From: Cystobacter fuscus
GTDB lineage: Bacteria > Myxococcota > Myxococcia > Myxococcales > Myxococcaceae
DNA length: 64,000 bases
Direction: 5' to 3'
NCBI RefSeq assembly: GCF_002305875.1
Contig: NZ_CP022098.1
Coordinates: 8,494,001-8,558,000 of the forward strand
This document shows positions 1 to 64,000 of this stretch, piece after piece; within the stretch, counting starts at the first letter, position 1; every line of letters begins with the position of its first letter. The position numbers and the translations under genes were made by a program. The notes under the pieces are model-generated. The model was not told the origin of the DNA and made no database searches. It was given only the letters and a program-made list of their open reading frames with translations.

Positions 1-205
1 CCTTCGCTCGCCGCGCATGCTCCTCGGCGGCCATCCTCCTGAGCTGATGGATGCGCTCATCCAGAGAGTGCCCCCTCATGCTGGGGGCCATGAAGGGGGT
101 GCCCGCCTCGGAGAGCGAAACAGGCGCTCCCCAGGTGGAACGCTCCTTCAACCGTGCGAGCAAGGCCGCCAGGCCCAGGGCGTCCTCGAGTGCATGCGCG
201 AGCAT
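1..205 (-). CDS. partial hypothetical protein running off the window edge
   Basis: An open frame on the minus strand runs without a stop from about position 300 to the window edge, so the gene's 3' end lies outside. The first ATG in frame is at 205; the frame stays open further upstream, so an earlier GTG/TTG start near 220-250 is possible. The visible peptide is helical and rich in Ala, Leu, Glu and Arg. I do not recognise the family. It lies 73 bp downstream of the serine hydrolase on the same strand and could share its transcript. Confidence 0.4.
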   Translation of the reverse strand, partial: MLAHALEDALGLAALLARLKERSTWGAPVSLSEAGTPFMAPSMRGHSLDERIHQLRRMAAEEHARRAK

Positions 206-278
206 GGCACGCAACCCGGCCTCATCGAGCTCTTCACAAGGAGCTTGCTTCGGCGCGCTTCGACGGCCCGGGCCCTGC

Positions 279-1946
279 CTACCGCGGCTTCCGCTCGAAG
301 CGGAGCTCGTTGAAAACGAAGCCCGTCAGCCGCCCGGCTTCATCATGGGTCAGCCGGACGAGGCCGAAGGTCGAGTTGAGCGCATCGGCGAAGGTCGTCT
401 CGAGCGGATGAGCCCCGAGGGCCCGGCCCTTCAGCACCGCCTTCCCGTCCTTCAGCTCGATGCTCCAGGTGGCATCCAGCTCCAGGCTGTAATACGCCCC
501 CGCCAGTTGCTTCCAGTCGCCGTCCGGGAGCGGGGCCGGCTGCGCCCGCTTGAAGACGCCCAGCACCCCCTCACGGCGCGACATCGTCAGCTGCCCGTCC
601 GAGAAGACGAGCTCGAGCGGGACGCCTTCCATCTCGAAGCGCTCGCCGCCCACGGCCCGCAGGGGCCAGCTTCTCCCGACGCCGGGCTGGAGCTGGAGCC
701 GGCCGTCCTGCTCGAGGATGTGCACCACGCGCTGCGCGCTCTCGTCGTAGTAGAGGCCCACATACCGGGCGAGCGCCCCGGCCGCGGCCTCCGGTGCGCG
801 AGGCGAGGCGGGCGCGGGTGCCTTCGCCTCCTGCTGCTGCTCGGCCGCGCGGAAGGTCTCGCCCAGGACGACGTCCGCCACGCTCTCGGCGAGATTCGGC
901 CGGGCATCACCCCGGTTGCAGAGGACGGCAATCGAGACGTGTTGCGCGGGGTAGCGCGTCAGCAGCGCGCGATAGCCCCCCCAGGACCCGGAGTGCTGGA
1001 TGCGTGGCACGCCGCGGTAGGTGTCCAGGAAGAGTCCCCGGCCATAGGAGGTGCTGGCTCCCGTGTCCAGGACTCCCCGCTCCTGAAGCCTGTCGATGAG
1101 GGCGCGCCCTCCGATGCGGGCGCTGTAGAAGTTCTCCTCCCATTTGACGAGCTCGGTGACGTTGGTCTGGACCTGCCCGTCCCCCAACTGCTCCCAGTTC
1201 GACATGTCGATTCGATAGGCCTCCTTCCCCGAAGGGGAGTAGGCGGTGGCGCGGCCGGGCAGGACGGCCGTGTGGTCGTCGCGGAAGTGGCTCCGCGTCA
1301 TGCCGAGGGGCTGGAAGAGCCGCTCCCGGGCGAACTCGGCCAGGCTCTTGCCGGTGACACGCTTCACGATGAGCGCCGCCAGGAAGTAGCCGGTGTTGCT
1401 GTATTCGAAACGCGTCCCGGGCTTGAACTTCAGGGCACGCTGGCGGGCGATGACGTCCAGGGCGTCGTCGTCATCCGTGAAGTCCTCGTAGTGGTAGCCC
1501 TTGAAGAAGAGCAACTGGTTGTAGTCGCGCAGGCCGCTCGTGTGGTGGAGCAGGTGGTCGACGGTGATGGGCGTTCCGTAGTCTGGGATTTCGGGCAGGT
1601 ACTTGCGGATGTCATCCGTCAGCGCGAGCTTCCCCTCGTTGGCCAGCAGCACGACGCTCGCGGCGGTGAACTGCTTGGAAACAGAGCCGACGTCGAACAG
1701 CGTGGTGGGGGTGATGGGCGTGGCCTGGTTCAAGTCGGCCATGCCGTAGCCCCGGGAGTAGAGGACCCGGCCGTCCTGGTAGATGCCCAGGGCACAGCCC
1801 GGGCTCGAGGGGCTGTTGTAGTCCTTGAACACCGCATCGATGCGGGCCGGGTTGATGCGGATGGGCGAGGGGGTGGCGGCAAGGGCCGGAAGCGCCGTCA
1901 TGAAGCCGACGAGCCCCGCGACCGTGAGGCGCGGCGATGCGAGCAT
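279..1946 (-). CDS. secreted serine hydrolase, class C beta-lactamase fold
   Basis: About 555 residues. The ATG at 1946 is chosen because GAGAGG precedes it and because it puts a signal peptide first (hydrophobic segment near residues 8-23 ending ALA-A). The beta-lactamase/transpeptidase fold is shown by S88-V-S-K91 (SxxK, nucleophile and base), Y182-S-N184 (YxN) and a later HSG triad in the GSWGGY context. The family covers D-Ala-D-Ala peptidases, esterases and class C lactamases; the C-terminal 200 or so residues look like the extra domain of peptidase-type members. The substrate cannot be read from the sequence. Probably acts outside the cytoplasm. Confidence 0.85.
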   Translation of the reverse strand: MLASPRLTVAGLVGFMTALPALAATPSPIRINPARIDAVFKDYNSPSSPGCALGIYQDGRVLYSRGYGMADLNQATPITPTTLFDVGSVSKQFTAASVVLLANEGKLALTDDIRKYLPEIPDYGTPITVDHLLHHTSGLRDYNQLLFFKGYHYEDFTDDDDALDVIARQRALKFKPGTRFEYSNTGYFLAALIVKRVTGKSLAEFARERLFQPLGMTRSHFRDDHTAVLPGRATAYSPSGKEAYRIDMSNWEQLGDGQVQTNVTELVKWEENFYSARIGGRALIDRLQERGVLDTGASTSYGRGLFLDTYRGVPRIQHSGSWGGYRALLTRYPAQHVSIAVLCNRGDARPNLAESVADVVLGETFRAAEQQQEAKAPAPASPRAPEAAAGALARYVGLYYDESAQRVVHILEQDGRLQLQPGVGRSWPLRAVGGERFEMEGVPLELVFSDGQLTMSRREGVLGVFKRAQPAPLPDGDWKQLAGAYYSLELDATWSIELKDGKAVLKGRALGAHPLETTFADALNSTFGLVRLTHDEAGRLTGFVFNELRFERKPR

Positions 1947-2131
1947 GGGAGGTCCTCTCAGAAGGGCCGAGGCAGCATATCGCCCAGCTCTGGCCCGGCG
2001 GGGCATGCGCTACACCTTGAGGCGGACGGCTCATGGCAGGATGGTGATGCGACAGTCTACCTCACCACGGCCGTGGGGCTCGGGAGCCTGGCCCGGTGGC
2101 TCAGCCAGGCCCCACGCTGAAGGAGGCGCGT

Positions 2132-2662
2132 CTAGGCGGCGGTGGTCACACGGGCCCGCAGCGCGCCGAGCTCGACCGGCGGTTTCTGCTCGATACGCCG
2201 GTACTTGCGGCAGTCCTGTGTTCTGTCGACGAGGCCAGCCTCGAACAGCGCCCGGCGGAGCACGGCGTGATCGCCGAACACATGCCAGCGGTTCAACAGC
2301 TCGTTGATCTCGCGTTCGGAGAGCACGCTGCCGCTCGGGATGCGTGACCAGAGCACCCACAGGCAGAGCCCCAGGTGGGGCCTCCTGGCTGGCCAGCGAA
2401 GCAAGCGCCCCTCTGCATCGAAATGCCGAGCGACCTTCTCGACGAGCTGATGGTCGGGGACAGGCTTCACTTCCTGGGCTGCGACCAGGCGTTGCCTGGC
2501 CTCTGAGTCGGCGCGGAAGTGCTGGTAGTTCCGGAAGCCGGCCGCGCGGCACAGCAGGTTGAGCAGCTCCACATGGCTCGGCTTGTGCTCGAGCTGGTCA
2601 CGAAGCGAGCGGGCGAAGGCCGAGAGATCGGCGACCTCGAAGGGGAGGGCGAGTCGGGACAT
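2132..2662 (-). CDS. DUF2087 domain-containing protein
   Basis: 176 residues. The N-terminal third (SRLALPFEVADLSAFARSL) carries the segment ending in PSHVELLNLLCRAAGFRNYQ that is usual for this group. The C-terminal part has the DUF2087 core: SEREINELLN, FGDHAVLRRALFEAGLVDR, then YRRIE close to the end. DUF2087 is a small winged-helix-like domain of unknown function, sometimes fused to regulators, so DNA binding is possible but not shown. GAGGA lies 6 bp before the ATG at 2662. Length is normal for the family. Confidence 0.85.
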   Translation of the reverse strand: MSRLALPFEVADLSAFARSLRDQLEHKPSHVELLNLLCRAAGFRNYQHFRADSEARQRLVAAQEVKPVPDHQLVEKVARHFDAEGRLLRWPARRPHLGLCLWVLWSRIPSGSVLSEREINELLNRWHVFGDHAVLRRALFEAGLVDRTQDCRKYRRIEQKPPVELGALRARVTTAA

Positions 2663-2895
2663 GGCTTATCCTCGTATGCGCCGTTCCAATGAAGGATGTC
2701 GCTGGTCGCCCTTACGACTCGGCACGGGGACAAGTCCGTGTCACATGAAGGTGCAGGTTTAGCTCCCCTCGCGGGGCGGCGACGCCTCGGTGAACTGCGG
2801 ACCGTTGGCCATTTCTAACACACATGGCGCGGCGATCAACCGCTCCACGCGCTCCCGTATGCTCCGGCTCCGGCCTCGCCCCTACTTGGGAGCCG

Positions 2896-4320
2896 TCAGC
2901 CGCTGAGCGCCATGGGCGGGAGGTACTCGCCCAGGCGCGTGCGCGTCCACCACGCGCCCGTGTCGCGCCGCTCCTTCCAGGTCGTGAAGCGGTAGCGGTA
3001 CAGGATCACACGGATCGCGCGCGGTGGGCGCTCCGCGAAGGGGTTGTGCCTCAACAGGCGGAGGGTCGCCGGGTCGTTCTCCAGGAGTTTCTCCACGAAC
3101 GGAGGGAACCACGAGGGCGTATACCTTGGCGACAGCGCGGCGAACCACATGAGCCAATCGAGCCGCAGGTGGTACGGCGCCCATTGTGACGGGCGCCGCT
3201 TCGGGTCGGTCGGCTTGCCTCGGAATTCGTATTCACGCCACTCCGTGTCCGGAGTGAGACGCTCTTCGTGGGTGCCCTCGAGAACGAGCTCGTAGCGCTC
3301 GCGCGTGATACTGCCAAAGGCACCGTACGTGTTCACGAGGTGGAGAGGATCGAAGCTGGTGTTCATGATCTGCTCCCGCGAGAAGAGGTTGCGCGCGGGA
3401 CGGTACGAGAGCACGACGACGAGCACGGTGACCGCGAGGGCGAGACCATCGTGCCACGCCACCACCATCGTGCCGGCCCTCTCGAGGGGTAGAACGCGTG
3501 CGAGTGCGGCATCGTCGAACGCCGAGGCGGCGAGCACGATGGTCACGACGTTGAGCCACGAGAAGTTGCCGCTCAGCACGAGCCATGCCTGGGTGATGAC
3601 GATCACCAGCCCCGCGAAGGAGGCGATCGGCTGCGGGAAGAAGAGCAGGAGCGGCGCGACGAGCTGGGCGAAGTGACTGCCGAGAACCTCAATCCGGTGC
3701 AGCGGCCCGGGCAGGCGGTGAAAGTACCAGGAGAGAGGGTTCGGCATCGGCTGCGTCTCATGGTGGTAGTAGAGGCAGGTGAGCTCACGCCAGCAGGGGT
3801 CACCCCGCATCTTGATGAGCCCGGCCCCGAACTCCACGCGGAACAGCAGCCACCGGAACAGCCAGAGGATCGGAGCGGGCACCGCGCTCCAAGCCGGGCC
3901 GAGGAACGCGGCGAGGAAGCCAGCCTCGAGGAGCAGCGACTCCCAGCCGAAGGAGTAGAACGTCTGTCCGACATTCACGATGGAGAGGTAGAGCGCCCAG
4001 AGCACGAGCCATGCCGCCATCGTGAGAGGCACCGGCCAGGCATCCGGCAGCCCCAGGACGATCGTGAGCGACAGGAGGATGCCCGCGAGCGCGACGACGA
4101 CCAGCAGGCGATCGGAGTAGCGGAAGTGAAACAGGCTGGGCGCGTCGCGGAAGCGAACCCTGGCAATGAACCGCGGCGCGGGAAGGAGACCCCGCTCACC
4201 GAGCAATGGGCGGAACTGCTCCAGTGCGACCAGGAAGGCAATCAGGTAGGCAAGCCCCAGGCCGCGCTGGAGGACAAGTCGCGCGATCCAGAAGTCCGAG
4301 GCGTGAAACCAATCTGGCAC
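2896..4320 (-). CDS. lipase maturation factor family membrane protein
   Basis: 474 residues, about eight to ten hydrophobic segments. The opening (ARLVLQRGLGLAYLIAFLVA, then EQFRPLLGERGLLP) and the middle WLLFRVEFGAGLIKMRGD are hallmarks of the family related to vertebrate LMF1, an ER factor needed for folding of secreted lipases; the role of the bacterial members is unproven. The likely start is the GTG at 4320 because in-frame stops lie just upstream; its ribosome binding site is poor. The first 157 or so codons and the upstream flank recur at 5917-6389 as a pseudogene. This copy is full length. Confidence 0.88.
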   Translation of the reverse strand: MPDWFHASDFWIARLVLQRGLGLAYLIAFLVALEQFRPLLGERGLLPAPRFIARVRFRDAPSLFHFRYSDRLLVVVALAGILLSLTIVLGLPDAWPVPLTMAAWLVLWALYLSIVNVGQTFYSFGWESLLLEAGFLAAFLGPAWSAVPAPILWLFRWLLFRVEFGAGLIKMRGDPCWRELTCLYYHHETQPMPNPLSWYFHRLPGPLHRIEVLGSHFAQLVAPLLLFFPQPIASFAGLVIVITQAWLVLSGNFSWLNVVTIVLAASAFDDAALARVLPLERAGTMVVAWHDGLALAVTVLVVVLSYRPARNLFSREQIMNTSFDPLHLVNTYGAFGSITRERYELVLEGTHEERLTPDTEWREYEFRGKPTDPKRRPSQWAPYHLRLDWLMWFAALSPRYTPSWFPPFVEKLLENDPATLRLLRHNPFAERPPRAIRVILYRYRFTTWKERRDTGAWWTRTRLGEYLPPMALSG

Positions 4321-4546
4321 ACCTCAACGCTAGGTCCGCCTCGGCGAGCTTTCAGCCGTGACGGCCTGGTAGCCTGGGGTGCTTGGTCGCCGAACGAGGG
4401 CTCGTGTACGGCGCCGTGGCGCTCATTGTCATACCCGCGGGACGGCACATCTCCCTGGAGGTCAACCCCGGGGGCGAATGGGGCAGCTCGGCCTGCCCAT
4501 CGCCGCGGCCCTGGCCTGAGCGCTTCTACCGCGGAGAAGGAGGAAC
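3849..4546. repeat. segmental duplication, copy 1 (LMF 5' part plus leader)
   Basis: This stretch matches 5917-6625 nearly base for base: the N-terminal half of the lipase maturation factor gene, the flank beyond it, and the leader of the secreted nuclease up to its purine-rich ribosome binding site. Copy 1 keeps the whole membrane protein gene but lost the nuclease body; copy 2 keeps the nuclease but lost the 3' half of the membrane protein gene. Confidence 0.85.
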
Positions 4547-4547
4547 C

Positions 4548-4590
4548 AAAGTCGAACCACCGCGCGCTGTACGCCTTCATCGGCATCTAG
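4548..4590 (+). pseudogene. 3' remnant of a second secreted nuclease gene
   Basis: The last dozen or so codons, reading KSNHRALYAFIGI then TAG, correspond to the end of the nuclease at 7608-7652 (KSNHRALYAFISF). They follow directly on a leader identical in layout to that of the intact gene (GCGGAGAAGGAG at 4531-4542). About 975 bp that should separate leader and tail are gone, so this is an internal deletion of nearly the whole coding region. Confidence 0.75.
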
Positions 4591-4720
4591 CGGGCGGAGT
4601 CAAGAAGCAATCATCATAGCGGGGTCGGGATACGGACGCTCCCGGCGAATGGGTACTGGCTGCGAGATGCCCAGGATGGACACCCGGACGTTCCCCACCT
4701 GCTCCGTCGTCCTGCCGTGA

Positions 4721-4942
4721 CAGTCGAGCTTCAGCATCCGACTGTACAGGCCGCGGTTCCACCATCAGCTGTTGAGGGCCTACCCGGAAGCCACGGAGTC
4801 GGAGCGCTTCGACGCCTACAGCGAAAGCGGTGCGATGAACGTGAAGAAAGTCGGCAATGGAGACTTCACCGATGCGTTCATCACGTCGTACAAGCACTCG
4901 TCCTCGCCCCAGCCCGGGGCGACCCAAACGAGGAGGAGATAA
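4721..4942 (+). pseudogene. orphan C-terminal coding fragment, family unknown
   Basis: A 73-codon open stretch without a credible start follows a TGA at 4718 and ends at the TAA at 4940. The peptide (with SERFDAYSESGAMNVKKVG and GDFTDAFITSYKHSS) has protein-like composition, unlike the shadow frames around it. It ends 5 bp before the lipoprotein gene at 4948, whose ribosome binding site overlaps its last codons. It looks like the tail of a gene whose front was lost in the rearrangements of this region. I do not recognise it. Confidence 0.4.
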
Positions 4943-4947
4943 AACAG

Positions 4948-5724
4948 ATGTTCGAGAGTTCCGGTGGACTGTATGGGTTGCGGCTGCTGGCCGTGGTCGG
5001 CGCGCTGGCGGTGGGGGGCTGTGGCGGCGCGGAGCTGGAGCCGGCGGAGTTGACGAGCGCGGAGCCCACGGGCGCGGCGCGGCAGGAACTGGAGGCCTGC
5101 AACTACTGCCCCAACAGCATGTCCGTCTACAACGGCCAGATCGGCACGACGATCCCCTGCTTCTGCACGGACAGCAAAGCCAGCGGCACCGGCTCGCTGT
5201 GGGGCACGGATGTCTATACGTCGGACTCGTCGCCGTGCCGCTCGGCGGTGCATGCGGGCGCCATCACGGCCAGCGGCGGGTTCATCGGGGTGACCATGCT
5301 GGCGGGGCAGACCACCTACACGGGCTCCACGCGCAACGACGTGACCTCCTCCTCCTACTACAAAGCCAGCGGCTATGCGGGCAGCTTCTCCGTGGCGTCG
5401 GCCGATGCGTGCGCGCTGCCGTGCCCCATCCAGCTCAAGGATTACCGGGGCCAGAACAGCACGGTGGTGTCCTGCAACTGCACCGCCGCGGTCATCGCCT
5501 CCCCGACCGGCTTCAGGGTGGTGTGGGGAACGGACATCTACACGGATGATTCGTCGGTGTGCCACGCGGCCGTCCACGCCGGGGTCATCACCGCGAGCGG
5601 CGGCATCGTCAACGCGGTGATCGCCCCAGCCCAGTTGACGTATACCGGGAGCACCCGCAACGACATCACGAGCAACAACTACACCAACAGCGAATACATC
5701 TACGGCAGCTACTACTTCCAGTAG
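4948..5724 (+). CDS. lipoprotein with two tandem LCCL domains
   Basis: 258 residues. AGGAGGAG at 4931-4938 lies 9 bp before the ATG. A lipoprotein signal ends with VGG-C25. Two homologous units of about 85 residues follow, each with paired cysteines, W-G-T-D-(I/V)-Y-T, S-x-(C)-(R/H)-(S/A)-A-V-H-A-G and T-Y-T-G-S-T-R-N-(D). This matches the LCCL fold, best known from eukaryotic extracellular proteins (cochlin, Limulus factor C) and present in some bacteria. A binding role at the cell surface is likely; the ligand is unknown. A strong hairpin follows at 5738-5772. Confidence 0.8.
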   Translation: MFESSGGLYGLRLLAVVGALAVGGCGGAELEPAELTSAEPTGAARQELEACNYCPNSMSVYNGQIGTTIPCFCTDSKASGTGSLWGTDVYTSDSSPCRSAVHAGAITASGGFIGVTMLAGQTTYTGSTRNDVTSSSYYKASGYAGSFSVASADACALPCPIQLKDYRGQNSTVVSCNCTAAVIASPTGFRVVWGTDIYTDDSSVCHAAVHAGVITASGGIVNAVIAPAQLTYTGSTRNDITSNNYTNSEYIYGSYYFQ

Positions 5725-5737
5725 CCGCCTGGCGCTG

Positions 5738-5772
5738 GCGCTTCCCGCGCGGCGGGCCGACACGGGAAGCGC
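5738..5772 (+). terminator. stem-loop after the LCCL lipoprotein gene
   Basis: A perfect 10-bp stem (GCGCTTCCCG at 5738-5747 pairing with CGGGAAGCGC at 5763-5772) with a 15-nt loop begins 13 bp after the stop codon. There is no T-tract, as is common for GC-rich myxobacterial terminators. Confidence 0.5.
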
Positions 5773-5855
5773 GGGCCCAGCGCTGCCAAGGGATGACCGT
5801 CTTGAGAATGAGGGCTTCACGCACGCCGCGCTGAGGGCTGGGCGCAGCGTTCCAG

Positions 5856-5907
5856 GGTGTCAGACGATTCGTGGGAGACGAGGTGTCGGAACGAATCCTT
5901 TGACACC
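5856..5907. repeat. 52-bp inverted-repeat remnant with GGTGTCA ends
   Basis: GGTGTCAGACGATTCGT (5856-5872) and ACGAATCCTTTGACACC (5891-5907) are inverted repeats, 15 of 17 positions matching, around an 18-nt centre. The outer ends resemble insertion-sequence termini. The left end with its flank (AGGGTGTCAGACGATT, 5854-5869) recurs at 8160-8376 once the MITE there is removed; the right end resembles 10304-10320. It ends 9 bp from the breakpoint of the truncated gene at 5917. Confidence 0.55.
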
Positions 5908-5916
5908 TTCCCCGGC

Positions 5917-6389
5917 GCCACCGGAACAGCCAGAGGATCGGAGCGGGCACCGCGCTCCAAGCCGGGCCGAGGAACGCGGCGAGGAAGCCAGCCTCGAGGA
6001 GCAGCGACTCCCAGCCGAAGGAGTAGAACGTCTGTCCGACATTCACGATGGAGAGGTAGAGCGCCCAGAGCACGAGCCATGCCGCCATCGTGAGAGGCAC
6101 CGGCCAGGCATCCGGCAGCCCCAGGACGATCGTGAGCGACAGGAGGATGCCCGCGAGCGCGACGACGACCAAGCAGGCGATCGGAGTAGCGGAAGTGAAA
6201 CAGGCTGGGCGCGTCGCGGAAGCGAACCCTGGCAATGAACCGCGGCGCGGGAAGGAGACCCCGCTCACCGAGCAATGGGCGGAACTGCTCCAGCGCGACC
6301 AGGAAGGCAATCAGGTAGGCAAGCCCCAGGCCGCACTGGAGGACAAGTCGCGCGATCCAGAAGTCCGAGGCGTGGAACCAATCTGGCAC
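5917..6389 (-). pseudogene. truncated, frameshifted copy of the lipase maturation factor gene
   Basis: Homologous to the first 157 or so codons of the gene at 2896-4320, ending abruptly at 5917 where unrelated DNA starts. It keeps the GTG start and the opening residues PDWFHASDFWIARLVLQ. One extra A at 6171-6172 (gacc-aa-gcagg here, gacc-a-gcagg in copy 1) shifts the frame after about 73 codons. Otherwise it differs from copy 1 by very few bases, so the duplication and its decay are recent. Confidence 0.85.
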
Positions 6390-6442
6390 ACCTCAACGCC
6401 AGGTCCGTCTCCGCGAGCTTTCAGCCGTGACGGCCTGGTAGC

Positions 6443-6601
6443 ATGGAACGCCTGGTCGCCGAACGGGGGGTCGTGTAAGACGCCGTGGGGCTCATTGTCC
6501 TACTCGCGGGACTGCACATCTTCCTGGAGGTCAACCCCGGAAGCGAATGGGGCATGCTCGAACACGAGTTCGGCCTGCCCCTTGCCGTGGCCCTGGGCTG
6601 A
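6443..6601 (+). pseudogene. remnant of a small one-helix membrane ORF in the nuclease leader
   Basis: A 52-codon frame from ATG 6443 to TGA 6599 reads ERLVAERGVV, a TAA stop at 6476, then DAVGLIVLLAGLHIFLEVN and a further 20 or so residues. One transmembrane helix is predicted by eye. In copy 1 of the duplication (4387-4520) the stop is a tyrosine codon, but that copy is damaged further on. The two copies thus carry different lesions in the same frame, which suggests it once was a small gene ahead of the nuclease. Confidence 0.35.
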
Positions 6602-6629
6602 GCGCTTCTACCGCGGAGAAGGAGAAACA

Positions 6630-7652
6630 GTGTTCATCTATCGAAGAAGACTGGTCGTGCTCACGGGCCTCGCGCTGATCGCGGTATTTGCCGCGTTCCG
6701 GCCCACAGACGCGGACGCCATGATCTCGGGACAGCCGACGGATCGGGTGTTGCGGGTGTACAGCAACAACATCGAGAACCTGGTCCTGAACAACGCCGAC
6801 GGGACCTGCACCCGGGTCTCGGGTACGGACCACCTGAGGTCGATGCTCGTCGACGACGCTGGGCAGACCGGTACCTCCGGAGTGGTCGCCCCCGATCTGC
6901 TCATCGTGCAGCAGGTACGCGGTATCGGGCAGGCACAGGCCTACGCCGACCAGCTCTCCGCCATGTTCGGGCTGCCGGTGGGGACGTACAAGGCGCTCGT
7001 TGCCTGGGACGATCCCGAGCCATGGGGAGGCAGCCACAAGTGCAGTGATCAGTCGTTGGGCGACCTGAAGAAGAAGCAGACCAACGGCATCATCTACAAC
7101 ACCGGGCGGTTGAGCCTAGCCGCCGACGACATCTCGGCCTACTGGAGTGCCGGGTGGCTCAAGCCGGGGATGGCGTACAACGGGGGGGCTGGATGCACCC
7201 TGTACAAGCCGCCGAACAGCGATTCCGGTACCACGTATCAATACAAGTGGAAGCGCACCAGCGCCATCGCCGCGCGATTCACCATCAAGGCGACCGGCAC
7301 CACGGTGTTCGCGGCGACCATGCACCTTCCGGAGGAGAACTCGGCGAACGCGTGCGCGGGTGACGGGAACACCGGCATCAACGGTACCGGCATCCACATC
7401 GGGGCGGACGCGACCCGCTTGATAAACGCATCGACGATCCGCATCGTGGGCATCGACGCGAACCGCAGGAACATCCCCTCGACCACGCTCAGCGCTCAGG
7501 GCATGACCGGCTACGGTACGGCGGCCACGCACGGGGCATCAAAGATCGACTACCTGTTCGTCCAGGGGGCCGTGCAACCGTCGCCGATCGACTACACGGT
7601 GAGCAGTACAAAGTCGAACCACCGCGCGCTGTACGCCTTCATCAGCTTCTAG
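6630..7652 (+). CDS. secreted endonuclease/exonuclease/phosphatase (EEP) family protein
   Basis: 340 residues from the GTG at 6630, preceded by GGAGAAGGAG. A signal peptide (RRRLVVLTGLALIAVFAAF) ends near ADA. EEP landmarks appear in order: YSNNIENL, VQQV, GIIYN, TMHLP, GIDAN, KIDYLFV and a C-terminal SNHRALYAF. EEP enzymes are metal-dependent phosphodiesterases such as DNase I. Two usual metal or catalytic acids are amides here: Gln where LQEV has Glu, and Asn where SDH has Asp, so activity may be altered or lost. The gene belongs to copy 2 of a segmental duplication; the other copy is deleted (4548-4590). Confidence 0.75.
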   Translation: MFIYRRRLVVLTGLALIAVFAAFRPTDADAMISGQPTDRVLRVYSNNIENLVLNNADGTCTRVSGTDHLRSMLVDDAGQTGTSGVVAPDLLIVQQVRGIGQAQAYADQLSAMFGLPVGTYKALVAWDDPEPWGGSHKCSDQSLGDLKKKQTNGIIYNTGRLSLAADDISAYWSAGWLKPGMAYNGGAGCTLYKPPNSDSGTTYQYKWKRTSAIAARFTIKATGTTVFAATMHLPEENSANACAGDGNTGINGTGIHIGADATRLINASTIRIVGIDANRRNIPSTTLSAQGMTGYGTAATHGASKIDYLFVQGAVQPSPIDYTVSSTKSNHRALYAFISF

Positions 7653-7673
7653 CGGGCTGGGCTTGATCCGTTT

Positions 7674-7775
7674 CCGTGGACATACCTCGTAAGTCGGCTA
7701 CACGGAAGGGAGTGTCCATAGGGCGAAGGAAGAGACGAAGCTTCAACGCGAAGTTCAAGGCCGAGCAAACCTGTA
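7674..7775 (+). mobile_element. IS3-type left-end remnant with start of orfA
   Basis: GTGGACA at 7675 resembles an IS3-family terminus (compare GTGGACAG at 63561). About 35 bp on, a GTG at 7712 opens [19 protein letters not shown], the typical start of the helix-turn-helix protein OrfA. Homology stops after some 20 codons and the rest of the element is missing. The open frame runs on into ynfA, but that is accidental. Confidence 0.55.
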
Positions 7776-7822
7776 GTAATGGGAGCTTGCTGGCCCCTTT
7801 TTCCCGTGAGAGGCACCGCACC

Positions 7823-8152
7823 GTGCTGCTGCTGCGCGCCTTCGGGCTCTTCGTCCTCACGGCACTGGCCGAGGTGCTCGGTTGCTACCTTCCCTACCTG
7901 TGGCTGCGCGAGGGCAGGTCACCACTGCTGCTCCTCCCCGCGGCCGCAAGCCTGGCTGTGTTCGCGTGGCTCCTGACGCTACATCCCACCGGAGCGGCCC
8001 GCACATACGCGGCTTACGGAGGAGTGTACATCGCCGTGGCTCTCGGCTGGCTGTGGTTCGTTGAGGGAGAACGGCCCACGGCCTGGGACATCATCGGCGC
8101 GCTCGTTGCCATGACGGGAATGGCCATCATCGTGCTTGGGCCCCGGAAATAG
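7823..8152 (+). CDS. ynfA: YnfA family (UPF0060) small membrane transporter
   Basis: 109 residues, the usual family length of about 108. Four hydrophobic helices are visible, with [36 protein letters not shown] and [20 protein letters not shown] matching the conserved UPF0060 pattern. YnfA is an SMR-type inner-membrane efflux protein. The GTG at 7823 is chosen because it gives the family length and has GAGAGG upstream; the frame is open further upstream only by reading through the IS3 remnant. Confidence 0.85.
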
Positions 8153-8167
8153 CCTTGGAGGGTGTCA

Positions 8168-8366
8168 TAACGGATTTCAGTTGAGTGTTCTCATCCCCTT
8201 CCGGGCGCATCAACCCGGTGAACGGGTACAGAAACCTATATCTTATATCGATTCCTGTTCGCCCACAGAGGGTAGAACCGTCGTCACCGCGCGAAGGCTC
8301 TACCGAGGGCTCCCCGAACGGGATTGTTTGTATGTCTTGACCGGAACATTCAACTGAAATCCGTTA
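8168..8366. mobile_element. 199-bp MITE with 23-bp inverted repeats
   Basis: Terminal inverted repeats at 8168-8190 and 8344-8366 match at 22 of 23 positions (outer part TAACGGATTTCAGTTGA). The element is flanked by TCA on both sides (8165-8167 and 8367-8369), a TNA-type 3-bp target duplication as in IS5-family insertions. It has no coding capacity. Removing it with one TCA restores AGGGTGTCAGACGATT, a sequence also present at 5854-5869, which supports the insertion model. Confidence 0.75.
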
Positions 8367-8373
8367 TCAGACG

Positions 8374-8548
8374 ATTATCAACTCGACGTTGTGCAGGCCA
8401 TGTTCGGCCACGAACGCGCGTGCGCGAGCGCCCACGGGGATGTCGAGCTGGTCGAAGAGCCAGCTCGCCTCCCCCGTCATCTCTTGCGCTTGGCGAACCA
8501 GACGTTGCTCCTCCGCGGCCTCGTGGCCGAGCAAATAAACATTTTTGC
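8374..8548 (-). pseudogene. internally deleted fragment of the methyltransferase at 15999
   Basis: The translated remnant reads VYLLGHEAAEEQRLVRQ through WLFDQLDIPVGARA and jumps to RAFVAEHGLHNVELI. Compared with the intact gene it lacks an in-frame stretch of about 34 codons that holds the SAM-binding motif, and everything after NVELI. The deletion endpoints coincide with GCGCGAGCG, which occurs at both positions in the intact gene (near 16577 and 16691), so slippage between direct repeats is likely. Confidence 0.75.
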
Positions 8549-8671
8549 TCCTCCACCGTCGCGGCAAAGGACGGGCTCTCTTCCTCCGGCCTCGCTCCTG
8601 CTTGGGGGACGCTTTCGTGGTATACTGTTTACTCTACGATTACGGGTGTGGTCGTCAGAACAGAAAGGTAC

Positions 8672-8809
8672 ATGATGAAGGAGCTACTCGACCTGCTGAA
8701 GCGGATTCTGCCGGATGCCTACATCTGGTCCACGATGGATGGGTTCACTCCGAACCGGGGTAACGAGAACGCGGTGGGTATCATCATCCAGCCGGGTCCC
8801 CAGGCCTAG
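8672..8809 (+). CDS. 5' part of a probably frameshifted gene (continues at 8818)
   Basis: 45 codons from ATG 8672, with a purine-rich AGAAAGG upstream. It begins MKELLDLLKRILPDAYIW and ends with GIIIQPGPQA at a TAG. The next frame is open over the end of this one and continues GLDQYM into the 297-residue frame at 8818, so one lost base near 8780-8805 would join the two into a protein of about 345 residues. Alternatively it is a short peptide translationally coupled to 8818. I favour the frameshift. Confidence 0.45.
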   Translation: MMKELLDLLKRILPDAYIWSTMDGFTPNRGNENAVGIIIQPGPQA

Positions 8810-8817
8810 ACCAGTAC

Positions 8818-9711
8818 ATGGCGCTGATGATGACGAACCCGGAGGAGATCGCGAACCTCTGGGGACACTCCGCCCTCTACTTGCGACGCAACGGTCGGGT
8901 GGTGCGCGCCGTGGGGTTCGACCCGCACCGGTTGGGCATGGCGCAAGACATGGTGATGCAACAGGTGAGCAGCGGGCGTCACCCGACGCAGGGCTACTAC
9001 TACGATGAGCGGGTGATATTCCGCAGCCCGGACGCACTCATCGTCGAGTTCCGCGTGGACACCTACCACGTGGACGAGTTGGAGCGGGTGGTGCCGCGTC
9101 CGGGCAGGGCCGTCAACCAGAACTTCCTGACGCAATACGTGACGCGCGACGGGCAGCGGCTAGCCTCCCAGCACGGTCAGTTCAACCCAAGCCAGATAGG
9201 CAATTGTATCAACTTCATCATCCAGGCCCTGACGCGCAGCAACCTGGTGGTCTCCGCGAGCCAGCAGCTGACATCGCGCTCCACGGGAAGGCTCACCGCG
9301 GCGCCGGGCTTCGACATGTCCCCCGCGCAGGGACAGTTGACGGGTGTGATGACCCAAGGCTTCCGCAACCAGACGCTCGTCCTGCACGACCTGGACTCGG
9401 GCATGCAACTCAACCCGCTCCAGACCCGGCGCTTGCTGAGCAGGGGGGCAAGCTTCTACCGGCGCGCGGTGGGCGGTATCACGACGCTGAGCGTGGCCCG
9501 GCTGGCGGGCGCCTACATCCTGCCGGAGAGCATGGCTCCCGTGTGGTTCTACTCGGACTACGCGGGGCTGGCGAAGATCATCATCGACATCTGCATCAAG
9601 GTATTCCCGAAGGGCAGTTCCTTCTGGATGCGCCAGCCCCACGTGATCGACGCCATCCTGGGCGCCCTCGTGAAGTTCTGCTTCATCCACGCCGCCATGT
9701 CGGTGACCTGA
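8818..9711 (+). CDS. uncharacterised protein, possible permuted papain-like hydrolase
   Basis: 297 residues as an open frame. No family recognised with certainty. The N-terminal part has WGHSALYLRRNGRVVRAVG, a histidine just before a beta-hairpin; about 100 residues on is GNCINFIIQAL, a cysteine starting a helix. A His-first, Cys-later order is that of circularly permuted NlpC/P60 (YiiX-like) amidases, so a cysteine hydrolase is a reasonable but unproven idea. The C-terminal third is hydrophobic in places. No ribosome binding site precedes this ATG, which supports its being the continuation of the frame at 8672. It is the only large gene inside the relic cassette. Confidence 0.5.
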   Translation: MALMMTNPEEIANLWGHSALYLRRNGRVVRAVGFDPHRLGMAQDMVMQQVSSGRHPTQGYYYDERVIFRSPDALIVEFRVDTYHVDELERVVPRPGRAVNQNFLTQYVTRDGQRLASQHGQFNPSQIGNCINFIIQALTRSNLVVSASQQLTSRSTGRLTAAPGFDMSPAQGQLTGVMTQGFRNQTLVLHDLDSGMQLNPLQTRRLLSRGASFYRRAVGGITTLSVARLAGAYILPESMAPVWFYSDYAGLAKIIIDICIKVFPKGSSFWMRQPHVIDAILGALVKFCFIHAAMSVT

Positions 9712-9854
9712 TGGGCTGACTGCCGGGTCTGTGGATCCTGCTGACGCTCCTGATGGCCTTCTTCACCTGAAGCCCCAGCTGGCGGCGCTCCAGACGCAGC
9801 TCACCGCGAGCTGGTGCTGGGGCGGGTTCTCCGAGCAGCACCACGCGAGTGCCA

Positions 9855-10006
9855 GCCCCCGTCTTGCCGCTGCCAAGCTTTTCACAGCGCGCGTAGGCCG
9901 CGCAGGAGTTCCGGGCAGCGACAGTCACCGCATCGGACTGAGAACTCACGCCGCAGCCCATCAGTCCCACTGCACCCAACATCCACAGTCAGTTGTTCAT
10001 GTTCAT
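9855..10006 (-). pseudogene. broken copy of the DUF6184 lipoprotein gene
   Basis: Matches the first 45 or so codons and the upstream flank of the gene at 17609-17965 (MNMNN, then LMGCGVSSQSDAVTV). Codon 6, TGG in the intact gene, is TGA here, and homology fades after GSGK. The divergent dehydrogenase fragment at 10132 lies on the other side of the same intergenic stretch, as in the parent locus. Confidence 0.75.
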
Positions 10007-10131
10007 GGACGCGCGGTTTATGCGCGGGTGCGTCATGACGGGAAGAGACAAGAGGACCCCCGCGAAACCCGAAGGGCGGACTTGTCGGTGCTGCTCGCAC
10101 TGGGGATGATTCCCCCATGCAAGGAGCACCC

Positions 10132-10311
10132 ATGGGAACGTTGACGGACAGGTGCGCGCTCGTGACGGGCGCGGCAAGTGGAATTGGCCAGGCGATCGCC
10201 GAGGCGCTGGGCGCGCAAGGGGTCCGGGTGCTGGTCTCGGACCTCGACGAGGCGGGCGCGCGCGGTGGCCGGGCGCAACCCCAACGCCATCGCGCAGCCG
10301 CTCGAGTTCTT
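10132..10311 (+). pseudogene. truncated copy of the 3-hydroxybutyrate dehydrogenase gene
   Basis: The first 55 or so codons of the gene at 18092, including the ribosome binding site AAGGAG and the cofactor motif GAASGIGQA. Two bases are missing near 10259 (gcgcgcggtgg against gcgcgcgcggtgg), shifting the frame, and homology ends about 20 bp before the TGACACCCTC end at 10312. Confidence 0.8.
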
Positions 10312-10433
10312 TGACACCCTCTCAGCGCGAGTGGCAGCGTGAGTGGCTGAGTGGCCGCCCACGCCAGACCAGTTCCCGGACACGTTCACGCGCCCCGGAT
10401 TGGCTCTCGCCACAGCCGCCGGAGCGAGCGACG

Positions 10434-11195
10434 TCACGGGAGATCGACGATGTGGACCTCTGTGCTCCGCGTGCCCGTCCCGTTCTTCTTGACGCCCACC
10501 AGGTCACGCTGCCTGCTGACAAGGAACTGCCAGGATTGATCCGTTTCCTCGATGGGCGTGCCGGTGTGCATGCTGAAGCTCTGGTAGTTGTTCGCTGCGG
10601 AGAGGACGTGGACCTCAGTGCTGTACGTCCCCGTGTTGCGCTTGTGGACGCCGACGAGATCCCGGTTCGCGGCGACCGCGAACTCCCACGAGTCGTCTGT
10701 CTGCTCCAGCGGAGTACCAGTGTGCAGGTTGAAGCTCTGGTAGTTGCTCGCCGCGGAGAGGATATGGACCTCGGTGCTGTGCGTCCCCGTGCCGCTCTTG
10801 AGGATGCCGACGAGATCCCGGTTCGCGGCGACCGCGAACGCCCAATTTCCCCCCGTCTCTCCCAGTGCGGTCCCGGTGTGCATGCTGAAGCTCTGGTAGT
10901 TGCTCGCCGCGGAGAGGATATGGACCTCGGTGCTGTGCGTCCCTGTGCCGCTCTTGAGGATGCCGACGAGATCCCGGTTCGCGGCGACCGCGAACGCCCA
11001 ATTTCCCCCCGTCTCTCCCAGTGCGGTCCCGGTGTGCATGCTGAAGCTCTGGTAGTTGCTCGCCGCGGAGAGGATATGGACCTCGGTGCTGTGCGTCCCT
11101 GTGCCGCTCTTGAGGATGGAGAAGAGGTCCCCGTTGTCGGCGATCGCGAACGCCCATCGGTCGTCCGTCTCCCCCAAGGGAGTGCCGGTATGCAG
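10434..11195 (-). repeat. five tandem coding repeats of about 156 bp
   Basis: The repeats encode the C-terminal units of the metalloprotease. Units 2 and 3 (roughly 10800-11110) are almost identical at DNA level over 156 bp, while units 1, 4 and 5 have diverged, so one unit was duplicated recently. Such an array can change copy number by recombination. Confidence 0.8.
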
Positions 11196-12047
11196 ACTGA
11201 AATGGAGAGCGATCCCATACAAGGCCCTGGCCCCATCGCGATCCTTCTGGGTCAGGACGAGGTCACCTGTATTGATTCCCATGCAACTGGGATAGTGCAT
11301 GACGGATGCCGAATCATAGGTCGTCAACGGACGCCAGTTACCGTCCTCGTAGCAACCCCCGATACCAACACGCGTGTGCTCATGACGAAACCCCAGCACA
11401 TGTCCGATCTCGTGCCGCAAGATACCCGTCAGCGTCCAGGGTCCCTGCGAACCAAAGGCGACTTCATCGATGAGGATGTTCCGAATGGGCCGAGGGTAAC
11501 TCGGGAAGAATGCACGCGCTGAGTACTGCCCCAGATTGACAGGGTTGACGTCGAAAACGACATTCGGATTGAGGCTCGTGCAGTTACCATCTTGCGCGCG
11601 ATCGTAGATGAGTCGCACATCGGCCGAAGCCTGCCAATCATTGGCGGCGCTGGCCATGGCTTGCACCACCGAATCATGCCTGGAGCCAAAGGCCGTGCTG
11701 ACGCAATAGCTCAGACTCCGCTTCTGGGTCGTGCTCCATCGATCGTCCACACTGTTGACGCGATTGACGATCAGCGCGCCATTCTGGAAATGCTGATCGT
11801 AGAACTCCTTCAATTTCGCGTGCGACTCCAAAGGGATGTCGCCGTCGACGATATAGACCCCCGTCCCGGGCTCTTGATAAGCGTTTGCCTCGAACTCCTC
11901 GAAGCTCATCGAAACCGACGTGCTCGAAATCGATTCGTCCTCGGACGAACCCGCTTCCGTGCCGGGCGAGCCGCCACAGGCCGCGAACGCGGAGATGGAT
12001 ACAACACGGACAGCAGCCAGGATCCATGAACAGCTATTGATTTTCAT
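10434..12047 (-). CDS. secreted zinc metalloprotease with five C-terminal 52-residue repeats
   Basis: About 537 residues from ATG 12047, which opens a lipoprotein signal (SAFAA-C24). The middle carries HEIGHVLGFRHEH, a metzincin-type HExxHxxGxxH zinc site, followed by the Met-turn SVMHYP; relatives include astacin/M12-like and matrix-type proteases. The C-terminal half holds five repeats starting HTGTxLxET, with W-x-F-x-V-A-A-N-R-D-L-V-G and TGTxSTEVHxLSAA(S/N)NYQSF, a propeller-like unit seen in other secreted bacterial proteins and probably used for binding. GC content is lower than in the neighbours, suggesting transfer. An in-frame ATG at 12092 would spoil the signal. Confidence 0.8.
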   Translation of the reverse strand: MKINSCSWILAAVRVVSISAFAACGGSPGTEAGSSEDESISSTSVSMSFEEFEANAYQEPGTGVYIVDGDIPLESHAKLKEFYDQHFQNGALIVNRVNSVDDRWSTTQKRSLSYCVSTAFGSRHDSVVQAMASAANDWQASADVRLIYDRAQDGNCTSLNPNVVFDVNPVNLGQYSARAFFPSYPRPIRNILIDEVAFGSQGPWTLTGILRHEIGHVLGFRHEHTRVGIGGCYEDGNWRPLTTYDSASVMHYPSCMGINTGDLVLTQKDRDGARALYGIALHFSLHTGTPLGETDDRWAFAIADNGDLFSILKSGTGTHSTEVHILSAASNYQSFSMHTGTALGETGGNWAFAVAANRDLVGILKSGTGTHSTEVHILSAASNYQSFSMHTGTALGETGGNWAFAVAANRDLVGILKSGTGTHSTEVHILSAASNYQSFNLHTGTPLEQTDDSWEFAVAANRDLVGVHKRNTGTYSTEVHVLSAANNYQSFSMHTGTPIEETDQSWQFLVSRQRDLVGVKKNGTGTRSTEVHIVDLP

Positions 12048-12358
12048 ATAATTGTCTCTGCATTTACAGGCAGTGAGCAAAGGCCATTCCATGAATGGCT
12101 CTCAATGGTTATAGCGTCCGATCGACGCGACACGGGCTGACGGCTCAACCCCTCGCCTGCCCGCCTGCCCCACGAGACGGCCAGAAAACCGGGATCTCCC
12201 CACCCAAACGGACCCAGGCGCATGGGGTTGCCTCAGGCGTACCAGTCTAAATGCTGGCGGCGAGGCGAACCCTAGCACACACATCAGGTAAAGACAAGGA
12301 GCAATCTCACGGTTGTTGAATCCTCACCTGTTGCGGGTCCAACCGTGCTACAACTAAG
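12048..12358. other. intergenic region without a recognised gene
   Basis: Upstream of the metalloprotease and of the kinase pseudogene, which diverge from here, so it should hold promoters for at least the protease. No clear -35/-10 pair or strong hairpin was found. Confidence 0.4.
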
Positions 12359-12940
12359 ATGTATCTGACACTACGGGATGTGACCTTCGAGGAACTGCTT
12401 ACGCTGATCGCGCGCATCACGGCACGCGAGCCCCACGCCCGGTGTCAGGAAGGGAGCGGCCCCCCTGGCGCCCCTCGCCGTGGCGCTCAACCGCCTGACC
12501 ACCGAGCTGTGTCGGCCCAGCCGAGCGTCGAGGACATCTTCGGTCCCCAAATACTGCTCGCCCAGTCGCCGAACTTCATGATCACGTGCGACATCGAGGC
12601 GCGTATCCGCTTCATCAATCGGACCGTGGCCGACCTGATCCCCGCGAAAGTGATTGGCACGATCATCCATGACTGGTTCACTCCGGAGTCGGTCGAGAAG
12701 ACGCGCCACTGCGTCCAGCAGATGCTCTCCTCTGGAAAGAGCAGATATTCGAGGGCCAGACCTCGGACGCGGTGGACTCCGGCTGGTACATGGGCCTGCT
12801 CGCCCCCATCCATGTAAACGAGCGCATCATCGGCTTCTCCTTGATCCTCAACGACATCACCAAGCTCAAGCAGACTCAGCAACGCCTGGAGCACTCCAAC
12901 CAGGAGCTGGAGAGCTTCGCCTACGTCGCCTCGCCACGGC
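12359..12940 (+). pseudogene. decayed PAS-domain sensor histidine kinase
   Basis: Coding pieces lie in several frames. One opens with RDVTFEELLTLIARITARE, another reads APLAPLAVALNRLTTEL, then LLAQSPNFMITCDIEARIR and FINRTVADLIPAKVIG (PAS core), then GLLAPIHVNERIIGFSLIL and LEHSNQELESFAYVAS. The last phrase normally leads into the phospho-acceptor helix (SHDLQEPL), but here the sequence breaks into low-complexity arginine codons at about 12940. At least two or three frameshifts plus a 3' truncation make it nonfunctional. Confidence 0.7.
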
Positions 12941-13014
12941 GGCGGCGCCGGGCGAGGACGAAGCAGCAGAGGGAGGAGCGGGAGCAGGGAGGAGGTGCAG
13001 GAAGCGGCAGCGCG

Positions 13015-13133
13015 TCCCGAGGCTAGACCGGGCCGGGTTGCTCCGCAGGACGTTCGCAGTGGATGTCTTCTCCTGCCCAAGCTGCGGGGGCAGGCTCGCC
13101 CCGCGGCGCTCCCAGCTCGTCGGGCTCGAGTAG
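13015..13133 (+). pseudogene. transposase C-terminal fragment with zinc-binding CxxC
   Basis: A 39-codon stretch reads LLRRTFAVDVFSCPSCGGR and ends at a TAG at 13131. This resembles the C-terminal end of IS91/IS801-like transposases, where LLKRVFAVDVLRCPRCG is typical. Nothing of the catalytic part is present. It lies between the kinase remnant and a group II intron fragment, in a stretch made only of pieces of mobile DNA. Confidence 0.5.
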
Positions 13134-13234
13134 CTCGGCACCCGGACGTACCAGCGTGGCGTGGTGGTGCTGCACTATGGCGTCAAGCGCTGGGTTCCTT
13201 GAGCTATCGCGAGCACCCTTCTCACCGAGGCCTA

Positions 13235-13744
13235 TGGCTCCAAAAGACCGTGGAAGGATTTCGGCTCGAGTTTGGGCGCTACGCGAACGCGAAGCGACTG
13301 AGACGAGGTGAGCGAGGTGCGGCGGAGACCTTCCGCTTCCTCGGGCTGGTTCACATCTGCGGGAAGTCCCGCCGGGGAGGCTTCTTGCTGACCCGGCACA
13401 CGGACTCGAAGCGGATGCGAGCTACGCTCCAGGCGCTCAAGGGCGCCATGGCGCGGCGCCGACATGATCCAGTTGATGAGCAAGGTCGTTGGCTCGGCTC
13501 TGTCGTCCGCGGGTACTTCGCGTACCACGCGGTACCGACGAACAACCGAATCATCGGCCGTTTCCGAACGGAGGTCATCCGCGCGTGGGTGAAGAGCCTG
13601 CGACGGCGAAGCCAGCGTCACCGGCTGAACTGGAAGCGGATGACTCGGCTCGCGGACCGGTGGCTGCCGCCCGCGAAGACCCAGCATCCTTGGCCCGACG
13701 AACGATTCTACGCCAAGACCCGAGGTGGGAGCCCAGTGCGGTAA
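13235..13744 (+). pseudogene. ltrA: group II intron reverse transcriptase/maturase, C-terminal part
   Basis: About 170 codons in one frame: EFGRYANAKRLRRG, ETFRFLGLVHICGKSRRG, GRWLGSVVRGYFAYHAVPTN, NWKRMTRLADRWLPP and HPWPDERFYAKTRGGSPVR. This is the end of the reverse transcriptase thumb and the maturase X domain of an intron-encoded LtrA-type protein. The catalytic palm (YADD) and the whole 5' part of the intron are absent, so it cannot splice or move by itself. Confidence 0.8.
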
Positions 13745-13835
13745 TTCCGCTCGCTGGGATCTGTGCGGGGGGCGGCCTCAGCCGGAAACGGCGAAGGGCC
13801 GTCCCTACCGCGACCGTCATGAGCCTCGTTCCCTT
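13728..13835 (+). ncRNA. group II intron 3' end (domain V/VI-like)
   Basis: Overlapping the end of the maturase frame, GAGCCCAGTGCGG-taat-TCCGC and CGCTGGGATC can fold into a bulged hairpin with the AGC expected of domain V, followed by GC-rich inverted sequence that fits domain VI. The standard mistranslation of such ends (RWEPSAVIPLAGICAGGG) is also seen here. The exact 3' splice site was not fixed. Confidence 0.5.
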
Positions 13836-13973
13836 TCGTTCGCCATGGCGCGACCCTCGAAGTGGCCACGTCCACCATCCACTCCACCCCTGCCCAGCCA
13901 GCACCGGACTTGGGGTGGAACGGATAGATATGAACGTTGATAGTGGTCGCGAAGACCCCCACCGCCAGTCCTG

Positions 13974-14144
13974 TTTGAATTCACACAGCTGAGGTCAGCG
14001 ACCCACAAAGGCCAGGACGCCGCGGACACGTCGACGCCCCTGCCCGGCAAGGTGCTCCACTTCCGCCAGTCACTCGTGGCGGCCTCCGCACCCGCGCTGG
14101 AGTTGGGCGACTCGGAGGACATTTCCCAGAGCTACTTCCGCTGA
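13974..14144 (+). pseudogene. C-terminal coding fragment of unknown family
   Basis: Fifty-six codons starting FEFTQLRSATHKGQDAADTS and ending ELGDSEDISQSYFR at a TGA. Codon use is typical of the host but there is no start. It lies just after the intron remnant, so it may be the 3' exon of the interrupted gene. The rest of 13836-14293 holds nothing I can assign. Confidence 0.35.
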
Positions 14145-14293
14145 GGCCGTGGGCCACGTGAGGCTCCCTGGCCACGCGGACGCGATCCGGGGACCCCTCT
14201 CGACCTCCTCTCCGTGGTTGACTCGACCGTACGGCCACCCTGTAATCCCAGGTGGGGCTCCTCGCGAGTGGAGCCCATGCCAGGAGGCGCCAG

Positions 14294-15422
14294 GTGACAA
14301 GAGGGATGGCTCTGCTGACATGCATGTTGCTTGTAGGGTGTAGCAGCGTCCCCCGGAGCGTTCTCCCTGCCACTGGACAGACAAGGTACTGCGTCTACGT
14401 CCCGAGCAGCGACTTTGAGCAGGCAGAACAAGGTGGAGCATCTGCCGCCGTGCCTTCGCCGGGGGCGGGTTCGCCGACGACTCCACTCCCCCCTTCCCCA
14501 CCACCGCTGCGAGGGCTTCTGGCGGAGGAGCAGGAGATGGGGTGCCCCGCGGCATTCTCCGCCCGGCGCCGCAAGGTGGCACGACCGTGCCAGGAGCAGG
14601 CACTGGCTCTGCGGCAGGAGAAGCCCTGGTCACGGGTGGCGCGGTGGTTGCGGCCGCGGGAAGTGTTCTGCTGCTTTGCTTCACCGTCAAAGCGGTTGTG
14701 GCCGGGGAGCAGACCCCCATCGACATCGCGGACAAGTTCTACGGCACACATTTCGGCGATGTCTTTGGATGGGTTCGGGATCGGTATCCCCCAAAGAGCT
14801 GTGCGAATTCGCGCACCATCGATATAGACATCCTCATTCACCAAGCGCCTGACGGCACAGTGGCAGTGACGACAAGCGCGCCCATGGCCCAATCTGAATC
14901 GCTGTCCTCCCCTCACGCTCCTCCCAGTGGACGGCCAGATGGAGAATCCGATAGGGAAAGAAAAAAGAAACGCGGCCGTCTCTATGTGACCTACAGAAAG
15001 CTCAACAAGAAAACCAAGCTCTATTACTCAGGGCGAACCAGCATGGTCGTTGATCTCGGCCTGCCACCTGACCTCCAGGCCCAGTTAGCCATTCAATTCC
15101 GAGACATGAATCATCATATTGACGAGAACCAAGACCCGAAGGATGCTTCATTCGACAAAGCACTGCCTGATGTATTCGATATCGGAACCGCCATTGACTA
15201 CGATCTGCGGCATGATGACCCAGCGTATTGGCGTATTGGCGGATTCGCGGAAGAGAGCAGCAGTTGATAGACTTCCATGGAGGCGCCCAGTCCGACACGG
15301 GCAAGCCCTATCGAACCGGGAACATCGTGCGTGCCGTGGCAAAAGACAACCCGCGAGGCAGGCGGTTTCATGACGCTGCTACAACGCACTGGGGCCAGAT
15401 TCACCCTTACACAGGATATTAG
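14294..15422 (+). pseudogene. lipoprotein toxin gene with GIY-YIG-like C-terminal domain, two frameshifts
   Basis: Start GTG 14294 has AGGAGG 6 bp upstream and opens a lipoprotein signal (CMLLVG-C). The reading frame shifts near 14417-14530, possibly in the G-run at 14461, to a frame with a hydrophobic segment (VVAAAGSVLLLCFTVKAVVA) and KFYGTHFGDVFGW. The C-terminal domain reads RLYVTYRKLNKKTK then YYSGRTS, with NHH and, after a second frameshift, RGREQQLIDFHGGA. That pattern (two Tyr motifs, Arg, Glu) suggests a GIY-YIG-type nuclease. The second shift is an 8-bp tandem duplication, TATTGGCG at 15226-15233 and 15234-15241. The immunity gene follows after 3 bp. Confidence 0.65.
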
Positions 15423-15425
15423 GAT

Positions 15426-15884
15426 ATGCGGCCAACACATAAACCAGGTTCATTCTTGAGAATCCCCCTCGCAGATGGCTCCTTCGGCTATGGAAGGGTT
15501 CTCGAATCACCATTTGATGCCTTCTATGACTACAGAACCGCCAGCCCAGACTCAGATCTGGACAGGATCGCATCAAAGCCCATACTCTTCAGGATTGTTG
15601 TCAGCCATCCACGCCCGAAGTCATGGGAGCGTATAGGGTGGAAAGAGATTGAGGAGCGTCTGACTCAACCCATTGTCCAATTCAGAATGGAAGTGGGCCC
15701 ACTCCGCCGCTGCTGGATTTTCGATAGCCTCGGCAATTCGAGAGAGGCATCCCCCCTAGAATGTATTGGGCTTGAGCCAGCGGCTGTTTGGGAGTCCCAC
15801 GGTGTCGAGGAACGCCTGCTTGACGCCTTCATGGGGCGGCCCAATGATTCATTAGAGCACATATGGAAGGAGTTGGGGCAGTAG
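15426..15884 (+). CDS. Imm26 family immunity protein
   Basis: 152 residues. The opening KPGSFLRIPLADGSFGYGRV followed by aromatic FYDY is the Imm26 signature; the family neutralises nuclease-type polymorphic toxins. It starts 3 bp after the toxin stop codon, so the pair forms one transcript with coupled translation. GC is lower than the host average (many ATT, GAT and CAT codons), as in the toxin. The frame is intact although the toxin is broken, as expected if loss of immunity is the costly event or if the toxin lesion is recent. Confidence 0.8.
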   Translation: MRPTHKPGSFLRIPLADGSFGYGRVLESPFDAFYDYRTASPDSDLDRIASKPILFRIVVSHPRPKSWERIGWKEIEERLTQPIVQFRMEVGPLRRCWIFDSLGNSREASPLECIGLEPAAVWESHGVEERLLDAFMGRPNDSLEHIWKELGQ

Positions 15885-15998
15885 AGTGCTTTGAAGGCCG
15901 AGGCGCTCGACAGCGACCAGTCCGCGCTCGGCCAAAAGGATCATCTCGCCTACCGCGGTGGGCGCGAGCGGAGACACCGAGAAGCAAGGAACGAAGGC

Positions 15999-16820
15999 TC
16001 ACCCAGCTTGGTTGGGCTTTCGTCCCCACACCTGGAAAAACATGTGTGAGATCACGAGCACGTCTTCGCGCGCCAGATGTGCCACGAGCTCGGTCATCAG
16101 GTTGTCCAACTCCTTGGCCTCGATCCTTCCGGCTTCGAGCAGCTCCGCGCGGACGTTCTGGATGAAGTGGACGAAGATCTCGCGACGTGGATGGCCCTTC
16201 GGATAGACGTGAATGAGGGGCCGGACCTGGATATCCGTCAGTCCGGCCTCGCGAAGCAGGCGGTGAGAGCGCCGGCCCACGAACAAGTCGATGCCGTGAT
16301 CACGCGAGTGTGCGTGAAAGAGTTCGAAGAGACGATCCCACGCCGCGCAGGGCGGATCACAGCGATGCGGCAAGTAGTCGGCTTCGTGGCTGGCGACCAC
16401 GCCGCCCGGCCGCGCCAGCGCCACCATCTCACGGACGATTTCCTCGGGTCGCGGGACGTTGACGAGTACGAGACGCGCATGGACGAGATCGAATGAGCCG
16501 GGCGGTAGCCCCGTCGCGCGCGCGTCCCCTTGAATCAACTCGACGTTGTGCAGGCCATGTTCGGCCACGAACGCGCGTGCGCGAGCGAGCGTGTCTCCAC
16601 CGCGCTCGAGGCCCACCACCGTGCCGGAGGAGCCCACGCGCACGGAGAGTTGCTCGAGCACGCCGCTCGGACCACAGCCCAGGTCGATCGCGCGAGCGCC
16701 CACAGGGAGGTCGAGTTGGTCGAAGAGCCAGCTCGCCTCCCCCGCCATCTCTTGCGATTGGCGAACCAGACGTTGATCCTCAGCGGCCTCGTGGCCAAGC
16801 AAATAAACATCCGTGCCCAT
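15999..16820 (-). CDS. class I SAM-dependent methyltransferase
   Basis: 273 residues. AAGGAG lies 6 bp before ATG 16820. SAM-binding motif I is AIDLGCGPSG near residue 45, followed by VVGLERG (acidic end of strand 2), NVELIQGDA and FDLVHARLVLVNVPRPEEIV, with GGVVASHEAD further on. It belongs to the UbiE/Methyltransf_25-type group; the substrate cannot be told. Fragments with an internal deletion occur at 8374-8548. The gene at 16876 lies 55 bp upstream on the same strand and may be cotranscribed. Confidence 0.85.
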   Translation of the reverse strand: MGTDVYLLGHEAAEDQRLVRQSQEMAGEASWLFDQLDLPVGARAIDLGCGPSGVLEQLSVRVGSSGTVVGLERGGDTLARARAFVAEHGLHNVELIQGDARATGLPPGSFDLVHARLVLVNVPRPEEIVREMVALARPGGVVASHEADYLPHRCDPPCAAWDRLFELFHAHSRDHGIDLFVGRRSHRLLREAGLTDIQVRPLIHVYPKGHPRREIFVHFIQNVRAELLEAGRIEAKELDNLMTELVAHLAREDVLVISHMFFQVWGRKPNQAG

Positions 16821-16875
16821 GACTTCTCCTTGCTTCAGTTGATGTTCCCAATCGCCATCTCGGCGTCGGTGCCGC

Positions 16876-17418
16876 TCAGGCCTCGATCTTCGTGCCGTCG
16901 ATACCGCGCGGAGTGCGCAGTCCCATCGCGAACCACGCCGCGAACAGCCGCCACATGAACGCCACCGAATGCGTGGCATGGGCAGGCACGTTTCCGTCCA
17001 GGGGCGCGCCCTCGGGGCGGTCCCGGGTCATCACTCGCATCTCCACCGGCGGCGCACCGGGGATGCGGTTCCGGTACAGGCTCAGCCAATGGCCTTTGTT
17101 GAATTCGAGGAACATCGCCGAATTGCAGCAGGTCGCCACCACCCGCCGTGTTGGCGAATCGGGCTTGAGGCGATATTCCTTGAGCTGCTCCCCTCCCCTC
17201 GTGCAGCGCACGCGGTCCTTGCGATGGAGCACGAAGCTGGTGCCGCCATCGGCATCGAGCACCGGTGCCGCGCCGGGAAGCGCCTCGATCCGCCGGCCCG
17301 CTTCGCGGCAGCTCGCGCAATCACAGACCGTGGTCAGGATCGGCGCACCCGCCGCCTCGAATACCACCTGGCCGCATGCGCACGCGACGAGGTGGGACCT
17401 ACCCGAATCAACACTCAT
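16876..17418 (-). CDS. DUF6151 (GFA-like zinc) family protein
   Basis: 180 residues from ATG 17418. The N-terminal part has CACGQV and CDCASCREAG, cysteine pairs as in glutathione-dependent formaldehyde-activating (GFA/CENP-V) folds, which bind zinc. Further on come RKDRVRCTRG, YRLKPDSPTRRVVATCCN and LEFNKGHWLSLYRNR, the usual DUF6151 run. Enzymatic role unknown. An in-frame TTG at 17439 is possible, but the ATG has better spacing from GAGG. Tail residues are basic and aromatic. Confidence 0.75.
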   Translation of the reverse strand: MSVDSGRSHLVACACGQVVFEAAGAPILTTVCDCASCREAGRRIEALPGAAPVLDADGGTSFVLHRKDRVRCTRGGEQLKEYRLKPDSPTRRVVATCCNSAMFLEFNKGHWLSLYRNRIPGAPPVEMRVMTRDRPEGAPLDGNVPAHATHSVAFMWRLFAAWFAMGLRTPRGIDGTKIEA

Positions 17419-17608
17419 CTCGCCTCGTCCTTGAGTCAAACCAGACCATCCAGGGACTACACTCCCGCCCAGAAACCGCCGCTCCAGAGCGGGTGGGCCG
17501 AGCGCCCCCTGTCATCCGCCGGTACGTGAACCCGGTGCTCCAGCCTCCACGCCGTTCACCCGAGGGGTCCGGGTGACGGCGCGCGAGTGCTCCGCTCGGG
17601 TCTACGGA

Positions 17609-17965
17609 TTACGGATTGCCGCTACAGACCTTGTCCCGGGAACACTTGTCCGCGACAAGCACGATCCATTCGACGACATTGTCACACGACATGACCTTGA
17701 TGGAATCCTGGCAGAAGTCGAAGTTGTCGCCATTGATGTGATCGTCACAGGCCGCCACCGACCAACGGTTGTTCCAGTCGGCCTTCTGCTTGATCATGCA
17801 GTCATCCTCGTTCGCATAGGCCTTGCCGCTGCCGATGTCGCCACAGCTCTCGTACCTCGCGCACATGTTCCGGGCGGTCACGGTCACCGCATCGGACTGG
17901 GAACTCACGCCGCAGCCCATCAGTCCCACCACTCCCAACATCCACAGCCAGTTGTTCATGTTCAT
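17609..17965 (-). CDS. DUF6184 family lipoprotein
   Basis: 118 residues. The signal peptide ends LMG-C18. The mature part is Cys-rich (ARNMCARYESCGDIG, DDCMIKQKADWNNRWSVAACD, FDFCQDSI, CDNVVEW, DKCSRDKVCSG), matching a small myxobacterial lipoprotein family often found near natural product clusters. Six to eight conserved cysteines suggest disulfides outside the cytoplasm. It is transcribed away from the dehydrogenase at 18092; the same divergent pair is duplicated in broken form at 9855-10311. Function unknown. Confidence 0.75.
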   Translation of the reverse strand: MNMNNWLWMLGVVGLMGCGVSSQSDAVTVTARNMCARYESCGDIGSGKAYANEDDCMIKQKADWNNRWSVAACDDHINGDNFDFCQDSIKVMSCDNVVEWIVLVADKCSRDKVCSGNP

Positions 17966-18091
17966 GGACGCGGGGTTTATGCGCGGGTGCGTCATACCGG
18001 CAAGAGTCAAGAGGACCCCCGCGAAACCCGAAGGGCGGGCTTGTCGGTGCACCTCTCACTGGGGATGATTCCCCCCATGCAAGGAGCACCC

Positions 18092-18862
18092 ATGGGAACG
18101 TTGACGGACAGGTGTGCGCTCGTGACGGGCGCGGCGAGTGGAATTGGCCAGGCGATCGCCGAGGCGCTGGGCGCGCAAGGGGTCCGGGTGCTGGTGTCGG
18201 ACCTCGACGAGGCGGGCGCGCGCGCGGTGGCCGGGCGCATCCCCAACGCCATCGCGCAGCGGGCCGACGTGTCCTCGCGCGAGGAGTGCCGGGCCCTGGT
18301 GGAGCGGGCGCAGAAGGAGTGGGGCCGGCTCGACATCCTGGTGAACAACGCGGGGCTCCAGCACGTGTCCCCCGTGGAGGAGTTCCCCGAGGACAAGTGG
18401 GAGCTGATGATCCGCATCATGCTCGTGGGGCCCTTCCTGCTCACCCGCTACGCCCTGCCCCTCATGTACGCGCGCAAGTGGGGCCGCATCCTCAACATCT
18501 CCTCGCTGCACGGCGTGGTCGCCTCGCCGTACAAGTCCGCCTACATCTCCGCCAAGCACGGGCTCATGGGGCTCACGAAGACGGTGGCCCTGGAGGCCGC
18601 GGACAAGGGCGTGACGGTCAACGCCCTGTGCCCCAGCTACGTGCGCACCCCGCTCGTGGAGAAGCAGATCGCCGACCAGGCCCGCGTCAACCACATGAGC
18701 GAGACGGACGTCATCGAGAAGATCATGCTCGCTCCCGCCGCCGTCAAACGGCTCCTGGAGCCCTCGGAGGTGGCCGCCTACGCCACCTTCCTGTGCTCGG
18801 ACGCGGCGAGCGGCATCACCGGCGCCGCCCAGATGATGGACTGCGGGTGGACGGCGCGATGA
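18092..18862 (+). CDS. bdhA: 3-hydroxybutyrate dehydrogenase (SDR family)
   Basis: 256 residues. ATG 18092 has AAGGAG 6 bp upstream. The Rossmann start is VTGAASGIGQAIAEALG (GxxxGxG), then NNAG, catalytic Ser in NISSLHG, Tyr-x-x-x-Lys in SAYISAKHG, and VNALCPSYVRTPLVEKQI, which is characteristic of D-3-hydroxybutyrate dehydrogenases, as is the tail GWTAR. It oxidises 3-hydroxybutyrate to acetoacetate with NAD. The stop overlaps the next start (ATGA), so the serine hydrolase after it may act on a related ester. Confidence 0.85.
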   Translation: MGTLTDRCALVTGAASGIGQAIAEALGAQGVRVLVSDLDEAGARAVAGRIPNAIAQRADVSSREECRALVERAQKEWGRLDILVNNAGLQHVSPVEEFPEDKWELMIRIMLVGPFLLTRYALPLMYARKWGRILNISSLHGVVASPYKSAYISAKHGLMGLTKTVALEAADKGVTVNALCPSYVRTPLVEKQIADQARVNHMSETDVIEKIMLAPAAVKRLLEPSEVAAYATFLCSDAASGITGAAQMMDCGWTAR

Positions 18863-20097
18863 CGGACTCCAGCATGGGCTTTGGCGTCAACGTGGACCCG
18901 GGCGAGGTGGGCCTGGACGCGCGGCGGCTGCGGCGCATCGACACGCACTTCAGCCGCTACGTCGACGACGGGCGGCTCGCCGGCTGGCAGGTGATGGTGT
19001 CTCGCCGCGGCAAGGTCGCGCACCTGACGTCCCACGGGCTCGCCGACAAGGAGGCGGGCGTGCCGGTGCGCACGGACACCCTCTGGCGCATCTACTCCAT
19101 GACGAAGCCCCTCACCTCCGTCGCGGCGATGATGCTCTGGGAGGAAGGCGCCTTCGAGCTGTCCGATCCCGTCAGCCGCTGGCTGCCCGAGTTCGCCGAG
19201 CCGCGCGTCTACACCGGAGGCCCCGCGGCCAAACCCGTCACCGTGCCCGCGACGGAGCCCATCCGCGTGTGGCACCTGCTCACCCATACCGCGGGGCTGA
19301 CGTACGGCTTCCACCGCACGCACGTCACCGACGAGCTCTACCGGGTCGCGGAAGCCGAGATGGGCAGCGCCGATCTCGCCACGCGCGTGCGCGGGTGGGC
19401 GAAGCTGCCGCTCGCGTTCCAGCCCGGGGCGGAGTGGAACTACTCGGTGGCCACGGACGTGCTCGGCCGGTTCGTCGAGGTCGTCTCCGGCCAGTCGCTC
19501 GACACCTTCTTCTCCGAGCGCATCCTCGGGCCGCTCGGGATGACGGACACCGCCTTCTGGTGTCCCGAGGCCCAGCGGCATCGGCTGGCGGCGCTGTACA
19601 CCCGCGCGCCCGGAGCCCCGGGCACCGCGCGCATCGACGCGATCGGCCAGGAGGTGATGCGGCCTCCGGTGTGGCTGTCGGGTGGAGGTGGGCTGGTGTC
19701 GACGACGCGCGACTACACGCGCTTCTCCTGGATGCTCCTGCGGGGCGGAGAGCTGGACGGCGTGCGCCTGCTGTCCCCGAGGACCGTGCGCTACATGACC
19801 CAGAACCACCTGCCGGGAAAAGCGGACCTGGCCACCTTTGGTCGGCCGCTGTTCGCCGAGACCCGGTTCGACGGAGTCGGCTTCGGGCTCGGCTTCGCCG
19901 TGGTCGACAATCCGGTGGCCTACCGCACGCCCACGAGCGTGGGCGAGTACCACTGGGGCGGCATGGCGAGCACCGCGTTCTGGGTCGATCCGGCCGAGCA
20001 CCTGACCGTGGTCCTCATGACCCAGCTCATGCCCTCCAGCGCCTATCCCCTGCGCTCGCAGCTGCGCCAGCTCGTCTATCAAGCGCTCGTCGACTGA
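18859..20097 (+). CDS. serine hydrolase, class C beta-lactamase family (EstB-like)
   Basis: 412 residues. S80-M-T-K83 is the catalytic SxxK, YSV near residue 194 is the YxN-type position, and HWGG in EYHWGGMAS is the third motif. No signal peptide, so it is probably cytoplasmic. Members include esterases such as EstB and lovastatin-type acyltransferases. It overlaps the dehydrogenase gene by 4 bp; together they could hydrolyse a 3-hydroxyacyl ester and oxidise the product, which is inference from coupling only. Substrate unknown. Confidence 0.85.
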   Translation: MTDSSMGFGVNVDPGEVGLDARRLRRIDTHFSRYVDDGRLAGWQVMVSRRGKVAHLTSHGLADKEAGVPVRTDTLWRIYSMTKPLTSVAAMMLWEEGAFELSDPVSRWLPEFAEPRVYTGGPAAKPVTVPATEPIRVWHLLTHTAGLTYGFHRTHVTDELYRVAEAEMGSADLATRVRGWAKLPLAFQPGAEWNYSVATDVLGRFVEVVSGQSLDTFFSERILGPLGMTDTAFWCPEAQRHRLAALYTRAPGAPGTARIDAIGQEVMRPPVWLSGGGGLVSTTRDYTRFSWMLLRGGELDGVRLLSPRTVRYMTQNHLPGKADLATFGRPLFAETRFDGVGFGLGFAVVDNPVAYRTPTSVGEYHWGGMASTAFWVDPAEHLTVVLMTQLMPSSAYPLRSQLRQLVYQALVD

Positions 20098-20110
20098 GCG
20101 CCCGGGCGCT
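20097..20110. terminator. palindrome between convergent genes
   Basis: AGCGCCCGGGCGCT overlaps the stop codon of the serine hydrolase and lies 6 bp from the end of the DUF1634 gene on the other strand. It could end transcription from both sides; no T-tract. Confidence 0.3.
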
Positions 20111-20115
20111 GGGGC

Positions 20116-20544
20116 TCAGGCGTGGAACCCGGCCCCCACCGCCACCGCGAGCAGGCTCAACACCCCGGCGGCGTAGGCGGCATAGCGCCACTCGCCGCGG
20201 ATGCCGAGCGTGGTGCCCGCGACCACCAGGCGCACCACCGGCGTCACCAGCAGCGCGGACGCGGCGCCCTTGCGCAGCACGTCGATGGCCACGTGCACGG
20301 GCTCACTGTCCGGCAGGGACTCGAGCGCCAGGGACGTCAGGAAGAGCACGCCACTGCAAGCGGCGCCTCCCCGGAGGAGCCGGGAGATCCACCGCTCCCC
20401 GGCCTCCGCGCGCGCGATGTGCTCGGTGGAGGTGGAGGGGGTGCCCACCCGGGGCACCGCCGGGTAGGAGCCCGAGACGGCCCGAGGGCGCACCCGCTGG
20501 GGTACCCACTGCGCCACGGGCACGGACACCTTCTTCGTCATCAT
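20116..20544 (-). CDS. DUF1634 membrane protein
   Basis: About 142 residues. The N-terminal 60 are polar; then come three hydrophobic helices (GAACSGVLFLTSLALESLP, ALLVTPVVRLVVAGTTLGI and YAAYAAGVLSLLAVAVGAG). DUF1634 proteins regularly follow TauE/SafE exporters, as here. The start chosen is ATGATG at 20544, which overlaps the TGA of that gene; an ATG at 20562 is also possible. Likely an accessory subunit of the exporter. Confidence 0.75.
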   Translation of the reverse strand: MMTKKVSVPVAQWVPQRVRPRAVSGSYPAVPRVGTPSTSTEHIARAEAGERWISRLLRGGAACSGVLFLTSLALESLPDSEPVHVAIDVLRKGAASALLVTPVVRLVVAGTTLGIRGEWRYAAYAAGVLSLLAVAVGAGFHA

Positions 20545-21317
20545 CTCGCCACGCTCGTCCATATCCCCTCCACTCCCTTCCACAGCATCTGTGCCGCCAC
20601 CACCAGCAGCACACAGGCGAACATCCGTCGCAGCACGGCCGTGGGCAGGCGCGGCATGATCCGACTGCCCACCGAGGCGCCCGCCAACACCCCCACCACC
20701 AGCGGCGCCACCAGCGCGAGGTTCACGTGTCCGCGCCAGGCGTAGGCGGCCACGCTCGCGGCCCCCGTCACGCCGATCATCAGGTTGCTCGTGGCGCTGG
20801 CCACCTTGAAGGGCACGCGCATGCCGTGGTTCATCAGCGGCACCTTGAGCGGACCGCCACCCACCCCCAGCAGCGCCGACAGGCCGCCGGCCACGAACGA
20901 GCCGGAGATGCCCAGCGGGTAGTTGGTGGGCTCGTAGTCCTCGAGCCCCTGCTCCACCGCCGCGCGCGCCAGCAGCATCTGCGCCGACACGTAGAGCGCG
21001 AAGAGGCCGAACACCAGGGCGACCCAGGCGGGGGCCACCAGGCTCGCCACCAGCCCGCCGACGATGGCGCCCGTCACCGTGGCCAGCTCCAGCGTCAGCC
21101 CCAGGCGGATGTCGCTCAGCCGCCGCTCCACGTAGCTCGCCGACGCGCCACAGGAGCTGGCCACCACGCACATCAGGCTCGCCGGCACCGCGTCCTCCAG
21201 CGGCACCTTGAACCCCAGGACGAGTGCCGGAACCAGGATGACACCTCCTCCGACCCCCAGGAGTGAACCCATGGTGCCCGCGAACACACCCGCTGCGATC
21301 AACAGGAGAAGCGTCAT
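20541..21317 (-). CDS. TauE/SafE family anion exporter
   Basis: 258 residues, about eight transmembrane segments in two halves, each opening with a Gly-rich motif: GSLLGVGGGVILVPALVLG in the first and SALLGVGGGPLKVPLMNHG in the second, the repeated signature of the family. Members export sulfite, sulfoacetate or related anions. Start ATG 21317 lacks a good ribosome binding site, but the signal-like first helix fits. Coupled to DUF1634 through an ATGA overlap. Confidence 0.88.
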   Translation of the reverse strand: MTLLLLIAAGVFAGTMGSLLGVGGGVILVPALVLGFKVPLEDAVPASLMCVVASSCGASASYVERRLSDIRLGLTLELATVTGAIVGGLVASLVAPAWVALVFGLFALYVSAQMLLARAAVEQGLEDYEPTNYPLGISGSFVAGGLSALLGVGGGPLKVPLMNHGMRVPFKVASATSNLMIGVTGAASVAAYAWRGHVNLALVAPLVVGVLAGASVGSRIMPRLPTAVLRRMFACVLLVVAAQMLWKGVEGIWTSVAR

Positions 21318-21430
21318 ACCCAAAAAGAGGATAGGGGCCCCCTTGACGATCGGATAGGAGCATTCCCCCCTCGCTCGGGGCTCGATCGGCTGGCTGCCCC
21401 CTACCGCGGGACAACGCCGGGAGGCTCTCC

Positions 21431-22324
21431 CTAGGCGGCGCGCGCGCCGATGTTCCCCTCTGGAAACTCGGAGAGGAAGCGCGAGCGGGCACGGGGAGTG
21501 AAAATGCCCCGGGCCATGAAGGCCAACAGCCGCCGCAGCACCGCGCGCGACTGCTCCACGGCGCGCTCCACCTCGGCGGCGAAGTCGAAGGAGTCGTTGC
21601 GGTAGAGCTCCTGGAAGCTCAACTGGGACCAGGCCGGCAGGGCGCGCATGCGGCCCAGGGGGCTGGAGAGGTAGAGCCCGCCCAGGTACAGGCCGCGCAC
21701 CCACCCGTCCAGCTCGGCCTTGGTGGGCGCCTGCTGCAGCGTCTCCTGGGAGGCGAGCCGCACCAGCTCGTAGATGCCCCGGCCGATGCCCTTGAGCGGC
21801 ATGCCCGCGCTCTTGGTGACCTGGAAGCGCGAGCGCAGGCGCGGGCTGCCCATGAGGTCCGCCCCATGCAGCTCACGCAGGTAGAAGAGCGTCTGGGTCC
21901 ATTCGATCTGCCGGTGGGCGACGAGCGCGTGCTCGCCCCGGCGCCGGTGACGCAGCACCAGCTCATCCACCCGGGGGTGGAGCGCGCGATCCAGGCACAG
22001 GTGGGTGAAGTAGCCGGCGAGGATCGCGAGCCCGGCCTCGGTGCCCACCAGGGCGCCGGCGGCCACCAGCTCGGCCATCTTCAGGCCCAGGGCCACCGGG
22101 GCGCGCTCGTGGAACAGGCGCGCGAAGGGGGGCCAGTCCCGCCCGGAGAAGTTGGCGGCGAGCCCGCCGACGAGCCCATCGCACAGGGGCAGATCCGGCA
22201 GGGCGGCGCCAAAGCGCGCATAGGCCAGATCCTCGGAGAGCGCGCGGATGAAGTCCTCGGGCAGCTCGCCGGGATTGGCGGCCAGCCGCTCGATGGCCGT
22301 GAGGTGGAGCAACAACGAAGGCAT
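21431..22324 (-). CDS. zinc-dependent phospholipase C-like protein
   Basis: 297 residues. The opening MPSLLLHLTAIERL, ALPDLPLCDGLVGG and AGYFTHLCLDRALHPRVDE place conserved His and Asp residues as in the zinc-dependent phospholipase C (PLC/P1 nuclease) fold group often annotated in myxobacteria. RRRGEHALVAHRQIEWTQ continues the pattern. No signal peptide, so secretion is unlikely and the true activity is uncertain. It diverges from pepA, 122 bp away. Confidence 0.65.
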   Translation of the reverse strand: MPSLLLHLTAIERLAANPGELPEDFIRALSEDLAYARFGAALPDLPLCDGLVGGLAANFSGRDWPPFARLFHERAPVALGLKMAELVAAGALVGTEAGLAILAGYFTHLCLDRALHPRVDELVLRHRRRGEHALVAHRQIEWTQTLFYLRELHGADLMGSPRLRSRFQVTKSAGMPLKGIGRGIYELVRLASQETLQQAPTKAELDGWVRGLYLGGLYLSSPLGRMRALPAWSQLSFQELYRNDSFDFAAEVERAVEQSRAVLRRLLAFMARGIFTPRARSRFLSEFPEGNIGARAA

Positions 22325-22446
22325 GGGCAGGACCTAGTCAGCCCCACGGGGCAATGCAACGCGGGAGTGTTCGACCCTTCTTGCTTGAAACATTCCGGGC
22401 GCTACAGTCCTGCGCCCCTTTCCCTCTTCAGGAGCTGTCCCCCCGC

Positions 22447-24051
22447 ATGAATTTCAGTTTCATCTCCGGCGAACTCGCCCGCACGAGCGGTGAGCTGCTC
22501 GTGATTCCCCTCTTCGAAGGCGAGACCGGGGAAGGCGCGCCCGGCCTGCTCGCCCAGGCCCACGCCGCGCTCGAGGCCCGGCTGCTGCCGGCCGCCACCC
22601 AGGAGGGCTTCAAGGGCAAGAGCGAGCAGACCTTCGTGATGCACACGCTCGGCAAGCTCGAGGCGGAGCGCGTGCTGCTGCTCGGCCTGGGCACCCGGGC
22701 CCGCTTCACCCCCGAGGTGTTGCGCCTGACGGCGGGCCGCGCCGCGAAGACGGCCCAGCGGCTCAAGGTGCGCTCGCTGGTGTTCGCGCTGCCGGGGGGG
22801 CTGGACGCCTCGGCCACCGTGCGCGCCGTGGTGGAGGGCCTGGAGCTGGGTGCCTACCGCTTCGAGACCTACAAGTCCTCGGCCCGCGAGGAGAAGAACG
22901 CGCCCCGGCTCACCACGGTGAAGCTGGCGCTCGCCGAGGGGGAGAAGACGAAGGAGCTGGAGCAGACGGTGGCGCTCGCGCAGCACGTGGCCGAGGCCAC
23001 CAACTGGGCGAGGGATCTCATCAACGAGCCGCCCAACGTCATCAACCCCGAGCGGCTGGCCAAGGCGGCGCAGCAGATGGCGCGCCAGAGCGGGCTCAAG
23101 GCGAGCGTGGGGGGGCGCAAGGAGATCGAGCGGTTGAAGATGGGGATGTTCCTCGCGGTGGCCCAGGGCAGCGTGAACGAGCCCCAGCTCATCCACCTCG
23201 CGTACACGCCGAAGAACGCCCGGCACGCGAAGCAGGCCCCCGTGGCGCTGGTGGGCAAGGCCATCACCTTCGACTCCGGCGGCCTGTCGCTCAAGCCCAC
23301 CGACTCCATGGTGGACATGAAGACGGACATGGCCGGCTCGGCCGCGGTGCTCGGGGCCATGAAGGTCATCGCCGCGCTCAAGCCCCCCTTCCCCGTGCAC
23401 GCCTTCATCGGCGCGTGCGAGAACATGCCGTCGGGCACCTCCTACCGGCCGAGCGACGTGCTCGTGTCGCGCTCGGGCAAGACGGTGGAGGTGACGAACA
23501 CGGACGCCGAGGGCCGCCTGGTGCTCGGCGACATCATCACCTGGGCCAACGAGCACAAGCCCGCGGCGCTCATCGATCTGGCCACGCTCACCGGCGCGTG
23601 CATGGTGGCGCTCGGCCACTACCTCACGGGCGCGTTCGGCGACCACGACGCCACGGTGAACGAGGTGCTGGAGTCGGCGCGCGCGGCGGGCGAGGAGATG
23701 TGGCGCATGCCGGTGACGGAGCTGCAGAAGGACGCGCTGCGCTCGGAGATCGCCGACATGAAGAACTCGGGCGAGCGCTGGGGCGGCGCCACCAACGCGG
23801 CGCTCTTCCTCAAGGAGTTCGTCGGGGACACGCCGTGGGTGCACCTGGACATCGCGGGCCCGTCGGTCAGCCCCAAGGAGCGCGGCTACAACGGCAAGGG
23901 TGCCACGGGCGTGGGCGTGCGCACGCTCGTGGAGTACGTGCGGCGCCGCGCCGCGCAGCTCGAGCGCAGCGAGGCCACGGAGGCCCCTGCCGCCCCCGCG
24001 GCGCCGGCTCCCAAGGCGAAGCCCGCGCGAGGCGGGCGCGCCCGGAGCTGA
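22447..24051 (+). CDS. pepA: leucyl aminopeptidase (M17)
   Basis: 534 residues, slightly longer than E. coli PepA because of an Ala/Pro/Lys-rich tail. The M17 signature NTDAEGRL is at about 351-358; metal ligands are also seen in GKAITFDSGGLSLK (Lys, Asp), KTDMAGSA and the Asp-Glu of the signature. The enzyme removes N-terminal Leu and other residues in the cytoplasm and in some bacteria binds DNA at recombination sites. The ATG at 22447 fits the family start (NFSFISGE). Confidence 0.93.
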   Translation: MNFSFISGELARTSGELLVIPLFEGETGEGAPGLLAQAHAALEARLLPAATQEGFKGKSEQTFVMHTLGKLEAERVLLLGLGTRARFTPEVLRLTAGRAAKTAQRLKVRSLVFALPGGLDASATVRAVVEGLELGAYRFETYKSSAREEKNAPRLTTVKLALAEGEKTKELEQTVALAQHVAEATNWARDLINEPPNVINPERLAKAAQQMARQSGLKASVGGRKEIERLKMGMFLAVAQGSVNEPQLIHLAYTPKNARHAKQAPVALVGKAITFDSGGLSLKPTDSMVDMKTDMAGSAAVLGAMKVIAALKPPFPVHAFIGACENMPSGTSYRPSDVLVSRSGKTVEVTNTDAEGRLVLGDIITWANEHKPAALIDLATLTGACMVALGHYLTGAFGDHDATVNEVLESARAAGEEMWRMPVTELQKDALRSEIADMKNSGERWGGATNAALFLKEFVGDTPWVHLDIAGPSVSPKERGYNGKGATGVGVRTLVEYVRRRAAQLERSEATEAPAAPAAPAPKAKPARGGRARS

Positions 24052-24063
24052 GTCCCGGGCTCA
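24047..24063. terminator. near-palindrome between convergent pepA and lipoprotein genes
   Basis: CTGAG-TCCCGGG-CTCAG spans both stop codons and could form a short hairpin in either transcript. Confidence 0.3.
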
Positions 24064-24672
24064 GAGCTGCTCGGGCACCTCCACGGGCAGCGGGTGGACA
24101 CTCTCGAAGAGGGTGTTCACCGTCTCGGGCACCTCGTCCGGCGCGGCCGAGGGCCACGTGGCGAGCATCATGAAGACGTGGCCCGCGCTGCCGTCACGCA
24201 CCACCACGCGGCCGCGCACGTTGTCGCCCACGGCGAACTGGAAGCCGACGGCGCTGTCGGACAGGGGCAGCGGCTCCGGATCGCTGGTGACGAAGCCGGG
24301 CTGGCTGCGCAACCCCAGCGTCAGCCGCTCGGCGAACTGGATGGGCGAGGCCACCGCGGGCGCCACCTGCAACACCACCTGGGCACCGCTCGTGCGATGG
24401 CGCAGGACGACGGGAATGGCGAGCCCCTCGGGCGTCTGCTCGTCCGTCTCATCCAGGAGCCAGTCGCCGCCCGGTTGGGTCAGCTCGAAGCCCAGGGTCT
24501 GATCCACATAGCGCCGGGACTCTGGCGGCAGCAGCGACTCCTGGGAGCGCTCCGCCACGGGGCCCGAGCCTCCCACCGCCTCATCGGACGACGCCCGCAC
24601 CGCCTGCTTCGCCCCGCTGCACGCCGTGCAGAGCGCGACCAGGCCCCACCCCAACAACCGCCTTGCGTCCAT
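24061..24672 (-). CDS. lipoprotein of unknown function
   Basis: 203 residues. GGGGAG precedes ATG 24672; the lipobox is CTA-C18. The mature part (YVDQTLGFELTQPGGDWLL, VVLQVAP, PLPLSDSAVGFQFAVGD, VFMMLATWPS) has alternating beta strands like lipoproteins that resemble the PsbP/DcrB group, but I cannot place it firmly. It lies 92 bp after pyrF on the same strand and may end that operon. Confidence 0.6.
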   Translation of the reverse strand: MDARRLLGWGLVALCTACSGAKQAVRASSDEAVGGSGPVAERSQESLLPPESRRYVDQTLGFELTQPGGDWLLDETDEQTPEGLAIPVVLRHRTSGAQVVLQVAPAVASPIQFAERLTLGLRSQPGFVTSDPEPLPLSDSAVGFQFAVGDNVRGRVVVRDGSAGHVFMMLATWPSAAPDEVPETVNTLFESVHPLPVEVPEQL

Positions 24673-24764
24673 GTGTTCTCCCCTGGCCGGATGGCCTGGG
24701 ACACAAGCTGGGGACGGAAGGCGGAAGCGGCCAGGGGTATGGAAGGGTGGGCCGCCGCGGGATG

Positions 24765-25490
24765 TCAGGCGGAGGAAACTTCCTCGGCGATGGCGCGCGC
24801 GGCCGCCAGCGGCTCGGGGGCGGTGTGGATGGGGCGGCCCACCACGAGCAGATCCGCCCCCGCGCGCCGGGCGAAGGCGGGCGTCTCCGCGCGGCTCTGG
24901 TCCCCCGCCGCCGCGCCCGCGGGGCGGATGCCGGGGGTACACAGGAAGGGCGTGGGCCCGAGCTCGCGGCGGAAGGCGGCGGCCTCGCGGGGCGAGCACA
25001 CGAGACCGTCCACACCCGCGCCCACGGCCAGCCGCGCCAGCCGCAGCGCCGCCTCCTCGGGCGTGCCGGGCAGACCCACCGCCGCCACCTCCTCGGCGGA
25101 CAGGGAGGTGAGCACCGTCACCGCGAGCACCCGGGGCGCCGCGTGTCCCCTGGAGCGAGCCCCCTCGCGCGCGCCCTTCACCGCGGCGCGCAGCATGCTC
25201 TCGCCTCCGGCCGCGTGCACGGTGAGCAGCGACACGCCGAGCGCTCCGGCCCGCGCGGCCGCCAGCTCCACGGTGTTGGGGATGTCGTGCAGCTTCAGGT
25301 CGAGGAAGATGCGCGCGCCCAGGCGCTGGAAGGCGGCCACGGCCGCGGGCCCATGCTCCACGAAGAGCGACAAGCCCACCTTGGCGTAGCCCACGTGGGG
25401 CGCCACGCGCTCATAGAGGCGCAGGCCCTCGTCCAGGGGGAGATCCGCGGCGAGCGCGATCCGCTCCCGCGCGGGCAATACCTCCGTCAT
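24765..25490 (-). CDS. pyrF: orotidine 5'-phosphate decarboxylase
   Basis: 241 residues, normal length. [12 protein letters not shown] holds the catalytic Asp-x-Lys-x-x-Asp (D64, K66, D69). [21 protein letters not shown] and VVGRPI are the other phosphate- and base-binding loops. It converts OMP to UMP, the last step of pyrimidine synthesis. The ATG overlaps the stop of the DUF4388 gene by 4 bp, so the two are translationally coupled. Confidence 0.95.
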
Positions 25491-26767
25491 GACAGTCCCT
25501 CCTGCAGGTCGCGGTAGCCGCGGTAGAGCCGCTCGGACATCTCGCCGGGCAGCACGTTGCGCGCGGAGAAGAGCGCGTAGGACACGAAGGCGTCGAGCGC
25601 CTCAAGCGTCATGGCGCGCGCGAGCGCCTCGCCGCCACTGGAGACGTTCTGCCGGATGCGCTCCACGTCCAGCCGGCCATCCGGGCCGAGCGTCACCCCC
25701 TCGTAGGCCGCCTCCAGCCCGGGCTGGGGCGACTCGAGGAAGCCGCGCAGCAGGTCCGGGTTGGCGCCCGCGAGGCGGATGGCGGTGTGGATCTGCGCGA
25801 GCAGCGAGTTGAAGCGCTCCTCGGGACTCATGGGGGCCACCACGGGCGGGGGAATCGCCGCGAAGGTGCCCGAGGCCCGCCGCGGCACGGGCACCACGGG
25901 CGCCACGGCCGGCACGGTCGTCTTGAGCTGGATGACGAGCGCGCCATCGCGCATGCGCTCCTCCACCCAGGTGAGGAAGGAAAAGAGACTGCCCTCCCAG
26001 AAGGAGCGCAGCGCGCCCAGCGAGGTGCCAGGGGCCGCCTGGGCGAAGAGGGACTCCTCGCCGGGAGGAGGCGCCTCGGCGCCGGTGGTGACCAGCAGAT
26101 CATCCGGGAAGCGCCGGCGCAGCCGCGCCACCGCCTCGCCCCGCTTGAGGCCCTGGATGACCAGATCCCTCGTGCGCTCCTGGAGCTTCACCTGATCTCC
26201 CGGAGGCTGGCGCCCCTCGAGGAAGAGGAAGCTGCCCTCGGCCATCTCGAAGAGGTTGAGCATCACCTCGCGCACCAGGTACGTCATGGCGCTGTAGAGG
26301 TTGGCCTCGGACAGGAAGCCCTCGCGGGTGAGCACCGCGCCGATGCGCAGCGAGGGCGTCACCTTGCCGAGCGCGAGGTGGAGCTGCTCGGGCGTGACGA
26401 GCCCCAGCTGCACCACCACGGAGCCGAGCCGCTCATGGTGCACGCTGGAGACGGCGAAGGTGGGCTGACCATCCCGGAAGGTGACGGTGCGCTGCACCGG
26501 GCCGTTCTGGAGGGTGAGCTGGCCGCTGCGGATGCCGGAGACGACGTGGCCGAGCACCTCCTCCACGGACAGCGAGCTGAGGCTGCCGGCGAAGAAACCG
26601 CCCAGGGCGGCGGGCTCGCGCAACAGCACCACCCCCTCGGACGAGTGGAAATGCGCCACGAGGGGTTGGCCCGGAGCGAGGCTGGCGGCGAGGGGGCGCT
26701 CCAACTCGAGCACCGCCGGCTCACCGCCCTGCCCTGGACGAAGCGAGGCCTTGGGACGAGCCGCCAC
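25487..26767 (-). CDS. DUF4388 domain protein
   Basis: 426 residues from GTG 26767 (GGGAG upstream). The region around 70-210 ([68 protein letters not shown]) is a DUF4388/PATAN-type domain, common in deltaproteobacteria and thought to sense or relay signals without catalysis. The C-terminal part is helical, with a proline-rich linker near residue 300. It lies 9 bp after the thioredoxin-like gene and overlaps pyrF. No partner is evident. Confidence 0.75.
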
Positions 26768-26776
26768 GCGGACTCC

Positions 26777-27859
26777 CTACTGCTTGGCCTTCAGCTCGTT
26801 GTCGATGATGCTCTTGAACTCGTCGATCGGCTGGGCGCCGGACAGCAGGATGCCATTGATGAAGAACGCCGGGGTGCCCGTGACGCCCACCTTCGAGCCG
26901 GCCTCCTGATCGGCCTTCACCACGGTGGCCTTCTCACCCGAGTCCAGGCACTTGTCGAACTTCGCCGTGTCCAGGCCCACCGTCTTGGCGTGCGCCTTGA
27001 GGTCCTCCACCTTGAGGGCGCTCTGATTGGCGAACAGGGTGTCGTGGTACTCCCAGAACTTGTTCTGATCCTGGGCGCACAGCGAGGCCTCGGCGGCCTT
27101 GGGGGCCTCCTTGTGGAAGTCCAGGGGGAACTGGCGGAACACCAGCTTCACCTTGTCCGGGTAGGCCGCGAGCACTTCCTCCACCGTCTTCACGGCGCGG
27201 CTGCAGAAGGGGCACTGGAAGTCGCTGAACTCCACGATGGTGATGGGCGCGTTGTCCGGGCCGCGCGAGGGGCCGGTGGCGGCCACTTCCTTGCGCTCGA
27301 CGGGCGGGCGCGGGGGCTCGGGCAGGGTGATCTGCACGTTGGCGTTCTTCTTGAGCTCGGCGAAGTACTCGCGCGCGCGCTCCTGCTTCTTCGAGCCGGT
27401 GAGGAAGTCGACGATCTGCGGCTTGACCTGCTCATAGGTGGTGCCCGGGGGCAGCCGCTCCTTGGCCTCGTCGTACAGCTTCTGGATCTCCGCCTCGGGC
27501 GGCTGGGGAATCTTGTCGTCCACCTCGGCCTTGACCAGCTGCTCCTCGGTGAGGTTGCGCTTGGTGGCCTCGGCCTTCACGAGCTTCTCCACCACGAAGC
27601 CATCCAGACCCTGCTTGCGCGTCTGGTACTTCTGCTTCTCCAGGTTGGCCAGCGGCTCCTTGATGCGATCGTTGAGCTCACCGAAGGTGATCTTCTGACC
27701 GTCACCGAAGGTGGCCACGACGGTGTCGGGAGGCAGCTCCGTGGAGGAGGCGGTGGTGGGAGTGCCGGCGGTCGCCGGGGCCTTCTCCTTGTTGCAGCCG
27801 GAGAACAGGGAGGCCGCCAGCAGACCGGCCAGGAGGGTGGAAGTCGAGCGCATGAGCAT
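26777..27859 (-). CDS. lipoprotein with SurA-like N-terminus and DsbA-type thioredoxin domain
   Basis: 360 residues. The signal ends LFSG-C. Residues of about 40-160 (TFGELNDRIKEPLANLEKQK, DGFVVEKLVKAEATKRNL) resemble the helical chaperone part of SurA/peptidyl-prolyl isomerases. From about 190 a DsbA-like Thioredoxin_4 domain follows with redox site C-P-F-C, YPDKVKLVFRQFPLDFH, and the cis-Pro loop GVTGTPAFFINGI. Probably a periplasmic disulfide oxidase or isomerase. The ATG at 27859 is preferred over 27853 for spacing from AGGA. It lies 50 bp after lpxC. Confidence 0.85.
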   Translation of the reverse strand: MLMRSTSTLLAGLLAASLFSGCNKEKAPATAGTPTTASSTELPPDTVVATFGDGQKITFGELNDRIKEPLANLEKQKYQTRKQGLDGFVVEKLVKAEATKRNLTEEQLVKAEVDDKIPQPPEAEIQKLYDEAKERLPPGTTYEQVKPQIVDFLTGSKKQERAREYFAELKKNANVQITLPEPPRPPVERKEVAATGPSRGPDNAPITIVEFSDFQCPFCSRAVKTVEEVLAAYPDKVKLVFRQFPLDFHKEAPKAAEASLCAQDQNKFWEYHDTLFANQSALKVEDLKAHAKTVGLDTAKFDKCLDSGEKATVVKADQEAGSKVGVTGTPAFFINGILLSGAQPIDEFKSIIDNELKAKQ

Positions 27860-27909
27860 ATGGGTTGGGGTCCTTAGTCGAGAAAACCCCGAAGCCGCAA
27901 AGAAATTTC

Positions 27910-28839
27910 TCACGCCACCAGGGGCTCGAGCCCGAGTTCCGGCAGACGCAGCTCGGGCAGCTCCAGGTGCTTGCGCGCCGGAACGATCTCGTAGGAGCTG
28001 GGGTCGGCGAGCACCGCCTTGACCAGCTTCTGGTTGAGCGCGTGGCCCGTCTTGAAGGCCTTGAGGTGGCCCATCACGGGGTGGCCAAAGAGGGAGATGT
28101 CTCCGATGGCGTCCAGGATCTTGTGACGCACGAACTCATCCGCGAAGCGCAGGCCATCCGGGTTGAGGATGGAGAACTCGTCCACCACGATGGCGTTGTC
28201 CAGCGAGCCGCCGCGCGCCAGGCCCATCTTCTGCAGCATCTCCACGTCCCGGCGGAAGCAGAAGGTGCGCGCGCGGGAGATCTCCCGGGCGAAGCACCGA
28301 TCGGAGAACTCCAGCTCGAAGGACTGCTCGGTGATGAGCGGGTGCTTGAAGTCCACGGTGCACGAGATGCGGAAGCCCTTGGCGGGCGACAGGCTCGCCT
28401 CCTTGTCCCCGTCCGTCACCGTCACCGTCTTCTTGATGACCAGCAGGCGGCGCGGCTCCTCCTGCTCGCGCACCCCCGCCTCGGAGATGAGGGAGGAGAA
28501 GGGCGCGGCGCTCCCATCCATGATGGGCACCTCGGGGCCATCCAGCTCCACGCGCACGTTGTCCAGCCCCATGCCAGCCAGCGCCGACATCAGGTGCTCC
28601 ACCGTGCTCACCTTGACGCCGTCCTTGCCCAGGGTGGTGGCCAGGGACGTGTCCACCACGTACTCCGTCAACGCGGGGATGGACACCGGGCGCAGCGTGT
28701 CCGTGCGCACGAAGACGATGCCGTGGTTCACCGGCGCGGGCAGCAGGGACAGGTTCACCGGGGCGCCGGAGTGGAGTCCCACCCCCTGGCAACGGACGGG
28801 CTGGAGGAGGGTGCGCTGGTTGAAGGAGGTGTAAGGCAT
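27910..28839 (-). CDS. lpxC: UDP-3-O-acyl-N-acetylglucosamine deacetylase
   Basis: 309 residues, usual length. The zinc and active-site motifs are VEHLMSALAGMG (first His), RHKILDAIGD (His and Asp) and GHALN near the end; RTFCFRRDVEML and NAIVVDEF are also conserved. LpxC performs the committed step of lipid A synthesis. ATG 28839 gives the standard N-terminus (YTSFNQRTL) but lacks a clear ribosome binding site. First gene of the cluster lpxC - thioredoxin-like - DUF4388 - pyrF. Confidence 0.95.
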   Translation of the reverse strand: MPYTSFNQRTLLQPVRCQGVGLHSGAPVNLSLLPAPVNHGIVFVRTDTLRPVSIPALTEYVVDTSLATTLGKDGVKVSTVEHLMSALAGMGLDNVRVELDGPEVPIMDGSAAPFSSLISEAGVREQEEPRRLLVIKKTVTVTDGDKEASLSPAKGFRISCTVDFKHPLITEQSFELEFSDRCFAREISRARTFCFRRDVEMLQKMGLARGGSLDNAIVVDEFSILNPDGLRFADEFVRHKILDAIGDISLFGHPVMGHLKAFKTGHALNQKLVKAVLADPSSYEIVPARKHLELPELRLPELGLEPLVA

Positions 28840-29316
28840 GTTCTTTTGTCGCCTCGCCGATGCGGATGCTTCTCTTCCCCACCCCGGATTCCACCTCCGG
28901 GCTCGGGCCTTCACTGTTCACTGCTCATCTGACGCGCCGCGTATCGATGCAAAACCCAAACCACGCCCCTCCTCAACCTGCGGGGGGAACCGTGGGGAGT
29001 CAACCCTTGCCCAAAGGCTTGAATTCATTGAGTTTTCGGGCGTCCCGCTGGAGCTCTCCCGTCCTCGGGAACTCCGACAGCCCCTCGACCCGCCGTGCAC
29101 CAGCCCCACCACCGTGACAAATGTGTCCGGACTTTTACTTGCCGACGCGCCGTCCTGGCGCGTCACGGACGCCCCGCAGATAGCGCAGACGGGGGGCCGG
29201 AATCAAACGGCGGCGGGCAAAAAGCATGAAGTCCAGCGCGGTTGCAATGCCGCGAACCGGACGAAACCCGCACCGGACGAAACCGTCCACACGAGGCCCG
29301 TCCGGGCCCCAGCGGC
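28840..29316. other. 477-bp intergenic region
   Basis: Between lpxC and the ruvB-linked gene, both on the minus strand. It must hold the lpxC promoter. I see no coding sequence, strong hairpin or clear promoter boxes; base composition is less GC-biased than coding DNA. Confidence 0.4.
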
Positions 29317-30804
29317 TCAGCTGCCTTCGGCGAGGAAGCGATCCCGCAGACGCTCCGCCTCTTCCCGGTCGAAGTTGAAGCCCCGGAGCTGGGCGCGGCG
29401 ACTGACGGCGGCGAAGGTGTTCTCCAGCACCTGGGAGAAGCCGCGCAGATCCTCGATGAGACGGGTGCGCACGGCGGGCCCCTCGGGAGGCCAGGGCAGC
29501 TCGGTGAGCAGCGCGGAGAACCGATCGAAGGCCTCGTAGTCCACGTAGCGCAGCAACTGGTAGCTGCCGTCCTGGAAGTAACCGAGGAAGGCCACGATGC
29601 TGGAGATGACGGCCTCGGCCGACGGCACGTTGTCGTTGCGCAGGTGGCCTTCCGCCGTGCGGCAGAGCTGGGAGAAGACCCACAGGTCGCGGCGCAGCCG
29701 CTCGGCGCTCTCGGTGGCGGAGACGAGCTGCTCGAAGGGGGCCTCGCCGGAGGCGGAGCCGGGAGAGAGCGCCTCGGTGAGCGCCACCACCTGGGCCTGG
29801 AAGAGCTGGGTGAAGGCGTAGGAGGCGCGCGCGGCGGCGGCCCGATCCCTGTCCAGCTCCACGAGGATGTCGCGGGCGATGCGCTCCGTCTCGCGGGCGA
29901 TGTCACGCGCGGCGCGCAGGCACGCGGCCTGGAGCGGCTTGGGACCCGCCCGGGGGGCGATCTCGTTCTTCAGGTAGCCCACGAGGCTGAGCGCCTCGCT
30001 GCGCACCAGGGCGAGCAGCACGCGCACGCGCCGGGGAATGGGCCCCTGGGCGTCCTGGCTCACGTAGGCCAGGCAGTGCAACAGCCGGAACAGGCCCAGG
30101 TAGACGGTGGTGAAGAGGGGCCGGGTCTCCGCGGGCACCGTGGCGAGCAGCGCGAGCAGGCGCGCCGAGCGCAGCCGATCGTACTCGAGGCGGAACTCGG
30201 TGAGGCGGCAGGGCCGGAAGTAGCGGTTGAGGACGATCTCGCGCAGGACGAGGTTGCCCACGTCGGTGAAGAGGCTCAGGCCGCACACCGGCAGTTGCAG
30301 CAGGTGATCGATGAGGTTGCGCAGCGACTCGAAGGACTGGCGCAGGACGAAGAGGCTCTCCTGGGGCGTCTCCTGCTTGCGCTCGCCCTCGATGCGCGAG
30401 CGCAGGCCCCGGTCATCGGCGAGCTGCGTCTCCACGTAGCGGCGGAATTGCAGCTTCTGGTCCGAGTCCGGATCCAACAGGTGCCGGGCGAGGCGGATGG
30501 CCTGGCTGAGCGTGGCGCGGATGTCCTTGAGCTCCTCGCGGAAGTCGCGCGTGACGAGCGGCTGCTCCTGGGCATCGGTGACGCCGTTGTCCTCCTGGTG
30601 GACATAGCGCTCCAGGCCGCGCAGGAGCATCTCGAACTCGAAGAGCAGCTCCTCGCGTGCCTCCACGGGCAGGGCGCGCAACCAGCGCTCGCGCTCGGCG
30701 AGGTAGCCGGCCTGGCTGCCCTGGGAGAAGCGCACGAAGTCCTCATAGAAGTCGCGGGGGACGCGCGAGGCACGAGGCGGATGGACGACGGGCGCGGTGC
30801 TCAC
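29317..30804 (-). CDS. conserved helical protein of unknown function coupled to ruvB
   Basis: 495 residues, almost entirely helical by composition ([59 protein letters not shown]). No signal peptide or membrane segment. The GTG at 30804 overlaps the ruvB stop (GTGA), so translation is coupled; an in-frame TTG lies one codon upstream. I do not recognise a named domain. Coupling suggests a conserved but not necessarily functional link to Holliday junction processing. Confidence 0.75.
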
Positions 30805-31832
30805 CAAAGGGTCCCCTGCGCCGACTCGGGCGCCTTCTTGTTGAAGTACGTGTAGGCGCGGTGCGTGGCCGTGCGGCCCCGCGGCGTGCGCTGCAGGAAG
30901 CCCTCCTGCAAGAGGTACGGCTCGTACACATCCTCGATGGTATCGCGCTGCTCGCCCACGCTCGCGGCGATCGTCTCCACGCCCACCGGTCCGCCCCCGA
31001 ACTTCTCGAGGATGGCCAGGAGGATCTTCCGATCCATGGCGTCCAGGCCCGAGGCGTCCACGCCCAGCCGGGTGAGCGCCTGGGCGGCGAGCTCGCGGGT
31101 GATGGTGCCATCACCCTCCACCTGGGCGAAGTCGCGCAGGCGGCGCAAGAGCCGGTTGGCGATGCGGGGCGTGCCCCGGGCGCGGGTGGAGATCTCCCGG
31201 GCGCCTTCGCGCTCCAGCTTCACGCCCAGGATGCGCGCGGAGCGGTTGAGGATCATCTCCAGGTGCTTGGGCTCGTAGTACTCGAGCCGCTCCTGGATCT
31301 GGAAGCGGTCGCGCAAGGGCGAGGTGAGCAGGCCCGTGCGCGTGGTGGCGCCGATGAGGGTGAAGGGCGGCAGGTCGATCTTCATCGCGCGCGCGGCGGG
31401 GCCGGTGTCGATGGTGATGTCCAGCCGGAAGTCCTCCATCGCCGGATAGAGGTACTCCTCGATGGCGGCGTTGAGGCGGTGCACCTCGTCGATGAAGAGG
31501 ATGTCGCGCTCGTTGAGGTTGGTGAGCAGGCCAGCCAGGTCCCCCTTGCGCTCGAGCGCCGGGCCACTGGTGACGTGGATGCCCACGCCCAGCTCCGTGG
31601 CCATGAGGTAGGCGAGTGACGTCTTGCCCAGGCCGGGAGGCCCGGAGAAGAGACAGTGATCCAGCGCTTCCCCGCGGCTGCGCGCCGCCTGCACGTACAC
31701 CCGGAGCTTGTCGACGACGGCGCTCTGGCCCACGTACTCGTCGAAGGAGCGTGGACGCAGCGAGGCCTCGACCCGCACTTCGTCGTTGAGCGCCTCACCC
31801 GAGAGCGCGTCTTCCGATTTCCGCTTCGCCAT
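30801..31832 (-). CDS. ruvB: Holliday junction branch migration ATPase RuvB
   Basis: 343 residues from ATG 31832 (GAGG upstream); this matches family length, and in-frame codons upstream do not look coding. Walker A is GPPGLGKTS, Walker B is LFIDEVH, sensor 1 is GATTRTG, and the arginine finger region is LRDRF; the C-terminal winged helix includes RTPRGR. The hexamer drives branch migration with RuvA. Unlike many genomes, ruvB is not next to ruvCA, which lies 2-3 kb away. Confidence 0.96.
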
Positions 31833-32045
31833 GCCAGTCCTCTGCCCCCACCCTACCAGAATGGCCCTCGGGTGGAGGGCTCTCGACATGATGCGCTCCG
31901 ATGCTCGCCGGCCGCCGGGCCGCCTGCCCGCAGGCCCCGTCTACCAGTGAACCCGAGGCCCCCTCGCCGCGCCCGGGAGCATCCAGCCGCCCCTCGAAAC
32001 GTGCGACACATTCCCCCTGGATCGTGCGTTTTCCCGGTGAACCCC

Positions 32046-33107
32046 ATGACTCCTTCCTTCCGCCCCCTGCCCTTCCTCTCCGAAGCCCGCGCCGAGCCCC
32101 TCGCCAGCTCCCGGCTGCAGAAGCTGCGCCGGGCAGCCTGGCAGGCGCGCGAGGCCTTCGCGGCGGACGGTCCGGTCCAGGCGCTCGCCACCTGCGATCT
32201 CATCACCTTCCCCTATCCGGCCCTGTTCGCCTTCAGCGGCGCGGCGCTCTCCCCGGCCCCCTATGTGATGATCATGAACCGCATGCAGGTGGTGCAGTAC
32301 GAGGAGGAGGGAACCTCGCGCGTGCTGCTCTTCAACCCGAGCGATTATGAGCGCGGACATGAGGCGCCCTTCTACAAGTCGCTGCGCGGCAAGTACGGCG
32401 CCTTCCTCGCGGACAAGGTGATGACGCGCAAGCACGGCACCGTGCAGGGGCACCTCGAGGCGCTGGGCCTCGGGCCCGGGGACGTGGACTACATCGCCTT
32501 CGATCACCTGCATGTGCAGGACGTGCGGCGCTGGCTCGGGGGCGACGGTCAGCCCGCGTACTTCCCCCGGGCGAAGCTGTTGGTGCAGCGGACCGAGTGG
32601 GCGTCGGTGAAGAACCTGCATCCGCTGGAGCGCGTCTGGTACGTGCCGGGGGGAACCGACGGAGTGCCCGGGGAGCGCGTGGTGCTGCTGGACGGGGACA
32701 CGTGGCTCGGCCGGGGCGTGGCGCTCCTGTCGACGCCCGGGCACACGCTGGGGAACATGTCGCTCGCGGTGGCCACGGATCAGGAGATCTTCGTGGTGAG
32801 CGAGAACGGCATCGCCACCGAGAGTTACACCCCGTTGCAATCGGGCATCCCCGGCGTGCGCGCCTTCGCCGAGCAGATGGGCTGGGAAGTCGTCCTCAAC
32901 GGCAACACCCGCGAGAGCTCGCTGGAGCAGTACTCGTCGATGATCGTGGAGAAGGTGTTCGCGGGGCCCTCGCGGGTGGATGGATGCTTCGTGAACTTCC
33001 ACCCCTCCTCGCTGCTGACGGGAGCGAAGGTGGCACCCGGATTCACGCCCACCCTCACCCTGCCCGCGCCGGCGCACGGCCGCATCCGCCTGGCCTCCGC
33101 CGCCTGA
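32046..33107 (+). CDS. metallo-beta-lactamase-fold hydrolase with altered metal motif
   Basis: 353 residues. MBL landmarks are FDHLHVQDV at the HxHxDH position, STPGHTLGN (third His) and the SENG loop, followed by VNFHPSS. The usual D-H pair of HxHxDH reads Q-D here, so the two-metal site is changed. No signal peptide. ATG 32046 is preferred because the sequence upstream in frame is non-coding in character. Substrate unknown. Divergent from ruvB. Confidence 0.75.
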   Translation: MTPSFRPLPFLSEARAEPLASSRLQKLRRAAWQAREAFAADGPVQALATCDLITFPYPALFAFSGAALSPAPYVMIMNRMQVVQYEEEGTSRVLLFNPSDYERGHEAPFYKSLRGKYGAFLADKVMTRKHGTVQGHLEALGLGPGDVDYIAFDHLHVQDVRRWLGGDGQPAYFPRAKLLVQRTEWASVKNLHPLERVWYVPGGTDGVPGERVVLLDGDTWLGRGVALLSTPGHTLGNMSLAVATDQEIFVVSENGIATESYTPLQSGIPGVRAFAEQMGWEVVLNGNTRESSLEQYSSMIVEKVFAGPSRVDGCFVNFHPSSLLTGAKVAPGFTPTLTLPAPAHGRIRLASAA

Positions 33108-33256
33108 GCACACCGGGGGCGCGGCTCCTCGGGCGCCTGGGAATTCGGGGTTCGCCCCGGGGACGGCCGGACGCGCCAAGGTGGCCCGGCGGTGGACCCT
33201 CCTGGCGAACTCCGCCCAAAAGCGGGCTCGTGTGTCTCCCGGTTCCCTGTGGTTAG

Positions 33257-33916
33257 ATGCCCCCAGGCATGACGACCGGTTCCCCAGAAGGCCCCCCGCC
33301 GCAGTGGAAGGACATCCACCAATCGATCCTCTCCACCCTCGATGCGCTGAACGCCTCCACGAGTTGGATCGCCACCGCGGCGACCGTGGGCATCGAGCCC
33401 GTCTTCGAGCGCGTGCTCCAGCAGGTGTGTGGACCCGCGGAAGTCTCGCCCCAGGCCTATATCGAGCACATCACCCGGGACACCGGGATGCGGCGCGAGG
33501 TGCAGCAGCGCCTGTCGCGCCTCATGGAGAATCCGAAGCTCGTCACCATGCGCCGCGAGGCCCAGCGCCGCGAGGCCGAGCACCAGCTGCACGTGCTGCA
33601 CTACGTCCTGTCGGGCAAGCAGCCCCCGGAGTGGGTGTGGGCCACCATCGACGAGGACCAGCGAGAGCAGTTGCGCGAGGCGGCCGAGTCCGGCGAGGAG
33701 CGGGATGATCAGCTCCTGCCGCGCGTGCAGCGGGCCATCCACAAGCTCGAGGTGACCCCGGGCATCTACGGCCTGTGCGAGGACTGCTACGCCATCATCC
33801 TGCTCGAGCGGCTCCAGCTGGTGCCCTGGGCGGAGTGCTGCGCCGCCTGCCAGCGCAAGCGCGAGGGCGTTCCGGACCAAGCGCCGGAGCCCGAGGTGCG
33901 CGTCACCTACTTCTGA
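33257..33916 (+). CDS. TraR/DksA-type zinc finger protein
   Basis: Up to 219 residues. The C-terminal zinc finger is YGLCEDCYAIILLERLQLVP then CCAACQ, the C4 pattern of TraR/DksA proteins. The N-terminal 150 residues are a helical region without the DksA coiled-coil acids in a clear place. Starts at 33257 and 33269 are both possible, neither with a good ribosome binding site. Family members bind the RNA polymerase secondary channel; whether this one does is not shown. Confidence 0.65.
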   Translation: MPPGMTTGSPEGPPPQWKDIHQSILSTLDALNASTSWIATAATVGIEPVFERVLQQVCGPAEVSPQAYIEHITRDTGMRREVQQRLSRLMENPKLVTMRREAQRREAEHQLHVLHYVLSGKQPPEWVWATIDEDQREQLREAAESGEERDDQLLPRVQRAIHKLEVTPGIYGLCEDCYAIILLERLQLVPWAECCAACQRKREGVPDQAPEPEVRVTYF

Positions 33917-33952
33917 GCGGCCACGCGAGCGGCCTTCCGAGCGGCACCCGGC

Positions 33953-34564
33953 TCAAGGCGTCGCGCGCAGGACCTTGAGGGCCTCGCGGAAGAGAGCCTG
34001 GAAGGCGGCCTCCTCTCCCAACCGCTCGCTGGCGGACTGGGCGGCCTTCTCCGCCTGGGGCTGCTTGTAGCCGAGGTTGACGAGCGCCGAGATGAGGTCC
34101 GCCAGGTGCTTGGCCGCGGGGGCCTCCGGCTTGAGCTGCGTGGCCACCTGCTCCAGGTGCAGCGTCTTCACCTTGTCCTTGAGCTCCAGCACGAGCCGCT
34201 CGGCGGTCTTCTTCCCCACGCCGTGGATCTTCGTGAGGCGGGCCACCTCGCCCCGGCCGAGCGCCGCCACCAGCTCGTTCACCTCCATGCCGGAGAGCAC
34301 CGCCAGCGCCAGCCGCGGCCCCACGTGGCTCACCGAGTTGAGCAGGAGGAAGAGCTCCTCCTCGGGGCGCGAGAGGAAGCCGAACAGCTCGAAGGCGTCC
34401 TCGCGCACCACGGTGCGCACGCGCACCTGCACGGGCTCGCCCTCCGCGGGCAGCCGGCCCAGGGTGAGCGTGGAGAAGAAGACGCGGTAGCCCACGCCCC
34501 CCACGTCGATGATGGCCTCCTCGAGGCTCTTCTCCTGCACGGTGCCACGCAGTGCCGCGATCAT
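33953..34564 (-). CDS. ruvA: Holliday junction DNA helicase subunit RuvA
   Basis: 203 residues. The OB-fold start is MIAALRGTVQEK, followed by the helix-hairpin-helix pairs VSHVGPRLALAVLSG and IHGVGKKTAERLVLELKDK, and the C-terminal domain III (LADLISALVNLGYKQPQAEKA) that contacts RuvB. It forms tetramers on four-way junctions. The start overlaps the ruvC stop (ATGA). Confidence 0.96.
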   Translation of the reverse strand: MIAALRGTVQEKSLEEAIIDVGGVGYRVFFSTLTLGRLPAEGEPVQVRVRTVVREDAFELFGFLSRPEEELFLLLNSVSHVGPRLALAVLSGMEVNELVAALGRGEVARLTKIHGVGKKTAERLVLELKDKVKTLHLEQVATQLKPEAPAAKHLADLISALVNLGYKQPQAEKAAQSASERLGEEAAFQALFREALKVLRATP

Positions 34565-35133
34565 CGCGCCTCCGGACGCCGGTAGGACGGCGTGAGCTTG
34601 TCGGCCAGCTTCGCCTGGGTCGCGCGAGCACGCGTGCGGCCCCGGGTGCCCGCCACCGGAACACCCGTCCGGGCGTGGTTGAGGTGGCAGAGCGCCACCG
34701 CGAGCGCGTCGCTCGCGTCCGAGCGCTCCAGTTCCTCCAGGTCGAGGAAGGTGCACACCATGCGCTCCACCGCGTCCTTGTCCGCCGAGCCCCCGGCGCC
34801 CACCGAGCGCTTCACCTTGGCGGGCGCGTACTCGTGCACGCTCAGCCCCGCCTGGGCGGCGGCCAGCAGCGCCACGCCCCGGGCGTGCCCGAGGATGAGC
34901 GCGCTGCGCGCATTGCGGAAGGTGAACACGCCTTCCACCGCCACCGACGCGGGCCGGTAGAGCTTGAAGGACTCCAGGAGGGCCTCGTGCAGCGACTTGA
35001 GCCGCAGCTCGAGCGCGGCGTCGGGGTCCACCTTGATGACGCCGTGACCCACGTGGACCAGACGGCCGCGCCGATCCTCCACCACGCCATAGCCCATGAA
35101 GCGGCTGCCAGGATCGATGCCTAGGACACGCAC
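34561..35133 (-). CDS. ruvC: crossover junction endodeoxyribonuclease RuvC
   Basis: 190 residues from GTG 35133, with GGAGAGG just upstream. Catalytic acids are visible: Asp in GIDPGSRFMGYG, Glu in VAVEGVF, and the pair in DASDALAVALCH. AGGSADKDAVERMV is also typical. RuvC cuts Holliday junctions; the tail is Arg-rich. An in-frame TTG at 35151 would add six residues. Forms an operon with ruvA and probably yebC. Confidence 0.95.
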   Translation of the reverse strand: MRVLGIDPGSRFMGYGVVEDRRGRLVHVGHGVIKVDPDAALELRLKSLHEALLESFKLYRPASVAVEGVFTFRNARSALILGHARGVALLAAAQAGLSVHEYAPAKVKRSVGAGGSADKDAVERMVCTFLDLEELERSDASDALAVALCHLNHARTGVPVAGTRGRTRARATQAKLADKLTPSYRRPEAR

Positions 35134-35226
35134 GTGCCTCTCCGGAAACAACGGAACAGGGGTTCAGCCAGCCCTATAACGCGTTGGCCCGCTCCGTGTC
35201 GATGGACCCGTGCGCTCCCCGCCCCC

Positions 35227-35976
35227 TTACCCCGAGAGCGAGTCCATCAGCGCGTCATCCATCTCGAAGTTGGCGTAGACGTTCTGCACGTCGTCGTTGT
35301 CCTCGAGCAGCTCCATGAGCTTGAGCATCTTCCGGGCATTGTCGCCCTCGACGCGCACGGTGTTCTGCGGCAGGTACGTCCACTTCTGCTCGCCGAGCTT
35401 CAGGCCCGCTCCCTCCAACGCCGAGGCCACCGCGTGCAGGTCCGCCGGGGCGCATCTCACCTCGAAGCCGTCCTCGCCCAGGGGCAGCATGTCCTCGGCG
35501 CCCGCGTCGAGCGCCTTCTCCATCACCACGTCCTCGCTGGGACCGGGCTTCACGGTGACGACGCCCTTCTTGTGGAACATCCAGCTCACCGAGCCCTCCG
35601 CGCCCATGTTGCCGCCCTCCTTGCCCAGCATGGAGCGCACGTCGGCCGCCGAGCGGTTGCGGTTGTCGGTGAGGCACTCCACCAGCAGGGCCACGCCCCC
35701 GGGGCCATAGCCCTCGTAGACGATCTCCTCGTAGCTCTCCCCCTCCAACTCCCCCGTGCCCTTCTTGATGGCGCGCTGGATGTTGTCGTTGGGCATGTTC
35801 GCCTCGCGCGCGGCGGCGATGGCCACGCGCAGCCGGGCATTGCCCTCCGGATTGCCGCCGCCCAGCCGCGCGGCGACGGTCATCTCCTTGATGAGCTTGG
35901 AGTAGAGCTTGCCCTTGGTCTTGCCCATGATGGCGTTGGCCCGCTTGAGCTTCGACCATCGGTTGTGACCGGACAT
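35227..35976 (-). CDS. yebC: YebC/PmpR family protein
   Basis: 249 residues, standard length. Starts SGHNRWSKLKRANAIMGKTK, then ARLGGGNPEGNARLRVAIAA, ANMPNDNIQRAIKKGTGE, YEGYGPGGVALLVECLTDN, all family signatures. YebC proteins were annotated as transcription regulators; YebC-type factors are now known to help ribosomes through proline stretches. The gene sits 93 bp upstream of ruvC, the usual bacterial arrangement. Confidence 0.95.
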   Translation of the reverse strand: MSGHNRWSKLKRANAIMGKTKGKLYSKLIKEMTVAARLGGGNPEGNARLRVAIAAAREANMPNDNIQRAIKKGTGELEGESYEEIVYEGYGPGGVALLVECLTDNRNRSAADVRSMLGKEGGNMGAEGSVSWMFHKKGVVTVKPGPSEDVVMEKALDAGAEDMLPLGEDGFEVRCAPADLHAVASALEGAGLKLGEQKWTYLPQNTVRVEGDNARKMLKLMELLEDNDDVQNVYANFEMDDALMDSLSG

Positions 35977-36093
35977 GGGGATGACACTCCTGGAGGCGGA
36001 TGTGCCCCCGGCGAGGTGGAGACAGCGCCGCGCCTTGTCGCCCGGACGCGCGGCGGGAGTCAAACCCCTTGGGAGGGCGAGGGCCTCTCTCCT

Positions 36094-37221
36094 CTAGGCA
36101 GCCCGGGAATCCACGGCCGCGAACGCCTCCGAGAACGGCTCCTCGTCCAGGGTGCGATCCGGCTCGAAGAAGGGCGGGACGCGGGGACTCGGCGGCTCGC
36201 GCTCGGCGATGAAGTTGGCCGGCGCCAGCACCCCTTGCGCGTACAGCAACGTCACCACCTCCAGGGTGGTGATCTCCGGCAACTCGCACACCAGGAGCGT
36301 GGTGTGCACGGTGCGCTGACCGTCGCACAGGCGGATGACCTGCCCCACGTCGTCGGGCAGCGAGTGCAGCGCGTCCGCCAGCCGCTTGAAGTCCACCGAG
36401 AGCCGGGCCGACAGCGGAATGCCCAGGTCGCACAGGGCCGTGAAGCGCTCCACGGCCGGCAGCAGCAGCGAGGTGAACACCCGCGGGCTGAGCAGGGGCT
36501 TGCCCTGGGCGAGCGCGTCCCCGAAGGACACCGCGTACGCGCCCGAGCCGAAGAAGAGCAGGCGGCGCAGGGCGACCAGACCCCGCTCCCCCTCGTAGGA
36601 CGCATCCACCACGTGCCCCTGGCGGAAGGCGAGCCAGCCCTCGTTGTCACGCAGCTCGACACGGCCAGAGCGCGAGCCGCACAGCAGCGCCCGCACCATC
36701 TGGGACAGGGGCATGCGCACGGTATGCGCCTCGTAGGCGGGCGCGAACGCCCCCCGTCCGGCCTTCAACCGCGCCAGCGACACCACCACCCGGGGATCCA
36801 CCGGCTGCACGAGCAGATCATCCACGCGCACCGCCTCGGCGCGCTCACGCGGGGCGGACGCCTGCTCGCGCGAGAACACGTACACCGGGAGCGACGCGGT
36901 GCGGGCATCCGCGCGCAGCCGCTCGCACAGCGTCAATCCGTCCAGACCGTCCGGCGAGCCCTCGGTGGGCACGAGCACCAGGTGTGGCAGCGGCCCCCCT
37001 TCGCTCAGCTCCCCGAGGAGCTCCTCGATGACCGGGGCGGCGACCACCTCGAAGCCGGCGCCGACCAGCTCCTGGGCGAGCGCGGTGCGCACCTCACTCT
37101 GGGACTCGGCGAGCAGGACGCGGGGGCGGAAGCGGTTGGCGCGGCGCCGGGGGCTGACATCCGCGCAGGGCGCCGTGGGCGCCGGCTCGAGGACGGAAGC
37201 AACACGCGTGCTGTTGGCCAT
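36094..37221 (-). CDS. REC-like and DUF4388 domain protein
   Basis: 375 residues. Residues of about 34-145 (RVLLAESQSEVRTALAQELV, GFEVVAA, LTLCERLRADARTASLPVYV) have the layout of a response-regulator receiver domain, but the phosphate-accepting Asp is not in its usual place: LVLVPTEG stands where LVLLD is expected. A DUF4388/PATAN domain follows (VRMPLSQMVRALLCGSRSGR, VELRDNEGWLAFRQGHVVDA). It could be an unphosphorylated pseudo-receiver. A second DUF4388 gene is at 25487. Confidence 0.7.
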   Translation of the reverse strand: MANSTRVASVLEPAPTAPCADVSPRRRANRFRPRVLLAESQSEVRTALAQELVGAGFEVVAAPVIEELLGELSEGGPLPHLVLVPTEGSPDGLDGLTLCERLRADARTASLPVYVFSREQASAPRERAEAVRVDDLLVQPVDPRVVVSLARLKAGRGAFAPAYEAHTVRMPLSQMVRALLCGSRSGRVELRDNEGWLAFRQGHVVDASYEGERGLVALRRLLFFGSGAYAVSFGDALAQGKPLLSPRVFTSLLLPAVERFTALCDLGIPLSARLSVDFKRLADALHSLPDDVGQVIRLCDGQRTVHTTLLVCELPEITTLEVVTLLYAQGVLAPANFIAEREPPSPRVPPFFEPDRTLDEEPFSEAFAAVDSRAA

Positions 37222-37438
37222 GGACGACTCCTACTCGAGGGTGAGCCGCTGTCCGCTTTCAGCCCAAAAATACGAGATGCCGGTAAAAAGCCTACCAGGA
37301 AACACTCGGGACGCACGTTTTACGTGGAATGATCCCGCTGTGAAGTCCAAGCACCTGAAATCGTTGGGTATAGCGCAATACATCAGCGAAGGAAACGCTC
37401 GACGGGGCCGGGGAGGAAGCGCCAGAGTGCACGGCCCT

Positions 37439-38131
37439 ATGAAGCGACTGATGCAGGCCTGGGTGCTGATGCCGTGGGTGGCGATGGCGCAGGGGACGGC
37501 GGCGCCGGAGAAGACGACTCCGTCGGAGACGGAAGCGGTGCGCGTGGAGGACCGCCAGAGGCACTTCGGGGCGATGCTGGCCCCGGCGGTGCTTCCGGAC
37601 GGAGGGAGCGCGGTGGCCGGGTGGGTGGGAGCCCCCGAGGTGGGTGTGTCCTACCGGCAGGGCCTGTCGGGCTGGGAGCTGGGAGCCCGGGCGCGCTTCG
37701 ACTATCTGCACCTGTCGACGACGGTGGAGGCGGTGGGACGCTGGCCCGTGTGGAGCGAGGGCGCATGGGCCGTGGCGCCAGAACTGGGACTGGGAGTGAC
37801 GGCCAACCCGGGCAGCCGCTACTTCGACGCGCAGAACCTGCGGGGTTGGTTCCTGCGAGTGGATCCCGCGCTGGTGGCCACCTGGCGGGTGGTGGAGACG
37901 GTGGCGGCGCTGGGCACGGTGGAAGTGCCCTACGACATCGGACTGAGCCCGGGCGGCACCTGGCGGGTGAAGCCCCTGGCCGGCGTGGGCGCGGAGATCT
38001 ACCTCGGCGAGGACCTGACGCTGTCGCTGCTGGGCCAGCTCGGCGTGGACGTGTTCAAGGAAGTGCGCGGGGTGACACAGAGCCGGCTGGGCTACGGCGC
38101 GCGGCTGGGCCTGGGCGTGCGGCTGTTCTGA
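37439..38131 (+). CDS. outer-membrane beta-barrel protein
   Basis: 230 residues. The start MKRLMQAWVLMPWVAMAQG is a signal peptide. The mature part alternates polar and hydrophobic residues with regular glycines (AGWVGAPEVGVSYRQG, ELGARARFDYLHLSTTVEA, APELGLGVTANPGSR) and ends YGARLGLGVRLF, with the terminal Phe of outer-membrane barrels. Specific role unknown. Confidence 0.65.
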   Translation: MKRLMQAWVLMPWVAMAQGTAAPEKTTPSETEAVRVEDRQRHFGAMLAPAVLPDGGSAVAGWVGAPEVGVSYRQGLSGWELGARARFDYLHLSTTVEAVGRWPVWSEGAWAVAPELGLGVTANPGSRYFDAQNLRGWFLRVDPALVATWRVVETVAALGTVEVPYDIGLSPGGTWRVKPLAGVGAEIYLGEDLTLSLLGQLGVDVFKEVRGVTQSRLGYGARLGLGVRLF

Positions 38132-38194
38132 GCGACTCGCTCCCCGGGAAGGGCGCCGCGCCCGGCGGCGTCATTCGACCGAGGGGAACGGCTA

Positions 38195-38223
38195 CCGGAC
38201 ATCCCGGCGATGGCGATGTCCGG
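38195..38223. terminator. bidirectional stem-loop between convergent genes
   Basis: CCGGACATC (38195-38203) pairs perfectly with GATGTCCGG (38215-38223) over an 11-nt loop, between the ends of the barrel gene and the dehydrogenase gene. Confidence 0.5.
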
Positions 38224-38227
38224 GGGC

Positions 38228-39370
38228 TCAGCTCAGACCCTTGTTGGGATTGATCAGGTACTTCTTGCCGGTGGAGCGCTTGCTGTAGACGGAGAGCACG
38301 TCGAGCCGCAGCGCCTCGGCCAGCGAGAGTTCCGCGGCGTAATGACTGGCGAAAGTGGTCTTCAGCTCGGCGGCCACCCGCTCGCGCAGCTTTTGCGTGG
38401 CCTGGGGTCCAATCTTCTCCATGAACGGAATCAGCAACCAACCGCCCACACCCCAGGCCATGCCAAAGTTGCCCGTGAGCTCGAGCGGGCGCGGCTCGAG
38501 TCTGCCGTAGACGTAGACCTGCTTGTGGATCGGTGATCCATAAGGACTGTAGGTGGTGGCGGTGCGGTTGGCCGCGGCTTCCATGCAGGCCAGGATCTGC
38601 CCGGCGAGCTGCCCGCCCCCGGTGGCGTCGAACGCGAGCGTGGCACCGGTTTCCACCAGGGCCCTGGTCAGATCCTCGGTGAACGTGGACGAGGTGCTGT
38701 CATACGCATGGGCCGCGCCGAGCTCGCGCAGGAGCGCCACCTGCTCCGGGCTCCGGACGATGTTCACCAGCCCGATGCCGTCCTTGAGGCAGATCTTGTT
38801 CAGCATCTGCCCGAGGTTGGAGGCGGCGGCCGTGTGCACCAGCGCCTTGTGACCCTCCCGGCGCATGGTCTCGACCATGCCCAGCGCCGTCAGCGGGTTG
38901 ACGAAGCAGGAAGCGCCGTCGGCCGGCGTCGCGTCCGCCGGCAGGACCAGGCAATTGGACGCCTTGAGAACCCGGAATTGGGAGTACATGCCGCCACCCA
39001 GCGCGGCCACGGTCTTGCCGAGCAGTTCCCGCGCATTGGCGCCCGCCTTGATCACCACGCCGGCGCCCTCGTTGCCCACGGGTAGGGACTTGTCCAAGCG
39101 CGACGCCAGGGCATTCAGCGTCGGCTGCGGAATGGTCGCCGTGATCACGGGACTTTCCGCCGTTCCTCCGGCCCGGGCCGTGGACAGGTCGGCCGGGCCC
39201 AGCAGCAAGCCCAGGTCCGAGGGATTGATCGGCGAGGCTTCGACGCGGATGACGACTTCGTCGGGACCCGGCTCCGGGATCGCGACCCGCGCCAGCGACA
39301 ACTCCAGTTCGCCTTGGGAGCTCACTCGCGAGCGAAGCTGGAGCCCCTGTTCCTGATTCTGGGTGTTCAT
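38228..39370 (-). CDS. zinc-type alcohol dehydrogenase/quinone reductase-like protein (MDR)
   Basis: 380 residues. GAGGAG lies 7 bp before ATG 39370. The GroES-like part is EPGPDEVVIRVEASPINPSD and LPVGNEGAGVV; the nucleotide-binding part has VHTAAASNLGQMLNKIC rather than the classic GxGxxG, plus ELGAAHAYDS. Catalytic zinc ligands (Cys, Glu-His pair) are not apparent, so it is probably an MDR reductase without zinc. Substrate unknown. Confidence 0.75.
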   Translation of the reverse strand: MNTQNQEQGLQLRSRVSSQGELELSLARVAIPEPGPDEVVIRVEASPINPSDLGLLLGPADLSTARAGGTAESPVITATIPQPTLNALASRLDKSLPVGNEGAGVVIKAGANARELLGKTVAALGGGMYSQFRVLKASNCLVLPADATPADGASCFVNPLTALGMVETMRREGHKALVHTAAASNLGQMLNKICLKDGIGLVNIVRSPEQVALLRELGAAHAYDSTSSTFTEDLTRALVETGATLAFDATGGGQLAGQILACMEAAANRTATTYSPYGSPIHKQVYVYGRLEPRPLELTGNFGMAWGVGGWLLIPFMEKIGPQATQKLRERVAAELKTTFASHYAAELSLAEALRLDVLSVYSKRSTGKKYLINPNKGLS

Positions 39371-39753
39371 CTGGATCTCCTCACCTTGGTTCGTCGGAAG
39401 ACACTTCGTGGCCACCGCCGCGAAGGCCGTCTCTTGTCGAGGGAGCCAGGTGAAATCAAGTGAATCCGAGCCGGGCCAGCCCCATCGAGCGCCAGGGGCT
39501 TATACCCACTGGCTCCACTGTCTTATGACAAACGCGAATCGCATCAATTCGGTGCTGATGCCTCCCAGGGCGAAGTGGTGACTCCCTTCGCGAGTTGATG
39601 ACGGGAGTCACCACTTCCCCGTCCCCTTCCCCCGCGTTTCTCCTGGGGAACCCCGTCCCCTCCTCGATGTTTCCCGGTGGTACGGCGCTTGCTCTGAGTC
39701 CACGGGACCCCCTACACCCACCCCTTTCGCCCGAAGCCCCGAGACTCTCTCCC
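39371..39753. other. 383-bp divergent intergenic region
   Basis: Between the dehydrogenase and the alginate-lyase-like gene. Apart from the long inverted repeat at 39572-39617 no feature was assigned; promoters for both genes must be here. Confidence 0.4.
39572..39617. repeat. perfect 15-bp inverted repeat upstream of the lyase gene
   Basis: GAAGTGGTGACTCCC at 39572-39586 and GGGAGTCACCACTTC at 39603-39617, loop 16 nt. It lies 137 bp before the lyase start and over 200 bp from the divergent gene, so it is not an obvious terminator; an operator, RNA element or insertion trace is possible. Confidence 0.6.
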
Positions 39754-41073
39754 ATGCGCATCTCATCCACGAGCCAGAATCATCACCACTACAACCGCTA
39801 CGACGTCTTCAAGTCCCGGCCCGTGGAGAGCGATCCGGAGAAGTGGGGCATCAAGAACAAGGGCGGACACAAGGAGCCCGAGCGGAAGTTCACCGATCAC
39901 TACGACAAGCACTTCAAACCGTCCGAGGTGTCTTCGCCGGACAAGAATGCTTTCGCGTACAAGGCGGATCCCCTGGAGGAGGTGCCCTCCCTGGACGACG
40001 TCCCCAGCAGTTCCCGCGCGGGTGCCAAGGACACGTTCATGCCCTATGGCAACGCGCTGGATCCGCGCAATCACGCCGCCCTGCGCGCGCAGGCCAACAC
40101 CCCCGCGGGCAAGCGCATCATCGCCATGGCCGACGAGGCCCTCAAGGCCTCACCGGATCCCATCCACGGCTCGTTCGATCCGGAGCGGCGCTACGTGCCC
40201 GGCAAGGACGGCGTGGTCAACACGAACCGGGACATGTCGGAAATCAACAAGATGAACAAGTTCGCCACCCAGATGAACTCGCTCAACCATGCCTACGCCA
40301 TGACCGGCGATGAGCGCTACGCCGAGAAGGCGACGAACCTCATGGACGCCTGGGCGAAGAACATGAAGCCCGAGTTCGGCTCCTGGCAGGCGGGCATCTC
40401 CAGCTACCACCCGCTCTCCTCTGTCTTCAGTTCCATGACCGCCCTCAAGGACTACAAGGGGTGGGAGCCCGAGCAGAAGGCGCGCGCCATGAAGTGGGTG
40501 GACACCTTCGCCGACAATGCCAAGAACATGCACGCGGACAACAACAACATCCACGCCTGGCGCACCCTCTTCCGGGGCTCCGCCGCCGCGCTGACGGGGG
40601 ACACCGCGGGAGTGCGTGAGCAGGCCAATGCCATGATGAAGGCCATGGAGACGCAGATCAACGGCGACGGACTGATGCCCAAGGAGCTCAAGCGCACGCA
40701 GTCCCTGCACTACCACCTCTACGCGCTCCAGCCGATGACGGCCATGGCGGAGGTGGCGCGCTCGGCCGGGGTGGACATCTACAACACGCCCGCGGGCCAG
40801 AAGCTCGGCAAGAGCCTGGAGCGGGTGGGAGAGGGCCTCCTGGACCGCGGCCAGTGGAAGTACCCGGAGAGCGGCAACCCCGGCAAGGGCGCGGCGGCGC
40901 TCTACTCCATCGCCGCCTCCCGCTTCCCCCAGAACGAGAACCTCAAGCGCATCGCCGAATCCCTGGCCGCGCGCGAGCAGAAGGGCGATTGGGTGAACAA
41001 GGCCGTCAAGGGACAGATGGATGATGGCTCGCTCAACGGGTTCCCCATCCCGTCCATGTATCTCTTCCAGTGA
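39754..41073 (+). CDS. alginate lyase superfamily protein
   Basis: 439 residues from ATG 39754; the sequence upstream in frame looks non-coding. The central helical part has LNHAYAMTGDERYAEKATNL then WAKNM, NNNIHAWRTLFRGSAAALTG, and ELKRTQSLHYHLYALQPMTA, which match the (alpha/alpha) toroid of PL5-type alginate lyases, including the Asn-His and Arg/Tyr region of the active cleft. No signal peptide is seen, which is odd for a polysaccharide lyase. His-rich near the start (NHHHYNRYD). Confidence 0.7.
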   Translation: MRISSTSQNHHHYNRYDVFKSRPVESDPEKWGIKNKGGHKEPERKFTDHYDKHFKPSEVSSPDKNAFAYKADPLEEVPSLDDVPSSSRAGAKDTFMPYGNALDPRNHAALRAQANTPAGKRIIAMADEALKASPDPIHGSFDPERRYVPGKDGVVNTNRDMSEINKMNKFATQMNSLNHAYAMTGDERYAEKATNLMDAWAKNMKPEFGSWQAGISSYHPLSSVFSSMTALKDYKGWEPEQKARAMKWVDTFADNAKNMHADNNNIHAWRTLFRGSAAALTGDTAGVREQANAMMKAMETQINGDGLMPKELKRTQSLHYHLYALQPMTAMAEVARSAGVDIYNTPAGQKLGKSLERVGEGLLDRGQWKYPESGNPGKGAAALYSIAASRFPQNENLKRIAESLAAREQKGDWVNKAVKGQMDDGSLNGFPIPSMYLFQ

Positions 41074-41096
41074 GCGAACGAGGTGTCGAGCGTGTA

Positions 41097-41121
41097 CCGG
41101 GAGCCGGAAGCCGGCTCTCGG
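41097..41121. terminator. strong stem-loop between convergent lyase and porin genes
   Basis: CCGGGAGCCGG (41097-41107) pairs with CCGGCTCTCGG (41111-41121) around a 3-nt loop, 11 bp with one G-T pair; 24 bp after the lyase stop and 20 bp from the end of the opposite gene. Confidence 0.6.
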
Positions 41122-41140
41122 GGTCGCCTACGACGGCACG

Positions 41141-42913
41141 TCAGAAGTTCCAGAGCAACTCGACAGCGAGTCGACGCATCGAATCCGCCTCGCTCCGCCG
41201 TGCGCGCTCGAACGAGACGCCAGCGACCTCCACCGGCTCACCACTGCCCTGGTCGGAGAGCGCACCCGCGACCTGCTCGGCCGCCGCTCCCGTGAAGAGG
41301 AACGAGAACTGGAGCCTGGCCGAGACCGCGCTGTTGAACATGTAGGTCAGCTCGTTGTCCCACTCCACGCCGAAGAGGTGCTCGTCCACCAGCCGCTTGA
41401 TGCCGAAGTCCCGGGCGGTCAGGCCCACGGAGGAGGCGTTGTTGGGCTCGGAGAGCGCGCCGACCAGGAAACGCTCGTTGTAGATGAGCGCATAGGCATT
41501 GGTCCGGAACCGCAGCGTGCCCTTCAGGGGCTCGGTGTCCACACCTCCTCCGATCATCGTCAGGCCGGGCGAGTCCGAGCGGCTGTTGCTGAAGAGACCC
41601 GCCCCGTTGCTCATCAGGTTGCTCTGATTGCCCCACAACTCGGGGAAGGCACTGTAGAGCGTGCTGCCATAGGCGATGTTGCCATCGGCCACGATCATGC
41701 CCTCCCCCGAGAAGCGCTGCGTGAACCGGGGCATGCCCACCACTGGCGTATAGCCTCCGAGGAGATCGTCCCCGGGGTTGCTATCGCCCTTCAGGTAATA
41801 GGCGCCCACGTGGGGCTCGAACTTGAAACCGACCGCCGCGCTCGCGTCGTAGGCCAGGTCCGCGAAGGCCGCGAACGACTGGACCCGGAAGGTGCGGCCG
41901 TTGATCGGCTTGCCGAGATAGTCCGGGATGTCCGCCGCCGTGCCCGGATAACGCACCGAGCCGTAGCTCCCGGCCACTTCCAGGATGGGCTTGAACCCCC
42001 CCAGGTTGCCGGTGATCAACAGGCCCGGGTAGTGGGTGACGGAGGTGAGGGCGTTGATTCCCGTGGCGGGGGGCTGGCCGCGCACGCGCGCGTGGTTCAC
42101 CGCGTAGAGACCCGAGAGGGTCAGCCCCTCCACCGGGGTGTAGTCGAGCCGCCCGACCCCGATGCGCCGCTCGCCGAAGTTGCGATCGAAGGCCCCGATG
42201 GGCAGCAACTGCGCACAGCCAGTGGGGACGCTTCCGCCGCCCGGCGGCACGTTGATGACGGGAGGACAGGGCCCCGAGACGCTCGTGGTGCGATCCGCGT
42301 AGACGAACTGCGACTCGTTCTTGAGGACGTACGCGGCCTTCCATGCCAGCGGGCCGGCCTTGCCCGTCAGCCAGAAGCCCGGGTCGTCATCCACGTAGAG
42401 CAACCCGCCACCGTCCATGTCCGCCGAGGGCCCCGTGTCCCACCCGACATGGAGCCGGGAGGAGATCCACGGCAGCTTCACGCTGGCCTGCAACCGCTCC
42501 ACGCCAAAGTCATCGAACAGTCCCTTCTCCTGATTGGAGATGCGGTCGGTCCTCCGCTGGTTCAGGACGCTGTCGAACTCGAGCGCCATGAAGAAGTCCC
42601 AGTCATCGCCCTTGCTCACGTTGAAGTAGAGGCGATCCTCCGTGCGCACGTAGTCGTGGCCGACGATGCCCGCCTCGTTCACGTGACTCCCCATCCCACG
42701 GATGGGCGTCCGCTCGGACAGCCCGAGGTCCCAGTTGCTCTCGAGCGTCGGGATCATCCGCACCTGTCCACCGAGGCGCACCGACAGGCCCAACTCCGGC
42801 GCCGTGGGGATGACCACCGTGCCCGGACCCGCCCAGGCCTCGCCAGCGAGGCCCAGACCCAGCGCGAATGCCGTACCCGCTACCGCTCCAAACGTCTTCA
42901 CGTTCAAGACCAC
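41141..42913 (-). CDS. DUF1302-like outer-membrane porin
   Basis: 590 residues from GTG 42913 (GAGG upstream). The signal peptide ends EAWA-G. The mature protein has many amphipathic strands (LSVRLGGQVRMIPTLESNWD, RLYFNVSKGDDWDFFMALEF, HVGWDTGPSADMDGGGLLYV) and ends LAVELLWNF with the C-terminal Phe of barrels. Large barrels of this type are annotated DUF1302 and often serve uptake of hydrophobic or aromatic compounds or polymers. Position near the lyase could mean oligosaccharide uptake, which is only inference. Confidence 0.7.
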   Translation of the reverse strand: MVLNVKTFGAVAGTAFALGLGLAGEAWAGPGTVVIPTAPELGLSVRLGGQVRMIPTLESNWDLGLSERTPIRGMGSHVNEAGIVGHDYVRTEDRLYFNVSKGDDWDFFMALEFDSVLNQRRTDRISNQEKGLFDDFGVERLQASVKLPWISSRLHVGWDTGPSADMDGGGLLYVDDDPGFWLTGKAGPLAWKAAYVLKNESQFVYADRTTSVSGPCPPVINVPPGGGSVPTGCAQLLPIGAFDRNFGERRIGVGRLDYTPVEGLTLSGLYAVNHARVRGQPPATGINALTSVTHYPGLLITGNLGGFKPILEVAGSYGSVRYPGTAADIPDYLGKPINGRTFRVQSFAAFADLAYDASAAVGFKFEPHVGAYYLKGDSNPGDDLLGGYTPVVGMPRFTQRFSGEGMIVADGNIAYGSTLYSAFPELWGNQSNLMSNGAGLFSNSRSDSPGLTMIGGGVDTEPLKGTLRFRTNAYALIYNERFLVGALSEPNNASSVGLTARDFGIKRLVDEHLFGVEWDNELTYMFNSAVSARLQFSFLFTGAAAEQVAGALSDQGSGEPVEVAGVSFERARRSEADSMRRLAVELLWNF

Positions 42914-42974
42914 CCCTCATCGAAGAGGGTGGGAATCATAGCACTCGGAGCGGGCTCTCGCGCCGGAGGCAGGA

Positions 42975-44045
42975 CTAGTAATAGTGATCGCGGATCTTAT
43001 CCAAAACCAGTTGCGGCACGGACTCCACCCACAACACCGTTATCGCCCGTCCCTCGTCCCACAAGCGCGTTCCGTAGCAATCCAGGTTGCCGTTACATGT
43101 CGGCACCTGTTGAAAAAAGGCATACGGCATGTCGTCACCATCGGGATTCCGCGCATTCGTTACAACGAATCCCCAGTGATCCGCCGCCCACCAGCTACAC
43201 GAAGTCACCGCGATCCCGACTCCGTTCCTGTACCCCATCGCTCGCCCCGGGTTCGGTGCCTCGTCATAGTCCTTGATTTTCCACCCATACAACTCAGCGA
43301 CTCTCTTCATCAGCTTGTGGAAGAACTTCATCGACGCGCTGTCGTGCAGTGGGCCCCTGTTCCTGAGCACGCTCTGCTCGGCGGCATTCAACGCCTCATG
43401 GTCGTCCAGACTTCGCAGCCTGTCACCCCAGTCCGAAGTGGTCTCGGCGTCGTTGAAACTCGCTCGCCCACCGTTCCCACGACGCCCGACCTTCTTCCAC
43501 CTCAAGGCCTCCCGGCAGGCGTCACGCCACAGATTCTGGAGCCCGGTCCACTCGCTCCCCGAGAGAGAATAATTGGGATTCGGCATCTCGCCGTTATCAC
43601 CAATCACACCCGGGATGAAGTTGAAAACGGCCGCATGGTCATCAAGGACGTTATTCCGGCCTTGGTAGGCGTACCTCCCCTTCCAGGCATACTCGTCTCC
43701 GTCTCGCGTTCGAGCAACCCGGCCCGGATCGATCCCGGTGTGATTGTAATAGACGCGATATGGATTCCGCCCGTACGGATCGATGATCCAGGAGAGAGGA
43801 ACGGAGTGCTCCGTTCCCAGTTCGTTGAAGTTCCCATCGGTCCCCCCCGACAAGGCGAAATTCCCACACGCATATCCATTGTTCAGGGGGTGTAGGACTC
43901 CGAGGTGCCGGTGCAATCTCTCCCAGGTTCTTCCTCTTCCATCGTCGTCGTTGACGTTCGTCCCCGCGTTCATCGGGATGTTCAACAAGAGATCCCTCAA
44001 GTTGCTGGCAGGCCGCAAGTTCACGCGTTTGGGACTCGTTGCCAC
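42975..44045 (-). CDS. unrecognised protein of lower GC content
   Basis: 356 residues from GTG 44045, chosen because AGGAGA lies 6 bp upstream. I recognise no family. Visible features are GRTWERLHRHLGVLHPLNNG, TEHSVPLSWIIDPYGRNPYR, NNVLDDHAAVFNFIPGVIGD, DACREALRWKKVGRRGNGG, VTSCSWWAADHWGFVVT and FQQVPTCNGNLDCYGTRLWD. Rich in Trp, Asn, Asp and Tyr, with a few cysteines; no signal peptide. Codon use (many AAT, ATT, GAT, CAT) differs from neighbours, suggesting transfer. Paired His/Asp/Trp motifs would fit an enzyme or toxin-like effector, but nothing decides. Confidence 0.6.
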   Translation of the reverse strand: MATSPKRVNLRPASNLRDLLLNIPMNAGTNVNDDDGRGRTWERLHRHLGVLHPLNNGYACGNFALSGGTDGNFNELGTEHSVPLSWIIDPYGRNPYRVYYNHTGIDPGRVARTRDGDEYAWKGRYAYQGRNNVLDDHAAVFNFIPGVIGDNGEMPNPNYSLSGSEWTGLQNLWRDACREALRWKKVGRRGNGGRASFNDAETTSDWGDRLRSLDDHEALNAAEQSVLRNRGPLHDSASMKFFHKLMKRVAELYGWKIKDYDEAPNPGRAMGYRNGVGIAVTSCSWWAADHWGFVVTNARNPDGDDMPYAFFQQVPTCNGNLDCYGTRLWDEGRAITVLWVESVPQLVLDKIRDHYY

Positions 44046-44230
44046 GTGCGTTCTCCTGGCTCGCAATGGGTTCGAGATATCCCGTCATGGATATCGTGCA
44101 TCACGAGCGTATCCTCGATTCTACGTGCCCTTCGCGGCGGCTGCCAACACGACCCGCGAGCGCCAGTACGAACGCGATCCTTGACGGCGGTCAACCCCTG
44201 GTAGCGCCGCAACCACACCCACCGTCCATC

Positions 44231-45019
44231 TCATCTGGCCTTCGTGCGCGTCTCCGATGAGGTGCTCCCAACCGATTCCGAGGCGAATTCCCCCTCGGGA
44301 AGTGGACGCCGCGAGATGGCCCCCGCTTCCGCCGAGGAAAGCCCGAGCGTGCGCAGCAGCATGGCGGCCGTGCGCTCCGGCAACTCATCGCCCATCAGGC
44401 CCAGGCTGTCGAGCCGCGCGGACTGCGGCGCGTCGAGCATGCCGGAACGCAGTTCCACCGAGAGCGCACCGAGCACGGTGCCGCCGACGGCGATGAAGGT
44501 CATCAGCGGATCCTCCGCCTTGAAGCGTTTGGCCGCGAAGCCTTTCTGGATGTCACGCAGCAGGCGCTGGCCGAGGCCGCGCGACATCACGCGTGCCGAA
44601 AGCCCCTCGCGGACCAGGAAGCGGCCCCAGACGGGCTCGCGTCGCGCGCGCCGGATGGCGTGGCGGACAGAGATCGCGAGAACCTCCGCCGGATCGCCGA
44701 TGTCCGCCGTGAGCCGGTCGAGCGCATCGGCGAAGTCCTCGAAGACGGTGTCCACCAGCGCCTCGTAGATCGCCTCCTTGGACTCGAAGTGGTTGTAGAA
44801 CGAGCCGAAGCCGACGTCGGCGGCTTCCGTGATCTCGTTGATCGCGACCCCTTCCATCCCACGCTCGGACATCAACCGCAGCGCCGCCTCCAGCAGGCGC
44901 GCCCGCGTCTCACGCTTGCGGCGTGCTCCGCGCGGCTCCTTCTCCGTGGGCTCATCCGTTGCTGGTTTCGGGGGCTGGCTCGACCGAGGCGGGCGCTTCG
45001 GGACAGTGGTCTTCGGCAT
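44231..45019 (-). CDS. TetR family transcriptional regulator
   Basis: 262 residues from ATG 45019. After a basic, proline-rich lead comes the TetR helix-turn-helix: RARLLEAALRLMSERGMEGV, AINEITEAADVGFGSFYNHF, ESKEAIYEAL. The rest is a helical ligand domain. It diverges from the aromatic catabolism operon at 45157 and most likely represses it; a palindrome lies between them. Ligand probably an aromatic acid or ring-cleavage product (inference). Confidence 0.88.
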   Translation of the reverse strand: MPKTTVPKRPPRSSQPPKPATDEPTEKEPRGARRKRETRARLLEAALRLMSERGMEGVAINEITEAADVGFGSFYNHFESKEAIYEALVDTVFEDFADALDRLTADIGDPAEVLAISVRHAIRRARREPVWGRFLVREGLSARVMSRGLGQRLLRDIQKGFAAKRFKAEDPLMTFIAVGGTVLGALSVELRSGMLDAPQSARLDSLGLMGDELPERTAAMLLRTLGLSSAEAGAISRRPLPEGEFASESVGSTSSETRTKAR

Positions 45020-45078
45020 GGTGTCGGGAAAGGTGAGATGGCGACCAACAGGGAGGAATATAGGCATCCGGCTCAGAG

Positions 45079-45111
45079 TTGACAAAATCATCAATCATGA
45101 TGAATTCATCA
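45079..45111 (+). promoter_or_regulatory. promoter -35 box with overlapping palindromic operator
   Basis: TTGACA at 45079-45084 is followed by TGATGAATTCATCA at 45098-45111, a perfect 14-bp palindrome over the expected -10 region. A TetR dimer bound there would block transcription of the operon starting at 45157. A weaker related dyad, TCATCAATCATGATGA, overlaps it. Confidence 0.55.
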
Positions 45112-45156
45112 AAAACAAGAGGCGCGCATGGGGCGTGGCCTCGTGGAGGCGGTCAA

Positions 45157-46776
45157 ATGAACCTGCCCTCGAAGATTGATGTGCTGGTGGTCGGATTCGG
45201 CCCGGTGGGCGCCGTGGTGGCCAGCCTGCTCGGTGGCCATGGAGTGAGCACGCTCGTCATCGACCGCTCGCCGGAGCTGCTCACCCATCCCCGCGCCATC
45301 GCGCTCGACAACGAAGCGCTGCGCATCCTGCAGCTCGCCGGGCTCGCCGAGGACGCCTTCACCACCCTCGCGATTCCCTACGTGCGCATGCACTCGCCCT
45401 ACTGCGGCGAGTTCGCGCGCTTCAACACCAGCGGTGCCATCGATGGCCACCCGAAGCTGGTCACCTTCTTCCAGCCCGAGTTGGAGCGGGCGCTGCGGGC
45501 GAACGTCGCGCCCCACACCACCGTGCACACGGCGCTGGGCGTGGAGCTGACGGAGCTCGAGGAGCGCGGCGAGACGGTCCTCGCGAAGCTGAAGCGGTCC
45601 GACGGGAGCACGGTCTCGGTGGAAGCGGCCTACGTTGTCGGCGCGGATGGAGCCAGCTCGCGAGTACGCCGGCTCATCGGGCTGGACTTCCAGGGGCACA
45701 CCTACGCCGAGGACTGGCTGATCGTCGACGCGCGGAACGTGCCACGGCCGATCGACCACGTGGAGTTCCTGTGCGACCCGCGACGGCCCACACCGCACAT
45801 GGTGGCGCCGGGTGGGCGCGAACGCTGGGAGTTCATGCTGCGACCGGGCGAATCGCCCGAGGAGATCGCGACCGACGAGAGCATCCGGCGCCTGCTCTCA
45901 CGCTGGGGCCGGGCTGAAGACATGGTGCTCGAGCGCAAGGCCGTCTACCGCTTCCACGCGCGCGTGGCCGACGCCTTCCGCCGTGGCCGCGTGTTCCTGG
46001 CGGGCGACGCCGCCCACATCACGCCGCCCTTCGTGGGCCAGGGCCTGGTCGCGGGCCTGCGCGATGCGGCCAACCTTGCCTGGAAGCTCGCGTGGGTGCT
46101 GCGAAACCACGCCGCACCGTCGATTCTCGACAGCTACGACACCGAGCGCCGGCCGCATGCGAAGACCATGATCGCCATGGCCAGACGGATGGGCAGGCTG
46201 GTGATGCCAGGCAACGCCGCCGTCGCGATATCGACGCACGGCCTGATGAGGCTGAGCCGGCTCATACCGCCGCTGAGCGGCTACCTCGAGAATCTGGGCT
46301 TCAAACCCAGGAACCGCTTCGCGCGCGGGCTGTTCGTGGAGGGGCGCACGTCCTCGAACCTCGTCCGCGGCGGAGTGCTGCCCCAGGGATGGCTGCGCGG
46401 TGCCGATGGTTCGACGCGGTTGAGCGACGACGTGTTCGGCCCCTCGCTGACGCTGATCGGCTTCGGCCTGGACACCAGCGAGCGGCTCGACGCGGCGACA
46501 CGGGCCGACTTCGCCGCTTCCGGTGGCAGGGTCGTGCAGATCCGCCATCGCGGCCAGCGCCTGCATCGAGCGGCGCACGGCGACTCCTGGGAGGACCTGC
46601 ACGAAGCGCTGATTCCAGGCGCGGCCCCCTTCGGTTGGGCGGCGCTCGTACGCCCGGACCGCACCGTGCTGCACGACGGCCCGGTGAGCGAGGTGAATCG
46701 CCTCGTGCGCGAAGCACTCGTTCTGCTCGGTGCGCCACGAGCAGCCGACGCTGCCCCCGCCCTCCCCGCCGCATGA
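45157..46776 (+). CDS. mhpA: FAD-dependent aromatic hydroxylase (MhpA-like)
   Basis: 539 residues. GGAGG lies 7 bp before ATG 45157. FAD motifs are VVGFGPVGAVVASLLGGHG (GxGxxG), VVGADGASSRVR (DG) and RVFLAGDAAHITPPFVGQGL (GD). Overall it resembles 3-(3-hydroxyphenyl)propionate hydroxylase, which adds an ortho hydroxyl with NADH and oxygen. The following ring-cleavage and hydrolase genes support a phenolic acid substrate. Gene symbol by similarity only; the exact substrate is open. Confidence 0.82.
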   Translation: MNLPSKIDVLVVGFGPVGAVVASLLGGHGVSTLVIDRSPELLTHPRAIALDNEALRILQLAGLAEDAFTTLAIPYVRMHSPYCGEFARFNTSGAIDGHPKLVTFFQPELERALRANVAPHTTVHTALGVELTELEERGETVLAKLKRSDGSTVSVEAAYVVGADGASSRVRRLIGLDFQGHTYAEDWLIVDARNVPRPIDHVEFLCDPRRPTPHMVAPGGRERWEFMLRPGESPEEIATDESIRRLLSRWGRAEDMVLERKAVYRFHARVADAFRRGRVFLAGDAAHITPPFVGQGLVAGLRDAANLAWKLAWVLRNHAAPSILDSYDTERRPHAKTMIAMARRMGRLVMPGNAAVAISTHGLMRLSRLIPPLSGYLENLGFKPRNRFARGLFVEGRTSSNLVRGGVLPQGWLRGADGSTRLSDDVFGPSLTLIGFGLDTSERLDAATRADFAASGGRVVQIRHRGQRLHRAAHGDSWEDLHEALIPGAAPFGWAALVRPDRTVLHDGPVSEVNRLVREALVLLGAPRAADAAPALPAA

Positions 46777-46793
46777 ATGCTGGAGCGATTCCC

Positions 46794-47867
46794 ATGTCGA
46801 GACTTCTGACCCCCCACCCAGCCCGTCATCCCAACCCGACGGTGAAGGCCCAGGCACTCGCCTATTTGATGTTCGAGCGTCCCGATCTCGAACTCACCGA
46901 GCGATTCCTCACTGACTTCGGCCTGCGCGTGGCGGCGCGCACGAACGAAGCGCTGTTCCTGCGCGGCACGGCCCCCACGCCGTTCTGCTATGTCGCACTC
47001 CGAGGCAACGAACCGCGCTTCGTCGGCTTCGGCCTGCGCTTGGGCTCGCGCGAGGATCTGGAAAAGCTCGCGGCGCTGCCGGGCGCCTCGGAGATCGAGC
47101 CAATGCCCTGGCCGGGCGGCGGTGAGCGCATCCTCCTGACGGATCCTTCCGGATTCACGGTGCACGCCGTGTTCGGCATGGCCGAGGCCGCGGCACTGCC
47201 GCACCGGGCGCCGGTACGGCTCAACTTCGCGGACGAGCGGCCACGCATCAACGACACGCAGCGGCCCCCCCTCTCTCCGCCGGAAGTCATCCGCCTGGGC
47301 CACGTGGTGCTCGAAGTGGCGGACTACCAGGCGACCGCCGACTGGTACACGCGGCACTTCGGCTTCATCCCCTCCGACGTGCAGGTTCTGCCGGATGGCT
47401 CGCCGGCCGTCGCCTTCCTGCGCCTGGATCTCGGCGACCGTCCGGCCGACCATCACACGCTGGCCCTGGCACAGGGCGTGGTGCCGACCTACAGCCACAG
47501 CGCCTACGAAGTCGTGGACGCGGACGCCGTCGGCATGGGGCAGCGTGTGCTGCGCGACAGGGGTTGGAGACATGCCTGGGGCATCGGCCGCCACATCCTC
47601 GGCAGCCAGATCTTCGACTACTGGCACGATCCCCACGGCGACAAGCATGAGCACTACACCGACGGCGATCTCTTCACCGCCGACGTGGCCACTGGCGTAC
47701 ACCCGACCTCGCGCGACGCAATGGCGCAATGGGGCCAGCCGATGCCGCGCGGCTTCACCCAACCCAAGCTCACGCCAGCGACGCTCATCCGGGCCCTGCG
47801 CCACTTGCGCCGCAGCCCGGACCTGAGCATCGGCAAGCTGCGCACACTGGCGCGTCTGTTTGGCTAG
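46794..47867 (+). CDS. extradiol ring-cleavage dioxygenase (VOC family)
   Basis: 357 residues. Two VOC halves: an N-terminal half starting AYLMFERPDLELTERFLTDF and a C-terminal half with iron ligands His in RLGHVVLEVADY, His in YSHSAYEV, and Glu near KHEHYTDGD. FDYWHDPHGD is typical of type I extradiol dioxygenases that open catechols next to the diol. ATG 46794 has GGAGCG upstream; an ATG at 46773 overlapping the previous stop is possible. Confidence 0.8.
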   Translation: MSRLLTPHPARHPNPTVKAQALAYLMFERPDLELTERFLTDFGLRVAARTNEALFLRGTAPTPFCYVALRGNEPRFVGFGLRLGSREDLEKLAALPGASEIEPMPWPGGGERILLTDPSGFTVHAVFGMAEAAALPHRAPVRLNFADERPRINDTQRPPLSPPEVIRLGHVVLEVADYQATADWYTRHFGFIPSDVQVLPDGSPAVAFLRLDLGDRPADHHTLALAQGVVPTYSHSAYEVVDADAVGMGQRVLRDRGWRHAWGIGRHILGSQIFDYWHDPHGDKHEHYTDGDLFTADVATGVHPTSRDAMAQWGQPMPRGFTQPKLTPATLIRALRHLRRSPDLSIGKLRTLARLFG

Positions 47868-47888
47868 ACATCTTCGAGGAATACCATC

Positions 47889-48854
47889 ATGGCATTGAAT
47901 GTCGTGCACTTCGAGCAGCAGGGCCGCGCCCGGTGGGGCGTGATACGCGAGAACCGGATCACTCCGGTTCCGGCCGACTTCACGACCACGGGTGACTTCA
48001 TCCGCGGCACGAGCATCGGCGAGCTCTCCACGCTTTCGGGTCCGAGCCTCGCCGAGACAGAGGTCAAGCTGCTTTCGCCGGTGACGCGCAACCAGCAGTT
48101 CGTCTGCCAGGGCGCGAACTACCGGCAGCACATGATCGAGTCTGGCATGGATCCGCACGCCAAGACCTTCAACATGATCTTCACCAAGGCACAGAGCTGC
48201 ATCGTGCCCGCGAACAGCGAACTGGTGAAGCCCTCGCACGTGCGGTTCCTGGACTATGAAATCGAGCTGGGCCTGGTCCTCAAGCGAGAGCTCAACCGCG
48301 GAGTCGTGGTGACCCGGACGAACCTTCACGAGTTCATCGCCGGCATCGTCATCGTCAACGACTACTCGGCGCGCGACGTGCAGATTCCGCAGATGCAGTT
48401 CTACAAGGGGAAGAGCTACCGCACCTTTGGACCGGTCGGCCCCTACCTGTGCCTGCTGGAGGCCCAGGACATCCCTCAGCTCGAGAAGCTCCAGCTCACG
48501 CTCACGGTCAACGGAGAGGTACGGCAACAGGACTCCACCGCCAACCTCGTGTTCGGCCCGGCGGAGACGCTCACCGAGCTCTCGGGCCTGCAGGACTTCC
48601 TCGCCGGGGACTTGATCGCCACCGGGACGCCAGCCGGTTGCGCGCTCTCCATCCCCTCCCCCGCCATGCAGCGCATGGGAGTCCTGCTTTCGGAAAAGAA
48701 GAAGTGGGAGCTCTTCATGAAGGCACAGGCGCGGAGGACCCAGTACTTGAAGGCGGGCGACGTGGTCGAGTCACGCATCGTCAGCCGGGACGGCGCCATC
48801 AACCTCGGTGTGCAGCGCAACCGTGTGGTGGACGAGTCACAGGGAGTTCACTGA
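47889..48854 (+). CDS. fumarylacetoacetate hydrolase family protein
   Basis: 321 residues. The FAH core is VCQGANYRQHMIESG, then FLDYEIELGLVL (metal Glu-x-Glu), VNDYSARDVQ, KSYRTFGPVGPYL and DLIATGTPAGCAL. The family splits C-C bonds in ring-fission products or decarboxylates/isomerises 2-hydroxymuconate-type acids. In this operon it would act after the dioxygenase. Two TFG-PVGP and GTPAG motifs bind substrate. Gap to the previous gene is 21 bp. Confidence 0.87.
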   Translation: MALNVVHFEQQGRARWGVIRENRITPVPADFTTTGDFIRGTSIGELSTLSGPSLAETEVKLLSPVTRNQQFVCQGANYRQHMIESGMDPHAKTFNMIFTKAQSCIVPANSELVKPSHVRFLDYEIELGLVLKRELNRGVVVTRTNLHEFIAGIVIVNDYSARDVQIPQMQFYKGKSYRTFGPVGPYLCLLEAQDIPQLEKLQLTLTVNGEVRQQDSTANLVFGPAETLTELSGLQDFLAGDLIATGTPAGCALSIPSPAMQRMGVLLSEKKKWELFMKAQARRTQYLKAGDVVESRIVSRDGAINLGVQRNRVVDESQGVH

Positions 48855-49876
48855 TGCGACATTCATTTCCCCGCCTACTGTTCACGTTGCTCCTGGCCAG
48901 TTGCTCCGCCTGTGATACCTACGTCGACAGCAAGATTCGTCAGGGGCTGGAGCAGGCGAACGCACCCGTAGATCTCGGTCCCGGCCTCCATCTCGTGCTG
49001 TGCGGAACCGGAACGCCACAGGCCGACGAGACGCACTTGCCTTCCTGTCTGGCGATCGTCGCCGGGGATCAACTCCTGGTCTTCGATGCGGGCGAGGGCA
49101 CCAGCCGCAGTCTGAATCTGCTGGGCTTGCACACGCACGAAGTCGATGCGGTGTTCATCACCCATTGGCATTCAGATCACTTCGGGGGACTCGACATGCT
49201 CATCAACGACTCCTGGATCTACGGTCGGAAGACCGCGCTGCCGGTCTACGGGCCGCGAGGAGTCCAGCAGGTGCTCACCGGGCTCGCGCAGGCCTACAGC
49301 ATCGATCTCGGCTTCCGCGCGGCCGGTCGTCCGGATCAACTGCGGGCAGAAGACGCCGCCGCCACCGCGCACGAGGTAGAACCCACCGCACACGGCGAAC
49401 TCCGAGAGATCTACCGGGCGGGCGACGTTCGCGTCAGCGCCTTTCTCGTCGAGCACGAGCCCGTCTCACCAGCGTTGGGCTACCGCATCGACTACGCGGG
49501 CCAGAGCATCGTCATCTCGGGCGATACCAAGGTGTCCCCGCATGTCGCCACGGCTGCCGCGGGTGCGGACATCCTCGTCCACGAAGCCTTGTGCCGTACG
49601 CTGATTGATCGCGTGCTCGAGGTCAGCAAGCGGGAGGGTTACACCGGACAAGCCCGGCACACCGAGGAAATCATCCACTACCACGCGGACACACTCGAGC
49701 TGGCGAAGCTGGCTGAAAGCGCCGGAGTGAAGACGCTGGTCCTGACCCACTTGATTCCCAGCCCGTCGAACTGGCTCGCCGAGAAAGTCTTCGAACGCGG
49801 CATGAGCGAGCACTATCACGGACGCGTCGTGGTGGGCCGGGACCGGCTGCGCATCAGCCTGCCGCCGAAGCCCTGA
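48854..49876 (+). CDS. secreted metallo-beta-lactamase-fold hydrolase
   Basis: 340 residues. ATG overlaps the previous stop (TGATG). A signal or lipoprotein leader RLLFTLLLASCSAC begins the protein. The metal motif THWHSDHFGGLDML is intact (HxHxDH), followed by EHEPVSPALGYRI, SGDTKVSPH and VLTHLIPSP, as in arylsulfatase/RNase Z-type members (GTGTPQADETHLPSC near the start is RNase Z-like). It may hydrolyse an ester or sulfate outside the cell to release the aromatic substrate of the operon (inference). Confidence 0.8.
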   Translation: MRHSFPRLLFTLLLASCSACDTYVDSKIRQGLEQANAPVDLGPGLHLVLCGTGTPQADETHLPSCLAIVAGDQLLVFDAGEGTSRSLNLLGLHTHEVDAVFITHWHSDHFGGLDMLINDSWIYGRKTALPVYGPRGVQQVLTGLAQAYSIDLGFRAAGRPDQLRAEDAAATAHEVEPTAHGELREIYRAGDVRVSAFLVEHEPVSPALGYRIDYAGQSIVISGDTKVSPHVATAAAGADILVHEALCRTLIDRVLEVSKREGYTGQARHTEEIIHYHADTLELAKLAESAGVKTLVLTHLIPSPSNWLAEKVFERGMSEHYHGRVVVGRDRLRISLPPKP

Positions 49877-49938
49877 AGAACACGAAAAGCAGGGTCTCGG
49901 GCCTCCCCACGCCGGGGCGACAAGAGCGCCGCTCCTGC

Positions 49939-50964
49939 TCAGACGGAGGATTGACCCACGCCCACCTCGAACACCGAAGCGGAGAGCTCATTCACCGAGA
50001 GCTTCACGTCCAGGAAGTGGGCGAACGTTTCAAGCTGCGTCCGAGCGTGTCCATCCAGCGGCAGGGTCCGGAACGAGCCGCCGCGCGCCAGCGCCAGCAG
50101 CAACATGAGCTGATCACACAGATGGTGTCCCACGGGGACCCCGGCCTCCAGGTAGACCCGCGCCTCCTCCGACACCGCCGAGGCGACGGACTCCGCGGGC
50201 ACGCCCCGCTCCCCGAAGCTGGTGAACACCTCGGTGACGTGCTCGCTCTCCACCTCCAGCGACAACACGTTTCCCGGCCCGGGCGCGCGCTTCAGCTCCT
50301 CCACCCGCCGCTCCTCCTCGCTCCAGCCCAGCCTGCGCCCCACCGTCTCCAACTCCCGCTTCGCCACGTCGAAGGGCACCTGGGAGAACATCGCCGTGGC
50401 CTGCCGCCGCACCACATTCCCCCGCTCCAGCAGGTGCAGGGGCACGAGCGGCGCCGGCTGCACGCTCACGTGGAACCTGCCTCCCCCGGCGGGGAAGAAC
50501 CCGGGCCGCTCCAGCGTGGCCTCCACCCCCGGCCCCATCCGCCGCACCAGCGGCAGGTACGCCTTGGCCAGGAAGTCGAACGGCGGCGCCGCCGGGTTGT
50601 GCGTCCCCCCCTCCAACACCAGCGTGGACGGTCCGCTCGCGCTCAAGAGCGCCGGCAACACCGTCTGCAGCACCAGCGTGGCGCTTCCCGCCGTGCCCAC
50701 CGCGAAGTGGTAGTCCCCGGGCTTCACGCTCCGGGGTCGGAACGTCAACTCCTGCGAGTGCAGCTGCGCCCCCTCCACCTCCGCGTCCCCCACCGCCGCC
50801 GCCGCCTTCACCGACGTGAGGTGCTGGCGCAACAGCCCCGGCTTGGAGCGCCCCGCGCGGATATTCACCATCTGGAAGGGCGTCCCCGTCACCAGCGCCA
50901 GCGCCAGCGACGTGCGCAGCACCTGCCCGCCGCCCTCTCCCTTCGAACCATCAATGCGAACCAT
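49939..50964 (-). CDS. rtcA: RNA 3'-terminal phosphate cyclase
   Basis: 341 residues from ATG 50964 with GGAG upstream. Opens RIDGSKGEGGGQVLRTSLAL, then GGTHNPAAPPFDFL, GRGFFPAGGG-like RPGFFPAGGGRF, and the nucleophile His in GVPVGHHLCDQLMLLLALA. RtcA makes 2',3'-cyclic phosphate ends using ATP. It lies downstream of rtcB with a 141-bp gap that contains a stem-loop. Confidence 0.95.
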   Translation of the reverse strand: MVRIDGSKGEGGGQVLRTSLALALVTGTPFQMVNIRAGRSKPGLLRQHLTSVKAAAAVGDAEVEGAQLHSQELTFRPRSVKPGDYHFAVGTAGSATLVLQTVLPALLSASGPSTLVLEGGTHNPAAPPFDFLAKAYLPLVRRMGPGVEATLERPGFFPAGGGRFHVSVQPAPLVPLHLLERGNVVRRQATAMFSQVPFDVAKRELETVGRRLGWSEEERRVEELKRAPGPGNVLSLEVESEHVTEVFTSFGERGVPAESVASAVSEEARVYLEAGVPVGHHLCDQLMLLLALARGGSFRTLPLDGHARTQLETFAHFLDVKLSVNELSASVFEVGVGQSSV

Positions 50965-51004
50965 CTCAGCTCCCTCCCTGTACTTCCCTTTGCCCGCACG
51001 TAGC

Positions 51005-51049
51005 GACGCCCGCTCCCCCATCCTACTGACCGGAAGGGAAGCGGGCGTC
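51005..51049 (-). other. stem-loop between rtcB and rtcA
   Basis: GACGCCCGCT (51005-51014) pairs with AGCGGGCGTC (51040-51049); three further C-G pairs follow after a one-base bulge. In the rtcBA transcript this could act as an attenuator or processing site, or shelter the rtcA ribosome binding site region 40 bp on. Confidence 0.5.
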
Positions 51050-51105
51050 TCGATGTCTCTATCCCCTCATGGCGTCCTCCCGGGTCCAGGGTCCGTGCTT
51101 GCCTC

Positions 51106-52341
<1,236 letters not shown>

Positions 52342-52398
52342 GGTCTGTTTCCTCGAATCGTCTGCCCGGGGTCCGTCCCGGGTCACGCGGAGGGGTAG

Positions 52399-52414
52399 AG
52401 CAGGCCGCGTGCCA
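52399..52414 (-). promoter_or_regulatory. sigma-54 promoter of rtcBA
   Basis: On the minus strand the sequence reads TGGCAC-GCGGC-CTGCT: GG at -24 and GC at -12 with the required 10-bp spacing. It lies 58 bp upstream of the rtcB start, facing rtcB. RtcR, encoded next door, has the sigma-54 contact motif GAFTGA. Confidence 0.8.
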
Positions 52415-52465
52415 GCCCACTTCCCCAGGGGAGCACCGAAACTCCGGCCTTTTTCCTATCTCCTG

Positions 52466-52482
52466 GGATAAATTCCCTATCC
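52466..52482. promoter_or_regulatory. candidate RtcR binding site
   Basis: GGATA-aattccc-TATCC is a perfect dyad ending 2 bp before the rtcR start codon, about 60 bp upstream of the -24 box of rtcBA. A partial dyad, TATC-tcctg-GGATA, overlaps it on the left (52457-52470), so two activator sites may sit side by side. Confidence 0.5.
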
Positions 52483-52484
52483 TC

Positions 52485-54104
52485 ATGGCGAAGACGCGAG
52501 TCCGCGAGACGGTGGTGTTCGGGGTGCTGGGGACCAACCTGGATGCGGGCAGGGGGCCCCGGAGGTGGGACAAGTGGCGCCCCTCGGTGGGGCTTTGTCA
52601 GCAGGAAGATCTGCTGGTGCACCGCTTCGAGCTGCTCCATCCCCCCACCCAGGTGGAGCTGGCACGCACGGTGGAGCAGGACATCCAGCAGGTCTCCCCC
52701 GAGACGCAGGTGCGTCTGACCGCCGTGGGCATCCGCAATCCGTGGGACCTGGAGGAAACCTACGGTGCCCTGCTCGACTACGCCCGCACGTACCCCTTCC
52801 AGCCCGAGCAGGAGGACTACCTCGTGCACATCACCACGGGCACGCACATCACGCAGATCAGCTTGTTCCTCCTGGTGGAGAGCCGGCACATCCCCGCGCG
52901 GCTGGTACAGACCTCGCCTCCGGCCCCCGGCCGGGACCATGGCGGGCCGGGGACACACACCCTCATCGATCTGGATTTGTCGAAGTACGACACGCTGGCG
53001 AGCCGCTTCCAGCAGGAGCAGCGCGAGGGCCTGTCCTTCCTCAAGGCGGGCATCGACACGCGCAACGCGGCCTTCAACCGGCTCATCGAGCGTATCGAGC
53101 AGGTGGCCACGAGCTCACGCGCGCCCCTGTTGCTCATGGGGCCCACTGGAGCGGGCAAGTCACAACTCGCCCGGCGCATCTACCAGCTCAAGAAGGCGCG
53201 GCGACACGTGAGCGGCCCCTTCGTGGACGTCAACTGCGCCACCCTGCGCGGCGACGGGGCCATGTCCGCCCTCTTCGGCCACGTGAAGGGGGCCTTCACC
53301 GGCGCGGTGGGAGACCGGCCGGGGCTGTTGCGCCAGGCGAACGCGGGCGTGCTCTTCCTGGATGAAATCGGCGAGCTGGGCGCGGACGAGCAGGCCATGC
53401 TCCTGCGCGCGCTCGAGGACAAGCGCTTCCTGCCGGTGGGCTCGGACAAGGAGGTGGAGAGCGACTTCCAGCTGCTGGCGGGCACCAACCGGGATCTGCT
53501 CACCGAGGTGGAGCGCGGACGCTTCCGGGAGGATCTGCTCGCGCGCATCAACCTGTGGACCTTCCGGCTGCCCGCCTTGCGCGAGCGGCCCGAGGACATC
53601 CTCCCCAACCTCCTCTATGAGATGGATCAGGCCTCGCAGGCGCTCGACACACGCGTGACGATGAACAAGGAGGCCCAGGCCCACTTCCTGCGCTTCGCCA
53701 CCTCCGCCGAGGCCCGCTGGAGCGGCAACTTCCGCGACCTCAACGCCGCCGTGCTACGCATGGCCACGCTCGCCCCCGGCGGCCGCATCACCCGCGAGGG
53801 CGTGGACGAGGAGCTGGAGCGGCTGCGCGCCGCGTGGCTCCCCACTCCGTCCGCGACCCAGCCCGTGGCGGAGGAGCTGGTGACGCGGGTGCTCGGGAAG
53901 GACAAGGCCGAGGCCCTGGACCGCTTCGACCGGGCCCAGCTCGAGGAGGTGCTCGCCGTGTGCCGCGAGGCCCGCTCCCTGTCCGACGCGGGGCGGATGC
54001 TCTTCGCCTGCTCCCGGGCACAGAAGAAGAGCGTCAACGACGCGGATCGGCTGCGCAAATACCTCGCCCGCTTCGGCCTGGAGTGGACCGGCGTACAGGC
54101 CTGA
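52485..54104 (+). CDS. rtcR: RtcR, CARF-domain sigma-54 activator of RNA repair
   Basis: 539 residues. The N-terminal CARF-type domain (VVFGVLGTNLDAG, LLHPPTQVELARTVEQDI, YLVHITTGTHITQISLFLL) senses RNA ends or oligonucleotides. The AAA+ part has Walker A GPTGAGKS (about 219-226), GAFTGA, Walker B VLFLDEIGEL, and RFREDLLARINLW. A C-terminal helix-turn-helix-like region (LEEVLAVCREARSLSDAGRM) binds DNA. It activates rtcBA when RNA damage products appear. Confidence 0.95.
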   Translation: MAKTRVRETVVFGVLGTNLDAGRGPRRWDKWRPSVGLCQQEDLLVHRFELLHPPTQVELARTVEQDIQQVSPETQVRLTAVGIRNPWDLEETYGALLDYARTYPFQPEQEDYLVHITTGTHITQISLFLLVESRHIPARLVQTSPPAPGRDHGGPGTHTLIDLDLSKYDTLASRFQQEQREGLSFLKAGIDTRNAAFNRLIERIEQVATSSRAPLLLMGPTGAGKSQLARRIYQLKKARRHVSGPFVDVNCATLRGDGAMSALFGHVKGAFTGAVGDRPGLLRQANAGVLFLDEIGELGADEQAMLLRALEDKRFLPVGSDKEVESDFQLLAGTNRDLLTEVERGRFREDLLARINLWTFRLPALRERPEDILPNLLYEMDQASQALDTRVTMNKEAQAHFLRFATSAEARWSGNFRDLNAAVLRMATLAPGGRITREGVDEELERLRAAWLPTPSATQPVAEELVTRVLGKDKAEALDRFDRAQLEEVLAVCREARSLSDAGRMLFACSRAQKKSVNDADRLRKYLARFGLEWTGVQA

Positions 54105-54294
54105 GTGAGCCACAAGGGGTCTCCCCGGAGAGATGTCCCCTGGGGGACGAATCGACCGTTCCTGGACGACGGACCCACGGGAAACCTTCCTTCACACGCT
54201 TCCCAGTCTCGCGGAAATGCCGAAATTTTCCCGGCAGCCTACACCGCCGCCGATTTGCCCCGAGGTGCGGCACCCACCAGACCAGGAGAACACC

Positions 54295-55203
54295 ATGAAG
54301 ACGCTCGTGCCGCGCGCAATGCTGTGGGTGGCTCTCGCCACGGGTTGTGGTCCGATCGAGGAAGCCGCCACCCCTTCCGAGGCAGCACCCGGGCAGGTGA
54401 CCCAGGCCATCGAGGATGACAACGGCCTGACACCCAACGGGCTCGCCTTCAACGGTCTGGCCTTCAACGGGCTCGCCTTCAACGGCCTGGCCTTCAACGG
54501 GCTCGCCTTCAACGGCCTGGCCAGTCCCCTGTTCGCCTCCTGGTTCCGGCAGCGCCCGTCCGAGTCCAACGTCTTCATGAAGTACCTGGTGCGTTGCGCC
54601 GTGCCCGAGGGTCAGAAGCGCGGCTACACGCTGGGCTCCACCACCTATGTGTGGCCGGGCGGCCTGGGGTTGGCACCGGGCTGGGCCAACGGCGCGGCGG
54701 CGACCCTGGAGGAGCAGCAGGTCGTCAGCGCGTGTCTGGCGGCCCTCACCAACAAGTATGGGCGCTCGGTCCTCCTGTCGGTGCAGGGCACCAGCGCCAG
54801 GGGGGTTCGCATCTCCACGACGAGCGGGGAGCTGGCGGAGTACTCCCTGCGCGAGGCCTGCTTCTTCGGCAACCTCTTCAATGGAGCCGGCCTGTTCGTC
54901 GGCAACGACCAGGGCATGCTGGACGGCAACCAGTCGAGCCTGCGCGCGTGCGCGCTGATGGGAAAGAAGGAGTGCGCACCCCTCGTGCACGTCGGCAGCT
55001 GCCATGCGGTCTGCCAGCACGACGCCACGGGGACCTACTTCACGCGGTGCACCCGCGGCGGCGTCACCTACCACGCGCTCAGCACCCGGCTGCGCCCCCA
55101 GGACATCTACACCTGTGGGGATGGGCGCTGCCAGTTCCCGGAGACCTGCGCCAGAAACAACGCGGGTCCCTCCTGCAAGCAGGACTGCGGCACCTGCGAT
55201 TGA
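54295..55203 (+). CDS. lipoprotein with NGLAF pentapeptide repeats
   Basis: 302 residues. AGGAGAA precedes ATG 54295; lipobox ATG-C18. Residues 43-77 hold seven five-residue units with consensus N-G-L-A-F (first N-G-L-T-P, last N-G-L-A-S), from 15-bp DNA repeats at 54421-54525. The rest (YVWPGGLGLAPGWANG, LREACFFGNLFNG) is Gly/Asn-rich and ends in a Cys-rich tail, CGDGRCQFPETCARN then CKQDCGTCD, like a short EGF/disulfide knot. Such NGL repeats are common in myxobacterial surface lipoproteins; function unknown. Confidence 0.75.
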   Translation: MKTLVPRAMLWVALATGCGPIEEAATPSEAAPGQVTQAIEDDNGLTPNGLAFNGLAFNGLAFNGLAFNGLAFNGLASPLFASWFRQRPSESNVFMKYLVRCAVPEGQKRGYTLGSTTYVWPGGLGLAPGWANGAAATLEEQQVVSACLAALTNKYGRSVLLSVQGTSARGVRISTTSGELAEYSLREACFFGNLFNGAGLFVGNDQGMLDGNQSSLRACALMGKKECAPLVHVGSCHAVCQHDATGTYFTRCTRGGVTYHALSTRLRPQDIYTCGDGRCQFPETCARNNAGPSCKQDCGTCD

Positions 55204-55209
55204 CGCGAG

Positions 55210-55226
55210 CGCTCCCCTCGGGAGCG
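55210..55226 (+). terminator. stem-loop after the NGLAF lipoprotein gene
   Basis: CGCTCCC-CTC-GGGAGCG, a 7-bp stem with a 3-nt loop 6 bp after the stop codon. Confidence 0.5.
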
Positions 55227-55301
55227 ACCCAGGAAAATTCCGCCACGAGCCAGCGACGAGGATCTTAGGCGGGGGCCGCATCCCTTATAGGATGCCCCCC
55301 G

Positions 55302-56654
55302 ATGCGAACGCGCAGGCCCCTGGCCATCTTCGATGCACTCGCCTCGCTGGCCACCGTCTTCAAGGACATCTTCCCGGGCAGCATCACGTCCACCCTGTCG
55401 GCGGACGAGCTCGCCGCCCATGTCGAGGCGCTGGGCACCCGCGCGGCCCTCAAGCCCAAGGTGATTCCACTCGACGAGACGCGGCTGGCCGCCCTGCTCT
55501 ACTTCGATGATCAGCCCACCCCCCAGGCCGGCCTGCTCATCGACCTGCGGCGCCCCGTGCGCACCAGCGACAGCCACTTCGCCCGCTCCTTCTGCCGCGT
55601 CTTCAACGACGACCTGAACCGCGTCTCCGCCGCCCTGCCCCTCAACGAGCACTGGGTCTCGCTCGAGCAGACCCGCCTGCGCCGCGCCGTCGCGCGCTTC
55701 CTCAACTACCGGCCCCAGCAGATGTCCAGTTGGATCCGCGCCGTGGAGGACTCCATGGCCCTCACCTACGAGGGCCGCGCCGTGCGCCACTGCCTCATCG
55801 TCGCGCGCCAGGCGCCCAAGCTCGTGCAGAAGCTGCAGAACAAGTTCATCCCCCTGCCGGGCGGCATCTCCATCGAGAACGCGCTCCTGCGCGAGAAGTG
55901 GATCCGCACCGTCGTGGACGGCCGCCGCGTCGCCCTGCTCGGCAGCATGCACTCCGGCAGCATCATCGGCTTCATCTCGCTCGCCGAGATGGATCGCCAG
56001 GAGGCCGCGCTGCGCTACGCCCCCCACGAGACGCTCCTGCCCGTGCAGGCCGTGCTGTCCCACTCGCCCCATGACGTCGCGCTCGTGGCCTCGCCCCAGG
56101 GCGACCTGTTCATCCTCAGTGGCAAGGGCTCCGTCTTCCAGAAGACCCACGGCCACTGGCGCGTGCTGGACTACGCGGCCCTGCACGAGCGCATCTCCAT
56201 GCGCTTTCGCGAGGACGTCGTCACCGGCGTGCTCCGCGCCGCCATCGATCTGGCCTTCGAGCGCACCGGCGCCCTCTTCTGCCTGCTCGACTCGCGCGAG
56301 GACCTCACCGACTTCATCCCCGACCACGGCCACCCGCTCGCCGCCAACTCCCACCTGCGCCGCTCCCTGCGCGGCCAGAACATCGCCATCTGGGCGCAGC
56401 GCCAGGTCATCACCGCCGCGGCCACCACCGACGGTGCCGTCGTGCTCGACGCGGACGGCAGCGTCCTCGACATCGCCTGCATGATCTCCAGCCCCAAGGA
56501 GATCGCCCGCCTGGGGGTGCGCGAGCCCAGCATGCCCGGGGCGCGGGCGCTCGCCGCCTGGCGCGCGAGCTTCCGCGGCGTGGCCCTCAACGTCTCCGAG
56601 GACGGTCCCATCACCGTCTACGAGCGGGGCGCCGTCATCGGCCGCATCGGCTGA
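55302..56654 (+). CDS. divergent diadenylate cyclase (DAC)-like protein
   Basis: 450 residues. The last 120 residues resemble the DisA/CdaA nucleotidyltransferase: TTDGAVVLDADGSVLDIACM fits the DGA motif, and NVSEDGPITVYERG fits the strand after the RHR motif. In place of GTRHRTA stands GARALAA, so His and Arg of RHR are missing. The N-terminal 300 residues could be a sensor of the type predicted upstream of DAC domains (DACNV-like); they contain SWIRAVEDSMALTYEGRAVR. Possibly a c-di-AMP-binding or inactive relative. No signal peptide. Confidence 0.6.
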   Translation: MRTRRPLAIFDALASLATVFKDIFPGSITSTLSADELAAHVEALGTRAALKPKVIPLDETRLAALLYFDDQPTPQAGLLIDLRRPVRTSDSHFARSFCRVFNDDLNRVSAALPLNEHWVSLEQTRLRRAVARFLNYRPQQMSSWIRAVEDSMALTYEGRAVRHCLIVARQAPKLVQKLQNKFIPLPGGISIENALLREKWIRTVVDGRRVALLGSMHSGSIIGFISLAEMDRQEAALRYAPHETLLPVQAVLSHSPHDVALVASPQGDLFILSGKGSVFQKTHGHWRVLDYAALHERISMRFREDVVTGVLRAAIDLAFERTGALFCLLDSREDLTDFIPDHGHPLAANSHLRRSLRGQNIAIWAQRQVITAAATTDGAVVLDADGSVLDIACMISSPKEIARLGVREPSMPGARALAAWRASFRGVALNVSEDGPITVYERGAVIGRIG

Positions 56655-56782
56655 TGCCCCTTCGCCGGGCTTCCGGGCGAGCGCGCCCCTCCGCCATCCG
56701 GCTTCTCCCGCGCCGCCCGGGGCACTCGCGGGGTAGGCTGCCGGCGCCCGGGCCCACGCGCCCGGCCCTTCCAGGAGTCCAC

Positions 56783-57658
56783 GTGAAGTCCTTCCTCATG
56801 GTCGCGGCGGGCGCCGCCCTCTGGGGCTGCTGGTCCCTCTTCCTGCGGCCCGCGGGCCTGTCCGGCACCCAGAGCGCCTTCCTGTCCCTGGTGATCATGT
56901 CGCTGCCGGCGCCCTTCGTGCTGAGCCCCGGGGCCTGGCGCGACCGGCGCGCCACGCTCGCGCTCGGGGTGCTCGCGCTGTGCGACGCCGCCAACGCCGC
57001 CCTCTTCTTCGCCGCCGTGCAGCGCGGTCCGGTCGCCGTCGCCGTGCTCACCCACTACCTGGCCCCCCTGCTCATCGCGCTCGCCGCCCCGTGGGTGCTG
57101 CGCGAGCGCCGCTCCCCCCGAGCCCTGCTGGGCGCCCCCCTCACCCTGCTGGGCCTCGCGCTCCTGCTGGGCACGCCCCGCGGCGGCCTCGCCGACCCCC
57201 GGACGGCCCTGCTCGGCGGCGCCAGCGCCCTCTTCTTCGCGGCCAACGTGCTCTCCATCAAGGAGGCCTCCCGCGCCTTCTCGCCCCTGGCCATCAACTC
57301 GCTGCACGCCCCCCTGTCCGCGCTCGTGCTCCTGCTCGTCTTCGGGCGCGAGGCCCTCCCTCCCGCCCTGGACGTGCGCCTGCTGTGGGTGGGGGGAGGC
57401 GGCCTCCTGTGTGGCATCGTGGGCAACTCCCTCTTCTCCGCCGGGCTCAAGGGCGTGCCCGCCGCCGCCGGCTCGGCCCTCACGTACCTGGAGCCGCTGA
57501 CGGCCGCCCTGGTGGGCTGGGGGGTGTTCGCCGAGCCGCTCGGTCCCTCCGGACTCGTGGGGGGCCTCATCGTCCTGGGCACCGGCGTCTGGGTGGCCCG
57601 GGCCCCCCGTGCTCCCGCCCCGTCCGTCGAGGTGGCGCCGAGCGTGGGATGCACATAA
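56783..57658 (+). CDS. EamA/DMT family transporter
   Basis: 291 residues, ten hydrophobic helices in two EamA repeats (LWGCWSLFLRPAGLSG first, LFFAANVLSIKEASRAF in the second, ending YLEPLTAALVGWGVFAEPLG). GTG 56783 is chosen because AGGAG lies 5 bp upstream. DMT proteins export amino acids or metabolites; substrate unknown. Confidence 0.87.
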   Translation: MKSFLMVAAGAALWGCWSLFLRPAGLSGTQSAFLSLVIMSLPAPFVLSPGAWRDRRATLALGVLALCDAANAALFFAAVQRGPVAVAVLTHYLAPLLIALAAPWVLRERRSPRALLGAPLTLLGLALLLGTPRGGLADPRTALLGGASALFFAANVLSIKEASRAFSPLAINSLHAPLSALVLLLVFGREALPPALDVRLLWVGGGGLLCGIVGNSLFSAGLKGVPAAAGSALTYLEPLTAALVGWGVFAEPLGPSGLVGGLIVLGTGVWVARAPRAPAPSVEVAPSVGCT

Positions 57659-57764
57659 ATGGAATCCCTCATAAATCCCCGCTTGCGCTCGGGGCCGGGG
57701 GAATGGTCCTCTTTTCCCTTCCTTCCAAGCCAGTCCGTCATGCCCCCACGGAAGCAGTACCCGT

Positions 57765-58310
57765 ATGGAACCTTCCATCGACAGCCGTGAGTACCGCGTC
57801 GTCTTCTTCTGCCCGACCTCGAGCGCCCAGCTCGAGCACATCGAGGCCCCCGTGCGCCGGGTGCTCACGCGCATCTCCGCCCCGCCCGCCGAACTCGCGC
57901 CGCTCGAGGCCGCGGGCACGCTGGGCGAGGCCGGCTGGCGCGTCTACCTCGTGCGCTCCATGACCGAGCGCTCCGCCGCGCACGCCCTCGCCGCCCACGT
58001 CACCGAGGCGGCCGCCGCCATCTCCACCGAGCTGGACACCGAGGTGCTCGGGCTCTACGTGGACGTGGGCAGCGACTCGGCGCGCATCTGTCGGTGCATG
58101 CCCGAGGAGAACCCCGAGACGTTCAGCGGCCAGCGCCGCAACGTGTTGGATCGCACCGCGGAGTGGTTGGACATCAACCCCGCGCACCTCTCGGCCCTCT
58201 TCCAGCTCGCCCTGGATGCCGACGAGGAGGTGGACGCCGAGGATCGCTTCGTGGAGACGAAGCTGCGCGAGGCGCGCGCCTTCATGCAGCGCTACCGCCA
58301 GAGCCGATGA
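57765..58310 (+). CDS. conserved protein of unknown function
   Basis: 181 residues. Mixed alpha/beta: YRVVFFCPTSSAQLEHIEAP, WRVYLVRSMTERSAAHALAA, VLGLYVDVGSDSARICRCMP, and a helical tail ending REARAFMQRYRQSR. No family recognised. It overlaps the DTW gene by 4 bp (ATGA), so the two are translationally coupled. Confidence 0.65.
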   Translation: MEPSIDSREYRVVFFCPTSSAQLEHIEAPVRRVLTRISAPPAELAPLEAAGTLGEAGWRVYLVRSMTERSAAHALAAHVTEAAAAISTELDTEVLGLYVDVGSDSARICRCMPEENPETFSGQRRNVLDRTAEWLDINPAHLSALFQLALDADEEVDAEDRFVETKLREARAFMQRYRQSR

Positions 58311-58894
58311 GGTCCAGCACTCCGGCGGATCTCGCCGGTCGTTGTCCGGGCTGCTACCTGCCGTGTGCCCTGTGTCTGTGCGCCGAGGTGCCGCGGGTGG
58401 ACACCCGCACCGGGGTGCTCGTCATCCGCCACCACAAGGAAGCGCACAAGTCCACCAACACGGCACGCCTGGCGGCGCTCGCCCTGCCCCGCTGCCACAT
58501 CCTGCCCTATGGCGCGCCGGGCCAACCCTTCGCGCTGTCGGTGCTGGACTCGCCGGGCACGTGGATCGTCTTCCCGGATGCCCCGCCCCCTCCATCCGGA
58601 GCGCCTCCACCCGAGCGACTGCTGGTGCTCGACGGCAACTGGGCCCAGGCCCGGCGCATGTACCAGCGCCTGGGGTTGAGCCGCATGCCGGGAGTGGCCC
58701 TGCCCCCGCCCGCCGCGGACACCCGGCGCCTGCGCCGCCCCCCCCACCCCTACGGCATGTCCACGGTGGAGGCGATCGCCGGCGCACTCTCCGTGCTGGA
58801 GGGGGAGGAGGTGGCCCGGCCCCTCTACGCGCTGCACGAGCTGATGATCGACCGGGTGTTGGCCGCCCGGGGCCGGCTCTCCGACGAGGATTGA
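58307..58894 (+). CDS. DTW-domain tRNA uridine aminocarboxypropyltransferase
   Basis: 195 residues. An N-terminal zinc-knuckle-like cluster (GRCPGCYLPCALCLCAEVP), VIRHHKEAHKSTNTARLAAL, VLDGNWAQARRM at the DTW position (here D-G-N-W), and PPHPYGMSTVEAIA identify the TapT/DTWD family, which transfers the aminocarboxypropyl group of SAM to uridine in tRNA (acp3U). The Thr of the DTW motif is Asn, a variant. Tightly coupled to the gene before it. Confidence 0.82.
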   Translation: MRSSTPADLAGRCPGCYLPCALCLCAEVPRVDTRTGVLVIRHHKEAHKSTNTARLAALALPRCHILPYGAPGQPFALSVLDSPGTWIVFPDAPPPPSGAPPPERLLVLDGNWAQARRMYQRLGLSRMPGVALPPPAADTRRLRRPPHPYGMSTVEAIAGALSVLEGEEVARPLYALHELMIDRVLAARGRLSDED

Positions 58895-58930
58895 GCGGGA
58901 AGCCGGTTCGCGGCGCCCGCCTGGTGTAGG

Positions 58931-59479
58931 GTGAGCGCCGTGACGGAGAAGTTGGTCTACGACTACACGATGGAGGCCCTGCTGCGCGTGCTGGGCCAAC
59001 CCCTCACGGCCGAGCACCTCACCGCGCTTCGAGCGTTGGGCGTCGATCCCCGTCAGCTCCAGCCGGCCTATCCGGTGGAGAAGTACACCCAGGTGCTCGA
59101 CTTCATCGCGACCGAGCTCTGGCCCCGGCTGCCGCGGGAGGAAGCCGGCTTCGAGCTGGGCCGGGCCTTCATGCGCACCTACCAGCAGACGGCGATGGGC
59201 AAGGCGGTGGCCGCGGTGACGCGGGTCATCGGTCCCCACCGGTCGCTCGAGCGGATGAGCCGCAACTTCCGCAGCGCCAACAACTTCACCGAGACGAAGC
59301 TGAACAAGGTGGGGCCGAGCCACTACGAGCTGTGGTTCAACCACACCCGTCACCCGAACTTCTTCCGGGGCCTGCTGACCGAGGCCCTGACGAGGACGGG
59401 CGCCCGGGAGGTGTCCGTGACGCTGCTGACCCAGGGCGAGGCCCACGAGGCCACCTTCCACATCACCTGGAGGCCGTAG
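58931..59479 (+). CDS. DUF2378 (TIGR02265) family protein
   Basis: 182 residues from GTG 58931, or from GTG 58940 with better upstream purines. ELWPRLPREEAGFELGRAFM, KAVAAVTRVIGPHRSLERM, RSANNFTE and HYELWFNHTRHPNFFRGLL fit this family, which is expanded in Myxococcales and has a heme-nitric-oxide-binding-like fold pattern without known function. Confidence 0.8.
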   Translation: MSAVTEKLVYDYTMEALLRVLGQPLTAEHLTALRALGVDPRQLQPAYPVEKYTQVLDFIATELWPRLPREEAGFELGRAFMRTYQQTAMGKAVAAVTRVIGPHRSLERMSRNFRSANNFTETKLNKVGPSHYELWFNHTRHPNFFRGLLTEALTRTGAREVSVTLLTQGEAHEATFHITWRP

Positions 59480-59888
59480 GTCTCTCCCCCGGAAAAACCG
59501 AAGCCCGCCCCCCGATACCTCTCGGCACCGGGGAACGGGCCACGGAGAAATCCCGCGTGCCCCCCGGCTCGCGGGAACGGGGAGGTGGGGCCCAGGACGA
59601 GGCGCCCACCTCCCGGGGCCGGTGACTCCAGGTCGCGATCCCCCTCGCAACCCGGAACCCCCTTCCCTGTTCCGAGGCGCACCATCCCACGCCTGCCTGC
59701 CCGAGTCTGTGAAGCCGTTCACTCCCGGGAAGTGAACGGCTTCACACCCAGGGGGCCCCCCTCCGCGCGGCGGCGGGGGCGGCGATCGAGCGGAGAGTCT
59801 GGGCCCGGACGCACTCCGCCCTTCGGGGAATCCACGGGGGTGAGCTAGCCTGCCGGTGCCGGATGGTCTCCATCCTCCAGGAAGGCAC
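59480..59888. other. 409-bp intergenic region
   Basis: Between the DUF2378 gene and the S41 protease. Contains the stem-loop at 59708-59746 and otherwise nothing I can assign. Confidence 0.4.
59708..59746. repeat. perfect 16-bp inverted repeat
   Basis: TGTGAAGCCGTTCACT at 59708-59723 and its exact complement at 59731-59746, loop 7 nt. It lies 229 bp after one gene and 142 bp before the next, so it may be a terminator, a REP-like element or an RNA structure in the leader of the protease gene. Confidence 0.6.
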
Positions 59889-62141
59889 ATGCTGCGCACC
59901 CTGCTTACCCGATTCATCCTGGCCGCCGGGCTCATCGCCTGGACGGCCTCGGCGGCGCCGACCCCCAACGCCCCCGAGCTTCCCTCCCCCGAGGAGCGGC
60001 TGAACCGTCTGGCCCGTTTGTGGGGCCAGGTGAAGTACCGCCACCCCTCCCTGGCCTACAAATCCATCGACTGGGACGCCGCCCTGATGACGGCGCTGCC
60101 CCGCGTCGAGGCCGCCAAGGACCGAGCCGCCTACGCCGCGGCCGTCCAGGACATGCTGGAGGCGCTCAACGATCCCGCCACGCGGATCCTCCGCCCCGAC
60201 GAGCGGCAGGAAGGCACGCCGGCCGATCCGGCGCGCACGCGCGAGCCGCGCCGGTGGGAGGGCAAGGACGTGCTCGTGGTCAACATGGGCGTGATGCAGC
60301 CGACCGCCCCGTTGCGCGAGGAGCTCACCCGGGCCAAGGCCGTCATCCTCGATCTGCGCGCCCGGGGACTGGACGCGCGCGCCTCCGAGTCCATGCGCCA
60401 GGCCCTGGGCGAGGTGCTGCCGCTCCTGCTCACCCAGGAGCTGCAGGTGCCCGGACCCCGCGCCGTGTACCACTCGGGCTACCGCCCACAGACGATCTCC
60501 TCGAGCGGCGGCTTCGCCACGTCGTTCCTCTCCTCGACGGGCGAGCGCATCTCGCCCCAGGCCCCCGGCAAGGCCCTGCCCCTGCTCTTCCTGCTGGATG
60601 ATCAGTCCTCCGTGGACGCGCGCGTGCTCACCATGAAGGCGCAGGGCCTGGCGCAGCTCATCACCGAGGGCCGCCTGGACGATGGCTCGAGCGTGGAGCG
60701 CACGCGGGTGGACCTGGGCGCCGGGTTGACGGCGGTGGTGCGCTTGAGCGAGCTGGGCGTGCCCCTGCGCGCGGACGCCGTGCTGCCCAAGCGCTCGCGC
60801 TCGGGCAAGGACGAGGCGCTGCTCAAGGCGCTCGAGCTGGCGCGCAAGCCGGTGCGCGGCAAGGCACCCAAGGTGCGCGAGGCGGATCTCCCCCCGGGCC
60901 GGTGGCAGGCGGACCAGGCGTACGCGGACATGCCCTACCCGGACAGGCCCCATCGCCTGCTCGCGCTCTTCCGGATGTGGAACATCATCGAGTTCTTCTA
61001 CCCCTACAAACACCTGATGGATCAGGACTGGGACAAGGCCCTCTCCACGTTCCTGCCCCGCTTCTCCAAGGCCAAGGACGCCGCCGAGTACGCGCTCGCG
61101 GTGGCGGAGATGAGCACGCTGCTCAAGGACGGGCACACCACCCTGCACGGCCACCCCGAGCTGGAGAAGCGCGGCATCGCCGGCGTGCTGGCCCCCTTCG
61201 AGGCGATGGAGCTGGAGGGCAAGGCGGTGGTGACCCGGGTGTGGGACGAGGCGGCCGCCCCGGGGCTCGCTCCGGGACAGCTCATCGAGACGTACGAGGG
61301 CAAGCCCCTGGCGGAGCGGATGGACGCGCTCAAGCCCTACGTCACGGCCTCGACACCCACGCACCTGCGCCACCGCCTGCTGGCGCGTGCCCTGTCGGGA
61401 GCCGAGGGAAGCCAGGCCACGGTGGGCGTGCGCGACGCCGCGGGACAGCGCAAGCAGGTGCGCTTCACCCGGAGCATGCAGTCGTTGCAGAAGCCGCCCA
61501 CGGGAGATGCCTGGCGCATGTTGGGCAACGGCGTGGGCTACGTGGACCTGACGCGCCTGCGGCCCACCGACGTGTCCACAATGTTCGAGAAGATGAAGAG
61601 CACGAAGGCGCTCGTGTTCGACATGCGCGGCTATCCCAACGGCACCGTCTGGGCGATCGCGCCGTACCTCAACGCGCGCAAGGCGCCCTACGGGGCGATC
61701 ATCGAGCGCAACATCGTCTCGGCGGAGGAGCTGGGTGGACGCTACAAGTACTTCCAGCCCCTGCCCCAGGCCGACGTCACCCCCTATGTCGGCCGTACGG
61801 TGATGCTCATCGACGAGCGGACCATCAGCCAGGCCGAGTACACGGGCCTGTTCCTCGAGGCGGCCAACAACACCACCTTCATCGGCACGACCAGCGCGGG
61901 CGCCGACGGCGATGTCACCAACATGGTGCTCCCGGGCGGCATCGCGCTGCTCTTCTCCGGCGACGACGTGCGGCACGTGGACGGCCGTCAGTTGCAGCGC
62001 GTGGGGCTCAAGCCCCAGGTCTTCGTGCGGCCCTCCCTCGCGAGCGTCCAGAAGGGCCAGGACGAGGTACTGGAACGGGCGCTCAAATACCTCGTGAGCA
62101 AGGGCGTGGGCACCAAGGTGACGGGAGGGACGCCGCGGTAG
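59889..62141 (+). CDS. secreted S41 family peptidase with two protease-like domains
   Basis: 750 residues. AGGAAGG lies close upstream of ATG 59889; the signal peptide ends ASA-A. The first half (RLARLWGQVKYRHPSLAYKS) is a degraded S41-like unit; the second opens RMWNIIEFFYPYKHLMDQDW, then LLKDGHTTLHG, a PDZ-like stretch (LAPGQLIETYEGKPLAE), VGYVDLTRLRPTDVS, ALVFDMRGYPNG, and DERTISQAEYTGLFLE. The Ser nucleophile of C-terminal processing proteases would be the Ser of ISQAEY. Acts on extracytoplasmic proteins. Confidence 0.85.
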   Translation: MLRTLLTRFILAAGLIAWTASAAPTPNAPELPSPEERLNRLARLWGQVKYRHPSLAYKSIDWDAALMTALPRVEAAKDRAAYAAAVQDMLEALNDPATRILRPDERQEGTPADPARTREPRRWEGKDVLVVNMGVMQPTAPLREELTRAKAVILDLRARGLDARASESMRQALGEVLPLLLTQELQVPGPRAVYHSGYRPQTISSSGGFATSFLSSTGERISPQAPGKALPLLFLLDDQSSVDARVLTMKAQGLAQLITEGRLDDGSSVERTRVDLGAGLTAVVRLSELGVPLRADAVLPKRSRSGKDEALLKALELARKPVRGKAPKVREADLPPGRWQADQAYADMPYPDRPHRLLALFRMWNIIEFFYPYKHLMDQDWDKALSTFLPRFSKAKDAAEYALAVAEMSTLLKDGHTTLHGHPELEKRGIAGVLAPFEAMELEGKAVVTRVWDEAAAPGLAPGQLIETYEGKPLAERMDALKPYVTASTPTHLRHRLLARALSGAEGSQATVGVRDAAGQRKQVRFTRSMQSLQKPPTGDAWRMLGNGVGYVDLTRLRPTDVSTMFEKMKSTKALVFDMRGYPNGTVWAIAPYLNARKAPYGAIIERNIVSAEELGGRYKYFQPLPQADVTPYVGRTVMLIDERTISQAEYTGLFLEAANNTTFIGTTSAGADGDVTNMVLPGGIALLFSGDDVRHVDGRQLQRVGLKPQVFVRPSLASVQKGQDEVLERALKYLVSKGVGTKVTGGTPR

Positions 62142-62171
62142 GCGAGCCTCCCAACCGTCCAGAGGCCTCCA

Positions 62172-62199
62172 GCGGCGGGTTCGATTCCCGCCGCGTCCA
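62172..62199 (+). tRNA. tRNA 3'-end fragment (T arm and acceptor), probable attachment scar
   Basis: GCGGG-TTCGATT-CCCGC forms a canonical T arm (62175-62191) and is followed by CGCGTCC and A, the 3' acceptor strand and discriminator. No matching D or anticodon arm lies upstream. Integrases often leave or carry such 3' ends, and mobile DNA and toxin remnants follow directly. Confidence 0.5.
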
Positions 62200-62262
62200 C
62201 TGTTTTACGCTGTGATCACGGGTGGTTGGAAGCTGCCTCCAACACAGGCCGAAGCGCGCCAG

Positions 62263-62557
62263 TGTCAGGAGGACAAGGCGCGGCCTCTGGCCGAGCGTCA
62301 GGAGCCGGGCGGACTCATGGGGGTCGCATGGCTGGAGGGGGCCGGGGTCGTGGCGTCCAACAAAATTCGCTCGCAGGTCAGGGAGCGGCCAGCCAACGCG
62401 CTCGGGCTGGAGGTGGCCTGGAGCTACAGCTACACGCCCACGGGCGAGAGCCGCCCGGCAAGCGTAGCTGTACGTCAAGCTGTGGGAAGCACAGGGGCCC
62501 CGTACCGTTACCCTCGGGAACGTCACCTTCCCGGTGAGCCAGCAGGCGGCGCCCTGA
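62263..62557 (+). pseudogene. DUF2381 (TIGR02268) family pseudogene
   Basis: Two matching pieces: one reads QCQEDKARPLAE through GVVASNKIRSQVRERPANAL and ALGLEVAWSYSYT, the other YVKLWEAQGPRTVTLGNVTF up to a TGA at 62555. Between them about 50 codons of the family are missing and the frame shifts near 62468; the N-terminal half is absent. DUF2381 proteins are secreted, myxobacteria-specific and of unknown function. Confidence 0.7.
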
Positions 62558-62575
62558 AGCCGTGCCAACCTCAAC

Positions 62576-63331
62576 TCAAGGGGCCGAGCGCCCGCCGATC
62601 TCCGGGAAGCGCTCGTAGGCCCGTTTAAGCGCGTCTAGGTGCGCAGGGTTGTCCAGGTCGAGCGGCGCATCGGTGAGCTGCACGACCCGCCCGCCCGTCG
62701 CGGTACGCCGTGCACGAGACAGCAGCTCCGCGTCTCGGGCCGGGTCCGGGAACCCGATGGCGCGTGCGGCAGCGGCAGACCAGTAATTGAGCCATCCCAG
62801 CCGATGCGGAATCTCAGGCGAAGGGATGTCCCACGCGAGCTTGAGTGCCGGCAATCCCCGGGGGGGAGGCTGCGGGTTGGCCGCCCAGTTCTTCGTCTGC
62901 CGTGCGATGTCCAGCCCCGCCCTGGAAGGCGTGGCATGCCCCCAGTACGCGCGCGCGGCTTCTGCCACGGCCTCCAGCACGTCTGCGGCTGCCGCGATGC
63001 CCTCTGGCGTTAGAGGCAACCTCGCATGGACTTCAAGTTGGGCCTGACCGCCTGACGAGCTGACCGCCGAGGTTTCCAATCCCGTCACCGTCACGAGGGC
63101 GCTCTCATTGTCGTTGCTGATGAGCGGAAATCCCCCGTCCGGCCTCTCTAGAGCGACCGCCGCGTCGCGCTGTGGCAAGGGGATGAAATGCCCCTGTTCA
63201 GAAATCCTCCACCCCAGGCGCAGGCCAGGGAACGCACGCTCCATCCCATGAACCACGGCCACAGGGCGGCTGTCGTCACCCACGAGCGCGGGTGCGTAGA
63301 CGATGAGGGTAATCTTTTGCTTGGCCGTCAT
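62576..63331 (-). CDS. DUF5953 family protein, possible immunity protein
   Basis: 251 residues. KITLIVYAPALVGDDSRPVA and VHGMERAFPGLRLGWRISEQ open the DUF5953 pattern; RLGWLNYWSAAAARAIGFPD lies near the end. The ATG at 63331 is one base after the stop of the DUF6310 toxin tail (TGAGATG), so it was translated from the same mRNA. That arrangement suggests it protects against the toxin; this is inference from position. Confidence 0.7.
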   Translation of the reverse strand: MTAKQKITLIVYAPALVGDDSRPVAVVHGMERAFPGLRLGWRISEQGHFIPLPQRDAAVALERPDGGFPLISNDNESALVTVTGLETSAVSSSGGQAQLEVHARLPLTPEGIAAAADVLEAVAEAARAYWGHATPSRAGLDIARQTKNWAANPQPPPRGLPALKLAWDIPSPEIPHRLGWLNYWSAAAARAIGFPDPARDAELLSRARRTATGGRVVQLTDAPLDLDNPAHLDALKRAYERFPEIGGRSAP

Positions 63332-63332
63332 C

Positions 63333-63560
63333 TCAGCACCAGTTCATGACGACGATGAGACCATCGAAGGTCGGGTCCGCTTCTTCCAGCGCTTCCTTGT
63401 GCGCTTTGCTTCGCACACCAACCCGGAAGTCAAAGCCGCAGGCCCTTGCAAGGTCGCGCTCAATCCGCAATTTCGCCAACTGATCTCTGATCACAAATTC
63501 TCGAAGGGCCTCCGGGTACGTGTCGAAGTTGTCGGTCTTGACTGGGCTTGCCCCGGTTAC
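63333..63560 (-). pseudogene. C-terminal end of a DUF6310 toxin, cut by an IS element
   Basis: The last 70 or so codons read KTDNFDTYPEALREFVIRDQ, then RDLARACGFDFRVGVRSKAH and end VVMNWC, the typical end of DUF6310 proteins, predicted nuclease-like toxin domains in myxobacteria. Homology begins right where the IS3-type end (GTGGACAG at 63561) stops, so the insertion removed the front of the gene. Confidence 0.7.
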
Positions 63561-63905
63561 GTGGACAGTAGGGCTAAGATGCCAACTTTTGCGGTAAGGC
63601 CGCAAGCTCAAAATCCACTGGACTGACGTAGCCCAGCGAAGAGTGCCGCCGCTGGCGGTTGTAGAAGACCTCGATGTATTCGAAGAGGGCCAGCCGAGCC
63701 TGCTCGTGCGTGGCGAAGGCGGTGGTGTAGACGAGTTCCTGCTTCAAGCTGCTGAAGAAACTCTCCACCACGGCGTTGTCCCAGCAGTTGCCCTTGCGCG
63801 ACATGCTGCATTGGATGCCCCGAGCAGCCAGTGCCTGCTGGTAGTCGGTGCTGGCGTACTGGCTGCCCCGGTCCGAGTGGTGCAACAACCCCTGCGGTGG
63901 CTGGC
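63561..63905 (-). mobile_element. IS3-family transposase (OrfB) C-terminal fragment
   Basis: About 105 codons on the minus strand: [17 protein letters not shown] (second Asp of the DDE triad), [19 protein letters not shown] (catalytic Glu region), [20 protein letters not shown]. The IS end is GTGGACAG at 63561. The upstream part with the first Asp is missing; the frame breaks near 63905 where a different transposase sequence begins. Confidence 0.85.
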
Positions 63906-64000
63906 GTGCGCTTCATCCGCTCCTTGAGGCTCATGCCCTCCGGCGGGCGCCCTCGCTCCCTGGGCCGCCCTCCCCTGAGGTGCGCGGCAGGGGCCCTGGG
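63906..64000 (-). mobile_element. IS1182-type transposase fragment
   Basis: On the minus strand the sequence reads GRPRERGRPPEGMSLKERM and stops matching at the junction with the IS3 fragment. GRPP...SLKERM is found just before the RRKxxVEPVFGQIK end of IS1182-like transposases. The rest lies outside the window or is lost. Confidence 0.45.

Follow-up and report, generated by a model that had tools for sequence, protein, structure and literature searches.

Direct copies with complementary lesions and uneven divergence at a lipase maturation factor locus of Cystobacter fuscus

When a tandem duplication is followed by complementary loss, as in duplication-degeneration or the reciprocal loss of duplicates, each direct copy keeps a different intact gene together with a pseudogene of the other. 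The locus described here has this layout. It lies in a 64,000-nucleotide stretch of the Cystobacter fuscus genome, referred to below as the window (G000:C1:8494001-8558000). It departs from duplication-degeneration in three respects: the copies have not diverged evenly along their length, both carry a dead third element, and an unrelated gene stands between them. A near-identical part beside an old, diverged one is likewise known as the outcome of gene conversion acting on a gene and its linked pseudogene copy; in contrast to known cases, it is divergence only that points to conversion here. The process is already known, being ordinary genome decay in an often-rearranging region, and the example is instructive: it would be a clean, datable case of a linked gene pair taken apart by duplication and complementary deletion. 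A literature search found no papers on this locus.

Two direct copies and their lesions

The features of the locus are as follows (LMF, lipase maturation factor; EEP, endonuclease/exonuclease/phosphatase).

2896-4320, minus strand: intact LMF1-family membrane-protein gene, 474 aa (Pfam LMF1 2.5e-63, LMF1_C 6.8e-51)
3849-4595: copy 1, made of the LMF 5' third, an ATP-grasp stub and an EEP-gene tail
4373-4520 (approximate), plus strand: copy 1 stub, 3' end of an ATP-grasp gene, a pseudogene with a 13-bp deletion after 4484
4547-4613, plus strand: EEP-gene tail of copy 1 (4547-4590) with ancestral 3' flank; 4549-4613 aligns with the EEP gene end and flank in four relatives (G017, G031, G082 and G083)
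4951-5724, plus strand: lipoprotein-like gene with an LCCL domain, located between the copies (Pfam LCCL in two stretches, 5.4e-39)
5854-5915, plus strand: R60, a dispersed imperfect palindrome of about 60 bp with 47 matches in its own genome
5917-7657: copy 2, made of a truncated LMF gene, an ATP-grasp stub and an intact EEP-fold gene
5917-6389, minus strand: truncated LMF pseudogene of copy 2, first 157 of 474 codons, one A inserted at 6171
6442-6600 (approximate), plus strand: copy 2 stub, 3' end of an ATP-grasp gene, interrupted by an in-frame TAA
6630-7652, plus strand: intact EEP-fold secreted-protein gene, GTG start, 340 aa; the predicted fold matches EEP proteins (best E 3.2e-9)
7658-7765, plus strand: left-end remnant of an IS3-type element, multi-copy in sister genomes, where matches end near 7765

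The two copies are in direct orientation with an offset of 2068 bp. Positions 3849-4546 match 5917-6628 over 712 columns (94% identity), beyond chance (BLAST E = 0 over 712 bp), and a second block, 4547-4595, matches 7609-7657 (96%). An alignment of the two copies shows 28 substitutions, two indels of 1 and 13 bp, and a deletion of 980 bp. These differences, the assembly into one closed contig of 12.35 Mb and the recurrence of the ancestral pieces in other genomes make an assembly artefact extremely improbable.

A reading made from the sequence alone had described two nearly identical segments, each with one working gene, and this is borne out: the LMF gene is intact in copy 1 and the 6630-7652 gene in copy 2, so that the surviving working set is one copy of each. 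Their dN/dS ratios, 0.24-0.29 for the LMF gene against the sister species and 0.29 for the EEP gene against the same-genus genome G003, are near 0.2-0.3, and both genes are therefore probably in use. The product of 2896-4320 carries both the LMF1 and the LMF1_C domain, and its role in lipase maturation is predicted from these family domains; our literature search found no functional study of a bacterial LMF1-family protein.

The lesions differ in part from those first proposed. Copy 1 begins with the LMF 5' third (3849-4320) and lacks the block equivalent to 6629-7608 (980 bp). The body of the EEP gene had been thought to be cut out between a leader and the last dozen codons; the last 14 codons are indeed kept, with their stop, whereas the deletion begins 1 bp before the EEP start codon and removes the GTG at 6630, so that no signal-peptide leader is left. 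Upstream of the deletion, copy 1 retains non-coding DNA and the ATP-grasp stub. Since the 3' flank that follows the tail, to 4613, is shared with the EEP flank of the relatives, copy 1 once held the whole EEP gene. This older flank survives only in copy 1; in copy 2, homology stops at 7657, at the left end of the IS3-type element. The LMF gene of copy 2 is truncated, as was claimed, except that two thirds of it are missing rather than the 3' half, and the extra base reported there is the A at 6171.

Identity of the EEP-fold gene and of the ATP-grasp stub

The 340-aa product of 6630-7652 had been called a nuclease. No Pfam, NCBIfam or PDB sequence match was found for it, and the Exo_endo_phos family, without a match to the protein itself, matched only one of 22 relatives, at E 0.15. 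Its AlphaFold2 model (pLDDT 75.9, pTM 0.80, low at residues 1-35 and 177-200) is matched by Foldseek to TDP2, nocturnin and a Bacteroides EEP protein, with E values down to 3.2e-9 and TM-scores of 0.36-0.45 by query, which supports an EEP fold. As in the EEP (DNase I-like) superfamily, whose predicted fold it shares, N47, H232, D276-x-N278, D307 and H331 are conserved in the window family. In contrast to the superfamily, all 22 relatives have Gln95 where the QE motif has its metal-binding Glu, and 19 of them read SNH instead of SDH. The nuclease label thus reflects the predicted fold of a protein in which the catalytic Glu has been exchanged, and the likely annotation is corrected to an actinomycete-like family with an EEP fold that lacks the usual catalytic glutamate.

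The EEP gene was found in 6 of 96 family genomes, belonging to two genera, and its nearest named relatives outside the family are those of the actinomycetes Asanoa, Nonomuraea and Micromonospora (70-79% identical). Sequence comparison suggests that the gene moved horizontally between the phyla, in one direction or the other. In G083, from another genus, two full-length EEP genes lie about 28 kb apart (G083:C1:7345357 and 7373200).

Between the LMF and EEP genes, both copies share a third element. A small membrane-protein gene was considered at this place and ruled out. Complete ATP-grasp genes whose 3' ends are homologous to the stubs occur in G010 (L044) and in the genome of the window itself (L049); these genes match the MvdD pre-ATP-grasp domain (Pfam, 9.6e-34) and MvdC-type maturases (TIGR04185, 4.8e-123, slightly under the family cut-off). 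Judged by this homology, the element is what remains, at the 3' end, of a dead ATP-grasp gene of the MvdC type (graspetide ligase). It corresponds to the 3' end of the MvdC-type ligases, and differs from them in keeping only about the last 50 codons and in being interrupted in both copies. A unit of exactly two halves, as first described, is thus abandoned in favor of one with at least three parts; the stub, R60 and the IS remnant were all absent from that description.

Relatives and the ancestral order

If a divergent pair was duplicated, a sister species might be expected to carry a single pair, with the membrane-protein gene on one strand and the nuclease gene on the other, as the sequence-only reading had predicted. 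Such an order is found in G003, where DNA equivalent to window positions 2849-2947 (LMF last codons, stop and downstream DNA) is contiguous with that equivalent to 6517-7657 (stub and EEP gene). The order there is LMF on the minus strand, stub, and EEP gene on the plus strand. Nearly all of the LMF gene is deleted: its remnant consists of the last 15 residues, the ancestral stop and the downstream DNA of the window gene. By this alignment, the G003 arrangement is the predicted ancestral order minus the LMF body, and it supports the proposed ancestor.

Close LMF orthologues are present in the same-genus genomes G001 and G003 (95-96% aa identity), and others in several genomes of two other genera (81-85%), with a fragment in G060. 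G001 and G003 keep the gene at another locus, where the ancestral stop is missing and the gene extends into DNA that precedes an R60 repeat. At the place corresponding to the window locus, G001 has neither the LMF nor the EEP gene, which counts against the history favored below. Since this second LMF locus is empty in the window's genome (24 bp instead of the island, at G000:C1:11005587-11005610; L117 5587-5611), the site at which the LMF gene has been retained varies between species, being the window locus in one and the other locus in its two sisters. We found neither a genome with two complete units nor a relative in which both unpaired copies, arranged as here, have full-length homology to different genes.

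Origin of the copies and of their junctions

The history that we favor, with somewhat better than even confidence in the account as a whole, is the direct duplication of one ancestral unit, complementary loss, and later homogenization of the LMF parts. The ancestral unit would have consisted of the LMF gene on the minus strand, diverging from the dead ATP-grasp stub and the EEP-fold gene on the plus strand. It would have been duplicated in direct orientation at about the time when the species of the genus separated, creating a new junction that joined R60 at its right edge (5915) to an internal position of the LMF gene (3849). Copy 1 would then have lost the EEP-gene body through the 980-bp deletion. 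The duplicated unit would not have extended to the LMF 3' part, which copy 2 would thus have lacked from the start; copy 2 would have gained its frameshift afterwards, and its right side may have been removed by IS3 insertion and deletion, a second LCCL gene going too. What a tandem duplication may be expected to leave is observed: direct copies sharing breakpoints and order, each with one constrained gene and a lesion in the other, and a relative whose single unit shows that order as well. The LCCL gene, which lies between the breakpoints, is present once, and copy 2 is truncated on its right by the IS3 remnant.

Even divergence along the copies, expected from a single event, was not observed. 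In the LMF part, 6 of 524 sites differ (1.1%), distributed as 0 of 376 and then 6 of 148 (p = 5e-4), against 22 of 174 (12.6%) in the stub (Fisher p = 1.6e-9 for the two parts). For comparison, dS between the window and G003 amounts to 0.106 (EEP gene) and 0.097 (LMF gene; 0.07-0.10 for LMF against the sisters, 0.07-0.11 overall), and the three species share 87-92% identity in flanking DNA. At 99 shared stub sites, the two copies differ from each other at 9, copy 1 differs from G003 at 7 and copy 2 from G003 at 10. The stub copies would thus be about as old as the species split, a rough date given a stub of only 174 bp. The LMF parts, by comparison, look younger than this neighbor by a factor of ten; the similarity of copies, then, need not date their duplication. 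Constraint cannot explain the similarity of the LMF parts because the LMF gene of copy 2 is a pseudogene. As the stub divergence is close to the between-species level, either the duplication is old and the LMF part was homogenized later, or the copies have a two-step history. Gene conversion between the direct copies is most likely, and would be the simplest account of these values; a two-step origin is its main rival. Of the initial proposal of a tandem duplication split into two complementary halves, direct duplication and complementary loss are retained, and the contrast between LMF part and stub argues against a single event.

A stub divergence equal to that between species, next to a nearly identical LMF part, would also be expected if the stub and EEP gene of copy 2 were an allele of a sibling lineage, imported by recombination through the shared LMF sequence. 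However, recombination through LMF alone would not leave two linked copies flanking the LCCL gene, and the dS of the EEP gene to G003 is like that of LMF, so that its distance gives no sign of an origin outside the genus. We consider this scenario improbable.

The question also arises as to how the LCCL gene came to lie between the copies, where it had rightly been placed by the initial reading. A clean tandem unit, as then supposed, would include it. LCCL homologues, with identities of up to 55%, occur in 38 of the 96 family genomes; none was found at the corresponding position in the sister species, and no second remnant was seen beyond 7657. Either a second LCCL gene was lost at the IS remnant, or the gene arrived separately. 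In the second case, copying of the LMF-5'/stub/EEP segment would have taken place within a rearranging island, and the space between the copies would have received an LCCL-R60 module by insertion or capture, with no tandem duplication of LCCL. The single LCCL gene, its absence from the sister-species island and the patchiness of its homologues are in keeping with this, as are the coincidence of R60 edges with junctions here and at the sister-species LMF locus and the other nested partial copies of the region: 9863-10298 duplicates 17822-18260 in truncated form (91%), and 8377-8542 repeats 16534-16810. Nevertheless, the direct orientation, the exact abutment of the R60 right edge (5915) on the left edge of copy 2 (5917) and the conserved order fit one tandem event more simply, and the IS remnant would account for the missing LCCL gene. 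We therefore regard the two-step history as the less likely of the two, though as one to be taken seriously, and retain direct duplication. The IS3-type element is a truncated remnant, since near 7765 its matches in sister genomes break off; in L080, a more complete copy continues as an IS3 orfA-like frame. A YnfA/UPF0060 membrane-protein gene (7676-8152) is joined in frame to the remnant.

R60 is also numerous in the sister genomes. Like REP/MITE-like short palindromic repeats, it is about 60 bp long, palindromic, intergenic and present in dozens of copies; unlike them, it is linked to no transposase here, and its edges coincide with several rearrangement junctions. At the sites considered (the window copy, L040 8833-8890, L149 18417-18476, and L151 7756-7816 and 9531-9580), edges fall within about 12 bp of several homology breaks, a coincidence noticed after the fact. 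One edge lies at the boundary of the sister-species LMF island (L040 8890/8892), an island absent from the window's own genome. That R60 edges might be preferred junctions for the duplication, deletion and relocation of gene-sized modules is, on these alignments, a doubtful proposition. An integron attC-like or terminator element was set aside, orientation relative to the upstream gene being mixed over 30 sites (with a crude gene caller), as was a strongly structured folded strand, folding being not above that of shuffles (z -0.96).

The locus is part of a variable island in which local duplication and deletion have recurred, and is itself one outcome of them. The downstream region that was copied in the window has also been partly copied in G003, where the copy is a different one (equivalent to 17601-17809), and block order differs among G000, G001 and G003. 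The local truncated copies of downstream genes include the 5' part of an SDR-like gene. Elsewhere in the surroundings, an inverted repeat of 29 nt (90%) encloses 153 bp at 8162-8372 and is MITE-like. In positions 1-12000, the only Rfam family found was the COG3860 RNA motif (RF02940, E 2.7e-15), at 2751-2804 on the minus strand; a DUF2087 gene on the same strand (2132-2662) follows closely downstream of it. Four direct repeats of 156 bp lie at 10446-11213 within a metalloprotease-like ORF (10434-12092, minus strand), in which an HExxH-type motif was read by eye.
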